This document shows, piece by piece, positions 1 to 39,697 of a stretch of DNA of 39,697 nt. Numbering within the stretch: position 1 is the first letter of the stretch; each line of letters opens with the position of its first letter. Source of the DNA: Rhodospirillales bacterium (GTDB taxonomy: Bacteria > Vulcanimicrobiota > Vulcanimicrobiia > Vulcanimicrobiales > Vulcanimicrobiaceae); the NCBI GenBank assembly GCA_025359485.1, contig JANYGA010000144.1, positions 1 through 39,697 on the forward strand, given 5' to 3'. The notes below the pieces were generated by a model. The model was given only the letters and a program-made list of their open reading frames with translations. It did not search any database and had not been told where the DNA came from. The translations under genes were made by a program, and so were the position numbers.

Positions 1-1172
1 CCGAAGGGCATCCCGATAAAATCGCGGACCAGATTTCCGATGCGGTGCTCGACGCGATTCTCAAAGACGACCCCATGGGGCGCGTCGCGTGCGAATCGTT
101 CGTCATCACGGGTCAAGTCCACATCGCGGGCGAGATCACGACATCGACGTATGTGGACATTCCCAAACTCGTTCGCTCGACGATCGCCGAGATCGGATAC
201 AACCATTCGTCGGTTGGATTCGATTCGGCGACCTGTGGCGTCAACGTGTCGATCGACGAACAGTCGGCCGATATCGCGATGGGCGTCGATACGTCACTCG
301 AAACGCGTGGTGGGAATCACGACGCATTCGAATCGACGGGTGCGGGCGATCAAGGCATGATGTTCGGGTACGCATGTCGCGAAACCGAATCGCTCATGCC
401 GCTGCCGATCGTTCTCGCACACGATCTCACGCGCACGCTCGCCGCGGCGCGTAAAAGTGGAGCACTGAAGTATCTTCGCCCCGACGGCAAGAGCCAAGTC
501 ACCGTCGAATACGACGGCGATAAGCCCGTGCGCGTCGATGCCGTGGTCATCTCCACGCAACACGATCCCGACGTCTCACTCGAGCAGATCCGCAAGGATG
601 TGACCGAGCACGTGATCGACGCGATCGTCCCGGCGCATCTGCGCGATAAGGAATTGCGCATTTACGTCAACCCGACGGGCCGATTCGTCATCGGCGGACC
701 GATGGGCGATGCCGGGCTCACCGGCCGCAAGATCATCGCCGACACGTACGGCGGGATGGCGCGTCACGGCGGCGGCGCGTTCTCCGGAAAAGACCCGACC
801 AAGGTCGACCGTTCGGCTGCGTACGCGGCACGTTACGTTGCCAAGAACGTGGTTGCGGCGGGGCTCGCCGACCGGTGCGAAGTTCAGGTTGCCTATGCGA
901 TCGGCGTCGCGCATCCGGTTTCCGTGCTCGTCGAAACGTTCGGGACGGCAAAGATCTCCGAAGAGAAGATCGCCGAGCTCGTGAAGGCGCACTTCGATTT
1001 GCGTCCGGCTGCGATCATTCACAATCTCGATCTGCGTCGCCCGATCTACAAGCAGACCGCATCGTACGGCCACTTCGGCCGAACCGATCTCGATCTGCCT
1101 TGGGAGAAGATCGATAAGGCCGAGGCGCTCCGTTCGGCCGCAGGCCTCACGAAAGAACTCGCAACGGCGTAA
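1..1172 (+). CDS. metK: S-adenosylmethionine synthase (5' end outside the window)
   Basis: Makes S-adenosylmethionine from methionine and ATP in the cytoplasm. The reading frame is already open at base 3, where it encodes [13 protein letters not shown], the family's N-terminal signature; bases 1-2 finish the previous codon. Only the first dozen or so residues are missing. The central [12 protein letters not shown] motif lies near 339-374 and the glycine-rich [19 protein letters not shown] motif near 769-825, both intact. The gene ends with TAA at 1170-1172. About 389 residues are visible, consistent with a full-length enzyme of roughly 400. A T-rich tract follows at 1221-1228. The sulfate-assimilation operon 2 kb downstream is on the other strand and is a separate unit. 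Identification is secure. Confidence 0.97.
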
Positions 1173-1190
1173 GCCGCGCGATTCTCGAAC

Positions 1191-1228
1191 CGAGGACGGG
1201 GTCGCGGCAACGTGGCCTCGTTTTTTTT
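1191..1228 (+). terminator. Possible intrinsic terminator after metK
   Basis: A short stem, CGAGG (1191-1195) with CCTCG (1216-1220), is followed immediately by eight T residues (1221-1228). The stem is only 5 bp with a long loop, so the hairpin is weak. The T8 tract 50 bases after the metK stop makes the placement plausible. Confidence 0.45.
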
Positions 1229-1281
1229 GCCTCGATTTCGGGCGGGCCAATTACATCGCGTGCTGGAAATTCGAGCCGCGT

Positions 1282-2088
1282 ATGGCATCGAATTTGACTC
1301 GCACGTTCGGCGCGCTCGCCGTCGCCGCGATCGCGACGACCGCACTTCCGTCGCGCGCCGCGACGCAACTCGGCGGGACCGTCGTCGATCGCAACGCGCC
1401 GATTCACATCGCTACGTGTAGCGTGGACGCCGACGAAGCGACCTTCGTGCCACACGTCCTCTTCACGGATCAACTCGCGAAGCCGATCTCGTCGGCAACG
1501 GTCGTGTTCGAATTCGTCGATACGACGCGTGCGCCGCTCGTTCGCGTTGCGGTCACGATTCCCAGTGGCCGCACGGCGTTGCCAACGTTTCCCGCAGGGG
1601 CGACTGGCGTCGTGTGCGCGCTCGAGCGCGCGACGTTCAAAGACGGCTCCAGCTTCGTGTACGGAGCGGCGCAGAATAATGCTGCGACCGGGGCGATCGT
1701 GGGGGGCGCGCTCGCGATTGGGGCGGCCGCCGCGATCATCGGCAGCCGGAAGTCATCGGGCGGTTCGGTTCCGGGTGCTGCGGTGAGCCCGACGCCGAAC
1801 CCGGGTCCCACATCGACGTCGCGTCCGACGGGGCCGCCCGCGCCGACGACGCCTTTTCCCATCGCGACGCCCGTCCCGACCGCCACGCCCGTTCCGACCG
1901 CCACGCCCGTGCCGACGGCGACGCCCCTTCCCGGAGCTACCCCGACGCCGATTCGCACGGCGTCACCGGCGCCGCTCGCGACGCTGCGTGCCGTCATCGC
2001 GCCGTCGACTCCGGTACCGGTCACGCCTCGACCCGCACCGCCGACGCGAGCGCCCGCGCCGCCACAACCGGTCGTGACGCGACGCTAG
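1282..2088 (+). CDS. Exported or membrane-anchored protein with Pro/Thr-rich tail
   Basis: I do not recognise a family. The 268-residue protein has a signal peptide (residues 1-27, ending PSRAA) and a compact region of about 100 residues with two cysteines (46 and 112) that could form a disulfide. A glycine/alanine-rich hydrophobic segment at about 137-154 could span a membrane, followed by a basic SRK. From about 165 to the end it is a low-complexity Pro/Thr/Ala tail with tandem TPVPTA units, encoded by 18-bp DNA repeats at 1870-1923. This layout suggests a cell-envelope protein with an extended linker-like tail. The start ATG is supported by the signal peptide. Its stop codon overlaps that of the convergent MFS gene by two bases within the sequence CTAG. 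Function unknown. Confidence 0.7.
   Translation: MASNLTRTFGALAVAAIATTALPSRAATQLGGTVVDRNAPIHIATCSVDADEATFVPHVLFTDQLAKPISSATVVFEFVDTTRAPLVRVAVTIPSGRTALPTFPAGATGVVCALERATFKDGSSFVYGAAQNNAATGAIVGGALAIGAAAAIIGSRKSSGGSVPGAAVSPTPNPGPTSTSRPTGPPAPTTPFPIATPVPTATPVPTATPVPTATPLPGATPTPIRTASPAPLATLRAVIAPSTPVPVTPRPAPPTRAPAPPQPVVTRR
1870..1941 (+). repeat. 18-bp tandem repeats encoding PVPTAT units
   Basis: Three near-identical 18-bp units start at 1870, 1888 and 1906, each reading CCCGT-CCGAC-GC-ACG with third-position changes. A degenerate fourth unit runs 1924-1941. They encode the Pro/Thr repeat in the tail of the exported protein. The differences between units are mostly synonymous. Confidence 0.85.
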
Positions 2089-3305
2089 CGGCGTTCGCGC
2101 CGAATCGCCGGGACCACCGCGATGATCGCGGCCATGAGCAGATAGCCCGTCCCGGCCACGATGATCGGGGTTCGGGCGCCGTAGCGATCGGCGAGGTAGC
2201 CGCCGATGAGGGCGCCGGGGACCGTGCCGATGAGGATGACCAAGCGCACCGCGCCGAACACGCGACCGACGAGCGCTTCTGGCGTCACACGCATTCGCCA
2301 GCCGACGATCTGCGCGATTTCGAACAGCACGCAGGCATTGGTGAGGGTCAAAAACGCAATCGCGACCGCGAGATCGTGCGTGAACATGACCGGCAAAAAC
2401 GCGATGGCGTCGACGAGATACGCGATCACGAGGACGCGTCCGAAGGGCCACGATCGCGGCACGCGTCCTGCGAGAAACGAGCCGATGACGGCACCGATCG
2501 CGGCGATGCCGAGCGCGTAACCGACGACCGCATCGCTCGCTCCGAAATCGCGTTTGAGAAACGGGATGAAGACCGCGCCCGCCATGATCGCAAACGTATT
2601 GAACGGGAGCGCGAGTGCGGAGAGGGCGCGCATCGCCGGATCGCTCCAGGCGAAGCGAAAGCCCGTCGCAATATCCGTTGCGATGACGCGGAGCGACGGA
2701 AGGCCGGGCGTTTCTTCGGGGCCGAGCGTTTCGATTGCGGCGAGCGAACCTTGCGAGACCAGGTACGTGACGGCGTTGATCGCGAGCGCGGGCAACGGGC
2801 CAACGAGTGCGAAGAGCGCACCGCCGATCGGCGGAATGACGGTCTGCGAAATCTGCTCGGCCGTGAGCAACGATGCGACGGCGGCCGTCGCGCGATCTTT
2901 CCCCACGAGATACGGAATCGCAGAAGCGGCGCCGCCGACGAAGATCGCGGCGGCTATCGAGAGCACGACGATGCCGACGTAGAGGAGCGGGATCGAAAGT
3001 GCGCCGCGCGCGTAGCCGATCGCGATGAGCACCATGACGGCGAATCGCGTCGCGTCGCAAGCGATCATCAGTCGACGACGATCGAGGCGGTCGGCGAGCG
3101 AACCGCCGATGAGTCCGAAGAGCGCGAACGGTCCGAGTTCGAGCGCGTAGGTAATGCCCGTGGAAAGTGCGGAGCCCGTCTGGTGAAAGACGAGCAACGG
3201 GATCGCGATGAGGCGCAAACCGTCGCCCACATATCCGAAGGCCTGCCCCGCATAAAACAGGGCAAAGCCTCGGTTTCGAAAGACGCTTTGCACGGGTGAC
3301 GCCAT
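2085..3305 (-). CDS. MFS transporter (EntS-like exporter family)
   Basis: A 406-residue major facilitator protein with about 12 hydrophobic segments, predicted to sit in the inner membrane and export small molecules. After the first helix pair it has the MFS loop motif GGSLADRLDRRR, and the matching GGYLADRYGAR loop appears in the second half. Overall it resembles the MFS_3/EntS type, with N-terminal FRNRGFALFYAGQAFGYVGDG. I chose the ATG at 3305 because it begins a normal MFS N-terminus; upstream codons are arginine-rich and would run into cysNC. It lies 44 bp downstream of cysNC on the same strand and may be co-transcribed, although nothing in the protein links it to sulfur. Substrate unknown. 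Confidence 0.85.
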   Translation of the reverse strand: MASPVQSVFRNRGFALFYAGQAFGYVGDGLRLIAIPLLVFHQTGSALSTGITYALELGPFALFGLIGGSLADRLDRRRLMIACDATRFAVMVLIAIGYARGALSIPLLYVGIVVLSIAAAIFVGGAASAIPYLVGKDRATAAVASLLTAEQISQTVIPPIGGALFALVGPLPALAINAVTYLVSQGSLAAIETLGPEETPGLPSLRVIATDIATGFRFAWSDPAMRALSALALPFNTFAIMAGAVFIPFLKRDFGASDAVVGYALGIAAIGAVIGSFLAGRVPRSWPFGRVLVIAYLVDAIAFLPVMFTHDLAVAIAFLTLTNACVLFEIAQIVGWRMRVTPEALVGRVFGAVRLVILIGTVPGALIGGYLADRYGARTPIIVAGTGYLLMAAIIAVVPAIRRERR

Positions 3306-3349
3306 TTCCGGGCGATGGCGAAAGTCTTTTCGGCGCTCCGCCGTCTTCG

Positions 3350-5188
3350 TTACACCGAGAGCGTGAGACTCACGCGTTCGCGGACGAACTGTTCGAGTCG
3401 ATCGACGGCGACGGCGAGATCGAGTTTTTCCGTATCGATCACGAGATCGGGTGACTCCGGGGTTTCGTACGTACCCGAGAGTCCGGTAAAGCCCGGGAGT
3501 TCGCCCGCGCGGGCTTTGCGATAATGGCCTTTGGGATCGCGTCGCTCGCATGCTGCCGCGCTCGCGCGGACGTACACTTCCGCAAAGCCATCGCCGACGA
3601 TCGCGCGGGCACGTTCGCGATCGCGGCGGCTCGGCGAAATGAACGCGGCGATCGCCACGCTTCCCGCATCGGCAAAGAGCGCGGCGACTTCGGCGACGCG
3701 CCGAATATTTTCGGCACGATCGGCGTCGGAGAATCCGAGATCGGCGCAGAGACCCGTGCGTAAATTATCGCCGTCGAGCACGTAGGTCGCGATGTTGCGT
3801 TCGAAGAGTCGTCGTTCGAGTTCCATCGCAATCGTCGATTTTCCAGCCCCGGGCAAACCCGTGAGCCACACGACGGCGCCGCGGTGGCCGTTACGCCGAA
3901 TGCGCGCGTCGACATCGACGAGATGCCCGACGGGCACGACGTTTTCGCCCGCGCGCGCGAGCGTCGCGAGGATCGTGCCGCCCGCGACGATATCGATGCC
4001 GTCGAGTAAGATAAAGCGTGCCAGTCCGGGCTGATCCCAGACGGTGTCGAGCGAAAGCGGCTCGCTGCTTTCGAGCACGATTTCGGCAACGTCGTTGGTT
4101 TGCGCGATGCGATGCGATTCTGTCGCGAGCGCTTCGATATCGACGACGCGTTCGAACGCTGCGACACGAACGACGGCCGTGCGCGTTCCGAAGCGCATCC
4201 GATACGTGTCGCCGACGGCGAGGGGTCGGGCACCGAGCCACAGCAAACGTGCGCGAAAGGACGTCGCGAGCGTCGGCGGGTGTGCGATATCACAAATGAT
4301 ATCGCCGCGATCGACGTAGAGCGGGCCATCGAGCGTGAAGCCGACGGATTCGCCCGCGCGTGCCGACGTGCGATCTTGCGGTGGCCACAGATCGAGTGAG
4401 AGGATGCGCGCGCGACGCATGGCGGGCGCGACGACGATGTCGTCGCCCGCGGCGAGCTCGCCCGATTCGATGCGACCGACGAGCGTGCGTTGTAAGCCGC
4501 GACGGATCACGCCTTGCACCGCGACGCGTAATCCCGATCGCGCGCGCGCCGCACGTGAGGGCAGGGCGAGCAAACTTGCGAAGATGGTCGGCCCCACGTA
4601 CCACGGCATCGCCGTCGAAACGTCGACGATATTCTCGCCGTTGCGCGCGGAGACGGGAACGAAGGCCGTTGCAGCGATGCCGATTCGACCGAGCAGCGCT
4701 TCGAGTTCGCTGCGAATGTCTTCGTAGCGCGCCTGCGCGTAAGCGACGCGATCCATCTTGTTGATCGCGACGACGACGCGATCGACGCCGATGAGTTCGA
4801 GCAAGAGCGCGTGACGTCGCGTCTGTTCGCTCACGCCGTCGTGCGCGTCGACGAGGAGCAGCGCGGCGTCGGCATCGGATGCGCCCGTGACCATGTTGCG
4901 TAAGAACTCTTTGTGACCGGGCGCATCGATGAGGACCACGTCGCGCTCGGGCGTGCGCATCCACAAACGCGTGGTATCGATCGTGACGGCGAGATCGCGT
5001 TCGCTCTGCATCGCATCGAGCACGAAGGACCATTCGAAGTCGACGCCGCGGCGGCCGGAGATGCCGCGAAGTTCCTCGACTTTGCCATCGGGAAGGTTGC
5101 CGCTATCGTGGAGCAATCGACCGATGAGCGTGGATTTGCCGTGATCGACGTGACCGACGGCGACGACGCGAAGTTGTTGTTGTTCCAT
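3350..5188 (-). CDS. cysNC: Bifunctional sulfate adenylyltransferase GTPase subunit / APS kinase
   Basis: The N-terminal part is the GTPase that drives APS formation by CysD; the C-terminal part is adenylylsulfate kinase, making PAPS. GTPase motifs are GHVDHGKST (12-20), DAPGH (88-92) and NKMD (143-146), followed by two beta-barrel domains to about 430. The switch region reads ERDLAVTIDTT, a variant of the common EREQGITIDV. The kinase has P-loop GLPGAGKS (444-451), DGDN (472-475), FISPSRRDRE (516-525) and DPKGHYRKA (551-559). The 612 residues fit the CysNC/NodQ fusion. Its ATG overlaps the cysD stop by one base (TAATG), giving translational coupling. It is the last gene of the attenuator-controlled operon. 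The PAPS-making half is noteworthy because the adjacent CysH looks APS-specific. Confidence 0.96.
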   Translation of the reverse strand: MEQQQLRVVAVGHVDHGKSTLIGRLLHDSGNLPDGKVEELRGISGRRGVDFEWSFVLDAMQSERDLAVTIDTTRLWMRTPERDVVLIDAPGHKEFLRNMVTGASDADAALLLVDAHDGVSEQTRRHALLLELIGVDRVVVAINKMDRVAYAQARYEDIRSELEALLGRIGIAATAFVPVSARNGENIVDVSTAMPWYVGPTIFASLLALPSRAARARSGLRVAVQGVIRRGLQRTLVGRIESGELAAGDDIVVAPAMRRARILSLDLWPPQDRTSARAGESVGFTLDGPLYVDRGDIICDIAHPPTLATSFRARLLWLGARPLAVGDTYRMRFGTRTAVVRVAAFERVVDIEALATESHRIAQTNDVAEIVLESSEPLSLDTVWDQPGLARFILLDGIDIVAGGTILATLARAGENVVPVGHLVDVDARIRRNGHRGAVVWLTGLPGAGKSTIAMELERRLFERNIATYVLDGDNLRTGLCADLGFSDADRAENIRRVAEVAALFADAGSVAIAAFISPSRRDRERARAIVGDGFAEVYVRASAAACERRDPKGHYRKARAGELPGFTGLSGTYETPESPDLVIDTEKLDLAVAVDRLEQFVRERVSLTLSV

Positions 5189-5982
5189 TACATGTACCCG
5201 CTCGTGCGCAGGCGTTCGAAGGCGTCTTCGCTTTCGTGATCCATCTTGCGACCCGCGCGTTCGGGCGCTTTGGTGGTCTCGAGTTCGGCGATAATTTCGG
5301 CGATCGAACTCGCATGTGATGCGATCGGCACGGTGATGTTTTTCTCACCGAGCGAGCGGTAGCGCATACCGTCGCGCGCGAGATAGAGCGGCACGATCGG
5401 AATATTTTCGCGCTCGGTGTAGCGCCAGATGTCGACTTCGGTCCAGTCGAGTAGCGGGTGGATGCGAAGGTGCTGGCCGTCGGGGATATCGGTGTGATAG
5501 ACGTCCCAGAGTTCGGCTGGTTGATGTTTGAGATCCCACGCACCCTCGACCGTGCGCGGTGAGAAAACGCGTTCTTTCGCGCGCATCGATTGCTCGTCGC
5601 GGCGGATACCGACGATGATGCCGCGATATTTTTTTTCCGTCACGAGCTCGCGCAGACCGACGGTTTTTCGCGCGGCGGCACGCGTTGCGGGCGGAAGCGT
5701 GGGATCCATCGCGGATTCCGGCGGGCAGAGCTGGTTGATGTAATCGAGATCCCACGCTTTGCTCAGCTCGTCGCGGAATTGATAGACTTCCGGTAATTCC
5801 ATCTCGGTATCGAGCAGCACGACCGGAAAGGGGACGCTACCGAGAAAGGCCTTACGTGCGAGCCAGAGCAGTGCGGTGCTGTCTTTTCCCATGGACCAGA
5901 GCATGCACAGGGGTTGGACGCGAAAATACGCTTCGCGCAAGATGGCGATCGAGCGTGCTTCGAGTTCGTCGAGGTGGTTCAC
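5188..5982 (-). CDS. cysD: Sulfate adenylyltransferase subunit 2
   Basis: The ATP-PPi-lyase half of ATP sulfurylase, which adenylates sulfate together with CysN. The protein begins VNHLDELEARSIAILREA and has the PP-loop SMGKDS at about residues 30-35. Later it has the conserved VGIRRDEQSMRAKERVFS and HPLLDWTEVDIWRY segments. At 264 residues it is somewhat shorter than the enterobacterial enzyme (about 300) but complete. I chose the GTG at 5982 because it matches the family N-terminus and forms a GTGA overlap with the cysH stop; the longer frame upstream is arginine-rich read-through of cysH. It is followed by cysNC with a one-base overlap. Cytoplasmic. Confidence 0.95.
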   Translation of the reverse strand: MNHLDELEARSIAILREAYFRVQPLCMLWSMGKDSTALLWLARKAFLGSVPFPVVLLDTEMELPEVYQFRDELSKAWDLDYINQLCPPESAMDPTLPPATRAAARKTVGLRELVTEKKYRGIIVGIRRDEQSMRAKERVFSPRTVEGAWDLKHQPAELWDVYHTDIPDGQHLRIHPLLDWTEVDIWRYTERENIPIVPLYLARDGMRYRSLGEKNITVPIASHASSIAEIIAELETTKAPERAGRKMDHESEDAFERLRTSGYM

Positions 5983-6674
5983 GATGTTCCGTTCGCGCCG
6001 AGCGCGGAGAAACTCGCGTGCAAGCCGCACTCGAGTTTGTCGGTACCGGACCAGCGGCCGGCGCGCGGATCTTCCCCGGGTGCGATCGCGCGCGTGCAAT
6101 GCGTGCATCCGAGCGACGGATAGCCGCGATCGTTGAGGGGATTATACGGCACGTCGTGCGCGAGGACGTAGCTCCAAATGTCGTTCGAGGTCCAATCGGC
6201 GAGCGGTGCGATCTTCGCAAGTCCGGTCGTGTCGTCACGTGAGAGGATGCCCACGTTCGTGCGCGACGCCGATTGATCGCGGCGGATGCCCGTGATCCAC
6301 GCATCGTAGTTCGCGAGAAATCTTTGCTGCGGTTCGACTTTGCGCAACGCGCAACACGCGTCGGAATTGCGTGCCCAAAGCGCTTCGCCGTAGCGCGCGT
6401 TTTGCCCGTCGACGGTAAGCTCTGGGCGCACCGCAATCGGTTCGATCCCGTAGCGTTCGCGCACGCGGTCGACGAGTGCGTAGGTTTCGTCGAAGAGCAA
6501 TCCCGTATCGAGGAAATAGACGGGCACCGAAGCATCGCGCTTTGCGATCATATCGAGCAACACCATACCCGATGGTCCGCCGAACGAACATGCGAGCGCG
6601 ATGTTGCCCGCGTACCGCGCGAGCGCTTCGTCGACGATCGTCTCCGCGCGTGCGATCGGTGATGTCTCGATCAT
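5979..6674 (-). CDS. cysH: Adenylylsulfate (APS) reductase, 4Fe-4S type
   Basis: Reduces adenylylsulfate to sulfite with thioredoxin, in the cytoplasm. The 231-residue protein has the PP-loop-related segment ACSFGGPSGMVLLD and two cysteine pairs that bind a 4Fe-4S cluster: C107-C108 (DACCALRKVEP) and C190/C193 (GCTHC). The catalytic cysteine is C216 in the C-terminal ECGLH motif. The paired cysteines mark the APS-reductase class rather than the cluster-free PAPS reductase of enterobacteria, although some clustered enzymes can also use PAPS. The ATG at 6674 overlaps the upstream permease stop in ATGA, and the end overlaps the cysD start in GTGA. No sulfite reductase gene is in the window. Confidence 0.95.
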   Translation of the reverse strand: MIETSPIARAETIVDEALARYAGNIALACSFGGPSGMVLLDMIAKRDASVPVYFLDTGLLFDETYALVDRVRERYGIEPIAVRPELTVDGQNARYGEALWARNSDACCALRKVEPQQRFLANYDAWITGIRRDQSASRTNVGILSRDDTTGLAKIAPLADWTSNDIWSYVLAHDVPYNPLNDRGYPSLGCTHCTRAIAPGEDPRAGRWSGTDKLECGLHASFSALGANGTS

Positions 6675-7459
6675 ACGAGTCGCGCTCCCGCGAAGGCGAG
6701 CGCGCCCACGACGATCGGTCGCAGCCAGCCGTCGCCGAGCGCGGTCGAAAGGCGGCTGCCGAGCCAGACGCCGGGCAGCGATCCCGCAAGCAACCCGAGC
6801 GCGAGGCGATAATCGACGTCGCCGAACGAGGCGTGCCCGAATGCGGCGATCGGTACGAGAAACGCGGCGAAGGCAATTTCGGAACCGATGAGGCGCCGGA
6901 GTGTGACGACGGGAACGGCGAAGGCAAGCAGCGGAAGCGTGATCGAGCCGCTTCCGATCGACGTTATGCTCACGAGAAAACCGACGATCGCGCCGATCGC
7001 GATGACGGTCGGAACGGGCGTCGTCGCTTCTGCCGTGGATGCCGCGATCAAGCGCGCGTTCGCGCGCGAGCGCACGATCCATGAGACGGTCGCGCCCGCA
7101 CACGCGAGCAGAATCGCGATGCCGATTGCGTGGCGGAGTGTCGACTGGAGCGCGACTTCGTTGACGTGCGTGCGCAAGATCGCGTAGGTCGCGAGGCCGG
7201 CGAGCGACCCCGGGATGCCGCCGCCGAGCAGCGCGCGGGTCACGACCCAATCGACGTTGCGACGCCGTGCGTGCAAGCCGAAGGCGAGCAGTTTCGTCGG
7301 GACGCTGTAGAGCAGATCGGTCCCAATCGCGAGGCTCGGCTTCACGCGCAAGACGAGGACGAGGAGCGGAATGAGGAGCGATCCGCCGCCGATCCCCGAG
7401 AGGCCGACGAACGTGCCGACGATGAGGCCGACGAGCGCGATTTGTGGATCGAGTAGCAT
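6671..7459 (-). CDS. TauE/SafE-family permease, first gene of the sulfur operon
   Basis: A 262-residue inner-membrane protein with about eight hydrophobic segments. Each half starts with a glycine-rich motif: FVGLSGIGGGSLLIPLL near the N-terminus and FLVSITSIGSGSITLPLL in the second half. This internal duplication is typical of the TauE/SafE (sulfite/sulfate/sulfoacetate permease) family. Members carry sulfur oxyanions or organosulfonates, in either direction. As the first gene of a cysH-cysD-cysNC operon it is a good candidate for sulfate uptake, and no ABC sulfate transporter is present here; export of excess sulfite is the alternative. It overlaps cysH by 4 bp (ATGA). Its ATG at 7459 lies 42 bases after the leader terminator stem and lacks a strong, well-spaced Shine-Dalgarno. 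Confidence 0.88.
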   Translation of the reverse strand: MLLDPQIALVGLIVGTFVGLSGIGGGSLLIPLLVLVLRVKPSLAIGTDLLYSVPTKLLAFGLHARRRNVDWVVTRALLGGGIPGSLAGLATYAILRTHVNEVALQSTLRHAIGIAILLACAGATVSWIVRSRANARLIAASTAEATTPVPTVIAIGAIVGFLVSITSIGSGSITLPLLAFAVPVVTLRRLIGSEIAFAAFLVPIAAFGHASFGDVDYRLALGLLAGSLPGVWLGSRLSTALGDGWLRPIVVGALAFAGARLV

Positions 7460-7500
7460 GAGGGTAGGGTGAAGGCTCCGTTATGAGTGGGTGTGCGGCG

Positions 7501-7535
7501 AAAAAAAGAAGCCCCCGCGCTCGGCGGGGGCTTCT
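7501..7535 (-). terminator. Intrinsic terminator in the cys operon leader (attenuator)
   Basis: On the minus strand a perfect 12-bp GC-rich stem (7535-7524 with 7518-7507) and a 5-base loop are followed by at least six more U residues (7506-7501). It lies between the cysteine-rich leader ORF and the first structural gene of the sulfate-assimilation operon. It therefore lies inside the transcription unit rather than after a gene on that strand. It is the expected terminator arm of a transcription attenuator. Confidence 0.88.
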
Positions 7536-7557
7536 CGGGGCGAACTCGTTTGGTCCG

Positions 7558-7635
7558 TCAGCCGATAAGCAATCCGCGCCGACCCGCGAACGGGCGACAG
7601 CAGAGACAGACGGGACAACAGGCGATGCGGAGCAT
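7558..7635 (-). CDS. Cysteine-rich leader peptide (predicted cys operon attenuator)
   Basis: A 25-codon ORF from ATG 7635 to TGA 7560-7558. The start region reads MLRIACCPVCLCC, with five cysteines at residues 6, 7, 10, 12 and 13 (codons TGT, TGT, TGT, TGC, TGT within 7620-7597). The rest is short and arginine/glycine-rich. A sigma70-type promoter ends 10 bases before the ATG, so the mRNA should be leaderless or nearly so; no Shine-Dalgarno is visible. Twenty-two bases after the stop a strong intrinsic terminator begins, then the tauE-cysH-cysD-cysNC operon. By analogy with amino-acid leader peptides and with the polycysteine upstream ORFs known in mycobacteria, low charged tRNA-Cys would stall the ribosome and allow read-through. 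The peptide itself probably has no other role. Confidence 0.75.
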   Translation of the reverse strand: MLRIACCPVCLCCRPFAGRRGLLIG

Positions 7636-7645
7636 TTCGAGCCGA

Positions 7646-7675
7646 ACCGTAACACGCGTTCCGCGGCCATGTCAA
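7646..7675 (-). promoter_or_regulatory. Promoter of the cys leader and operon
   Basis: Minus strand: a perfect -35 TTGACA (7675-7670), an 18-base spacer, and a -10 TACGGT (7651-7646) that keeps the most conserved T, A and final T. The predicted start is around 7639, only 3-4 bases before the leader-peptide ATG. Confidence 0.65.
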
Positions 7676-7740
7676 TTCGTTTCGACGGTCGGAGGCGGCG
7701 AAGAAGGTCAGCCCCGCTCGACGCCGCGGTCGTTGTCCGC

Positions 7741-7746
7741 TATACT
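7741..7746 (+). promoter_or_regulatory. -10 element of the tRNA-Asn promoter
   Basis: TATACT about 57 bases before the tRNA. The -35 region at about 7718-7723 is poor. It is the best promoter candidate between the divergent cys leader and the tRNA. Confidence 0.45.
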
Positions 7747-7802
7747 ACGGCGTCGGCAGGGTGCCTTAGCGCCTGCGCGAATTCGCGATGCGGCGATACC
7801 AA

Positions 7803-7878
7803 TCCCGAATAGCTCAGTTGGTAGAGCAGCTGACTGTTAATCAGCGGGTCTCTGGTTCGAGTCCAGATTCGGGAGCCA
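7803..7878 (+). tRNA. tRNA-Asn (GTT)
   Basis: A complete 76-base cloverleaf with encoded CCA. Acceptor arms TCCCGAA (7803-7809) and TTCGGGA (7868-7874) pair perfectly, with discriminator G and CCA at 7876-7878. The D arm contains AGCTCAGTTGGTAGAGCA. The anticodon arm GCTGA/TCAGC closes the loop CTGTTAA, giving anticodon GTT at 7836-7838, which reads Asn codons AAC/AAT. The T arm contains GGTTCGAGTCC. It is followed directly by a terminator hairpin, so it is a single-gene unit. Confidence 0.98.
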
Positions 7879-7883
7879 TATAC

Positions 7884-7918
7884 AAGCCCGTCAATGAACT
7901 CATTGGCGGGCTTTCTTT
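7884..7918 (+). terminator. Intrinsic terminator of tRNA-Asn
   Basis: Stem of 13 bp (7884-7896 with 7901-7913, one G-T wobble), a 4-base loop and a T-rich tail TTTCTTT. It sits 6 bases after the tRNA CCA. On the opposite strand the tail is not T-rich, so it probably works only for the tRNA. Confidence 0.88.
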
Positions 7919-7937
7919 CGTTCGTTAGCGCTGCAGC

Positions 7938-9329
7938 TTACACGACCGTCGCGCCTTCGGCTCCGATCGTAAATCGGTGCGTCGCGAGGTCTTGCGCCGT
8001 CCCGCGCGATTTTACGATGCGCACGGTGCGCGTCATCATCTCGTCCATCTCCATCGCGAGCAACACGATGTTGTCGGACATGTAACTAAAACGGCCACCC
8101 GCGGCGCCGATCGAACCGTCGGTGCCGTGCGTCGTTTCGAAGTTGAGCAAACTCGTGACGCCACTAATTGCGAAGTGTTGCACGAGCGCGTAGAGAAAAT
8201 CGTGTAATCGATCCTGATCGCTCGCCGCGCTCATCAAATCGCCTACGGCATCGATGACGATGCGCTTGACGTGTTCTTCGCGCACGCGGCGAAAGAGCGT
8301 CACGATGAGACTGTCGATCTGTAACTCGACGGGCGATGCGTACATCAGCTTGAAGCCGCGCGAGGCCGCTTGGGCGGGATCGACGCCCATCGCGCGCAGC
8401 GTCGTCGCAAGCTGCGTCGGATTCTCTTGGAAGTTGACGTAGAGCGCGGCCTCGCCGTCTTCGAGCGCCTGTAACGCGAAGCGCAACGCCATCGTCGTCT
8501 TCCCGGCACCACTTGGCCCCGCGAGCAGCGTCGTCCGCCCGCGCAAGAGCCCGCCGCCGATCAACGCATCCAAACCGACGATACCCGAGGGGATGCGTTC
8601 CATGTCCATCTCGTAGCCTTCCGGCACCTCAGGTGTGACGAGGCGTGGGAAAACGTCGAGCCCGTCGCGCGTAATGCGGAAGCTGTGCATGCCCTCGAAA
8701 TAGCCGCTGCCACGCAACTTCACGACGCGTAAGAAACGTTCGTCACGCGTGCTCTTCTCGCTGCGCAAAAGTTGGATGATGCCGTCGGCAACCGCGAACT
8801 CAGGCAGCGCCTTCGCGTCTTCATCGCTATATTCGCCGACGAGAAAGACCGTCGTCGCGTACGCCGTGAGCAGGCCCGTGAGTTCGTAGAGCATCCTGCG
8901 CATCGCGGCGACCGATGGCGAGATATCGTGGAGCGCCTTGTACGAATCGATGATGATGATCTTCGGCGAAAATGCGTGGATCGCATCCGACACGACGTCG
9001 ACGAGCGCTTCGATTCCTTCGTGAGCGAGACGGGCGCCGACGTCGTCGTAGATCACGGCCGTTCCGACGCTCGCTTCATCGTAGAACGTGAATCGCTGCA
9101 AGTACTTAAGGACCTTTGCAACGGGTTCGGAAAACGTCGTGAGATAGAGGATCGGGCGTGCGTCGTCGGCGTTATGGAACGCCATTTGTTCGGCGAAGAC
9201 CGTCTTACCCGACCCCGGTTGACCCATGATAATATTGATCGAGTTCACCGGGAAGCCGCCGCCGAGGATCGCGTCGATCTCCGCAGATCCGGTCGTAACG
9301 CGCTCGTCCGTTTCGATGAATTCGATCAA
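7938..9329 (-). CDS. KaiC-like double-domain RecA-superfamily ATPase
   Basis: A 463-residue protein of two tandem KaiC domains. Domain 1 has Walker A GQPGSGKT (36-43) and a hydrophobic Walker B KIIIIDSYKAL (123-133). Domain 2 has GPSGAGKT (271-278) and KRIVIDAVGDL (355-365). The paired catalytic glutamates of clock KaiC are replaced by SE (LTTFSEP) and QE (VNFQENP). I see no clear equivalent of the clock phosphorylation sites, so a circadian role is not supported. KaiC-like ATPases outside cyanobacteria are usually signalling hubs. The start TTG at 9329 overlaps the receiver stop (TTGA) and has a GGAG at 9338-9341, eight bases upstream. It is the last gene of a three-gene overlapping signalling cassette and probably receives input from it. 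Confidence 0.88.
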   Translation of the reverse strand: MIEFIETDERVTTGSAEIDAILGGGFPVNSINIIMGQPGSGKTVFAEQMAFHNADDARPILYLTTFSEPVAKVLKYLQRFTFYDEASVGTAVIYDDVGARLAHEGIEALVDVVSDAIHAFSPKIIIIDSYKALHDISPSVAAMRRMLYELTGLLTAYATTVFLVGEYSDEDAKALPEFAVADGIIQLLRSEKSTRDERFLRVVKLRGSGYFEGMHSFRITRDGLDVFPRLVTPEVPEGYEMDMERIPSGIVGLDALIGGGLLRGRTTLLAGPSGAGKTTMALRFALQALEDGEAALYVNFQENPTQLATTLRAMGVDPAQAASRGFKLMYASPVELQIDSLIVTLFRRVREEHVKRIVIDAVGDLMSAASDQDRLHDFLYALVQHFAISGVTSLLNFETTHGTDGSIGAAGGRFSYMSDNIVLLAMEMDEMMTRTVRIVKSRGTAQDLATHRFTIGAEGATVV

Positions 9330-9709
9330 GATGATATCTCCAATTCGCGAGCAAGCAACGTCCGAACGACGCCGAGAAAACGCGCCTTGTCGATCGGTTT
9401 CGAAAGGAACGCGTCGGCCCCGGAATCGCGGGCGCGTTTCGCCGCGCCGATGACGCTGAAGATCAAGAACTTCGCGGATGCCGTGCGCTCGTCCGATTTG
9501 AGCTTGCGACATAAATCGAGGCCACCCAATCGCGCCGCCACGACTTCGGCGATGATGAGTGCCGGCAGGTCGGAACGCGTCGCCGCAAGCGCGGCGTCGC
9601 CGTCGCTATAACACGTCGTTTCGAGCCCGATTTCGCCGAGGAACGTCGTGAGGAGTTCGCCCGTATGGCGATCGCCATCGACCACGAAGACTCGTTGCGC
9701 GTCACTCAA
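9326..9709 (-). CDS. Stand-alone degenerate response-regulator receiver
   Basis: A 127-residue CheY-like fold with no output domain. It starts RVFVVDGDRH and ends its core with GADAFLSKPID, which holds the conserved Lys. Two key acidic positions are altered: the phospho-acceptor Asp is Glu55 (LIIAEVVAARLGG), and one of the Mg-binding Asp residues is Gly12 (VVDGD). The usual Pro after the phosphorylation site is also absent. It may therefore be fixed in an active-like state or act as a protein-docking module. The start is TTG at 9709, overlapping the upstream PP2C gene by 8 bp; no strong ribosome site is seen, so the exact start is less certain. It sits between a PP2C/HATPase fusion and a KaiC-like ATPase and presumably connects them. 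Confidence 0.87.
   Translation of the reverse strand: MSDAQRVFVVDGDRHTGELLTTFLGEIGLETTCYSDGDAALAATRSDLPALIIAEVVAARLGGLDLCRKLKSDERTASAKFLIFSVIGAAKRARDSGADAFLSKPIDKARFLGVVRTLLARELEISS
9338..9341 (-). promoter_or_regulatory. Ribosome binding site for the TTG start of the KaiC-like gene
   Basis: GGAG on the minus strand, 8 bases before TTG 9329. It lies inside the end of the receiver gene. It supports the TTG over upstream in-frame starts, which would add about 60 arginine-rich residues that overlap the receiver gene. Confidence 0.65.
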
Positions 9710-11675
9710 TCGATTGGGTCTTCAAGACCACGCGCGCGTGACTTCCGCCATCCCAACGTGGCATGACCGAAAATTCGCGAGCGATGCGTGAGACGATAAA
9801 GAGGCCACGTCCCGATTCGCTCATCGCGTCACGTGGGAGACGCGTGCCGAATGTGAAGCCAGGCCCGCGATCAAAGACATGCAACACGGGGCCATCGGCG
9901 GTCATGTCGAGCGAGATGACGATCGTGCCGTTCGCATGCCGCACGATGTTTCCGATAAGTTCGCCGACGACGAGCTCCGCGTCGGCCACTTCGTCATCGT
10001 CGGCGCCGATTCTCACCATTGCCGCAGCTACATCGCGTCGGACGAGTGCGGCCTGCGTAGCGTCGGCGCCATCGAAGGACCAGACGCGGTTTTCTTTGCG
10101 AGCGCTCGCAGCATCCAAGCGCATGACGAGAATTGCAACGTCGTCGCTACTCGCTCCATCGATGACCGCATCGCGGACGGCCTTCGCCGGATCGCTCGCG
10201 GCATACACGGCATCCGACGCCAAGGCCGCGAAAAGGCGCGCATTGCCCTCGAGAATATTTCGCGTCGATTCGGTCAGGCCGTCGGTGTGGAGCACGAGGA
10301 GCCCGTCCTCCGGAAAGACGGCCCATCCGGCCTCGGCGCTGATTCCTTGATCGCGAATACCGAGCGGCAGATCCGTCGCCACGAGCTCGCTGATCGTGCC
10401 GTCGGCCGCGCGCAAAAGCGGCGGCGGGTGCCCCGCGGAGGCGAATGAGAAGCCGCGTGTGACGGGATCGAAAATACCCACGAAGGCCGTAACGATGCGG
10501 TCCGGCTGCTCCAAGCGCAGCGCACGATCGGCTGCATCGAGGACCGCGACGGGATCGGGATAGAGCTGCACCGCGCCGCGAATCGTTTGTCGCACGGCGC
10601 CCATCGTAACGGCGGCCTGCAAACCGCTTCCGCTCACGTCACCGACCGAAAGCACGATCCGACCATCGCTCAGTGGGAAGGCGTCGTACCAATCGCCGCC
10701 CACGAGCGCATCCGCTTGCGCGGATTCGTACACGGCACTGAAGCGTAACCCATCGATGATTGGAAGATGTTGCGGCATCGCGGCGTGCTGAAAATCCACC
10801 AGCGCTTGTACTTTGCTCGCGAAGCGAACGTTGATGGCTTTCTCGATCGTATGACGGTCGTGAATGTCGGTGGCACTTCCCGCCCATCGTGTGATGCAAT
10901 CGTTCGCGTCGCGCATCGGGACGCCACGCATGAAAAACCATCGATACCCAACGTCGCCGCTGCCGTCTGGTCGAATGCGAATGTTCGCTTCGTACGTGCG
11001 GCCGGTGGTGAACGCATCGGTGAGCTCCGCGCGAAATTCCGCCAGGTCGTCGGGATGCAAAAGGCGCGCGAGTCCGCGCGGCGAGATCGCCTCCTCGTAC
11101 GAAAGGCCCGTGTAGGTCGACCAACGATCGTTCGCCCATTCGAGCGAAAAATCTGAGCGATGCGCGTAAACGAACGACGTACTGCCGTCGGCTATGCCGC
11201 GAGACGCGCTCTCACGTCGCACGCGTTCCGTCGTTTCGTATGCCGTGCAGAGGACGCCCGTTTCTTCGGGTGCCCGGCCGATAGCGGTATACGCGAACGT
11301 GTAGAACGCTTCGCGTCGATCACCGACGCGATCGATCGCGAACGCGACGTTTTCCACGAGGATCGGCTCGCCCGTTCCGTTCGCAAGCGCCTGCAGCGCG
11401 TCGAGCGACGCCGGATAGGCATGCGCGTGCGCGCTCATCACGTGTCCGCTCGCCTCCGCGCGTCCGATCAACCGCTGCATCGCGGCGTTCTCGATGCGTA
11501 CGAGGTCAGTGCTCCAATAAAGACACATCGGTTGTCGCGAATCCAGACACTGACGCACCGCGTATTCGAGAACCGGCGACCACGCATCTCGCGGCCCGAG
11601 GGTCGTCAGATTACGATCCGTTTCCGCGACAAATGCGACGCTCGTCGAACGGTCGCGAGTGATTGAACGGGGCAC
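9702..11675 (-). CDS. PAS-PP2C(SpoIIE/RsbU)-HATPase signalling fusion
   Basis: A 657-residue cytoplasmic regulator joining a sensor, a phosphatase and an anti-sigma-type kinase. Residues 1-155 look like a divergent PAS/GAF sensor and 165-275 like a PAS domain (HPDDLAEF, YRWFFMRG, GSATDIHDR). The PP2C/SpoIIE domain (about 305-520) keeps metal-site motifs GGDWYD (326-331), GDVSGSG (345-351), TDG (464-466) and SDDVAIL (510-516). The C-terminal HATPase (about 535-655) has the N-box GELIGNIVRHAN (571-582), DRGPGF (602-607) and GRGLFIV (622-628), as in RsbW. Such proteins control partner-switching pathways, but no anti-sigma antagonist or sigma factor is in the window. Start GTG at 11675. The end overlaps the receiver gene. 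There are no membrane segments. Confidence 0.92.
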   Translation of the reverse strand: MPRSITRDRSTSVAFVAETDRNLTTLGPRDAWSPVLEYAVRQCLDSRQPMCLYWSTDLVRIENAAMQRLIGRAEASGHVMSAHAHAYPASLDALQALANGTGEPILVENVAFAIDRVGDRREAFYTFAYTAIGRAPEETGVLCTAYETTERVRRESASRGIADGSTSFVYAHRSDFSLEWANDRWSTYTGLSYEEAISPRGLARLLHPDDLAEFRAELTDAFTTGRTYEANIRIRPDGSGDVGYRWFFMRGVPMRDANDCITRWAGSATDIHDRHTIEKAINVRFASKVQALVDFQHAAMPQHLPIIDGLRFSAVYESAQADALVGGDWYDAFPLSDGRIVLSVGDVSGSGLQAAVTMGAVRQTIRGAVQLYPDPVAVLDAADRALRLEQPDRIVTAFVGIFDPVTRGFSFASAGHPPPLLRAADGTISELVATDLPLGIRDQGISAEAGWAVFPEDGLLVLHTDGLTESTRNILEGNARLFAALASDAVYAASDPAKAVRDAVIDGASSDDVAILVMRLDAASARKENRVWSFDGADATQAALVRRDVAAAMVRIGADDDEVADAELVVGELIGNIVRHANGTIVISLDMTADGPVLHVFDRGPGFTFGTRLPRDAMSESGRGLFIVSRIAREFSVMPRWDGGSHARVVLKTQSIE

Positions 11676-11709
11676 GCCGGGGCGTTCGGTATCGACGTCA
11701 GTATCACTC

Positions 11710-11729
11710 TCATCGGGGAGTGCCGATGA
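11710..11729. promoter_or_regulatory. Perfect inverted repeat upstream of the signalling cassette
   Basis: TCATCGG (11710-11716) and CCGATGA (11723-11729), separated by 6 bases, in the 71-base gap between the MetX-like gene and the PP2C gene. No T-run follows, so an operator is as likely as a weak terminator. Confidence 0.35.
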
Positions 11730-11746
11730 TCGTACGCATCTGCGAT

Positions 11747-12853
11747 CTAGCTGTTCGGGATGGATGTTCCGGCGAGAAAATCGCCGATCGTCGCGTTCAT
11801 GAATCGCACGTCGGCCGGTTTGTACGAAGCGCCGGCAAAGTGCCCTTGATTCGAGGGGATCGTCACGTGGACGGCGCCCGGAATGAACGTCGCCGCTGCT
11901 TGTCCCTCATCGGCGGGATTGAGCAGATCGAGTCCGGCCTGAATGAGGATCGTCTTTGCTTTGATCGTGGCGAGCGCGGCGCGATAATCGCCGTTGAATA
12001 TTCCCGCCCCGACGTTGTGCCCGTCGTAGGCGATCGATTGCCAGATCCAATCGTTCGCGTCGAATTTGGTCGCGATGCGATTGTCTTCTTGTTTTTGCTG
12101 GAACGCGAGCATGTCGATCGCCTTAGGAAACTCCTCATCCATGCCGATCGGCGTCCGCACGATAAGCGCATCGAAAAACGCGGCATGCATCCGCCATCCG
12201 GCTTCGGGTTGTGCCGTGTACGCGCCGCCGTTGTAGGCGGGGTCGAGCATGAGCGCCATGCGCGCGGCCTGCGTGACGCCGAGGGTCCACGCCGGCGCGT
12301 GCGCGAGCGGCGTAATCGCGACGACGCGATCCATCATGGTCGGATGCGTGACCGCCCATTGCAGACTCTGCATGCCACCCATCGATGCACCCGTTACGAC
12401 AGCGAGATGCTTGAGGCCGAAGAATTTCGTGACGAGTGAGTACTGCGATTCGACCATATCGCGAATCGAGTAATGCGGAAATTTCGCACCGTGCTGCGTT
12501 ACGCTGTTGCTCGGCGATGTCGTCTGACCGTTGCCGATCGCATCGGTGCAGATGATGAAGTACTTGGCGGGATCGTACGCTTTGCCGGGTCCGATGAGGA
12601 AGTCGATTCGGTGACGATTGCCACCGAGCGACGACGTCATGAGGATCGCGTTGGATTTCTGTTCGTTGAGCGTCCCGTGCGTGACGTACGAAATTTTAAA
12701 ATCACGAATGACCTCGCCGCTTTCGAGCTTGAAATCGCCCTCGGAGTAAAACGACTGATCGGGCGTTTCGATGACGTTCTGCGCGAGCGTACCGATCGGC
12801 GCCGCGACTAAGAACGCCGCCGCGAGGGCGATACGCATAAGCTTCGATAGCAT
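11747..12853 (-). CDS. Exported MetX-like alpha/beta hydrolase
   Basis: A 368-residue alpha/beta-hydrolase related to homoserine O-acetyltransferases (MetX). Shared features are FKISYVTHGTLN near the N-terminus, the nucleophile elbow GASMGGMQSLQWA, an Asp in AGLDLLNP, and a His in SNQGHFAGA near the C-terminus. Unlike biosynthetic MetX it starts with a clear signal peptide (RIALAAAFLVAAPIGTLAQ), so it acts outside the cytoplasm, where acetyl-CoA is not available. A hydrolase or esterase role is therefore more likely than methionine synthesis. The ATG at 12853 has an AGGAG 6 bases upstream (12860-12864). The closest genes on the same strand are an exported aspartyl protease upstream and the signalling cassette downstream. 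Confidence 0.88.
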   Translation of the reverse strand: MLSKLMRIALAAAFLVAAPIGTLAQNVIETPDQSFYSEGDFKLESGEVIRDFKISYVTHGTLNEQKSNAILMTSSLGGNRHRIDFLIGPGKAYDPAKYFIICTDAIGNGQTTSPSNSVTQHGAKFPHYSIRDMVESQYSLVTKFFGLKHLAVVTGASMGGMQSLQWAVTHPTMMDRVVAITPLAHAPAWTLGVTQAARMALMLDPAYNGGAYTAQPEAGWRMHAAFFDALIVRTPIGMDEEFPKAIDMLAFQQKQEDNRIATKFDANDWIWQSIAYDGHNVGAGIFNGDYRAALATIKAKTILIQAGLDLLNPADEGQAAATFIPGAVHVTIPSNQGHFAGASYKPADVRFMNATIGDFLAGTSIPNS

Positions 12854-12937
12854 GTGAGGCTCCTTTTGCGGTCAAGTGATCCAACCGAGCCGCGGAGGCC
12901 TCGCTCGAAAGCACGTGCGCGCGAACGCGTGTGATGT

Positions 12938-14449
12938 CTAGGGAGCCGCGTGGACGGTCGTATCACCCGGTTGTGCGGCGAGTTCGAGGCGGCTACGGCC
13001 GTAGTCGAACGTGACCGCGAAATGGCGGAGAAAACCGCTCCCGAGATGTCCCTTTCCCGTCGCGGCCAAGCTTTTGGTCGCGCCGATTTTGGGTTGCATC
13101 ACGTCGTAATCGCCGAAGCGCACGCGTGCGACGTCGCCCGTGATTTCGCTGCTCGTGCCACCGATTCCGGAGACGGGCGTCGTACCGCTCGGTTTGAAGA
13201 TTCCGGGATGTGCGGCGTAATAGTCGTAGGCGAGATTGATCGTCGATTCGTCGCCCGTATCGATGGCCAGCGGTGCGTTTTGCTCGCCGATGCGGACCGA
13301 TGCTATGGGAATGAAGTTTTCGAACGAAAGCGCGACCGCATCGCTCGGGGCGACGGTGGCGTTGGGTCCCGTCGGTGCGATCGTCACCTCGCGTTTGGGA
13401 TAATCGATCGTGATTCGTGCGTGCGCGAAGGCGTCGGCGCCGAGCACGACGTCGTACCCGTACTGACGCAGATCGTGCAAGACGACGTACTCGGCACCGG
13501 GATATCTCGCGTTTCCGACGACGAGGGCGGGCGCGCGCACGATGCCCGTCACGTATTTGCCGACCCCGCTGATATCGAAGGCGCCGCCGCGAGGTTCGAT
13601 GCCGAGTTTCTCGGCGAGTTCGAGGCTCATCGAGAGTCCGGAATTGCCCGTATCGAGAAGGCACTTCACGCGTTCGTTGCCGACCGTGCACGGTACGACG
13701 GGTTGCTCCGACGCGCGCTCGAGTTTCGACATCGCGATCGATTCGGGTGTACCGGTTAGGGTCGGCACGAGGCCGACGGGTGCTTCGAGCGGCGCGCTTT
13801 CGATCGCGCGGCGTTCGAAGCGCTCGACGACGGTGCCGTTGAGCGAAATTTCGTACGGGAGCGTAATTTTGCCGTCGACTTTGCGCTGGTCGCGCAATTC
13901 GAAGGCATACTTGCGCTCGTCGCTGACGACACCGACGACGAGTCCGCTCTTCGAATCGACGATCGCGTCGAGCAGCGATCCGCGAAATGGCGCGATCGCG
14001 AGCCTTCGGTAGCTGATGCCGTCGCGCAAGACGGGCTCGCGTTCGCTGAGTTGTCCGCCGCTCGTGCGAAAATCCGGCGCGGTGAATGCGTAGGAGACGA
14101 TCGCGCGGAGTGTGATCTGCAACGCGTCGACACGCGCGGAGAGCGGCAGTGCGGTATCGTTGAAATTGGCATCGAAGCTGCGCTCGCCGTCGAAGTAAAA
14201 TCCGGTACACAACCCGCGCGAACAACTCTTCGCGCGATATTTGAGGCCGTCGGTTTCCGTCGTGACGTCGAACGTTCGACCGCCGTGGGTCTCGTGCGAA
14301 TGACTCACGACGTGATAGCGATATGGCGCGCCGCTTGCGAGTCGCGAACGGACGAGCAACGCGTCGAGCGAAGCCGCCGCCGCGCGAGAGGGACACGAAT
14401 CGAGCAACATGGCGAAAAAGACCGAAACGAGCACGGCGGCGAAACGCAT
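12938..14449 (-). CDS. Exported protein with two retropepsin-like aspartyl protease sites
   Basis: A 503-residue protein with a signal peptide (residues 1-25, RFAAVLVSVFFAMLL core, cleavage near SRAAAA). A cysteine at 19 follows LLDS, which is a poor lipobox. Residues 30-240 form a beta-rich region of unknown type. Two aspartyl-protease motifs follow: CLLDTGNSGLSMS (263-275) and LAIDTGDESTINL (394-406), each with a later glycine-rich flap-like segment (DVVLGADAF; GKGHLGSGFL). Having both sites in one chain resembles a single-chain two-lobed protease, as in the PDZ-less bacterial retropepsin-like group. Likely periplasmic. The ATG at 14449 overlaps the start of the divergent gene in the sequence CATG, leaving no intergenic promoter. 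Substrate unknown. Confidence 0.85.
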   Translation of the reverse strand: MRFAAVLVSVFFAMLLDSCPSRAAAASLDALLVRSRLASGAPYRYHVVSHSHETHGGRTFDVTTETDGLKYRAKSCSRGLCTGFYFDGERSFDANFNDTALPLSARVDALQITLRAIVSYAFTAPDFRTSGGQLSEREPVLRDGISYRRLAIAPFRGSLLDAIVDSKSGLVVGVVSDERKYAFELRDQRKVDGKITLPYEISLNGTVVERFERRAIESAPLEAPVGLVPTLTGTPESIAMSKLERASEQPVVPCTVGNERVKCLLDTGNSGLSMSLELAEKLGIEPRGGAFDISGVGKYVTGIVRAPALVVGNARYPGAEYVVLHDLRQYGYDVVLGADAFAHARITIDYPKREVTIAPTGPNATVAPSDAVALSFENFIPIASVRIGEQNAPLAIDTGDESTINLAYDYYAAHPGIFKPSGTTPVSGIGGTSSEITGDVARVRFGDYDVMQPKIGATKSLAATGKGHLGSGFLRHFAVTFDYGRSRLELAAQPGDTTVHAAP

Positions 14450-14897
14450 GGCGATGGGGTTCGAAGTTATCGACGGCTACCTTCTCGTCGGAAGTCCGGC
14501 CAAAGGCGACGTCGTCGCAGCCGTTCTCGCCGATCGCGTCGATGCACCGGCCGCGGCTCCATTTTATCGGGCGCTCGAAGCCGTCGGCGTGCGTGCGGCC
14601 GACGAGGCGTTTCTCGCCCTGCGTTTGATCCTCGCGGGGCGGACGCCCGACGACGATGCCGTCCGTCGGCTGCGTGCCTACGCCGCCGTCGCTCGCGCGG
14701 CACGTGTGGGGGAAACCGCGGCCCTCTCCGCCGTCGTCAAGCGCGAACGTGCGAATCTCGGCGCGCTTGCGGAACGTCCGCTTGCCTCGCCGGAAGATCG
14801 TACCGCACTCGGGCATGCGGCCGCAGCGGCGTACGCAGCGGAGCTCGGCGGCGATTCCCCACTCGAAAGGAACGCCGGTGATGATGCACGACGTTAG
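14448..14897 (+). CDS. Alanine-rich hypothetical protein
   Basis: No family recognised. The roughly 149-residue product is rich in Ala, Arg and Asp and mostly helical. It starts with a short strand-like segment (GFEVIDGYLLVGSPAKGD) and continues through FYRALEAVGVRAADEAFLAL and repeated Ala-rich helices to an Arg end. There are no membrane segments or signal peptide. It ends 9 bases before the next gene, which suggests an operon. The start is uncertain: ATG 14448 or 14454 gives minimal overlap with the divergent exported protease, and ATG 14409 would extend the protein by 13 residues (MAKKTETSTAAKR) and overlap it by 41 bp. Frame composition supports coding, but the function is unknown. Confidence 0.5.
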   Translation: MAMGFEVIDGYLLVGSPAKGDVVAAVLADRVDAPAAAPFYRALEAVGVRAADEAFLALRLILAGRTPDDDAVRRLRAYAAVARAARVGETAALSAVVKRERANLGALAERPLASPEDRTALGHAAAAAYAAELGGDSPLERNAGDDARR

Positions 14898-14906
14898 AGA
14901 GGCGTC

Positions 14907-15308
14907 ATGACACGGTTCTTCGTCGCCTTTTTTGCTTTTGCGACTATCGTCGTACTTGCAACCCCACATTCGATCGGTGCGCAGAGCGTCTCGCTTGCCG
15001 CCCCATCGTATTTCGTCGCGCTCGGCGATGATGGCGATGAGGATGAAAATAACAAGCCGCACGTGCGCGCGAAAGATGCCGGGTCGATCGATGGTGAGAT
15101 CGTCGCGGTCGACTATCGGACCAATCACATCATCATCAAATCGGGATCGTCGAACTACGATGTCGTCGTTCTCCCGAGCACCGATTTTCGCGGCCGCTCC
15201 AATGGTTTCCACGGCATCACCGATCTCCGTCGTGGCGCACACGTCAACGTCATGCTCAGTCTGCGCGAGAAGACGCTGACCGCGCAAATCGTTCATCTGC
15301 TCCAGTAA
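14907..15308 (+). CDS. Small exported beta-rich protein
   Basis: A 133-residue secreted protein. The signal peptide is residues 1-26 (RFFVAFFAFATIVVLATPHSIGAQ), followed by an acidic linker (GDDGDEDEN). The rest is a compact domain reading GEIVAVDYRTNHIIIKS, then ITDLRRGAHVNVMLS and TAQIVHLL. That pattern is like small OB-fold proteins of the DUF5666 kind, but I cannot confirm membership. A GAGAGG sequence just upstream of the ATG can serve as ribosome site. It ends 5 bases before nagZ, so it may be the first or second gene of the peptidoglycan-recycling transcription unit. An envelope role is plausible from that context only. Confidence 0.72.
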   Translation: MTRFFVAFFAFATIVVLATPHSIGAQSVSLAAPSYFVALGDDGDEDENNKPHVRAKDAGSIDGEIVAVDYRTNHIIIKSGSSNYDVVVLPSTDFRGRSNGFHGITDLRRGAHVNVMLSLREKTLTAQIVHLLQ

Positions 15309-15313
15309 CACGC

Positions 15314-16858
15314 GTGGCGGAGATCGAGCGTCTGGCGGGCGACGTGCTCTGCGTCGGCCTGCCGGGCGGCGACCTCGAGTCCGCGACGGCTGAGGCGCTA
15401 CGCGAACTCCGCCCGGGCGCGATCGTGCTCTTCGCGCGCAATGTGACGACGCTACAGGCGACGCGGACGTTCGTCGATTCGGCCTGCGCTGTTACGGGCG
15501 ATGCGCTGCGCCCGCTCGTCTGCGTCGATCAAGAAGGCGGCCGCGTCGCGCGATTGCGTTTCACGGAGCCGGGCGTTCCCGCGATGCTCGCCCTCGGGGC
15601 GACCGATGACGAAGAACTTGCCGAACGTGTCGGCGCGCGGCTCGGATGCGACGTGGCGGCGATCGGCGGAAGCATCGATTTTGCACCCGTGCTCGATCTC
15701 GCGCTCGCTGCGGCGAGTACCGTGATCGGCACGCGGTCCCTCGGCGACGAGCCGTCACGTGTCGCGGCACTCGGTGCTGCGATCGTGCGTGGGATGGCGA
15801 CGGTCGGCATCGCTTCGGTACCGAAGCATTTTCCCGGACACGGCGCGACGGCGATCGATTCACACGTCGCGATGCCGACGATCGAGACGCCCGCTGCGCT
15901 CGTAGTTTCGCGCGATTGTGCGCCGTTCGTGACGGCCTTCGCGACGGGAGCGCGCGCGGTGATGACGGCGCACGCGATCGTCGCTGCCTTCGATGCAGCG
16001 TTGCCCGCAACGCTCTCACCGCGCATCCTCACCGGGCTCTTACGCGAGGAACTCGGGTTCGAGGGCGTATGCTTCACCGATTGCCTGCAGATGGATGCGA
16101 TCGCGCGAACGGTGGGCACGGCACGAGGCGCGGTGCTCGCGATCGTGGCGGGCGCGGATTCGTGCACCATCAGTCACGATCTCGCCGTCGCGCGCGACGC
16201 ACGCGATGCCATCGTTGCGGCCGTCGGCGACGGTACGCTCCCACTCGATCGCTTGCGCGAAGCGGCATCGCGCGTACGCTCGCTACGCGAGCAGTGTGCG
16301 TCGGCGGTGCGGACGCCTTCCCGCGAGCGCGACGATCTCGACGACGTCCCCGCGAGCGTTGCCGCCCGCGCGATCCATGTCGTGCGCGGCGACGTACGAC
16401 TCGATTGCGCGCGACCGGTGACGGTCGTTTCGTTCGAGGACGATGCGGGCGATGGGGTTGCGGCAACGAGCGGCGCACGACCCTCGCTCAGTTTGGCGCT
16501 ACGCCATCGCCGGGTTCGAAGCGAACTTTTACGCGTGCCGCGCGATCCAGATGCGGCGATGCGCGCGATGCTCTTGGACGTGCTCGCGGGCCAAGGCTCG
16601 CGCGCGCTCGTGATCGTCGCGCGGCGCGCGCATCTCTTTACGGCGCAACGCGACGCGATCGCGGAGTTGCTCGAGGCCGCCCCGCATGCGATCGTGATCA
16701 GTGCACTCGAGCCCTTCGACGTGCCGAGTTTCGGAGCCGCGCGCGCGGTTGCGTGTACCTTCGATGACGGTGAAGCCGCGATGGAAGCACTCGCCGACGT
16801 GCTCACCTCTCGCACGACCGCAACGGGGCGGATGCCCGTGACGCTCGTGGCATCGTGA
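15314..16858 (+). CDS. nagZ: Beta-N-acetylhexosaminidase, glycoside hydrolase family 3
   Basis: Releases GlcNAc from GlcNAc-anhydroMurNAc-peptides or muropeptides during cell-wall recycling. GH3 landmarks are DQEGGRVARL (72-81), the acid/base loop KHFPGHGATAIDSH (171-184), and the nucleophile Asp256 in FTDCLQMDAI. At 514 residues it is longer than one-domain proteobacterial NagZ (about 340) and has a C-terminal region (about 350-514) like the second domain of GH3 enzymes. No signal peptide is visible, so it should be cytoplasmic, matching the kinases downstream. Starts at GTG 15314, 5 bases after the previous stop. Its end overlaps the next gene in GTGA. Confidence 0.93.
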   Translation: MAEIERLAGDVLCVGLPGGDLESATAEALRELRPGAIVLFARNVTTLQATRTFVDSACAVTGDALRPLVCVDQEGGRVARLRFTEPGVPAMLALGATDDEELAERVGARLGCDVAAIGGSIDFAPVLDLALAAASTVIGTRSLGDEPSRVAALGAAIVRGMATVGIASVPKHFPGHGATAIDSHVAMPTIETPAALVVSRDCAPFVTAFATGARAVMTAHAIVAAFDAALPATLSPRILTGLLREELGFEGVCFTDCLQMDAIARTVGTARGAVLAIVAGADSCTISHDLAVARDARDAIVAAVGDGTLPLDRLREAASRVRSLREQCASAVRTPSRERDDLDDVPASVAARAIHVVRGDVRLDCARPVTVVSFEDDAGDGVAATSGARPSLSLALRHRRVRSELLRVPRDPDAAMRAMLLDVLAGQGSRALVIVARRAHLFTAQRDAIAELLEAAPHAIVISALEPFDVPSFGAARAVACTFDDGEAAMEALADVLTSRTTATGRMPVTLVAS

Positions 16859-17889
16859 ACGCGATACGCGTCCGAACCTTCGACGATGCGATGCTTTGCG
16901 ACGCCATCGGCACACGGTTCACGGCGGCGGTCCTGCGCATCGAACATCGCGGCGAGGCCGTCTTCGAACGCGCGTACGGTCGGCTCGACGATGCGCCGAA
17001 TTCGGCGCCGACGATCGTGACGACGCGCTTCGATCTCGCATCGCTCACGAAAATTGCCGTCGCTCACGCAGCGCTCGATGCGGTCGTAGCGGGCGTACTC
17101 GCTCTCGACGAACCGCTCGTGCGTTGGTTTCCGATGTGGCGCGGCACGACGCACGAAGCGATTACCTTGCGCATGCTTCTCGCGCATACCGCAGGTATGC
17201 AATCGGGTGCGGATTATCGCACGCTGTTTTGCGAGAACGTGGAGTCGTTCGTTCTCTCGCGCGAGCTTGTCGCACGCCCGGGCGAACGTGTCGTCTATAG
17301 CGATCTCGGTTTCATCACGCTCGGTGCGTTACTCGATCGCTATTCGCAGACGTCGCTGCGGCCGGTCGTCACGCGCGCGCTGTGGAATATCGGAGCGATG
17401 CACAGCGATTTCCGGCCGCGGAACGACGATCCGCAAACGATCCCGGCAACCGAACTCGATACGTGGCGCGGTCGCGTGCGCGGGGCCGTGCACGACGAAA
17501 AAGCCTATCTGTTGCACGGGATCGCGGGTCACGCGGGACTCTTCGGCACGGCCTACGATATCGCGCGGCTCACCGATGCGTATCTCGGCGTCGCGACGGA
17601 TCGTGCGATGTCGAGTCTCCGAGCGGAAGCGATCGAAGAACACGGAGCCGATCCGATTTTGCGACGCGGCCTCGGCTGGGCGCTCAAAACGAGCGATGAG
17701 AATTCGTGTGGCAGCGTCGCTTCGACGCGGACGTTCGGTCACACGGGGTTTACCGGCACGTGCGTGTGGGCCGATCCCGCGCGCGATACGAGCGTGGTTC
17801 TCTTGACCAACGCCGTCTACTATGGTCGTCGCGATTTACGCGATCTCAGAGCGGCCGTGTGCGACGCCGCGTTTTCGGCGTTCGGCTGA
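16855..17889 (+). CDS. Beta-lactamase-family serine hydrolase (AmlE/YbbE-like)
   Basis: A 344-residue serine hydrolase of the class C beta-lactamase/DD-peptidase fold. Active-site motifs are SLTK (63-66, nucleophile Ser63 and Lys66), YSD (148-150) and HTG (296-298). It lacks a signal peptide, so it is predicted cytoplasmic, unlike true beta-lactamases and penicillin-binding proteins. A related serine hydrolase, ybbE/amlE, lies in the Bacillus subtilis murQ-nagZ recycling operon, and the present gene is embedded between nagZ and anmK. A role as peptidase, esterase or amidase on recycled muropeptides is the natural inference; antibiotic resistance is not indicated. GTG at 16855 overlaps the nagZ stop (GTGA), and its stop overlaps the anmK start (TGATG). 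Confidence 0.88.
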   Translation: MNAIRVRTFDDAMLCDAIGTRFTAAVLRIEHRGEAVFERAYGRLDDAPNSAPTIVTTRFDLASLTKIAVAHAALDAVVAGVLALDEPLVRWFPMWRGTTHEAITLRMLLAHTAGMQSGADYRTLFCENVESFVLSRELVARPGERVVYSDLGFITLGALLDRYSQTSLRPVVTRALWNIGAMHSDFRPRNDDPQTIPATELDTWRGRVRGAVHDEKAYLLHGIAGHAGLFGTAYDIARLTDAYLGVATDRAMSSLRAEAIEEHGADPILRRGLGWALKTSDENSCGSVASTRTFGHTGFTGTCVWADPARDTSVVLLTNAVYYGRRDLRDLRAAVCDAAFSAFG

Positions 17890-19052
17890 TGCGCGCGATC
17901 GGACTGATGTCGGGTACGTCGCTCGACGGCATCGACGCGGCGCTCGTCGATCTGCGCCCGCAGGGCGCGTCGTACGCGTGGACGATCGAGCGATTCGCTA
18001 CCGTGCCATTCGACGACGCTTTGCGCGAGCGACTCCGCACGGCATTGCCGCCGGGCGTCGCCACCGCAGCGCAGATCGCCGAGCTCGATTGCGACCTCGG
18101 CGACGCGTTTGCCGCCGCAGCCGTCACCGTCGCGCGTGGCGAGCGGATCGATTTCGTCGCGAGTCACGGGCTCACGATCCATCATCGCGGTGAGGCATCG
18201 CAGACGATGCAGATCGGCGATCCGTATCGCATTCGCGATGCGATGCGTGCGACGGTCGTCTTCGATTTTCGTCGAGCGGATTGCGCGGTCGGCGGCCAAG
18301 GTGCGCCGCTCGTGCCGTACGTCGACGCGATGTTGCTCGCGCGAGCTGACCGCGACGTCGTCGCGCTTAATATCGGCGGCATTGCAAACGCGACCGTGCT
18401 CGCGAGGGGCGGCCGCGTTGCCGACGCGCTCGCATGGGATACGGGTCCGGGCAACATGCTCATCGACACGATCGTCGCACGGCGGACGCAAAATCGCGAA
18501 CGATTCGACCGCGATGGCGCGCGCGCCGCGCGCGGGACGATCGACGACGGCATTCTCCAAGAACTCATCGCACGCGATGCCTTTTACTTCGTGCAACCAC
18601 CGCCGAAATCGACCGGGCGCGAGCGTTTCGGTGCGCAGCTCCTCGACGCGCACGCCGAACTTTTTGCCGATCTTCCGCTCGACGACGCCTGCGCGACCCT
18701 CGCCGCCTTTACGATCGAAACGATCTCAGCCGATCTCGATCGTTACGGACCCGCGCGTGGAGCGCTCGTCATCAGTGGCGGCGGCGCGCGCAATACGACG
18801 ATCGTCTCGGGGCTCGCGGCGCGCTTACCGCAGTACGAGGTCGACGTTTCGGACGCGTACGGCATCGATGCCGATGCGAAGGAAGCGCTCGCGTTCGCCG
18901 TGCTCGGGTACGAGAGCTTGCGCGAGCGGCCCGCGAACGTCGCGCGAGCGACGGGGGCCTCGCGACCAACCGTGCTCGGCGCGATCGTGCCGTACGATCT
19001 TGCGGCGTTGCTCGCGCAGATAGGCGCGGAGGTCGCGGCGAACGAGAGCTAG
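17889..19052 (+). CDS. anmK: Anhydro-N-acetylmuramic acid kinase
   Basis: Opens and phosphorylates 1,6-anhydroMurNAc to MurNAc-6-phosphate. The start region MRAIGLMSGTSLDGIDAALVD is the AnmK signature. Other motifs are GQGAPLVPYVDAMLL, NIGGIANATVL, WDTGPGNMLIDTI, and a late VISGGGARN. At 387 residues it is full length. I chose ATG 17889 because it gives the exact family N-terminus and a TGATG overlap with the upstream stop; the longer frame is arginine-rich read-through. The anhydro substrate implies lytic transglycosylase products are recycled, which fits a diderm. The next kinase starts on the very next base. Confidence 0.96.
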   Translation: MRAIGLMSGTSLDGIDAALVDLRPQGASYAWTIERFATVPFDDALRERLRTALPPGVATAAQIAELDCDLGDAFAAAAVTVARGERIDFVASHGLTIHHRGEASQTMQIGDPYRIRDAMRATVVFDFRRADCAVGGQGAPLVPYVDAMLLARADRDVVALNIGGIANATVLARGGRVADALAWDTGPGNMLIDTIVARRTQNRERFDRDGARAARGTIDDGILQELIARDAFYFVQPPPKSTGRERFGAQLLDAHAELFADLPLDDACATLAAFTIETISADLDRYGPARGALVISGGGARNTTIVSGLAARLPQYEVDVSDAYGIDADAKEALAFAVLGYESLRERPANVARATGASRPTVLGAIVPYDLAALLAQIGAEVAANES

Positions 19053-19961
19053 ATGACCGAATCGCTTGCCGTCGGCGTAGATGCCGGGGGAACCTCGACC
19101 GTTGCCGCTCGCTCGACCGCCGGCACCTATGGCGCGAGCCTTCGCGGCGGCCCCGCGAACGCATCGACGCTCGGCATTGCGGCGGCGAGCGCCGCGATCG
19201 TCGCAACGGTACGGGAGTTAACCGATGGCCGCGCGCCCGACGCGCTCTTCGTTGCGGCGGCTGGGGCGGGGCGTGCGAACGTTCGCGAACCGCTGCTCGA
19301 TGCGTTGCACGCGGCATTCGGCGAGCGAACGCGCGTGACGGTCGACGACGATACGCGTGTCGCGCTGCGAGCGGCGATTCCGCAAGGCCCGGGCGTCGTG
19401 CTCGTCGCGGGAACTGGGAGCGTTGCGTACGCGGAGATCGAGGATCGCAAGATCCGGGTCGGCGGCGCGGGATATCTCCTGGGCGATGAAGGTTCGGCAT
19501 TTGCAATCGGCATGGCGGCGCTGCGCCAACTCGCGCGCGCGTACGACGGCCGTATGCGCGAAGACGAGACGCTCGCGCTCGCCGCGCGGACGATCGGCGC
19601 CGCCGATCGCGCCACGTTGCTCGATGCGATCTACGGCGCACCGCTCGACGTGGCACGAATCGCTTCGCTCGCGCCCGCGATCGTCGCCTTTGCGGGCAAA
19701 GGCAACCGCACGAGCACGAAGATCGTGCAGGGCGCCGCGCAGGAACTCTCCGATCTCGTTCGCGCGGCCGTCGTGCAAGCCGGGCTCGTCGATGCGTCGC
19801 CGACGATCGCATTTGCGGGTGGTCTGCTGCGCGAAAATTCGCTCCTGACGTTTCTGCTCGAGACGCGCGTGACGGGTGAAACGCCGGGCTGCGCCGTCGT
19901 GCGCGTGCGTGACGAACCCGAACGCGTTGCGCTGCGCATGGCGGAGGCATCGCTCGCATGA
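19053..19961 (+). CDS. BadF/BcrA-type N-acetylglucosamine or MurNAc kinase
   Basis: A 302-residue sugar kinase of the ASKHA fold with VGVDAGGTSTVAARS (8-22) as phosphate-binding motif and GPGVVLVAGTGSVAY in the middle. A GGAGYLLGDEGSAFAIG segment is typical of GlcNAc kinases in the BadF/BadG/BcrA group, and a late AFAGGLLREN follows. Likely substrates are the GlcNAc released by NagZ or free MurNAc, as for the clostridial MurK. Both would feed the MurQ route or GlcNAc-6-P metabolism. It begins directly after the anmK stop with no gap and overlaps murQ by 4 bp (ATGA). Cytoplasmic. Kinase family is certain, exact sugar is not. Confidence 0.88.
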   Translation: MTESLAVGVDAGGTSTVAARSTAGTYGASLRGGPANASTLGIAAASAAIVATVRELTDGRAPDALFVAAAGAGRANVREPLLDALHAAFGERTRVTVDDDTRVALRAAIPQGPGVVLVAGTGSVAYAEIEDRKIRVGGAGYLLGDEGSAFAIGMAALRQLARAYDGRMREDETLALAARTIGAADRATLLDAIYGAPLDVARIASLAPAIVAFAGKGNRTSTKIVQGAAQELSDLVRAAVVQAGLVDASPTIAFAGGLLRENSLLTFLLETRVTGETPGCAVVRVRDEPERVALRMAEASLA

Positions 19962-20845
19962 GCGATCTCGGCATTCCCGCGACCGAGGCGCGCAACGACC
20001 GTACGCATGGGCTCGACACGATGGAGGCAAGCGACCTCGTCGCGCTTCTGGCACGCGAACAGCGGCTCGCAGCCGACGCCGTCGCGGGCGCCTCACCCGC
20101 AATCGCACGCGCGGTCGATGCGATCGTCGAGCGAATGCGCGTCGGCGGCACGATGCATTACTTCGGTGCCGGAACCTCAGGGCGACTCGCGATGCTCGAT
20201 GCAGCGGAATGTCCGCCGACGTTCGGCACGTTGCCGTCGTCCGTCGTCGCGCATGTCGCCGGGGGCGAAATCGCACTCGTGCGCGCGATCGAAGGCGCGG
20301 AAGACAACACCCGCGCGGGCGCGGCGCAAGCGCGCGCGCATCTGCACGCGGGCGATATCGCCGTCGGCATTTCGGCGAGCGGCGGCGCTCGGTACGTCCT
20401 CGGCGCGCTTGCGAAAGCGCGCGAGATCGGCGCGCTCACGATCGGCGTGACGAGCGATGCGGGATCCGCGCTCGCGCACGATTGCGATCTCGCCATCGTC
20501 GTCGAGACCGGCGCCGAACCGATCGCGGGTTCGACGCGGCTCAAGGCGGGAACGGCGCAGAAACTCGTCCTCAATACGCTCTCGACCGCGACGATGATTC
20601 GCTTGGGGCACGCCTACGATAACGTGATGGTCGACGTCGTTGCGACGAATGCAAAGCTCGCCGTCCGCGCGCGGCGTCTCGTCGTCACCCTCGCAAACGT
20701 CGACGACGAGTGCGCGACGGAGCTCTTGGCGGCGGCGGACGGAAGCGTCAAAACGGCCGTCGTGATGGCGGTGCGCGCGGTCGACGCGGCGGCGGCCCGC
20801 GAGCTCCTCGTAAACTCCGGCGGGTTCTTGCGCGCGTTGCTCTGA
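19958..20845 (+). CDS. murQ: N-acetylmuramic acid 6-phosphate etherase
   Basis: Cleaves the lactyl ether of MurNAc-6-P to give GlcNAc-6-P and D-lactate. The 295-residue protein has the family hallmarks: TEARN near residue 10, the SIS-domain motif GAGTSGRLAMLDAAECPPTF (about 71-90), GISASGGARYVLGAL, and GSTRLKAGTAQKLVLNTLST. It has the usual length. ATGA overlap with the upstream kinase marks it as the last gene of the recycling operon, and pyruvate carboxylase starts 12 bases later on the same strand. No MurR regulator or PTS importer (MurP) is nearby, so substrate probably arrives through another permease or as muropeptides. Confidence 0.96.
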   Translation: MSDLGIPATEARNDRTHGLDTMEASDLVALLAREQRLAADAVAGASPAIARAVDAIVERMRVGGTMHYFGAGTSGRLAMLDAAECPPTFGTLPSSVVAHVAGGEIALVRAIEGAEDNTRAGAAQARAHLHAGDIAVGISASGGARYVLGALAKAREIGALTIGVTSDAGSALAHDCDLAIVVETGAEPIAGSTRLKAGTAQKLVLNTLSTATMIRLGHAYDNVMVDVVATNAKLAVRARRLVVTLANVDDECATELLAAADGSVKTAVVMAVRAVDAAAARELLVNSGGFLRALL

Positions 20846-20857
20846 AGACCCACGGCG

Positions 20858-23800
20858 ATGATGAGCGACCAACGCGCGATCCGCCGACTTCTCGTTGCCA
20901 ACCGCGGTGAGATTGCGATTCGCGTCTTACGTGCGGCGACCGAACTCGGCCTCGAAACCGTCGCCATCTACTCGCGTGAAGACCGCTTCGCACTCCACCG
21001 GTTCAAAGCCGACGAGACCTATCTCGTCGGTGCGGATAAATCGCCCGTACAAGCGTATCTCGACATCGACGATATCGTGCGGATCGCGGTAGAAGCGAAC
21101 GTCGATGCGATCCACCCGGGCTACGGTTTTCTCTCGGAGAACCCCGATTTCGCCGATGCGGTGCGTGCCGCCGGTATTCTCTTCGTCGGTCCCAAATCCG
21201 AGACGATGCGTCGCTTCGGTAATAAAGTATCGGCACGTACGCTCGCGCTGGCATCGGGCGTGCCCGTCATACCCGCGAGTGCCGCGCTGCCGAGCGATCC
21301 CGAAGCCGCAGCCGAGGCCGCCCGTGCCATCGGCTTGCCCGTGATGATCAAAGCGAGTTGGGGCGGCGGCGGCCGCGGCATGCGGATCGTCAAAGATCCC
21401 GAGACCCTCGTCGAAGCGCTCACGCTCGCACGCCAAGAAGCCGCCGCCGCATTCGGCAACGACGAGATCTACGTCGAGCGGTACGTCGGTCGCGCCAAGC
21501 ACATCGAAGTGCAGATCCTCGGCGATTCGCACGGGACGGTCGTGCATTTGGGCGAGCGTGATTGCACGGTGCAGCGGCGTCATCAAAAAATCGTGGAAGA
21601 AGCCCCGGCGCGCGATCTCGCGCCGCATTTGCGCGACGGGATGATCGCAGCGGCGCTCAAACTCGCACGCGCCATCGACTACGACAATGCGGGGACGGTC
21701 GAGTTTCTCGTCGATCTCGATAGCGACGCGTTTTTCTTCATCGAAGTCAATCCGCGCATTCAAGTCGAGCACACCGTTACCGAGATGGTGACGGGTATCG
21801 ATCTCGTCAAGGCGCAGATCCGAATCGCGGCGGGTGCGGCGATCGGGTCGCCCGAGAGCGGCGTGCCCGCACAGGACGGCATCGTCGTTCGCGGCTATGC
21901 GATGCAGTGTCGCATCACGACCGAAGACGCGCAGCACAATTTCACCCCGACGTACGGGCAGATCGTCGCCTATCGTCCGGCGACGGGTTTCGGCGTTCGG
22001 CTCGATGGCGGCACGGCGTATGCGGGCGCCGTCGTCACGCCGTTCTACGATTCGTTGCTCGAAAAGGTCACCGTATGGGCGCCGGAGTTCGCGGAGACGC
22101 GCGCGCGCATGCTGCGTGCGCTACGCGAATTTCGCATTCGCGGCGTAACGACGAACGTGCCGTTTCTCGATGCGCTGCTCGAGCATCCCGAATTCATCGA
22201 CGGCACGGTCACGACGCGCTTTCTCGATGAAAACGTCGGGCTCATCGATATGCGCCGCTACCGAGATCGTGCGTCGCGCGCGCTCGCTTTCATCGCCGAA
22301 ACCATCGTCAACGGCAACCCCGAAGTCCGCGGCCGCGTCGCAGCCGAAGCGCGCGTCGAACCGAAGGTCGCACCGATCGCAATCGACGCTCCGCCGCCCG
22401 GAACGCGCGACATGATGACGCAACTCGGGCCCAAGGCGTTCGCGACCTGGATGCGCGAGCAAGAGCGCGTGCTCGTTACCGATACGACGATGCGCGACGC
22501 GCACCAGTCGTTGCTCGCGACGCGGATGCGCACGCGCGATCTCGTCCGCATCGCGCCGACCTACGCGCATCGGATGCCGCAACTTTTCTCACTCGAATGT
22601 TGGGGTGGCGCGACCTTCGATGTCGCGATGCGCTTCCTCAAAGAAGATCCGTGGTGGCGACTGCGTGCGATCCGTACCGCCGTGCCGAACATTCTCTTGC
22701 AGATGCTCGTGCGCGGCGCGAACGCCGTCGGCTATACGAGCTATCCCGATAATGTGGTTCGATACTATATCGAACGGGCAGCCGAAGCCGGCATCGACGT
22801 CTTTCGCATCTTCGACTCGCTCAATTGGGTCGAGAACATGCGCGTCTCGATCGACGCGGTGCTCGAAAGCGGCAAACTTTGCGAAGTCGCCATGTGCTAC
22901 ACGGGCGATATCCTCGATCCCGCACGTCCGAAATACGATCTCGCGTATTATGTCGCGCTCGCAAAAGAGATCGAGTCGACGGGCGCGCACGTGCTCGGCA
23001 TCAAGGATATGGCGGGCTTGCTCAAGCCCAAGGCCGCGCGCGTGCTCGTGGAGGCGCTACGGCAAGAAATCTCGCTACCGATCCACTTTCACACGCACGA
23101 CACCAGCGGCAACAGCGGTGCGAGTGTGCTCGCCGCGATCGAAGCGGGCGTCGACGCCGTCGACGGCGCGATCGATGCGATGAGCGGGCTTACGTCGCAG
23201 CCGAATCTCGGCACGATCGTCGCGGATTTGCGTGGCGAAGCGCGCGATCCCGGTATCGACCCTGCGGCAATTCGAGAGATCTCGACGTATTGGGAGAGCG
23301 TACGCCGATTCTATCGTCCCTTCGAAAGCGAGATGCGCTCGGGATCGTCGGACGTCTACGAACACGAAATGCCGGGCGGTCAATATACGAATTTGCGCGA
23401 GCAAGCGAATACGATGGGCCTCGGCGACCGTTGGCCGACGATCACGAAGACCTATGCCGGCGTCAATCGCATGTTCGGCGACCTCGTCAAGGTCACTCCG
23501 AGTTCGAAAATGGTCGGCGACATGGCGCTCTTCATGGTCTCGAGCGACCTCACCGAAGCGCAAGTCGAAGACCCGGATTTCACCGTCGCCTTTCCGCAAT
23601 CGGTCGTCGAGTTTTTCCGCGGCGATCTCGGTCAGCCGCCGGGCGGCTTTCCCAAAGCGCTGCAAGCGAAGGTACTCGCCGGCGCGACGCCACTCACGAC
23701 GCGTCCGGGCGCAACGCTCCCCGCACTCGATCTCGTCGGCGCCCGCGCGGAAGCCGAAGCGCTCGTCGGGCGCGAGATCACCGATCGCGATTTTGCTTCA

Positions 23801-24310
23801 TATCTGATGTATCCGGCGGTGTACGTCGAGTTTGCGAAGCATCAGGCGACGTACGGAAACGTCGACAATCTCGAGACGCCCGTCTTTTTTTACGGCATGC
23901 AAGTGGGCCAAGAGATCGCGATCGACATCGATCGCGGGAAGACGCTTTTCGTGCGCTATGCGGCACTTGGCGAACCGGACGAATCCGGTATCCGCACGGT
24001 CTACTTCGAACTCAACGGTCAACCGCGCACCGTCACCGTGCTCGACGGTCGACTCACCGGCCTCAAAGCACTCCCGCGAAAGGCGGAGCCCGGTAACCCG
24101 CACCATCTCGGTGCGCCGATGCCGGGGCAGATCGTCAAAGTTGCGGCCGTCGAGGGTCGCTCGATTCGTAAGGGAGATGCGTTGCTCACGATCGAGGCGA
24201 TGAAGATGCAGACGGTCATTCACGCGCCCGCAGACGCGATCGTTGCAGCCGTCCTCACGCCGGTCGGCGCACGCATATCGGCGGGCGACCTTCTCGTCGA
24301 ATTTTCGTAA
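20858..24310 (+). CDS. pyc: Pyruvate carboxylase, single-chain
   Basis: Biotin-dependent carboxylation of pyruvate to oxaloacetate. The 1150-residue protein has all parts in order. Biotin carboxylase is about 8-460, with LLVANRGEIAIRV, the ATP-grasp loop KASWGGGGRGM and EVNPRIQVEHTVTE. The carboxyltransferase starts at about 540 with DTTMRDAHQSLLATRMRT and includes HFHTHDTSGN for metal binding. The tetramerisation linker follows, then the biotinyl domain with EAMKM (Lys1116 is the predicted biotin site). This is the typical length of the alpha4 single-chain enzyme. The start is ATG 20858 or the adjacent ATG 20861. It sits 12 bp after murQ and 3 bp before the DUF4127 gene, so all three may be co-transcribed. 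Confidence 0.97.
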   Translation: MMSDQRAIRRLLVANRGEIAIRVLRAATELGLETVAIYSREDRFALHRFKADETYLVGADKSPVQAYLDIDDIVRIAVEANVDAIHPGYGFLSENPDFADAVRAAGILFVGPKSETMRRFGNKVSARTLALASGVPVIPASAALPSDPEAAAEAARAIGLPVMIKASWGGGGRGMRIVKDPETLVEALTLARQEAAAAFGNDEIYVERYVGRAKHIEVQILGDSHGTVVHLGERDCTVQRRHQKIVEEAPARDLAPHLRDGMIAAALKLARAIDYDNAGTVEFLVDLDSDAFFFIEVNPRIQVEHTVTEMVTGIDLVKAQIRIAAGAAIGSPESGVPAQDGIVVRGYAMQCRITTEDAQHNFTPTYGQIVAYRPATGFGVRLDGGTAYAGAVVTPFYDSLLEKVTVWAPEFAETRARMLRALREFRIRGVTTNVPFLDALLEHPEFIDGTVTTRFLDENVGLIDMRRYRDRASRALAFIAETIVNGNPEVRGRVAAEARVEPKVAPIAIDAPPPGTRDMMTQLGPKAFATWMREQERVLVTDTTMRDAHQSLLATRMRTRDLVRIAPTYAHRMPQLFSLECWGGATFDVAMRFLKEDPWWRLRAIRTAVPNILLQMLVRGANAVGYTSYPDNVVRYYIERAAEAGIDVFRIFDSLNWVENMRVSIDAVLESGKLCEVAMCYTGDILDPARPKYDLAYYVALAKEIESTGAHVLGIKDMAGLLKPKAARVLVEALRQEISLPIHFHTHDTSGNSGASVLAAIEAGVDAVDGAIDAMSGLTSQPNLGTIVADLRGEARDPGIDPAAIREISTYWESVRRFYRPFESEMRSGSSDVYEHEMPGGQYTNLREQANTMGLGDRWPTITKTYAGVNRMFGDLVKVTPSSKMVGDMALFMVSSDLTEAQVEDPDFTVAFPQSVVEFFRGDLGQPPGGFPKALQAKVLAGATPLTTRPGATLPALDLVGARAEAEALVGREITDRDFASYLMYPAVYVEFAKHQATYGNVDNLETPVFFYGMQVGQEIAIDIDRGKTLFVRYAALGEPDESGIRTVYFELNGQPRTVTVLDGRLTGLKALPRKAEPGNPHHLGAPMPGQIVKVAAVEGRSIRKGDALLTIEAMKMQTVIHAPADAIVAAVLTPVGARISAGDLLVEFS

Positions 24311-24313
24311 CGG

Positions 24314-25975
24314 GTGATTCGCTCGATGATGCGTCCGCGCGTCCGATCGCGCGGGTCGATCGTTGCGATGGCGATCTCGCTCCTGCTGACGAACGTCGCG
24401 TTCGATACGCGTGATGCGCGTGCGGCCGAGGCGCCGCAACCCACGATCGCTTTCGTGCCGCTCGACGATCGTCCGGTCACGTACCAATTACCCGTGATCC
24501 TCGGGACGATTGCGGGGCAACCGATCGTGACGCCGCCGCGCGCGTCGATCGGCAACTATTTGCGCGCGGGCGATCCCGACGCGATCGCACGTTGGCTGCG
24601 TGGTCCGCAGACGCAAGGCGTCGCGGCGCTCGTTGCGTCGACGGATATGATCGCGTACGGCGGTCTCGTCGCATCGCGCATTCCCGGGATCGGCACGGGC
24701 GAGGCCTACGTGCGTCTGCGCGATCTCGCACGACTCAAATCCGAACGCTCGATCCCCTACGTCGGCGTTTTCGGGACGATCATGCGCCTCGCACCGACGG
24801 GCGTTCCGCGCTTGGGTGGCGCGACGAATTATTATGCGGCGGGCGCGACGGTTGATGAGATCCAAGCGTACGCGAACCTTCCCGATCCACCGCAAACGGC
24901 CGAGGATCGAGGAAAAGCGATGCGTCTGCGCGAGCGCATCGGGGTCGCGACGCTCGATGCGTATCTCGCGACCCGCACGCGAAATCGCGACGTCGATGCG
25001 TGGGCGTTACAACTTGCGGCAGAGGGTGGCTTCGATCGTATCGTCATCGGTCAAGACGATGCCGGGCCGACGGGATTGCATCTCAAAGATGTCGCCGTCC
25101 TCAAACGCGATGCGCGACGCGACGGTCTGGGCGATCGCGCGTCGATCGAACCGGGAGCCGACGAACTCGGCATGGTGATGCTCGCGCGTGCGTTCGCGCG
25201 AAACGTCGGCTGGTCGCCGACGGTCGCACTCGCCTACTCGCGCCCCGACGGCGGTGCGGTCAACGACCAACTCGAATACGTTCCGATCGAGACGACCATC
25301 TCGCAGATCGTTCGCGCGTGCGGCGCGACGCGCGTCGAGACCGACGCGGATATCGCGCTGTACGTGCGCGTTGCGGGAACGAGCGCGAGCGACGAGCGCG
25401 CATTCGAAGATCGGATTGCAGACGACGTCGCCCGTGGCCGTAGCGTTGCCGTCGCCGATCTCACGTTCTTGGAAGGCAAGCCCGGCGACGAGCAACGCGC
25501 GCTCACGCAGGCCCTCATCGATCGCGGGCTCGCGGGAAAGATCGACGCGTTCGCGTCGTGGAATACCGATGCGAACACGATCGGAACGGCGCTTCCCGAA
25601 GCGATCGCCGTCGGTGCGGGGCGTCGCGCCAAGCGCTACGACGCGCGCGCACACGCGCAGTTCATGCTCGATCGCTACATCGACGATTATGCATTCCATC
25701 AATTCGTGCGGCCGACGATCAACGAGGTCTTGCGCGCGCGGGACATCGATACGACGCTGCTCTTGCCCGAGATCGCGCGCGAAGCCGCGTCACGCAATCG
25801 CAACGCGCTCTGGCCCTACGCGCTCGATCTTCTGGCGAAGATCTATCCGCAGTATCGAAATTCGGGCCTTACGATCACGCTGCCGTGGGATCGAACGTTC
25901 GAAGCGAAGATCGACGTGCGTTTGGCGCCCGCGCCGGTTCCGACACCGACCGCGAGTGCAACTCCGACGCCCTAG
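24314..25975 (+). CDS. Exported DUF4127 family protein
   Basis: A 553-residue protein with the DUF4127 pattern: IAFVPLDDRPVTYQLP (45-60), ALVASTDMIAYGGLVASR, IVIGQDDAGPTGLH, EPGADELGMVMLARAFAR, and SWNTDANTIGTALPEA. The N-terminus carries a basic stretch and a hydrophobic segment (SIVAMAISLLLTNVAF, about 15-30), so it is exported or anchored. The last 16 or so residues are a Pro/Thr tail (PVPTPTASATPTP), reminiscent of the tail of the 1282-2088 protein. The family's biochemical role is unknown to me. The GTG at 24314 follows the pyruvate carboxylase stop after 3 bases; ATG 24326 or 24329 are alternatives. Its stop is 4 bases from that of the convergent epimerase gene. Confidence 0.85.
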   Translation: MIRSMMRPRVRSRGSIVAMAISLLLTNVAFDTRDARAAEAPQPTIAFVPLDDRPVTYQLPVILGTIAGQPIVTPPRASIGNYLRAGDPDAIARWLRGPQTQGVAALVASTDMIAYGGLVASRIPGIGTGEAYVRLRDLARLKSERSIPYVGVFGTIMRLAPTGVPRLGGATNYYAAGATVDEIQAYANLPDPPQTAEDRGKAMRLRERIGVATLDAYLATRTRNRDVDAWALQLAAEGGFDRIVIGQDDAGPTGLHLKDVAVLKRDARRDGLGDRASIEPGADELGMVMLARAFARNVGWSPTVALAYSRPDGGAVNDQLEYVPIETTISQIVRACGATRVETDADIALYVRVAGTSASDERAFEDRIADDVARGRSVAVADLTFLEGKPGDEQRALTQALIDRGLAGKIDAFASWNTDANTIGTALPEAIAVGAGRRAKRYDARAHAQFMLDRYIDDYAFHQFVRPTINEVLRARDIDTTLLLPEIAREAASRNRNALWPYALDLLAKIYPQYRNSGLTITLPWDRTFEAKIDVRLAPAPVPTPTASATPTP

Positions 25976-25979
25976 GCGA

Positions 25980-26417
25980 TCAGCGGCGCGGGCGCGTCGC
26001 CGGTGGTTGGCAGAGTTCCGTCAGCACGCCGCCCGTGCTTTTGGGATGCAAGAACGCAATCGTGTTGCCGTGCGCGCCTTTGCGGGGCGACTCGTCGATG
26101 AGACGCACGCCCGCGGCGCGCAAGCGCTGCATTTCCGCCTCGATATCGGTAACCTGATAGGCGATGTGATGCATCTTCGTCGCCGCGTCGCCGCGAAAGC
26201 GCGCGATCGCCGAGCTTTCATCGAGCGGGCGTAAGAGTTCGATGACGGAGTCGCCCGCCGCGATGCCGACCGCTTCGATGCCTTGATCGGCGACGATCTC
26301 GCGATAGAGTTGCGCGAAGCCCATCGTCTGCGTGTACAACGCGACCGTCGCATCGAGATCGGCGACGACGATTGCGACGTGGTCGATCGTCCAGCCGTTG
26401 GTCGCGGGATCGTTCAT
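25980..26417 (-). CDS. mce: Methylmalonyl-CoA epimerase
   Basis: Interconverts (S)- and (R)-methylmalonyl-CoA. The 145-residue vicinal-oxygen-chelate protein opens with [20 protein letters not shown], and its likely metal ligands are His13, Glu60 (DSVIELL), His83 or His84 (KMHHIAYQV) and Glu134 (LTELCQP). The [20 protein letters not shown] segment is typical of this family. It overlaps the upstream mutase by 4 bp (ATGA), so the two are translated together. With the mutase and the biotin carboxylase subunit at 34965-36755 it supplies the propionyl-CoA to succinyl-CoA branch. Confidence 0.94.
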
Positions 26418-28021
26418 GCGATCGCCTCGGCGACGTGCTTTCCGAATACGCCGCGTAAGACGTCGCAGATTTCGCCGAGCGTCGCACCCGCGTCCACGGC
26501 TTCAAGGAATCGCGGCATGAGGTTCTCGGTGCCGACGGCTGCGGATCGCACGTCTTCGAGCCGCGAAGCGACGGTTGCGGCATCGCGTTCGGCACGATAT
26601 GCGGCGACGCGCGCGATCTGATCGCGCTCGATCGACGCATCGATCTTTTGCAACGCCATCTGCGGTCCGTCGCTCGTTTCGGCGAATGCGTTGACGCCCA
26701 CGACGATGGCATCGCCGCGCTCGATCTCTTGCTGCGCGCGATAGGACGATTCCGAAACGCGCGACTGCATCCAGCCGGTGTTGATCGCCTCGACGCTGCC
26801 GCCGAGCGCATCGACTTCGGCGATGAGGGCGGATGCGCGTTCGACCACCTGTGCGGTAAGCGATTCGACGTAAAACGAGCCGGCGAGCGGATCGACGACG
26901 TCGGCCGCACCGCTCTCGAAGGCGATGATCTGTTGCGTGCGAAGCGCGAGGCGCGCGGATTCTGCCGTCGGCAAGGCGAGCGCTTCGTCTTTGCCGTTGG
27001 TGTGGAGCGATTGCGTTCCGCCGAGCACGGCTGCGAGTGCCTGAAGTGTCACGCGCACGACGTTGTTGTCGGGTTCTTGTGCGGTAAGGGTCGAACCGCC
27101 GGTCTGCGTGTGGAAGCGCAGCATTTGCGATCGCGGATCGTTCGAGCCGAACTCATCGCGCACGATCTTCGCCCAGAGCAAACGTGCCGCGCGAAACTTC
27201 GCGATCTCTTCGAAAAAATCGTTATGCGCGTTCCAGAAAAACGAGATGCGTGGGGCGATGACATCGACGTCGAGCCCGGCTTCCCTGGCCGACCGAAGAT
27301 ACGCCTTGGCGTTTGAGAGCGTGAAAGCGATCTCTTCGACCGCCGTCGATCCCGCCTCTCGAATGTGATAGCCGGAGATCGAAATCGTGTTCCAATTCGG
27401 CACGTCGGTCGCACAATACGCCATGACATCCGTGACGAGTCGCATCGAGGGCTTGGGCGGATAGATATACGTTCCGCGCGCGACGTATTCTTTGAGCACG
27501 TCGTTTTGGATCGTCCCGCCGAGCTTATCGAAGGAAATGCCGCGTCGACGCGCCACCGCAAGCACCATCGCGAGGAGAATCGATGCGGGCGCATTGATCG
27601 TCATCGAGACCGTTACGCTATCGAGTGGGATGCCGTCGAAGAGCGTTTCGATATCGCGTACATGATCGATCGCGACGCCCACTTTCCCCACTTCACCGCG
27701 AGCGATCGCCGCGTCGGAATCGTAGCCGAGTTGGGTCGGAAGATCGAAGGCGACGGAGAGCCCAGTCGTTCCACGGTCGAGAAGATAGCGATAGCGCGCG
27801 TTCGATTCAGCCGCCGTCGCGAAGCCCGCATACTGACGCATCGTCCACAGACGCCCGCGATAACCGTCGGCGCGGATGCCGCGCAAGTACGGAAACGCGC
27901 CCGGCGTTTCGTCACCGAGCGTCGCGTGTGCGCTGCGTGCGTCGGTTTCGTCGTAGGCGGTTTGCAACGGGATGCCGCTCCCGTTTTGCGTGCGCGCGCC
28001 GCGTCTCTCGCTCTTTGCCAT
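26414..28021 (-). CDS. Methylmalonyl-CoA mutase, large (catalytic) subunit
   Basis: B12-dependent rearrangement of (R)-methylmalonyl-CoA to succinyl-CoA. The 535 residues cover only the TIM-barrel catalytic part; there is no C-terminal cobalamin-binding domain with a DxHxxG motif. This is therefore the split type whose B12-binding subunit is a separate gene, not seen in this window. Diagnostic residues favour methylmalonyl over isobutyryl substrate: Tyr64 in TMRQYAGF and Arg181 in [11 protein letters not shown]. His218 in [10 protein letters not shown] is the conserved catalytic His. ATG at 28021. It is coupled to mce by ATGA. Confidence 0.94.
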
Positions 28022-28127
28022 CGCGACTTAGTTTCCGGTCGCGCCGCTCGCGCCCCCTCGTGCGTCGAGGTGCGGAATTCCCGCGACGAGTAACGCCATG
28101 ACGTCGCGCGCCTGAGCGTACTCTCTC

Positions 28128-28367
28128 ATGCAGAAGCTTCTGCCGACGATCGTCGACGGCGGTCGCATCATCGGCGCCGTCGAGACGGATTTCGGGGGCG
28201 GCCGCGTTCGCGATAATCCGGATCTCAATAAGATGGTCGCATCGATGACCGCACAGGGCCGTGCGGGATTACCCGACGATATCGGGTCGGCCGTCGCCGC
28301 GCTCCTCGCCGACGGCGGTTGGATCACGGGCCAACGCATCGAAGTTTCCGGAGGCGCGGCGCTCTAA
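28128..28367 (+). pseudogene. Relic of a short-chain dehydrogenase/reductase
   Basis: An open stretch of 79 codons whose pieces match two separate parts of a classical SDR. Residues 1-15 (QKLLPTIVDGGRII) match strand beta-5 before the catalytic Ser. The remainder (GAVETDFGGGRVRDNP, then AGLPDDIGSAVAALLADGGWITGQRIEVSGG) matches the C-terminus. The Rossmann cofactor half and about 50 residues carrying the catalytic Ser-Tyr-Lys are missing, and an in-frame TGA lies 13 bases upstream of the ATG. The join is at about 28169-28172. The C-terminal part is well preserved, so the deletion may be recent. It cannot be an active oxidoreductase. Confidence 0.72.
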
Positions 28368-28378
28368 ACGGATCCGCG

Positions 28379-28765
28379 TTACGCGCGCGCCTGCGATCGA
28401 GCGGCGAGCGCGTACGCGGTTGCGAGGGCGAGGTTAATCGGGATCGGGCCGATCGTTTTCCACGTTGCGACGACGTGGCCGCGGGAAATCTCCCACGCGG
28501 GAATGAGCCCCGCGAAAAGTTGGTCGAGCGCGACGAGCCATAGCAACGGCGCGAAGCGTCTCAAATCTCGCAGCAGCATCACGTAGACGAGCGTCACGAC
28601 GACGTATTCGCCACCGGCGATCGTCGTCAGCGCCGGGTCCTTCGTCGGCACGTCGAAGAGCGGCCCGAGCAGTGGCTGAAAGAAGATCGCGAGCGTCGCG
28701 ACGGTCGCGTCGACGATGGCGCCGATGACGAGTGCGATGCGGAGAATGCGAGGCGGAATTGTCAT
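28379..28765 (-). CDS. Small integral membrane protein
   Basis: No named family. The 128-residue protein has four hydrophobic segments: ILRIALVIGAIVDATVATLAIFF, TIAGGEYVVVTLVYVMLL, APLLWLVALDQLFAGLI, and INLALATAYALAAR. Loops are short and basic. An inner-membrane location is clear, the function is not. The ATG at 28765 is preferred to an in-frame TTG three codons upstream. It is divergent from the next membrane protein and converges on the SDR relic. Confidence 0.6.
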   Translation of the reverse strand: MTIPPRILRIALVIGAIVDATVATLAIFFQPLLGPLFDVPTKDPALTTIAGGEYVVVTLVYVMLLRDLRRFAPLLWLVALDQLFAGLIPAWEISRGHVVATWKTIGPIPINLALATAYALAARSQARA

Positions 28766-28886
28766 TTCGCGCAATGCTTCGCCATCGCCGGCCCCGCCTC
28801 GTATCGGCGACGTGCAGCGCGGGAAAACCTTAAATCGAGCGTAAGGCCCGAGGGACCGAAGGCGACGCCGAGAAGGCGGCCGAGTC

Positions 28887-29567
28887 GTGCGTCGTCATGC
28901 TGCCATCGCGCTTACCGGAATCGTCATCCTCGTCGCTGCTTCCGCAACGGCGCTGATCTCGCATATTCTCATAGACCAACTCGGCGACAGGCTCCTGACG
29001 ACCGACACGTACGATTACGTCGAGCACCGCTCGCGGTTCGTCGTCTTCGCCGTAGCCGCGAGTACCGTCGCCTTCATGCTGTCGCGGTTATGGAACGCGG
29101 TCTTTGCCGATGCACGTCGTTCGCCGACATGTATGCGCGATACGATCGCGCGTGCGGCGCGGCTCTGCGCCCATCCCCTCGCGAGGGTCGCGACCATCGT
29201 GTTTGCGATCGTCGCCGTCGTCGCGATGGAAGATTTCGACGTGTTGCGCATCGGTGGCGCGGACTTGAGCGTGCAGGCGGCACTTGGAGGTTCGCTGTGG
29301 CTGGGCCTCGGCGTAACGGCACTCGTTGCCGCGCTTATCATGACATTCGCGACGCTCGGCATGCGGGGTGTCGCGCGATCGTATCGTCTCCTCGTCGCCG
29401 TCGTGCGCGATGTGCTTCTCGCAATTCTCCCCGTCAGCGGCAATCTGCGCTCGCTCGATCGGCGCGAGCGTGCGCCGTTTTCGTTTACGACCTTACGAAA
29501 TATCGTTCGCCGCGCGGCGAAGCGCGGTCCACCTCCGTTTCTGCGTCCGATCTCGCCTCACACCTGA
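28887..29567 (+). CDS. Hypothetical membrane protein, four predicted helices
   Basis: A 226-residue protein with hydrophobic segments at about 7-27 (IALTGIVILVAASATALISHI), 50-68 (FVVFAVAASTVAFMLSRLW), 100-118 (VATIVFAIVAVVAMEDF) and 132-160 (ALGGSLWLGLGVTALVAALI). It ends in a basic tail, RRAAKRGPPPFLRP. No known motif is seen. Start GTG at 28887. It ends 62 bp before a TonB-dependent receptor on the same strand and could be co-expressed with it, but nothing in the protein resembles TonB, ExbB or ExbD. Confidence 0.6.
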   Translation: MRRHAAIALTGIVILVAASATALISHILIDQLGDRLLTTDTYDYVEHRSRFVVFAVAASTVAFMLSRLWNAVFADARRSPTCMRDTIARAARLCAHPLARVATIVFAIVAVVAMEDFDVLRIGGADLSVQAALGGSLWLGLGVTALVAALIMTFATLGMRGVARSYRLLVAVVRDVLLAILPVSGNLRSLDRRERAPFSFTTLRNIVRRAAKRGPPPFLRPISPHT

Positions 29568-29618
29568 GGCACGTGTACGCAACCGCGCGTCGCTCGAGAC
29601 GACGCGCTCACCCCAAAC

Positions 29619-29622
29619 GGAG
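29619..29622 (+). promoter_or_regulatory. Ribosome binding site fixing the TonB-receptor start
   Basis: GGAG seven bases before GTG 29630. It selects this start, which begins a signal peptide, over codons further upstream that lie inside the preceding membrane-protein gene. Confidence 0.7.
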
Positions 29623-29629
29623 TTCTGTC

Positions 29630-32056
29630 GTGTCGTCATTTACGCGCCGCTCGATTGCGGTCATCGCTATCCTGAGCATCGTATCGTCCGCGCCATCGAT
29701 TGCGAGTGCCGCCGAACCGACGGGGAGATGTTTCGTGCGCGTCGCGACCGTCGACGGGACGCCGATCGCGCGCGCGACGGTCGTCGTGTCGCGAAGTGGC
29801 GACCGTCAAACGGCCGTGACCGGCAACGACGGAACCGCAACGGTCGCGCACCTCACGCCCGGGACCTACGACGTTTCGGCGTCGTCGCCGCAGTACGCGT
29901 CGCTAAGCGGAAGCCCGATCGAAATCAGGTCGACGGCGCGAACCGACGTCGCGCTCGTCCTCGCACGGTCGGCAACCTCGCTGACGACGATCGGCAGCGT
30001 AACGGTTGCCGGGTCGGCGAATGTTTCCACCTCCAATGCGCCGACACAAACGCTAGCGACGCAAACGTACGCTGCTCGCGGCTACACGCGCGTGAGCGAC
30101 ATCGTGTCGGGCGCGCTCTCGGCGACGGTGATCCACCAGGGCAGCGGCAGCCCCGCGGCACCCGAGAGCATCGCTTTGCGTGGACCCGATCCTACGGAGA
30201 CGCTCGTCGATATCGACGGTCACGAACTCAATAGCGGTATCTCCGGCGATTTCGATCTCTCGCTTCTGGACCCGGCAGATTTCGCGAACGTGCAACTCGT
30301 TTACGGGATCTCGCCCGCAGCTCTGCTCGGTCCGAGTACGATCGGCGGCGCGATCAACGTACGCACGCTCGAGCCGACGGCGAAGCCGCACGGCTTCGTG
30401 CGGACGTCGTTCGGCACGTACGAATCGTTCGGCGAGACGCTGCAGGCAACGGGACGAGCGGAGCGGTTCGGGTATGCGTTTTCGCTCCACCAAGCCGATG
30501 CCGCAAATCAAGTCACGCGTCGAGCGGTCACCGATGCAGCGGGCGAACGCGCGCGCGTCGGCAGCGACGTCGACGGCCAGACCGCGCTTGCGAAACTGCG
30601 CTATTCCTTCGGCCGCACGCTCGATCGGTATGCCGAAATCACGGTTCGCGATCAGAGCGTCGTGCGCGATCTTTCCGCGGCGCTCACGGCGATCACACCC
30701 GACGGCCAGTATGCGACGTCGATCGGTTCGCGACTTCTCGGCCACAACGCCGGCTACGGATTGGATCTGCAAGTTCCACTCGGCGCGCATGGCAGCGACG
30801 GGATCGCGCGCACGACCGCGCTCTATCGCCATCTCACCGCGTCCGCGGCACAATCGGTCGAGGGTCCGGCGAGTGGAACGAGCACGTCCTATTTCGACGA
30901 TCGCGATCGCCTCGCCGACGATACGCTCGAGATCGACCATATCTTCGAACGCGGAAGTATCGCGCTGAAATATCGTTTGCGTTCCGAAGCGCTCGATACG
31001 TTCGACCCGACGCTCGCGGCGAATATCACCGAACAAGCGCGACGTTTTCAACCGCTCGCCCACATGCGAGCCCTCGATGCAGCAACGGACGTGCCGTCGT
31101 CGACGACGGTGAGCGGACTCGCGCAGACGCAGCGTTCGCTCGCGCTCCGACTTCAGTACGATCCATCCGAACGCTATCACTACACGGTCGCGGCGTACGA
31201 TAGTCACTTCTCGACCTTCGGGCATAGCTTCGATCCGCGCGTCGGTTTCGTCTACACGCCCGATGCACGTACCGCGATCCGCGGATCGGCGGGCACGACG
31301 TTCCAAGCGCCGCAACTCACCGCGCTCTACGTTCCGGCGAACCTCCCACAACCCAATGCCAACGGCCACATCTCAATCGGTAATCCGCACTTGCGCGAAG
31401 ATCACGCGACGGAATACGATCTCGGGTTTGAGAAAATCGTCGGACCGGCCGCACGCACGGTGCGTGTTGCTGCCGATTTTTATCGAACGAATCTGCGTAC
31501 GCCGTCGCAACGATTGCTCGCCGCGTCGACGTGCGCTGCAGGCGCGCCAAGTCTTGCGTGCGCGAGCTATCCGATCAATATCGGCAACGCCGTGTATACC
31601 GGCGCCGAACTCCTCGCCGAGACGCGGATCGCGGGGCTGGCGCTCAAACTCGGTTACGGTCTCAACAGCACGTACGCCGTGAACGCGCCGGCGGACGTTC
31701 AGAACGGTACCATCGTTCCTCACGAACAATTCGCGGGCGTCCCCTTGCACAAGCTCACGTTCGAACTCGATCGCCGGCCGAGCACCGGACTCGCGTACGA
31801 TGCGGCCGTCGTGTACGAGGGCCGCTATAACGAACTCAACCGTCCGCCGTTTGCGACGGTACGCGCGAGTCTCGGATATACGCTCGCGGGCCTCGAGTTC
31901 AACGTCGCGGGAACGAACCTCACCAACGTTTACGCGACGCGCTTCACACAGGCCGGCGCGGGCATCGCGTACGGTGGCATCGACGGACCCATCGCGACCG
32001 ACGCGTACGCGTTGCAGGGTCGCGCGGTCACGTTCTCGCTCGCGCGGCACTTCTAA
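29630..32056 (+). CDS. TonB-dependent outer-membrane receptor
   Basis: An 808-residue receptor. It has a signal peptide (about 1-27, IAVIAILSIVSSAPSIASAA) and then a carboxypeptidase-regulatory-like beta sandwich (about 30-110, VDGTPIARATVVVS ... LTPGTYDVSASSPQY). A plug follows (about 125-250, VSDIVSGALSATVIHQGSG ... LRGPDPTETLVDIDGHEL ... LGPSTIGGAINVRT). The rest is a 22-strand-type barrel ending in ARHF with a C-terminal Phe, the usual signal for outer-membrane assembly. It imports a ligand using energy from TonB, which is not in the window. The barrel gives no clear hint of substrate. The stop is 5 bases from that of the convergent ArsR-rhodanese gene. Confidence 0.92.
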   Translation: MSSFTRRSIAVIAILSIVSSAPSIASAAEPTGRCFVRVATVDGTPIARATVVVSRSGDRQTAVTGNDGTATVAHLTPGTYDVSASSPQYASLSGSPIEIRSTARTDVALVLARSATSLTTIGSVTVAGSANVSTSNAPTQTLATQTYAARGYTRVSDIVSGALSATVIHQGSGSPAAPESIALRGPDPTETLVDIDGHELNSGISGDFDLSLLDPADFANVQLVYGISPAALLGPSTIGGAINVRTLEPTAKPHGFVRTSFGTYESFGETLQATGRAERFGYAFSLHQADAANQVTRRAVTDAAGERARVGSDVDGQTALAKLRYSFGRTLDRYAEITVRDQSVVRDLSAALTAITPDGQYATSIGSRLLGHNAGYGLDLQVPLGAHGSDGIARTTALYRHLTASAAQSVEGPASGTSTSYFDDRDRLADDTLEIDHIFERGSIALKYRLRSEALDTFDPTLAANITEQARRFQPLAHMRALDAATDVPSSTTVSGLAQTQRSLALRLQYDPSERYHYTVAAYDSHFSTFGHSFDPRVGFVYTPDARTAIRGSAGTTFQAPQLTALYVPANLPQPNANGHISIGNPHLREDHATEYDLGFEKIVGPAARTVRVAADFYRTNLRTPSQRLLAASTCAAGAPSLACASYPINIGNAVYTGAELLAETRIAGLALKLGYGLNSTYAVNAPADVQNGTIVPHEQFAGVPLHKLTFELDRRPSTGLAYDAAVVYEGRYNELNRPPFATVRASLGYTLAGLEFNVAGTNLTNVYATRFTQAGAGIAYGGIDGPIATDAYALQGRAVTFSLARHF

Positions 32057-32061
32057 CGGCG

Positions 32062-32748
32062 TCACCCCACACGTGAGAGTTCCTCGCCTGCAGCTTCCCA
32101 ATCCATTGGGCTCAGGCCGATTCGCGTTGCATCGAAGCCCCGTTCGCGCAAATAGGCGACGGCTTCGTCGGCGAAAATGCAATACGGGCCGCGGCAGTAC
32201 GCGACGTATCGCTTCGCTTTGCTCAACGCAAGTTTGCCGCTCTTGAGCGATTCGAGCGGCGCATTGATCGCCCGTGGAAGATGGCCCGCCTCGTATTCCT
32301 CGGTCGGTCGCGTGTCGAGGAGCGCGACGGCGGGATCGGCGATAAGGGCGCGCACGAGCTCGAATTCAGAGATCCCGGCGTCGCGATCGCCCAAGTGATT
32401 TTTAACGGCTAAAGCAACTTCGAGATCGTTCTCTTCGGCAACATCGCGTAAGCTTCGTAAGAGTCGATGGACGTTGACGCCGGCGGTTCGATAAAAGGCG
32501 AAGGTGCCTCGACGCTCGACCGTTACGAGACCGCACTTCGCGAGCACCTGGAGGTGTTGCGAGCAATTGGCGATCGAGAGGGCCGTTTCGAATGCGAGAT
32601 CGGCAACGGTGCGCGGACGCTGCGCGATGAGCTCGAGGATCTCGAGCCGATGGGGATTAGCGACGGCAGCTGGGATACGGGCGAACGCGGCATAGACGTC
32701 ATCTTTGAATCGTCGCTTCGCGACGGGGCCCATCTTCCTGAACTTCAT
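32062..32748 (-). CDS. ArsR-family regulator fused to a rhodanese domain
   Basis: A 228-residue two-domain protein. Residues 15-115 form an ArsR winged helix (ANPHRLEILELIAQRPRTVADLA ... SQHLQVLAKCGLVTVERRG ... FYRTAG). Residues 125-225 form a rhodanese domain with LLDTRPTEEYEAGHLPRAINAPL and the active-site loop YCRGPYC (Cys185, Cys190). Cys62 and Cys72 flank the recognition helix. Such fusions are thought to sense sulfane sulfur or redox state. It is divergent from an MFS transporter, with a 24-bp imperfect palindrome over that gene's promoter, so it probably represses the transporter and itself. ATG at 32748; an ATG five codons later is possible. Confidence 0.9.
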   Translation of the reverse strand: MKFRKMGPVAKRRFKDDVYAAFARIPAAVANPHRLEILELIAQRPRTVADLAFETALSIANCSQHLQVLAKCGLVTVERRGTFAFYRTAGVNVHRLLRSLRDVAEENDLEVALAVKNHLGDRDAGISEFELVRALIADPAVALLDTRPTEEYEAGHLPRAINAPLESLKSGKLALSKAKRYVAYCRGPYCIFADEAVAYLRERGFDATRIGLSPMDWEAAGEELSRVG

Positions 32749-32798
32749 GACTCGCGGAGGCCTTTTCGGCGAGGTCGCGCCTTCCTTCTCGTATCCGA

Positions 32799-32827
32799 TT
32801 GACAGGTAGGCAAATAGTCAATATATT
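32799..32827 (+). promoter_or_regulatory. Strong sigma70-type promoter of the MFS gene
   Basis: TTGACA (32799-32804), a 17-base spacer, and TATATT (32822-32827). The predicted start near 32834 is one or two bases before the ATG at 32836, so the transcript should be leaderless. No Shine-Dalgarno precedes the ATG. Confidence 0.8.
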
Positions 32828-32837
32828 TCTTGAATAT
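32814..32837. promoter_or_regulatory. Imperfect palindrome, candidate ArsR operator
   Basis: A 24-bp AT-rich inverted repeat with 9 of 12 positions matching between halves (core TCAA-N8-TTGA). It covers the -10 element and start point of the MFS promoter. Position and type fit an ArsR-family repressor site for the divergent ArsR-rhodanese protein. Confidence 0.5.
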
Positions 32838-34131
32838 GAACTTGGTCGTACCGGCGCGGCTCGGGCTCGCCGCCAATCGCGGCCAATTCTGGCTGCTCGT
32901 GCTCGTCAATGCATTCGTGGGCTCGATGGTCGGTATGGAACGCGACGTGTTGCCACTCGTCGGATCGCGCGTCTTCGGTCTGGGCTCCGATCTCGCGGTA
33001 CTCTCATTTATCCTGACGTTCGGCTTGACGAAGGCGTTTGCAAATCTCGTAGCCGGCCGTCTTGCCGATCGTATCGGGCGCAAGCCGTTTTTGATCGGCG
33101 GCTGGCTCGTCGCGATTCCCATTCCGTTTCTGCTGATGTTCGCGCCGTCGTGGGGTTGGATCGTCCTCGCCAACGTCTTGCTCGGGATCAATCAGGGTCT
33201 GTGCTGGTCGATGACCGTCGTGATGAAGATCGATCTCGTCGGTCCCAAGCGGCGTGGTTTCGCCATGGGACTCAACGAGTTTGCGGGATACCTCGCGGTC
33301 GGCGTTGCTGCGTACGTTTCGGGTGCGATCGCGCAGACGTATGGATTGCGGCCGTGGCCTTTTGCGATCGGCATCGTGGCGGTGCTCGCGGGGCTCGTGC
33401 TCTCGCTCGTCTTCGTTCGTGAAACGCACGGTCTCGCGCGGATCGAGGCCGAATCGGATGCACCCGTCGGGCCGGTCGCCGAACGCGCGGAAATCTCGTT
33501 TGCATCGCTCTTCGCACGGATGTCGTGGCGCGATCGAACGCTCTCATCGATCAGCCAGGCCGGACTGGTAAATAACCTAAACGATGGACTCGTGTGGGGA
33601 ATATTACCGCTATACTTCGCGCTTTCCGGTCTGAGCGTCGGTCGCATCGCGATCCTCGCGGCGACGTATCCGATCGCATGGGGATGTCTGCAACTCGTTA
33701 CGGGCACGCTCTCCGATCGTATCGGTCGCAAATGGCTTATCGCTGCTGGTATGTGGTTACAGGCATTCGCGATCGTTATGTATCTCGTGCCTGCCGCATT
33801 TTGGGTGTGGTTCGTCGCGGCGGTGCTGCTCGGCGCGGGAACGGCGATGGTCTATCCAACGCTGCTCGCGGCGATCGCAGACGTGGTCGATCCTCACGTA
33901 CGAGCGACGTCGGTCGGCATCTACCGGCTCTGGCGCGACGCTGGCTACGCCGTCGGCGCGCTCGTATCGGGTCTCGTCGCGCATGCGCTTGGCGAACATG
34001 CCGCGATCGTCGTCGTCGCTCTCCTCACGGCGATTTCAGGAGCTGTCGTCGCGGTTCGCATGCGCGAGTCCCTAGGCACCGTCGCTCCGTTTCGGACGGC
34101 GGCCGCAGTGAAAATTTCCGGTAACACCTAA
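32836..34131 (+). CDS. MFS transporter controlled by the ArsR-rhodanese regulator
   Basis: A 431-residue inner-membrane transporter with 12 hydrophobic segments. The MFS loop motif is GRLADRIGRKPFLIGG after helix 2, and its counterpart GTLSDRIGRKWLIAAG lies in the second half, separated by a central hydrophilic loop (ETHGLARIEAESD). Substrate unknown; with an ArsR-rhodanese neighbour, export of a toxic metalloid, a sulfur compound or a drug is reasonable. The ATG at 32836 lies 9 bases after a strong -10 element, so it is probably translated from a leaderless mRNA. An in-frame TTG at 32830 is at or before the predicted transcription start and therefore unlikely. Confidence 0.88.
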   Translation: MNLVVPARLGLAANRGQFWLLVLVNAFVGSMVGMERDVLPLVGSRVFGLGSDLAVLSFILTFGLTKAFANLVAGRLADRIGRKPFLIGGWLVAIPIPFLLMFAPSWGWIVLANVLLGINQGLCWSMTVVMKIDLVGPKRRGFAMGLNEFAGYLAVGVAAYVSGAIAQTYGLRPWPFAIGIVAVLAGLVLSLVFVRETHGLARIEAESDAPVGPVAERAEISFASLFARMSWRDRTLSSISQAGLVNNLNDGLVWGILPLYFALSGLSVGRIAILAATYPIAWGCLQLVTGTLSDRIGRKWLIAAGMWLQAFAIVMYLVPAAFWVWFVAAVLLGAGTAMVYPTLLAAIADVVDPHVRATSVGIYRLWRDAGYAVGALVSGLVAHALGEHAAIVVVALLTAISGAVVAVRMRESLGTVAPFRTAAAVKISGNT

Positions 34132-34170
34132 CGCTAGCGGGAGCGTCCGAGAGATCGGCGACGTGCGCGT

Positions 34171-34959
34171 CTACGATTTCACGCCTTTCGCGGCCCAGGC
34201 TCGCGTGACGAGTGAGATCGAACCGTCGTTTGCGATTGGGAGCGCGTCGTGAAGTTTAGCGCGAAGCTCGGCGCGTCGACCGTCGTCGAGAGACCGGACG
34301 TGTCGCTGTGCGGGTGAGTCGCCGTGTTGAAACGGCATCCAAAAATCGTCGAAGCTCGCAAAACGCGCGCGCGCATCGATCGCTCGAACGCAAACCTCGG
34401 AGAACCCCGCCGCGGTCCACGCGGCGCTCAGTCCGCCCGACGTGCAGATTGCGTAGGGATCATCGTAGTCGGTCTTCGCTGCGTCCTCGATGCCCGTGTC
34501 GAGTTCCGCTGCGGCATTCCAAAAGTACCGTAGCAATTGCATCTCGCCGTCGAAATCCCAGACGTAGCCCGCGACGGTTCCACCGGGTTTTGTGACGCGA
34601 CGGAATTCGACGAGCGCGCCGACCGTATCGCGAATCGGCGGGAAGCCGAGCCCGTTGATGACGACGTCGTAGCGCTCGTCCGCGCCCGCGACACGCATGC
34701 CATCGCCGACGACGAAATTCGCACGCGCGTCGACGATCGTCGCGCGTGCGTAAGCAATGCGCGTCTCATCGCGATCGGAACCATCGATACGTGCGGGATC
34801 GCACGATGCGAGCACCTCGCTCGTGAGCGCACCCGTACCGCAAGCGACGTCGTGCCACGTGCCGTGCTTTGGGATCGCGAGCCACGTGAGGAAGTCGCGT
34901 GCGACGACGCGACTCCAACGCCCGATGTATCTATCGTAAGCGACCGCGTCGTCCGACAT
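34171..34959 (-). CDS. Class I SAM-dependent methyltransferase
   Basis: A 262-residue cytoplasmic methyltransferase. Motif I is HDVACGTGALTSEVL (about 36-50), motif II the acidic GSDRDETRIAYAR, and motif post-II VVGDGMRV. YDVVINGLGFPPIRD and a late VTKPGGTVAGYVWDF complete the Rossmann core. The N-terminus DRYIGRWSRVVARDFLTWL is common in a widespread uncharacterised branch of UbiE-like enzymes. Substrate unknown. It starts 5 bp after the stop of the carboxylase alpha subunit and is probably the last gene of the fabI operon, with no evident pathway link. Confidence 0.87.
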   Translation of the reverse strand: MSDDAVAYDRYIGRWSRVVARDFLTWLAIPKHGTWHDVACGTGALTSEVLASCDPARIDGSDRDETRIAYARATIVDARANFVVGDGMRVAGADERYDVVINGLGFPPIRDTVGALVEFRRVTKPGGTVAGYVWDFDGEMQLLRYFWNAAAELDTGIEDAAKTDYDDPYAICTSGGLSAAWTAAGFSEVCVRAIDARARFASFDDFWMPFQHGDSPAQRHVRSLDDGRRAELRAKLHDALPIANDGSISLVTRAWAAKGVKS

Positions 34960-34964
34960 CGCTC

Positions 34965-36755
34965 CTACGTCGGCACGAGCGTAACGATCGCTACGTTCGC
35001 TTCGACCGTCGCGCCTTTTTCGGCGCCGACCGTCGCGACCGTGCCCGCTCGATGCGCGCGAATCTCGTTCATCATCTTCATCGCCTCGATCACCGCCACG
35101 ACCTGTCCTTCGGTAACCGTGTCACCCGCCTTCACGGCAACGTCGACGACGACACCGTGCATCGGTGCGGCGATCGCGTTGCCGTCGGCGACGCGCGGAC
35201 CTTTCGCACGCGACGAAGCTTTTGGCGCGATGCCGCGCGTCGCACCGTTCGCACGCGCGCGCCCACCCGTACCGCCGCCCGGCGGCCGATCGAGGACGCG
35301 CACGACGAAAAGCTGATCGTTGACTTCTACGCGCACGACTTGCGGCTGGGCGTCGGTCGTCGTGGTGACATCGTTCGCATCGGAATTTGGCGCGGAAACG
35401 GAGCCCGTCGCGCTCGGCACCCATGTCGTCGCGAACGCTTCGAGCGACGCGGTTCCGTACGTCCCGTCGACGACGCGCTCGCTGTCGTTGAGCGCGCGTA
35501 AGAACGGCAACGTCGTCGGCACGCCAACGATCGTGTAATCGTCGATCGCGCGACGCATGCGCGCGCGTGCGGCATCGCGCGACGGCGCCCACACGATGAG
35601 TTTCGCGACCATGGAATCATAATCGGGTGAGATCGTGCCGCCGGCGGTCACGGCGGCATCGACGCGAATGCCGAGGCCCGCGGGTTCACGATACGCCGTA
35701 ATCGTGCCGGGCGCAGGGCGGAAGGCCTGTGCGGGATCTTCGGCGTTTACGCGCACCTCGATCGCGTGGCCGCGAAAATGGACGTCGCTCTGCGCGTAGC
35801 CGAGCGGCTCGCCCGCGGCGACGCGGAGTTGCTCCGCGATCAAATCGATGCCGCTCGTCATTTCGCTGATCGTGTGCTCGACTTGAATGCGCGTATTCAT
35901 TTCCAAGAAGAAGAACTCGTCGCCCGCGACGAGCGTTTCGATCGTGCCGACGCTGTCGTAGCCGATCGCGCGCGCCGCACGCAGGCCCGCATCGCGCAGG
36001 CCTTCGCGGACGCGATCGCTTACGAGTGCGGGCGTCTCTTCGTAGAGTTTCTGATGTCGCCGTTGGAGCGAACAGTCGCGTTCGCCGATATGCACGACGT
36101 TTCCGAATTTGTCGGCGAGAATCTGCAATTCGACGTGTTTGGGATTATCGAGATACCGCTCCGCGTACACGATCGGATTCTTGAAATACGCCTCGGCTTC
36201 GCGCTGCGCCGTCGTAAAGGCGCCCGCGATTTCGTCACGCGTGTGCGCGACTTTGAGGCCCTTGCCTCCGCCGCCACCCGACGCTTTGATCGCCAGTGGA
36301 AGGCCGTACGCATCCGCCGCCGCGAGTGCATCCGCGACCGATTCCAGTGCCGTCGTCGCACCGGGAACGACGGGGACGCCCGCCGCGATCATCGCCTGCC
36401 GCGAACGGATCTTGTCGCCCATCGCGTCGATCGCTTCGGGATGCGGCCCGACCCACGTGAGGCCCGCCGCGATCACGGCGCGTGCGAAACCGGCATTTTC
36501 CGCAAGGAAGCCGTACCCGGGATGGACGGCATCCGCGCCGGAACGCGCGGCGACCTCGAGAAGCTTCTCAATATGTAAGTAGCTAAGCGATGGCGATGCG
36601 GGGCCGAGCAAAAATGCTTCGTCGGCATAGCCGACGTGCAACGCGTCACGGTCGGGTTCGGAATAGACCGCGACCGTCGCGATCCCACGTTCGCGCGCGG
36701 TTCGCATGACGCGCAGCGCGATTTCGCCGCGATTGGCGATCAGGAGTTTCTTCAC
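34965..36755 (-). CDS. Biotin-dependent acyl-CoA carboxylase alpha subunit
   Basis: Biotin carboxylase fused to a biotin carrier domain, 596 residues. It begins KKLLIANRGEIALRVMRTA; the ATP-grasp loop is IKASGGGGGKGLKV and the substrate loop EMNTRIQVEHTISEM. A linker with an AT-repeat and a Gly-rich stretch (PPGGGTGGRARANG) leads to the biotinyl domain with EAMKM (Lys560 predicted biotin site). The layout is that of acetyl/propionyl-CoA carboxylase alpha. Given the mutase and epimerase at 26-28 kb, propionyl-CoA is the likely substrate, but acetyl-CoA (malonyl-CoA for the adjacent fabI) is equally possible. No beta subunit is in the window. GTG at 36755 overlaps the upstream small gene in GTGA; the longer upstream frame is not homologous. 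Confidence 0.93.
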   Translation of the reverse strand: MKKLLIANRGEIALRVMRTARERGIATVAVYSEPDRDALHVGYADEAFLLGPASPSLSYLHIEKLLEVAARSGADAVHPGYGFLAENAGFARAVIAAGLTWVGPHPEAIDAMGDKIRSRQAMIAAGVPVVPGATTALESVADALAAADAYGLPLAIKASGGGGGKGLKVAHTRDEIAGAFTTAQREAEAYFKNPIVYAERYLDNPKHVELQILADKFGNVVHIGERDCSLQRRHQKLYEETPALVSDRVREGLRDAGLRAARAIGYDSVGTIETLVAGDEFFFLEMNTRIQVEHTISEMTSGIDLIAEQLRVAAGEPLGYAQSDVHFRGHAIEVRVNAEDPAQAFRPAPGTITAYREPAGLGIRVDAAVTAGGTISPDYDSMVAKLIVWAPSRDAARARMRRAIDDYTIVGVPTTLPFLRALNDSERVVDGTYGTASLEAFATTWVPSATGSVSAPNSDANDVTTTTDAQPQVVRVEVNDQLFVVRVLDRPPGGGTGGRARANGATRGIAPKASSRAKGPRVADGNAIAAPMHGVVVDVAVKAGDTVTEGQVVAVIEAMKMMNEIRAHRAGTVATVGAEKGATVEANVAIVTLVPT

Positions 36756-36949
36756 AAACGTCTTTCGGCGGAAACGTGGCGATCGTAGGCATCGTACGTG
36801 CGACCCGCCGCTCGCCAACGGGTATCTGTCGGCGCTACGAAGTCACATTCCGCAGCGTCGTCGAGCGCGCCGAGTGCAACGGTGAGGGCAGCGACGATTG
36901 CGGGCGACGTCGCGACGTCTCCGCGGGGGGAGCTTATCTCGATGCTCAT
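36752..36949 (-). CDS. Small protein between fabI and carboxylase, possible epsilon-like subunit
   Basis: A 65-residue acidic protein: a helix-forming N-terminal half (SPAIVAALTVALGALDDAAE) and a C-terminal DTRWRAAGRTYDAYDRH. It overlaps fabI by ATGA and the carboxylase alpha gene by GTGA, so it is almost certainly translated. Short proteins with one helix followed by a W-R-A-G-like tail accompany acyl-CoA carboxylases in other phyla, including the actinobacterial epsilon subunit and unnamed small partners. The resemblance here is in layout and not a proven homology. A structural role in assembling the alpha-beta carboxylase complex is the working hypothesis. Confidence 0.62.
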   Translation of the reverse strand: MSIEISSPRGDVATSPAIVAALTVALGALDDAAECDFVAPTDTRWRAAGRTYDAYDRHVSAERRL

Positions 36950-37734
36950 CCGGCGGGAACGACCTCGGGATACATGCCCATCGCGTGATAGCCGGCATCG
37001 ACGAAGTGCACGTCGGCGGTGATCGTGGTCGAGAGATCCGAAGCGAGGTACACGGCGGTTTTGCCGACGTCTTCGGGCGTGACGTTGCGACGCAGCGGAG
37101 CGGCTGCCGAGACTTTGTCGAGCATCTTTTTGAAGTCGCGCACCTGGCGAGAACTCGCGGTGCTGATGGGACCGGCCGAGATCGCGTTGACGCGAATGCC
37201 GCGATCGCCCAAGTCGTAGGCGAGATATCGCACGATCGACTCGAGCGCCGCTTTGACGATGCCGGCTACGTTGTAATTGGGGACGATCGTCGTCGAGCCG
37301 AAATACGTGATCGCCATAATGCTCGCGCCGTCGCTGAGGAGCTCGGCAACGGCATTGGTGAGCGCGATGAGTGAGAAGGCCGAGATGTCCGCTGCGAGTG
37401 CGAAGCCCGCGCGCGACGTGGTATAGACTTTGCCTTGCAGATCTTCTTTGTTGACGAAGGCGATGGAGTGAACGAGCGTATCGAGCTTGCCGTATTTCTC
37501 ACGGACGCTCGTGGCGAGCGCGGCGAGTGACGCGTCGTCCGACACGTCGCACGGAAACGCGGCGCCACCGAGTTCGGCTGCCAGCTTTTCGACCTCGCCC
37601 TGGACACGATCGCCCTGATAGGTCAGGACGATCGTCGCCCCATGACCGTGCATCGCCCGAGCGATCCCCGTCGCGATGCTCCATCGATTTGCGACGCCCG
37701 TGACGAGGGCGATCTTGCCGTCTAATAGTCCCAC
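36946..37734 (-). CDS. fabI: Enoyl-[acyl-carrier-protein] reductase (NADH)
   Basis: Last reduction step of fatty-acid elongation. The 262-residue SDR-fold enzyme starts [25 protein letters not shown], which carries the FabI-type nucleotide-binding motif. It has the active-site tyrosines Tyr144 and Tyr154 with Lys161 in [25 protein letters not shown], matching the Y-x6-K pattern. The late [18 protein letters not shown] and [13 protein letters not shown] segments are typical. GTG 37734 is preferred because it aligns with the family start; an upstream GTG (37776) or the very long frame would add residues not found in FabI. It is the first gene of a unit with the small protein and carboxylase alpha subunit, all with 4-bp overlaps. 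Confidence 0.95.
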
Positions 37735-37888
37735 GCCGTATAAAAACGACTCGGGCTTGGGGATGCCCTCTCTCACGAGGCCGCCCGTGCGCACGTTTAT
37801 CGCAAGAGAGCGGTCTAAGGGCCGAATCCCGGTATATGACTGTCCCCAGCCGAACGACATTTTCACTAGAGATGTGGAGCCAATTCCG

Positions 37889-37894
37889 TATAAT
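37889..37894 (+). promoter_or_regulatory. Consensus -10 element at the mqo start
   Basis: TATAAT with a weak -35 region. It overlaps the ATG at 37893, and the predicted transcription start (about 37901-37902) coincides with an in-frame GTG at 37902. The gene may therefore be transcribed leaderless from that GTG. Confidence 0.5.
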
Positions 37895-39395
37895 GAATAG
37901 CGTGACGAAGAATCCATCGACCGACGCCTCCGCCTCGCCCGACGTCGTGCTCGTCGGCGCCGGTATCATGAGCGCCACGTTCGCGACCCTGATGCGCGAA
38001 CTGCAGCCCGATGCCTCGATCGTGATCTACGAATCGCTCGATGCGGCCGCGCAAGAGAGCTCGCAGCCGTTCAATAACGCGGGAACCGGCCACGCGGCAC
38101 TCTGCGAACTCAATTACACCTCGGAGAAGAGCGACGGCACCGTCGACATTTCGCGCGCGCTCAAAGTAAACACGGAGTTCGATCTTTCGCGCCAGCTGTG
38201 GTCCTATCTCGTGCGCACGGGCGCGCTGCCGTCGGCCGATGCATTCATCCACCCAGTCGCGCACGTGAGCTTCGTCCGCGGCGAATCGAACGTCGCGTTT
38301 CTCAAACGTCGTTTCGATGCGATGAGTAAGCACCATTGCTTTTCCGAAATGGAATTCTCCGACGATCCGGCGACGATCGAATCGTGGCTGCCGCTCGTGA
38401 TGGAAGGCCGCGATCCGAACGAAAAAGTGGCCGCCACACGCGATATGAGCGGCACCGACGTTGATTTCGGGGCGCTCACGAGCGGCCTCATCGCCAATCT
38501 CGAGCGCGCGGGCAATTTCCGCGTCGAATATCAGCATCGCGTGACGGGCTTGTATAAAACGCCCGACGGCCGCTGGGACGTGAGCACGGCCGATGGAAAG
38601 ACGGGCGTCGTCACGACCGTTTCCGCGGGCTTCGTGTTCCTCGGCGCCGGCGGCGGCGCGTTGCCGCTGTTGCAGAAATCGGGCATCCCCGAAGGCAAGG
38701 GCTTCGCGGGCTTCCCCGTCAGCGGACTCTGGCTGCGTTGCGACGATCCCGAACTTGCCGAACGGCACACGGCGAAAGTTTACGGGAAAGCGTCGGTCGG
38801 CGCGCCGCCCATGTCCGTCCCGCATCTCGATGCGCGCGTGGTCGACGGCAAACGATCGCTGCTCTTCGGACCCTACGCGGGCTTCTCGACGAAATTTCTC
38901 AAGAACGGATCGCTTGCGGATCTCTTCACATCGATTCGCCCCGACAATCTCGGACCGTTGCTCGCGGTAGGCCGCGATAATTTCGATCTCACGAAGTATC
39001 TCGTGAGCCAGGTTATGGAATCGCCCGAAGGCCGCTTCGCATCGCTCCAAGAGTTCTTCCCAAATGCGAAAAAAGAAGATTGGCGCTTGGAAGTTGCGGG
39101 CCAGCGCGTGCAAGTGATCATGCCGACGGGCAAGTTGCAATTCGGCACCGAGGTCGTGACGTCGGCCGACGGTTCGCTTGCAGCCGTGCTTGGCGCGTCG
39201 CCGGGAGCATCGACGTCGGTGAGCATCATGCTCGGCGTCCTCGCGAAGGCGATGAAGGATCGGCTTCGCGCGTGGACTCCGAAATTGACGGAGATGATTC
39301 CGTCGTACGGTCGCTCGATCGCAGACGACGCGGCGCTCTGCAAACAGGTTCGCGACCAGACCGCCGACGTGTTGCAACTCGCCGTCCACGCGTAA
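37893..39395 (+). CDS. mqo: Malate:quinone oxidoreductase
   Basis: Membrane-associated FAD enzyme oxidising malate to oxaloacetate with electrons to quinone. It has the dinucleotide motif [21 protein letters not shown] (about 17-37), followed by [22 protein letters not shown], a Mqo signature. Other segments are [38 protein letters not shown], and a late PSYGRSI. At about 500 residues it is full length. ATG 37893 is taken here, but a consensus -10 box overlaps it, and the in-frame GTG 37902 ([15 protein letters not shown]) may be the true leaderless start. It is divergent from fabI. Together with pyruvate carboxylase it controls oxaloacetate supply. Confidence 0.95.
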
Positions 39396-39493
39396 ATCGC
39401 GCGCCTTGCCGCCTTCGTGCCGAGCGCGAAGGGAAACGGTCGAGTCGTTAAGCATCGCTACCACTGAGCGCTAGCCGCGCGAAGGAGCGATCG

Positions 39494-39697
39494 ATGCACG
39501 AAGCCGATGCCACCTTTTCGGGATCGATTCCCGAGTTGTACGACAGGCATTTGGGGCCGTTTCTTTTCGCGCCGTATGCGCGCGAAGTCGCGGCGCGCGT
39601 TCTGCGTGTCGAGCCCACATCGGTGCTCGAAATTGCCGCTGGCACGGGCGTGGTCACGCGTGAATTGGCGCGCGCACTTCCGGAGACGACGATCGTC
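39494..39697 (+). CDS. Class I SAM-dependent methyltransferase, 3' end outside window
   Basis: The first 68 codons of a methyltransferase. The N-terminus SIPELYDRHLGPFLFAPYA is typical of a common UbiE-like group, and motif I reads VLEIAAGTGVVTRELARALP. The ATG at 39494 has AAGGAG at 39482-39487, 6 bases upstream. The frame is open to the last base of the window. Substrate unknown. It follows mqo on the same strand after 98 bp; I see no terminator in that gap. Confidence 0.85.
   Translation, partial: MHEADATFSGSIPELYDRHLGPFLFAPYAREVAARVLRVEPTSVLEIAAGTGVVTRELARALPETTIV

Follow-up and report, generated by a model that had tools for sequence, protein, structure and literature searches.

Leaderless polycysteine sORFs of mycobacteria were reportedly described by Canestrari et al. 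in 2020. As cited in two later papers, such sORFs are cysteine-responsive and lie at the 5' end of the mRNAs of cysteine-biosynthesis operons (PMC13236596, PMC9094748). Cys leader peptides have also been predicted upstream of cys operons in Actinobacteria (PMC1262725), and in the Rhodobacterales the uORFC-8-2 motif, a uORF with Cys codons and an intrinsic terminator, is predicted before cysS (PMC8632094). In Streptomyces lividans, leaderless Leu, Trp and Ilv leaders are accompanied by terminators (PMC8079986).

We analyzed a stretch of 39,697 nucleotides (contig JANYGA010000144.1, hereafter the window) from a genome whose family appears to be that of the cultured Vulcanimicrobium alpinum, in the phylum Eremiobacterota, where strain WC8-2 has been placed (PMC9758169). 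On the minus strand of the window, a Cys-rich leader precedes a tauE-cysH-cysD-cysNC operon. It resembles uORFC-8-2 in having a Cys uORF followed by an intrinsic terminator, for which stalling on uncharged tRNA-Cys is predicted to give read-through (PMC8632094). Like the mycobacterial sORFs, it has a short ORF rich in Cys where the mRNA of a cysteine operon begins, and with the trp/his/leu-type attenuators and those of S. lividans, leaderless in Streptomyces, it shares end-product codons, a terminator and an alternative pairing. From its sequence and that of its relatives, we consider it very likely that the leader acts as a ribosome-mediated transcription attenuator sensing charged tRNA-Cys, and very probably the cysteine-producing enzymes would be made only when cysteine is short.

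Leader region and operon in the window

The elements of the leader region and the operon that follows are, in the direction of transcription:

7670..7675, minus strand: -35 element TTGACA, read in the sequence; TTGAC- or similar occurs at equal spacing in relatives
7646..7651, minus strand: -10 element TACGGT, from the sequence and from the leaders of relatives
7558..7635, minus strand: leader ORF of 25 codons, MLRIACCPVCLCCRPFAGRRGLLIG, ATG at 7635, read in the sequence; counterparts in 15 genomes
7597..7620, minus strand: control region read in the sequence, Cys codons 6, 7, 10, 12 and 13 (TGT TGT TGT TGC TGT), which doubles as RNA segment 1
7563..7585, minus strand: RNA segment 2, the antiterminator strand, including TCGGCG at 7582-7577
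7524..7536, minus strand: terminator 5' arm, RNA segment 3, with either segment 2 or segment 4 as partner
7506..7518, minus strand: terminator 3' arm, RNA segment 4
7501..7509, minus strand: U tract of the intrinsic terminator, overlapping the foot of the 3' arm
6671..7459, minus strand: TauE/SafE-family permease (PF01925, domain match), first gene of the operon
5979..6680, minus strand: cysH, (P)APS reductase, whose invariant cysteines (CC and CxxC) match those of iron-sulfur APS reductases
5188..6108, minus strand: cysD, sulfate adenylyltransferase subunit 2, listed from the start of the longest ORF
3350..5188, minus strand: cysNC, sulfate adenylyltransferase subunit 1 fused to APS kinase

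An earlier note on this DNA had described a TTGACA-N18-TACGGT promoter, a 25-codon ORF with five Cys codons at residues 6-13, and a terminator with a U run followed by tauE-cysH-cysD-cysNC. The promoter, with its 18-nt spacer, and the ORF are found as described, and folding and family matches bear out the terminator and the gene order, with cysD homology starting ~37 residues into the longest ORF. The leader promoter is missing from the list given by a generic promoter scan of the window; its assignment rests on conservation in relatives. A divergent tRNA-Asn gene is located at 7803-7878.

The Cys content of the ORF is far above the background of the window: given a gene-wide Cys frequency of 0.67%, the probability of at least five Cys in 24 codons is 5e-7. 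The peptide has no match in Pfam or NCBIfam and the leader none in Rfam, a covariance-model scan of the window at the gathering score returning tRNA only. NF042934, an NCBIfam family of cis_reg_atten leader peptides, was considered and ruled out as the family of the leader: none of 61 family genomes scores above the curated cut-off of 27 bits, and the window peptide is without a match.

The terminator stem (7536-7506) has a folding energy of -26.2 kcal/mol (z = -5.3), none of 200 shuffles folding equally well, and ranks strongest of the 9 terminator-like sites within 3000-8200. The GC stem reported earlier has 13 pairs, weak outer pairs included, rather than 12 bp. Segment 2 starts 12-14 nt past the last Cys codon and spans leader nt 50-72, TCGGCG corresponding to nt 53-58. 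In the folding of terminator against antiterminator, a check suggested in the earlier note, the complete, ribosome-free leader is predicted to fold with the terminator and a 1:2 pairing, and the 2:3 pairing forms once segment 1 is masked. Taken singly, the window antiterminator is no better than chance (p=0.20), and the 1:2 pairing is not above shuffles in this leader; support for the antiterminator is therefore comparative and comes from the set of leaders presented below.

Only 10 nt separate the -10 hexamer from the ATG in the window, leaving no room for a Shine-Dalgarno site, and the distance to the leader start codon is 7-10 nt in relatives, which places the predicted transcript start at the AUG or within a few nt of it. 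The leader mRNA is thus probably leaderless or near-leaderless, a point on which the earlier note made no remark and which is added here. The genome of the window contains 19 sites with the pattern TTGAC-N17-20-TANNNT-N6-11-ATG, versus 1 for the reversed pattern, and many of these sites open long ORFs, so leaderless genes are probably common in this genome. Two of the 19 sites precede long ORFs that resemble SufC and SufB (L055 and L063, from translations only).

Distribution, specificity and geometry of the leaders

CysH was searched in 149 genomes of the phylum and sulfite reductase in 99 genomes of the family, and the upstream DNA was then inspected. This yielded 22 Cys or Cys/Met leaders with a terminator, distributed over nine genera and 15 genomes, and every one stands before genes of sulfur metabolism; coming from one bacterial family, these leaders are related by descent and are not independent samples. 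They precede cysH operons in G000 (the window's genome), G007, G013, G018, G028, G102, G112, G119 and G124, and sulfite reductase in G000, G005 (two copies), G007, G018, G028, G103, G121, G122, G125 and G126. One leader of G018 is found before FMN reductase/sulfonate transport genes and one of G112 before homoserine dehydrogenase and an O-acetylhomoserine sulfhydrylase-like gene, the last two being named from their translations. The second module of the window's genome consists of MIYRCCRYACGTCAFAAHGRVVI and a terminator before sulfite reductase. V. alpinum WC8-2, which we infer to be genome G007, also has two modules, MISLAVRACASCLRIDPDTA before cysH, with two Cys codons only, and MLLCCCLLMACPASVARRSASS before sulfite reductase. 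The leader peptides share little except Cys (e.g. MLCPCCCPAPDFACCRMATGRGVALD, MQYVLCCCPCRCFGDSVGPA and MLHRRKGRGMCCCVSSFCKGAEVIAT); despite this divergence, the Cys codons, the terminator and the geometry are retained. Comparison of related leaders, also suggested earlier, finds in-frame Cys codons and terminator maintained, and the other predictions that the note made at the level of sequence are likewise borne out.

The module is present in all 13 family genomes that carry both cysH and sulfite reductase. It is found in none of the 7 genomes with cysH but without sulfite reductase, as inspected over 500 nt before cysH, the contig starting near cysH in two of them (G025 and G114). At the sulfite-reductase locus of G102 (L105, G102:C138), the promoter is conserved with its relative L104 and the leader and terminator are deleted, so that attenuation control would be dispensable there; from its sequence, L105 appears to be a natural loss of attenuation. 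The expectation that related operons keep a Cys leader holds with these exceptions, the cysH operons of genomes without sulfite reductase and the decayed G102 locus.

We then assessed specificity with a strict detector requiring a start codon 6-11 nt downstream of a -10 box, an ORF of 12-40 codons, at least 3 Cys in 12 codons and a terminator. In 397 kb of family DNA it gave 21 matches, each immediately upstream of a cysH or sulfite-reductase operon and together corresponding to 15 distinct loci, the remainder being repeats from overlapping stretches. Over 324 kb, 10 matches were obtained, whereas neither the six dinucleotide shuffles nor the reversed DNA gave any. In an outgroup of at least 80 cysH loci of other phyla (561 kb), the loci listed include one weak match, in Oerskovia, and a Chloroflexota MAG adds one clear module when the limit on loop length is relaxed. 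This Anaerolineae contig carries the Cys leader MLNLSVTKYNKITLANSCMCMCCCLCLPAPWWGTSL upstream of cysH (L148:2690-2930), with the -10 box 7 nt before the leader and a terminator of -20.5 kcal/mol; given this equal layout, the module is not confined to the family of the window. Two other searches were abandoned: a DNA pattern containing a Cys pair and applied to the whole phylum, dominated by AT-rich families and with control counts close to the real ones, and an early Cys-ORF filter, whose antisense and coding-frame artefacts were removed once promoter and terminator were demanded.

The geometry was examined on 23 leaders, the 22 Cys or Cys/Met leaders and a leuA leader. The terminator 5' arm starts 87-118 nt after the AUG in all 23, mostly at 97-108. 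The best duplex between leader and terminator arm starts at nt 44-62 in 20 of the 23 (mean 5.7 and maximum 12 in shuffles), and TCGGCG at 7582-7577, named earlier as the antiterminator, sits where it begins. If a ribosome stalled at the Cys codons, its predicted end would lie directly before this segment. The middle of a MAFFT alignment of the leaders being too gappy for counting covariation, we compared cognate with non-cognate duplex energies instead; cognate leader/arm duplexes are stronger (p=0.001, 18 non-redundant leaders). The 1:2 pairing is seen in 20/23 ribosome-free folds, above shuffles for the set as a whole. The terminator does not form in the complete ribosome-free fold of two leaders, G000_sir and G013_cysH. 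Codon use is also distinctive: Cys is encoded by 55 TGT and 19 TGC in the leaders versus 16 TGT and 74 TGC in a sample of genes of the window and its relatives (p=2e-13), a bias that would fit selection of a codon that is read slowly.

Leaders of similar layout occur for other amino acids. In the window's own genome, a leaderless-type leader MNGPTIFSDLLLSGTPQA with a terminator stands on the minus strand before leuA (G000:C208:4845-4885, L064) and is a probable Leu attenuator of equal design. In G112, the leader MDEYSLLVASRHHHHHGPPGPCCE, with a terminator, lies before an aminotransferase-like gene (L044:6478, plus strand) and is probably a his operon attenuator. Met and Cys codons are mixed in the sulfite-reductase leaders L041, L047, L109, L113, L118, L119 and L120, a composition that suggests two-input sensing of both sulfur amino acids. 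We lean slightly towards a general picture in which this family would control its sulfur genes as a regulon, and probably also the synthesis of Leu and His, through attenuators on leaderless mRNAs, with 70S ribosomes having to load on the emerging 5' AUG, and in which the sulfite-reductase and homoserine-dehydrogenase leaders (e.g. MLLCCCLLMACP.., MFSAHAIMMMCCISP.., MSSHATTMMYPHCCMHM..) would be two-input sensors of methionyl- and cysteinyl-tRNA.

Proposed mechanism and alternative explanations

The layout is that of a classical attenuator: end-product codons are clustered in a short ORF before biosynthetic genes, an intrinsic terminator lies between, and a 2:3 pairing exclusive with the terminator is found 3' of the control codons in the 23-leader set. 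The sequences show the parts themselves, their conservation in place and frame, the codon bias and the cognate 2:3 complementarity. We infer a leaderless start, stalling, read-through and a response to cysteine as follows. Transcription would begin at or near the AUG of the Cys-rich 25-codon leader, and a ribosome would initiate directly on the leaderless or near-leaderless 5' end. With ample Cys-tRNA, it would reach the stop codon and cover or release segment 2, the 3:4 terminator would form and the transcript would end after ~130 nt. If Cys-tRNA ran short, the ribosome would stall on the Cys codons (7620-7597) and leave segment 2 (7585-7563) free just ahead; segment 2 would then pair with the emerging terminator 5' arm (7536-7524), allowing read-through into tauE-cysH-cysD-cysNC.

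Cys stalling could instead alter access to a downstream start site, as in translational attenuation of the mycobacterial type, the hairpin then having no transcriptional part. PMC13236596 cites the mycobacterial leaderless polycysteine sORFs as cases of translation attenuation, and the start codons of the window-family leaders likewise appear leaderless. We nevertheless regard this explanation as unlikely, since a GC hairpin with a U tract follows every leader of the family at a near-constant distance and the best duplex of leader and terminator arm lies at a fixed place; in the actinobacterial Cys leaders recovered by the same search, the Cys codons adjoin the stop codon and no terminator was found.

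Small proteins with short transcripts exist, and the CC and CxC pairs of the ORF could bind metal. The ORF might thus encode a functional Cys-rich small protein, involved in metal or redox binding, with a terminator that merely ends its own transcript. This seems highly improbable: the peptides diverge except for their Cys (and Met) content and match nothing in Pfam or NCBIfam, the leaders of some operons are down to 2-3 Cys, and the TGT bias and antiterminator geometry are features of the RNA level. Least probable of all is a riboswitch or T-box-like element in which cysteine or a sulfur metabolite acts on the hairpin directly and the ORF is incidental; S-box and T-box elements do control sulfur genes in Firmicutes, but the leader matches no Rfam family, its sole conserved sequence content is in-frame Cys/Met codons, and an equal design is found with Leu or His codons before leuA and the putative his operon.

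Comparison with known systems

The earlier note knew of no such control in this lineage, and indeed we found no description of a leader peptide in Eremiobacterota in the open-access literature; the kind of control itself has precedents (PMC8632094, PMC1262725). In the open-access literature searched, no classical attenuator that has an intrinsic terminator is shown to govern sulfate assimilation; the nearest case with such a terminator stands before cysS (PMC8632094).

The mycobacterial sORFs are described as acting by translation attenuation, with a Cys run that adjoins the stop codon and without an intrinsic terminator (PMC1262725), whereas the window family has one. The actinobacterial Cys leaders have no conserved terminator, and Rho-dependent termination has been suggested for them (PMC1262725). 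In five actinobacterial leaders that we inspected (L143:1166, L145:1175, L159:1340, L194:1521 and L196:1533), the Cys run adjoins the stop codon; a search behind these five gave no intrinsic terminator, a looser scan giving a weak hairpin for L145. The uORFC-8-2 motif has two tandem Cys codons at positions 14-15 and stands before a tRNA synthetase gene in Alphaproteobacteria (PMC8632094), whereas the window family has as many as six Cys codons, or a mix of Met and Cys, stands before sulfate/sulfite reduction operons and places the AUG 7-10 nt from the -10 box. From the trp/his/leu-type attenuators and those of S. lividans it differs in lineage and in the amino acid that would be sensed, either Cys or both Met and Cys.

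The system unites known features for sulfate/sulfite assimilation in a different phylum and also includes Met/Cys leaders, which would sense two inputs where the use of sulfide branches. Should the transcripts be leaderless, they raise the question of how transcription-translation coupling persists when ribosomes load only on a bare 5' end. Overall, the comparison supports a complete attenuator device in a deep, little-studied lineage.
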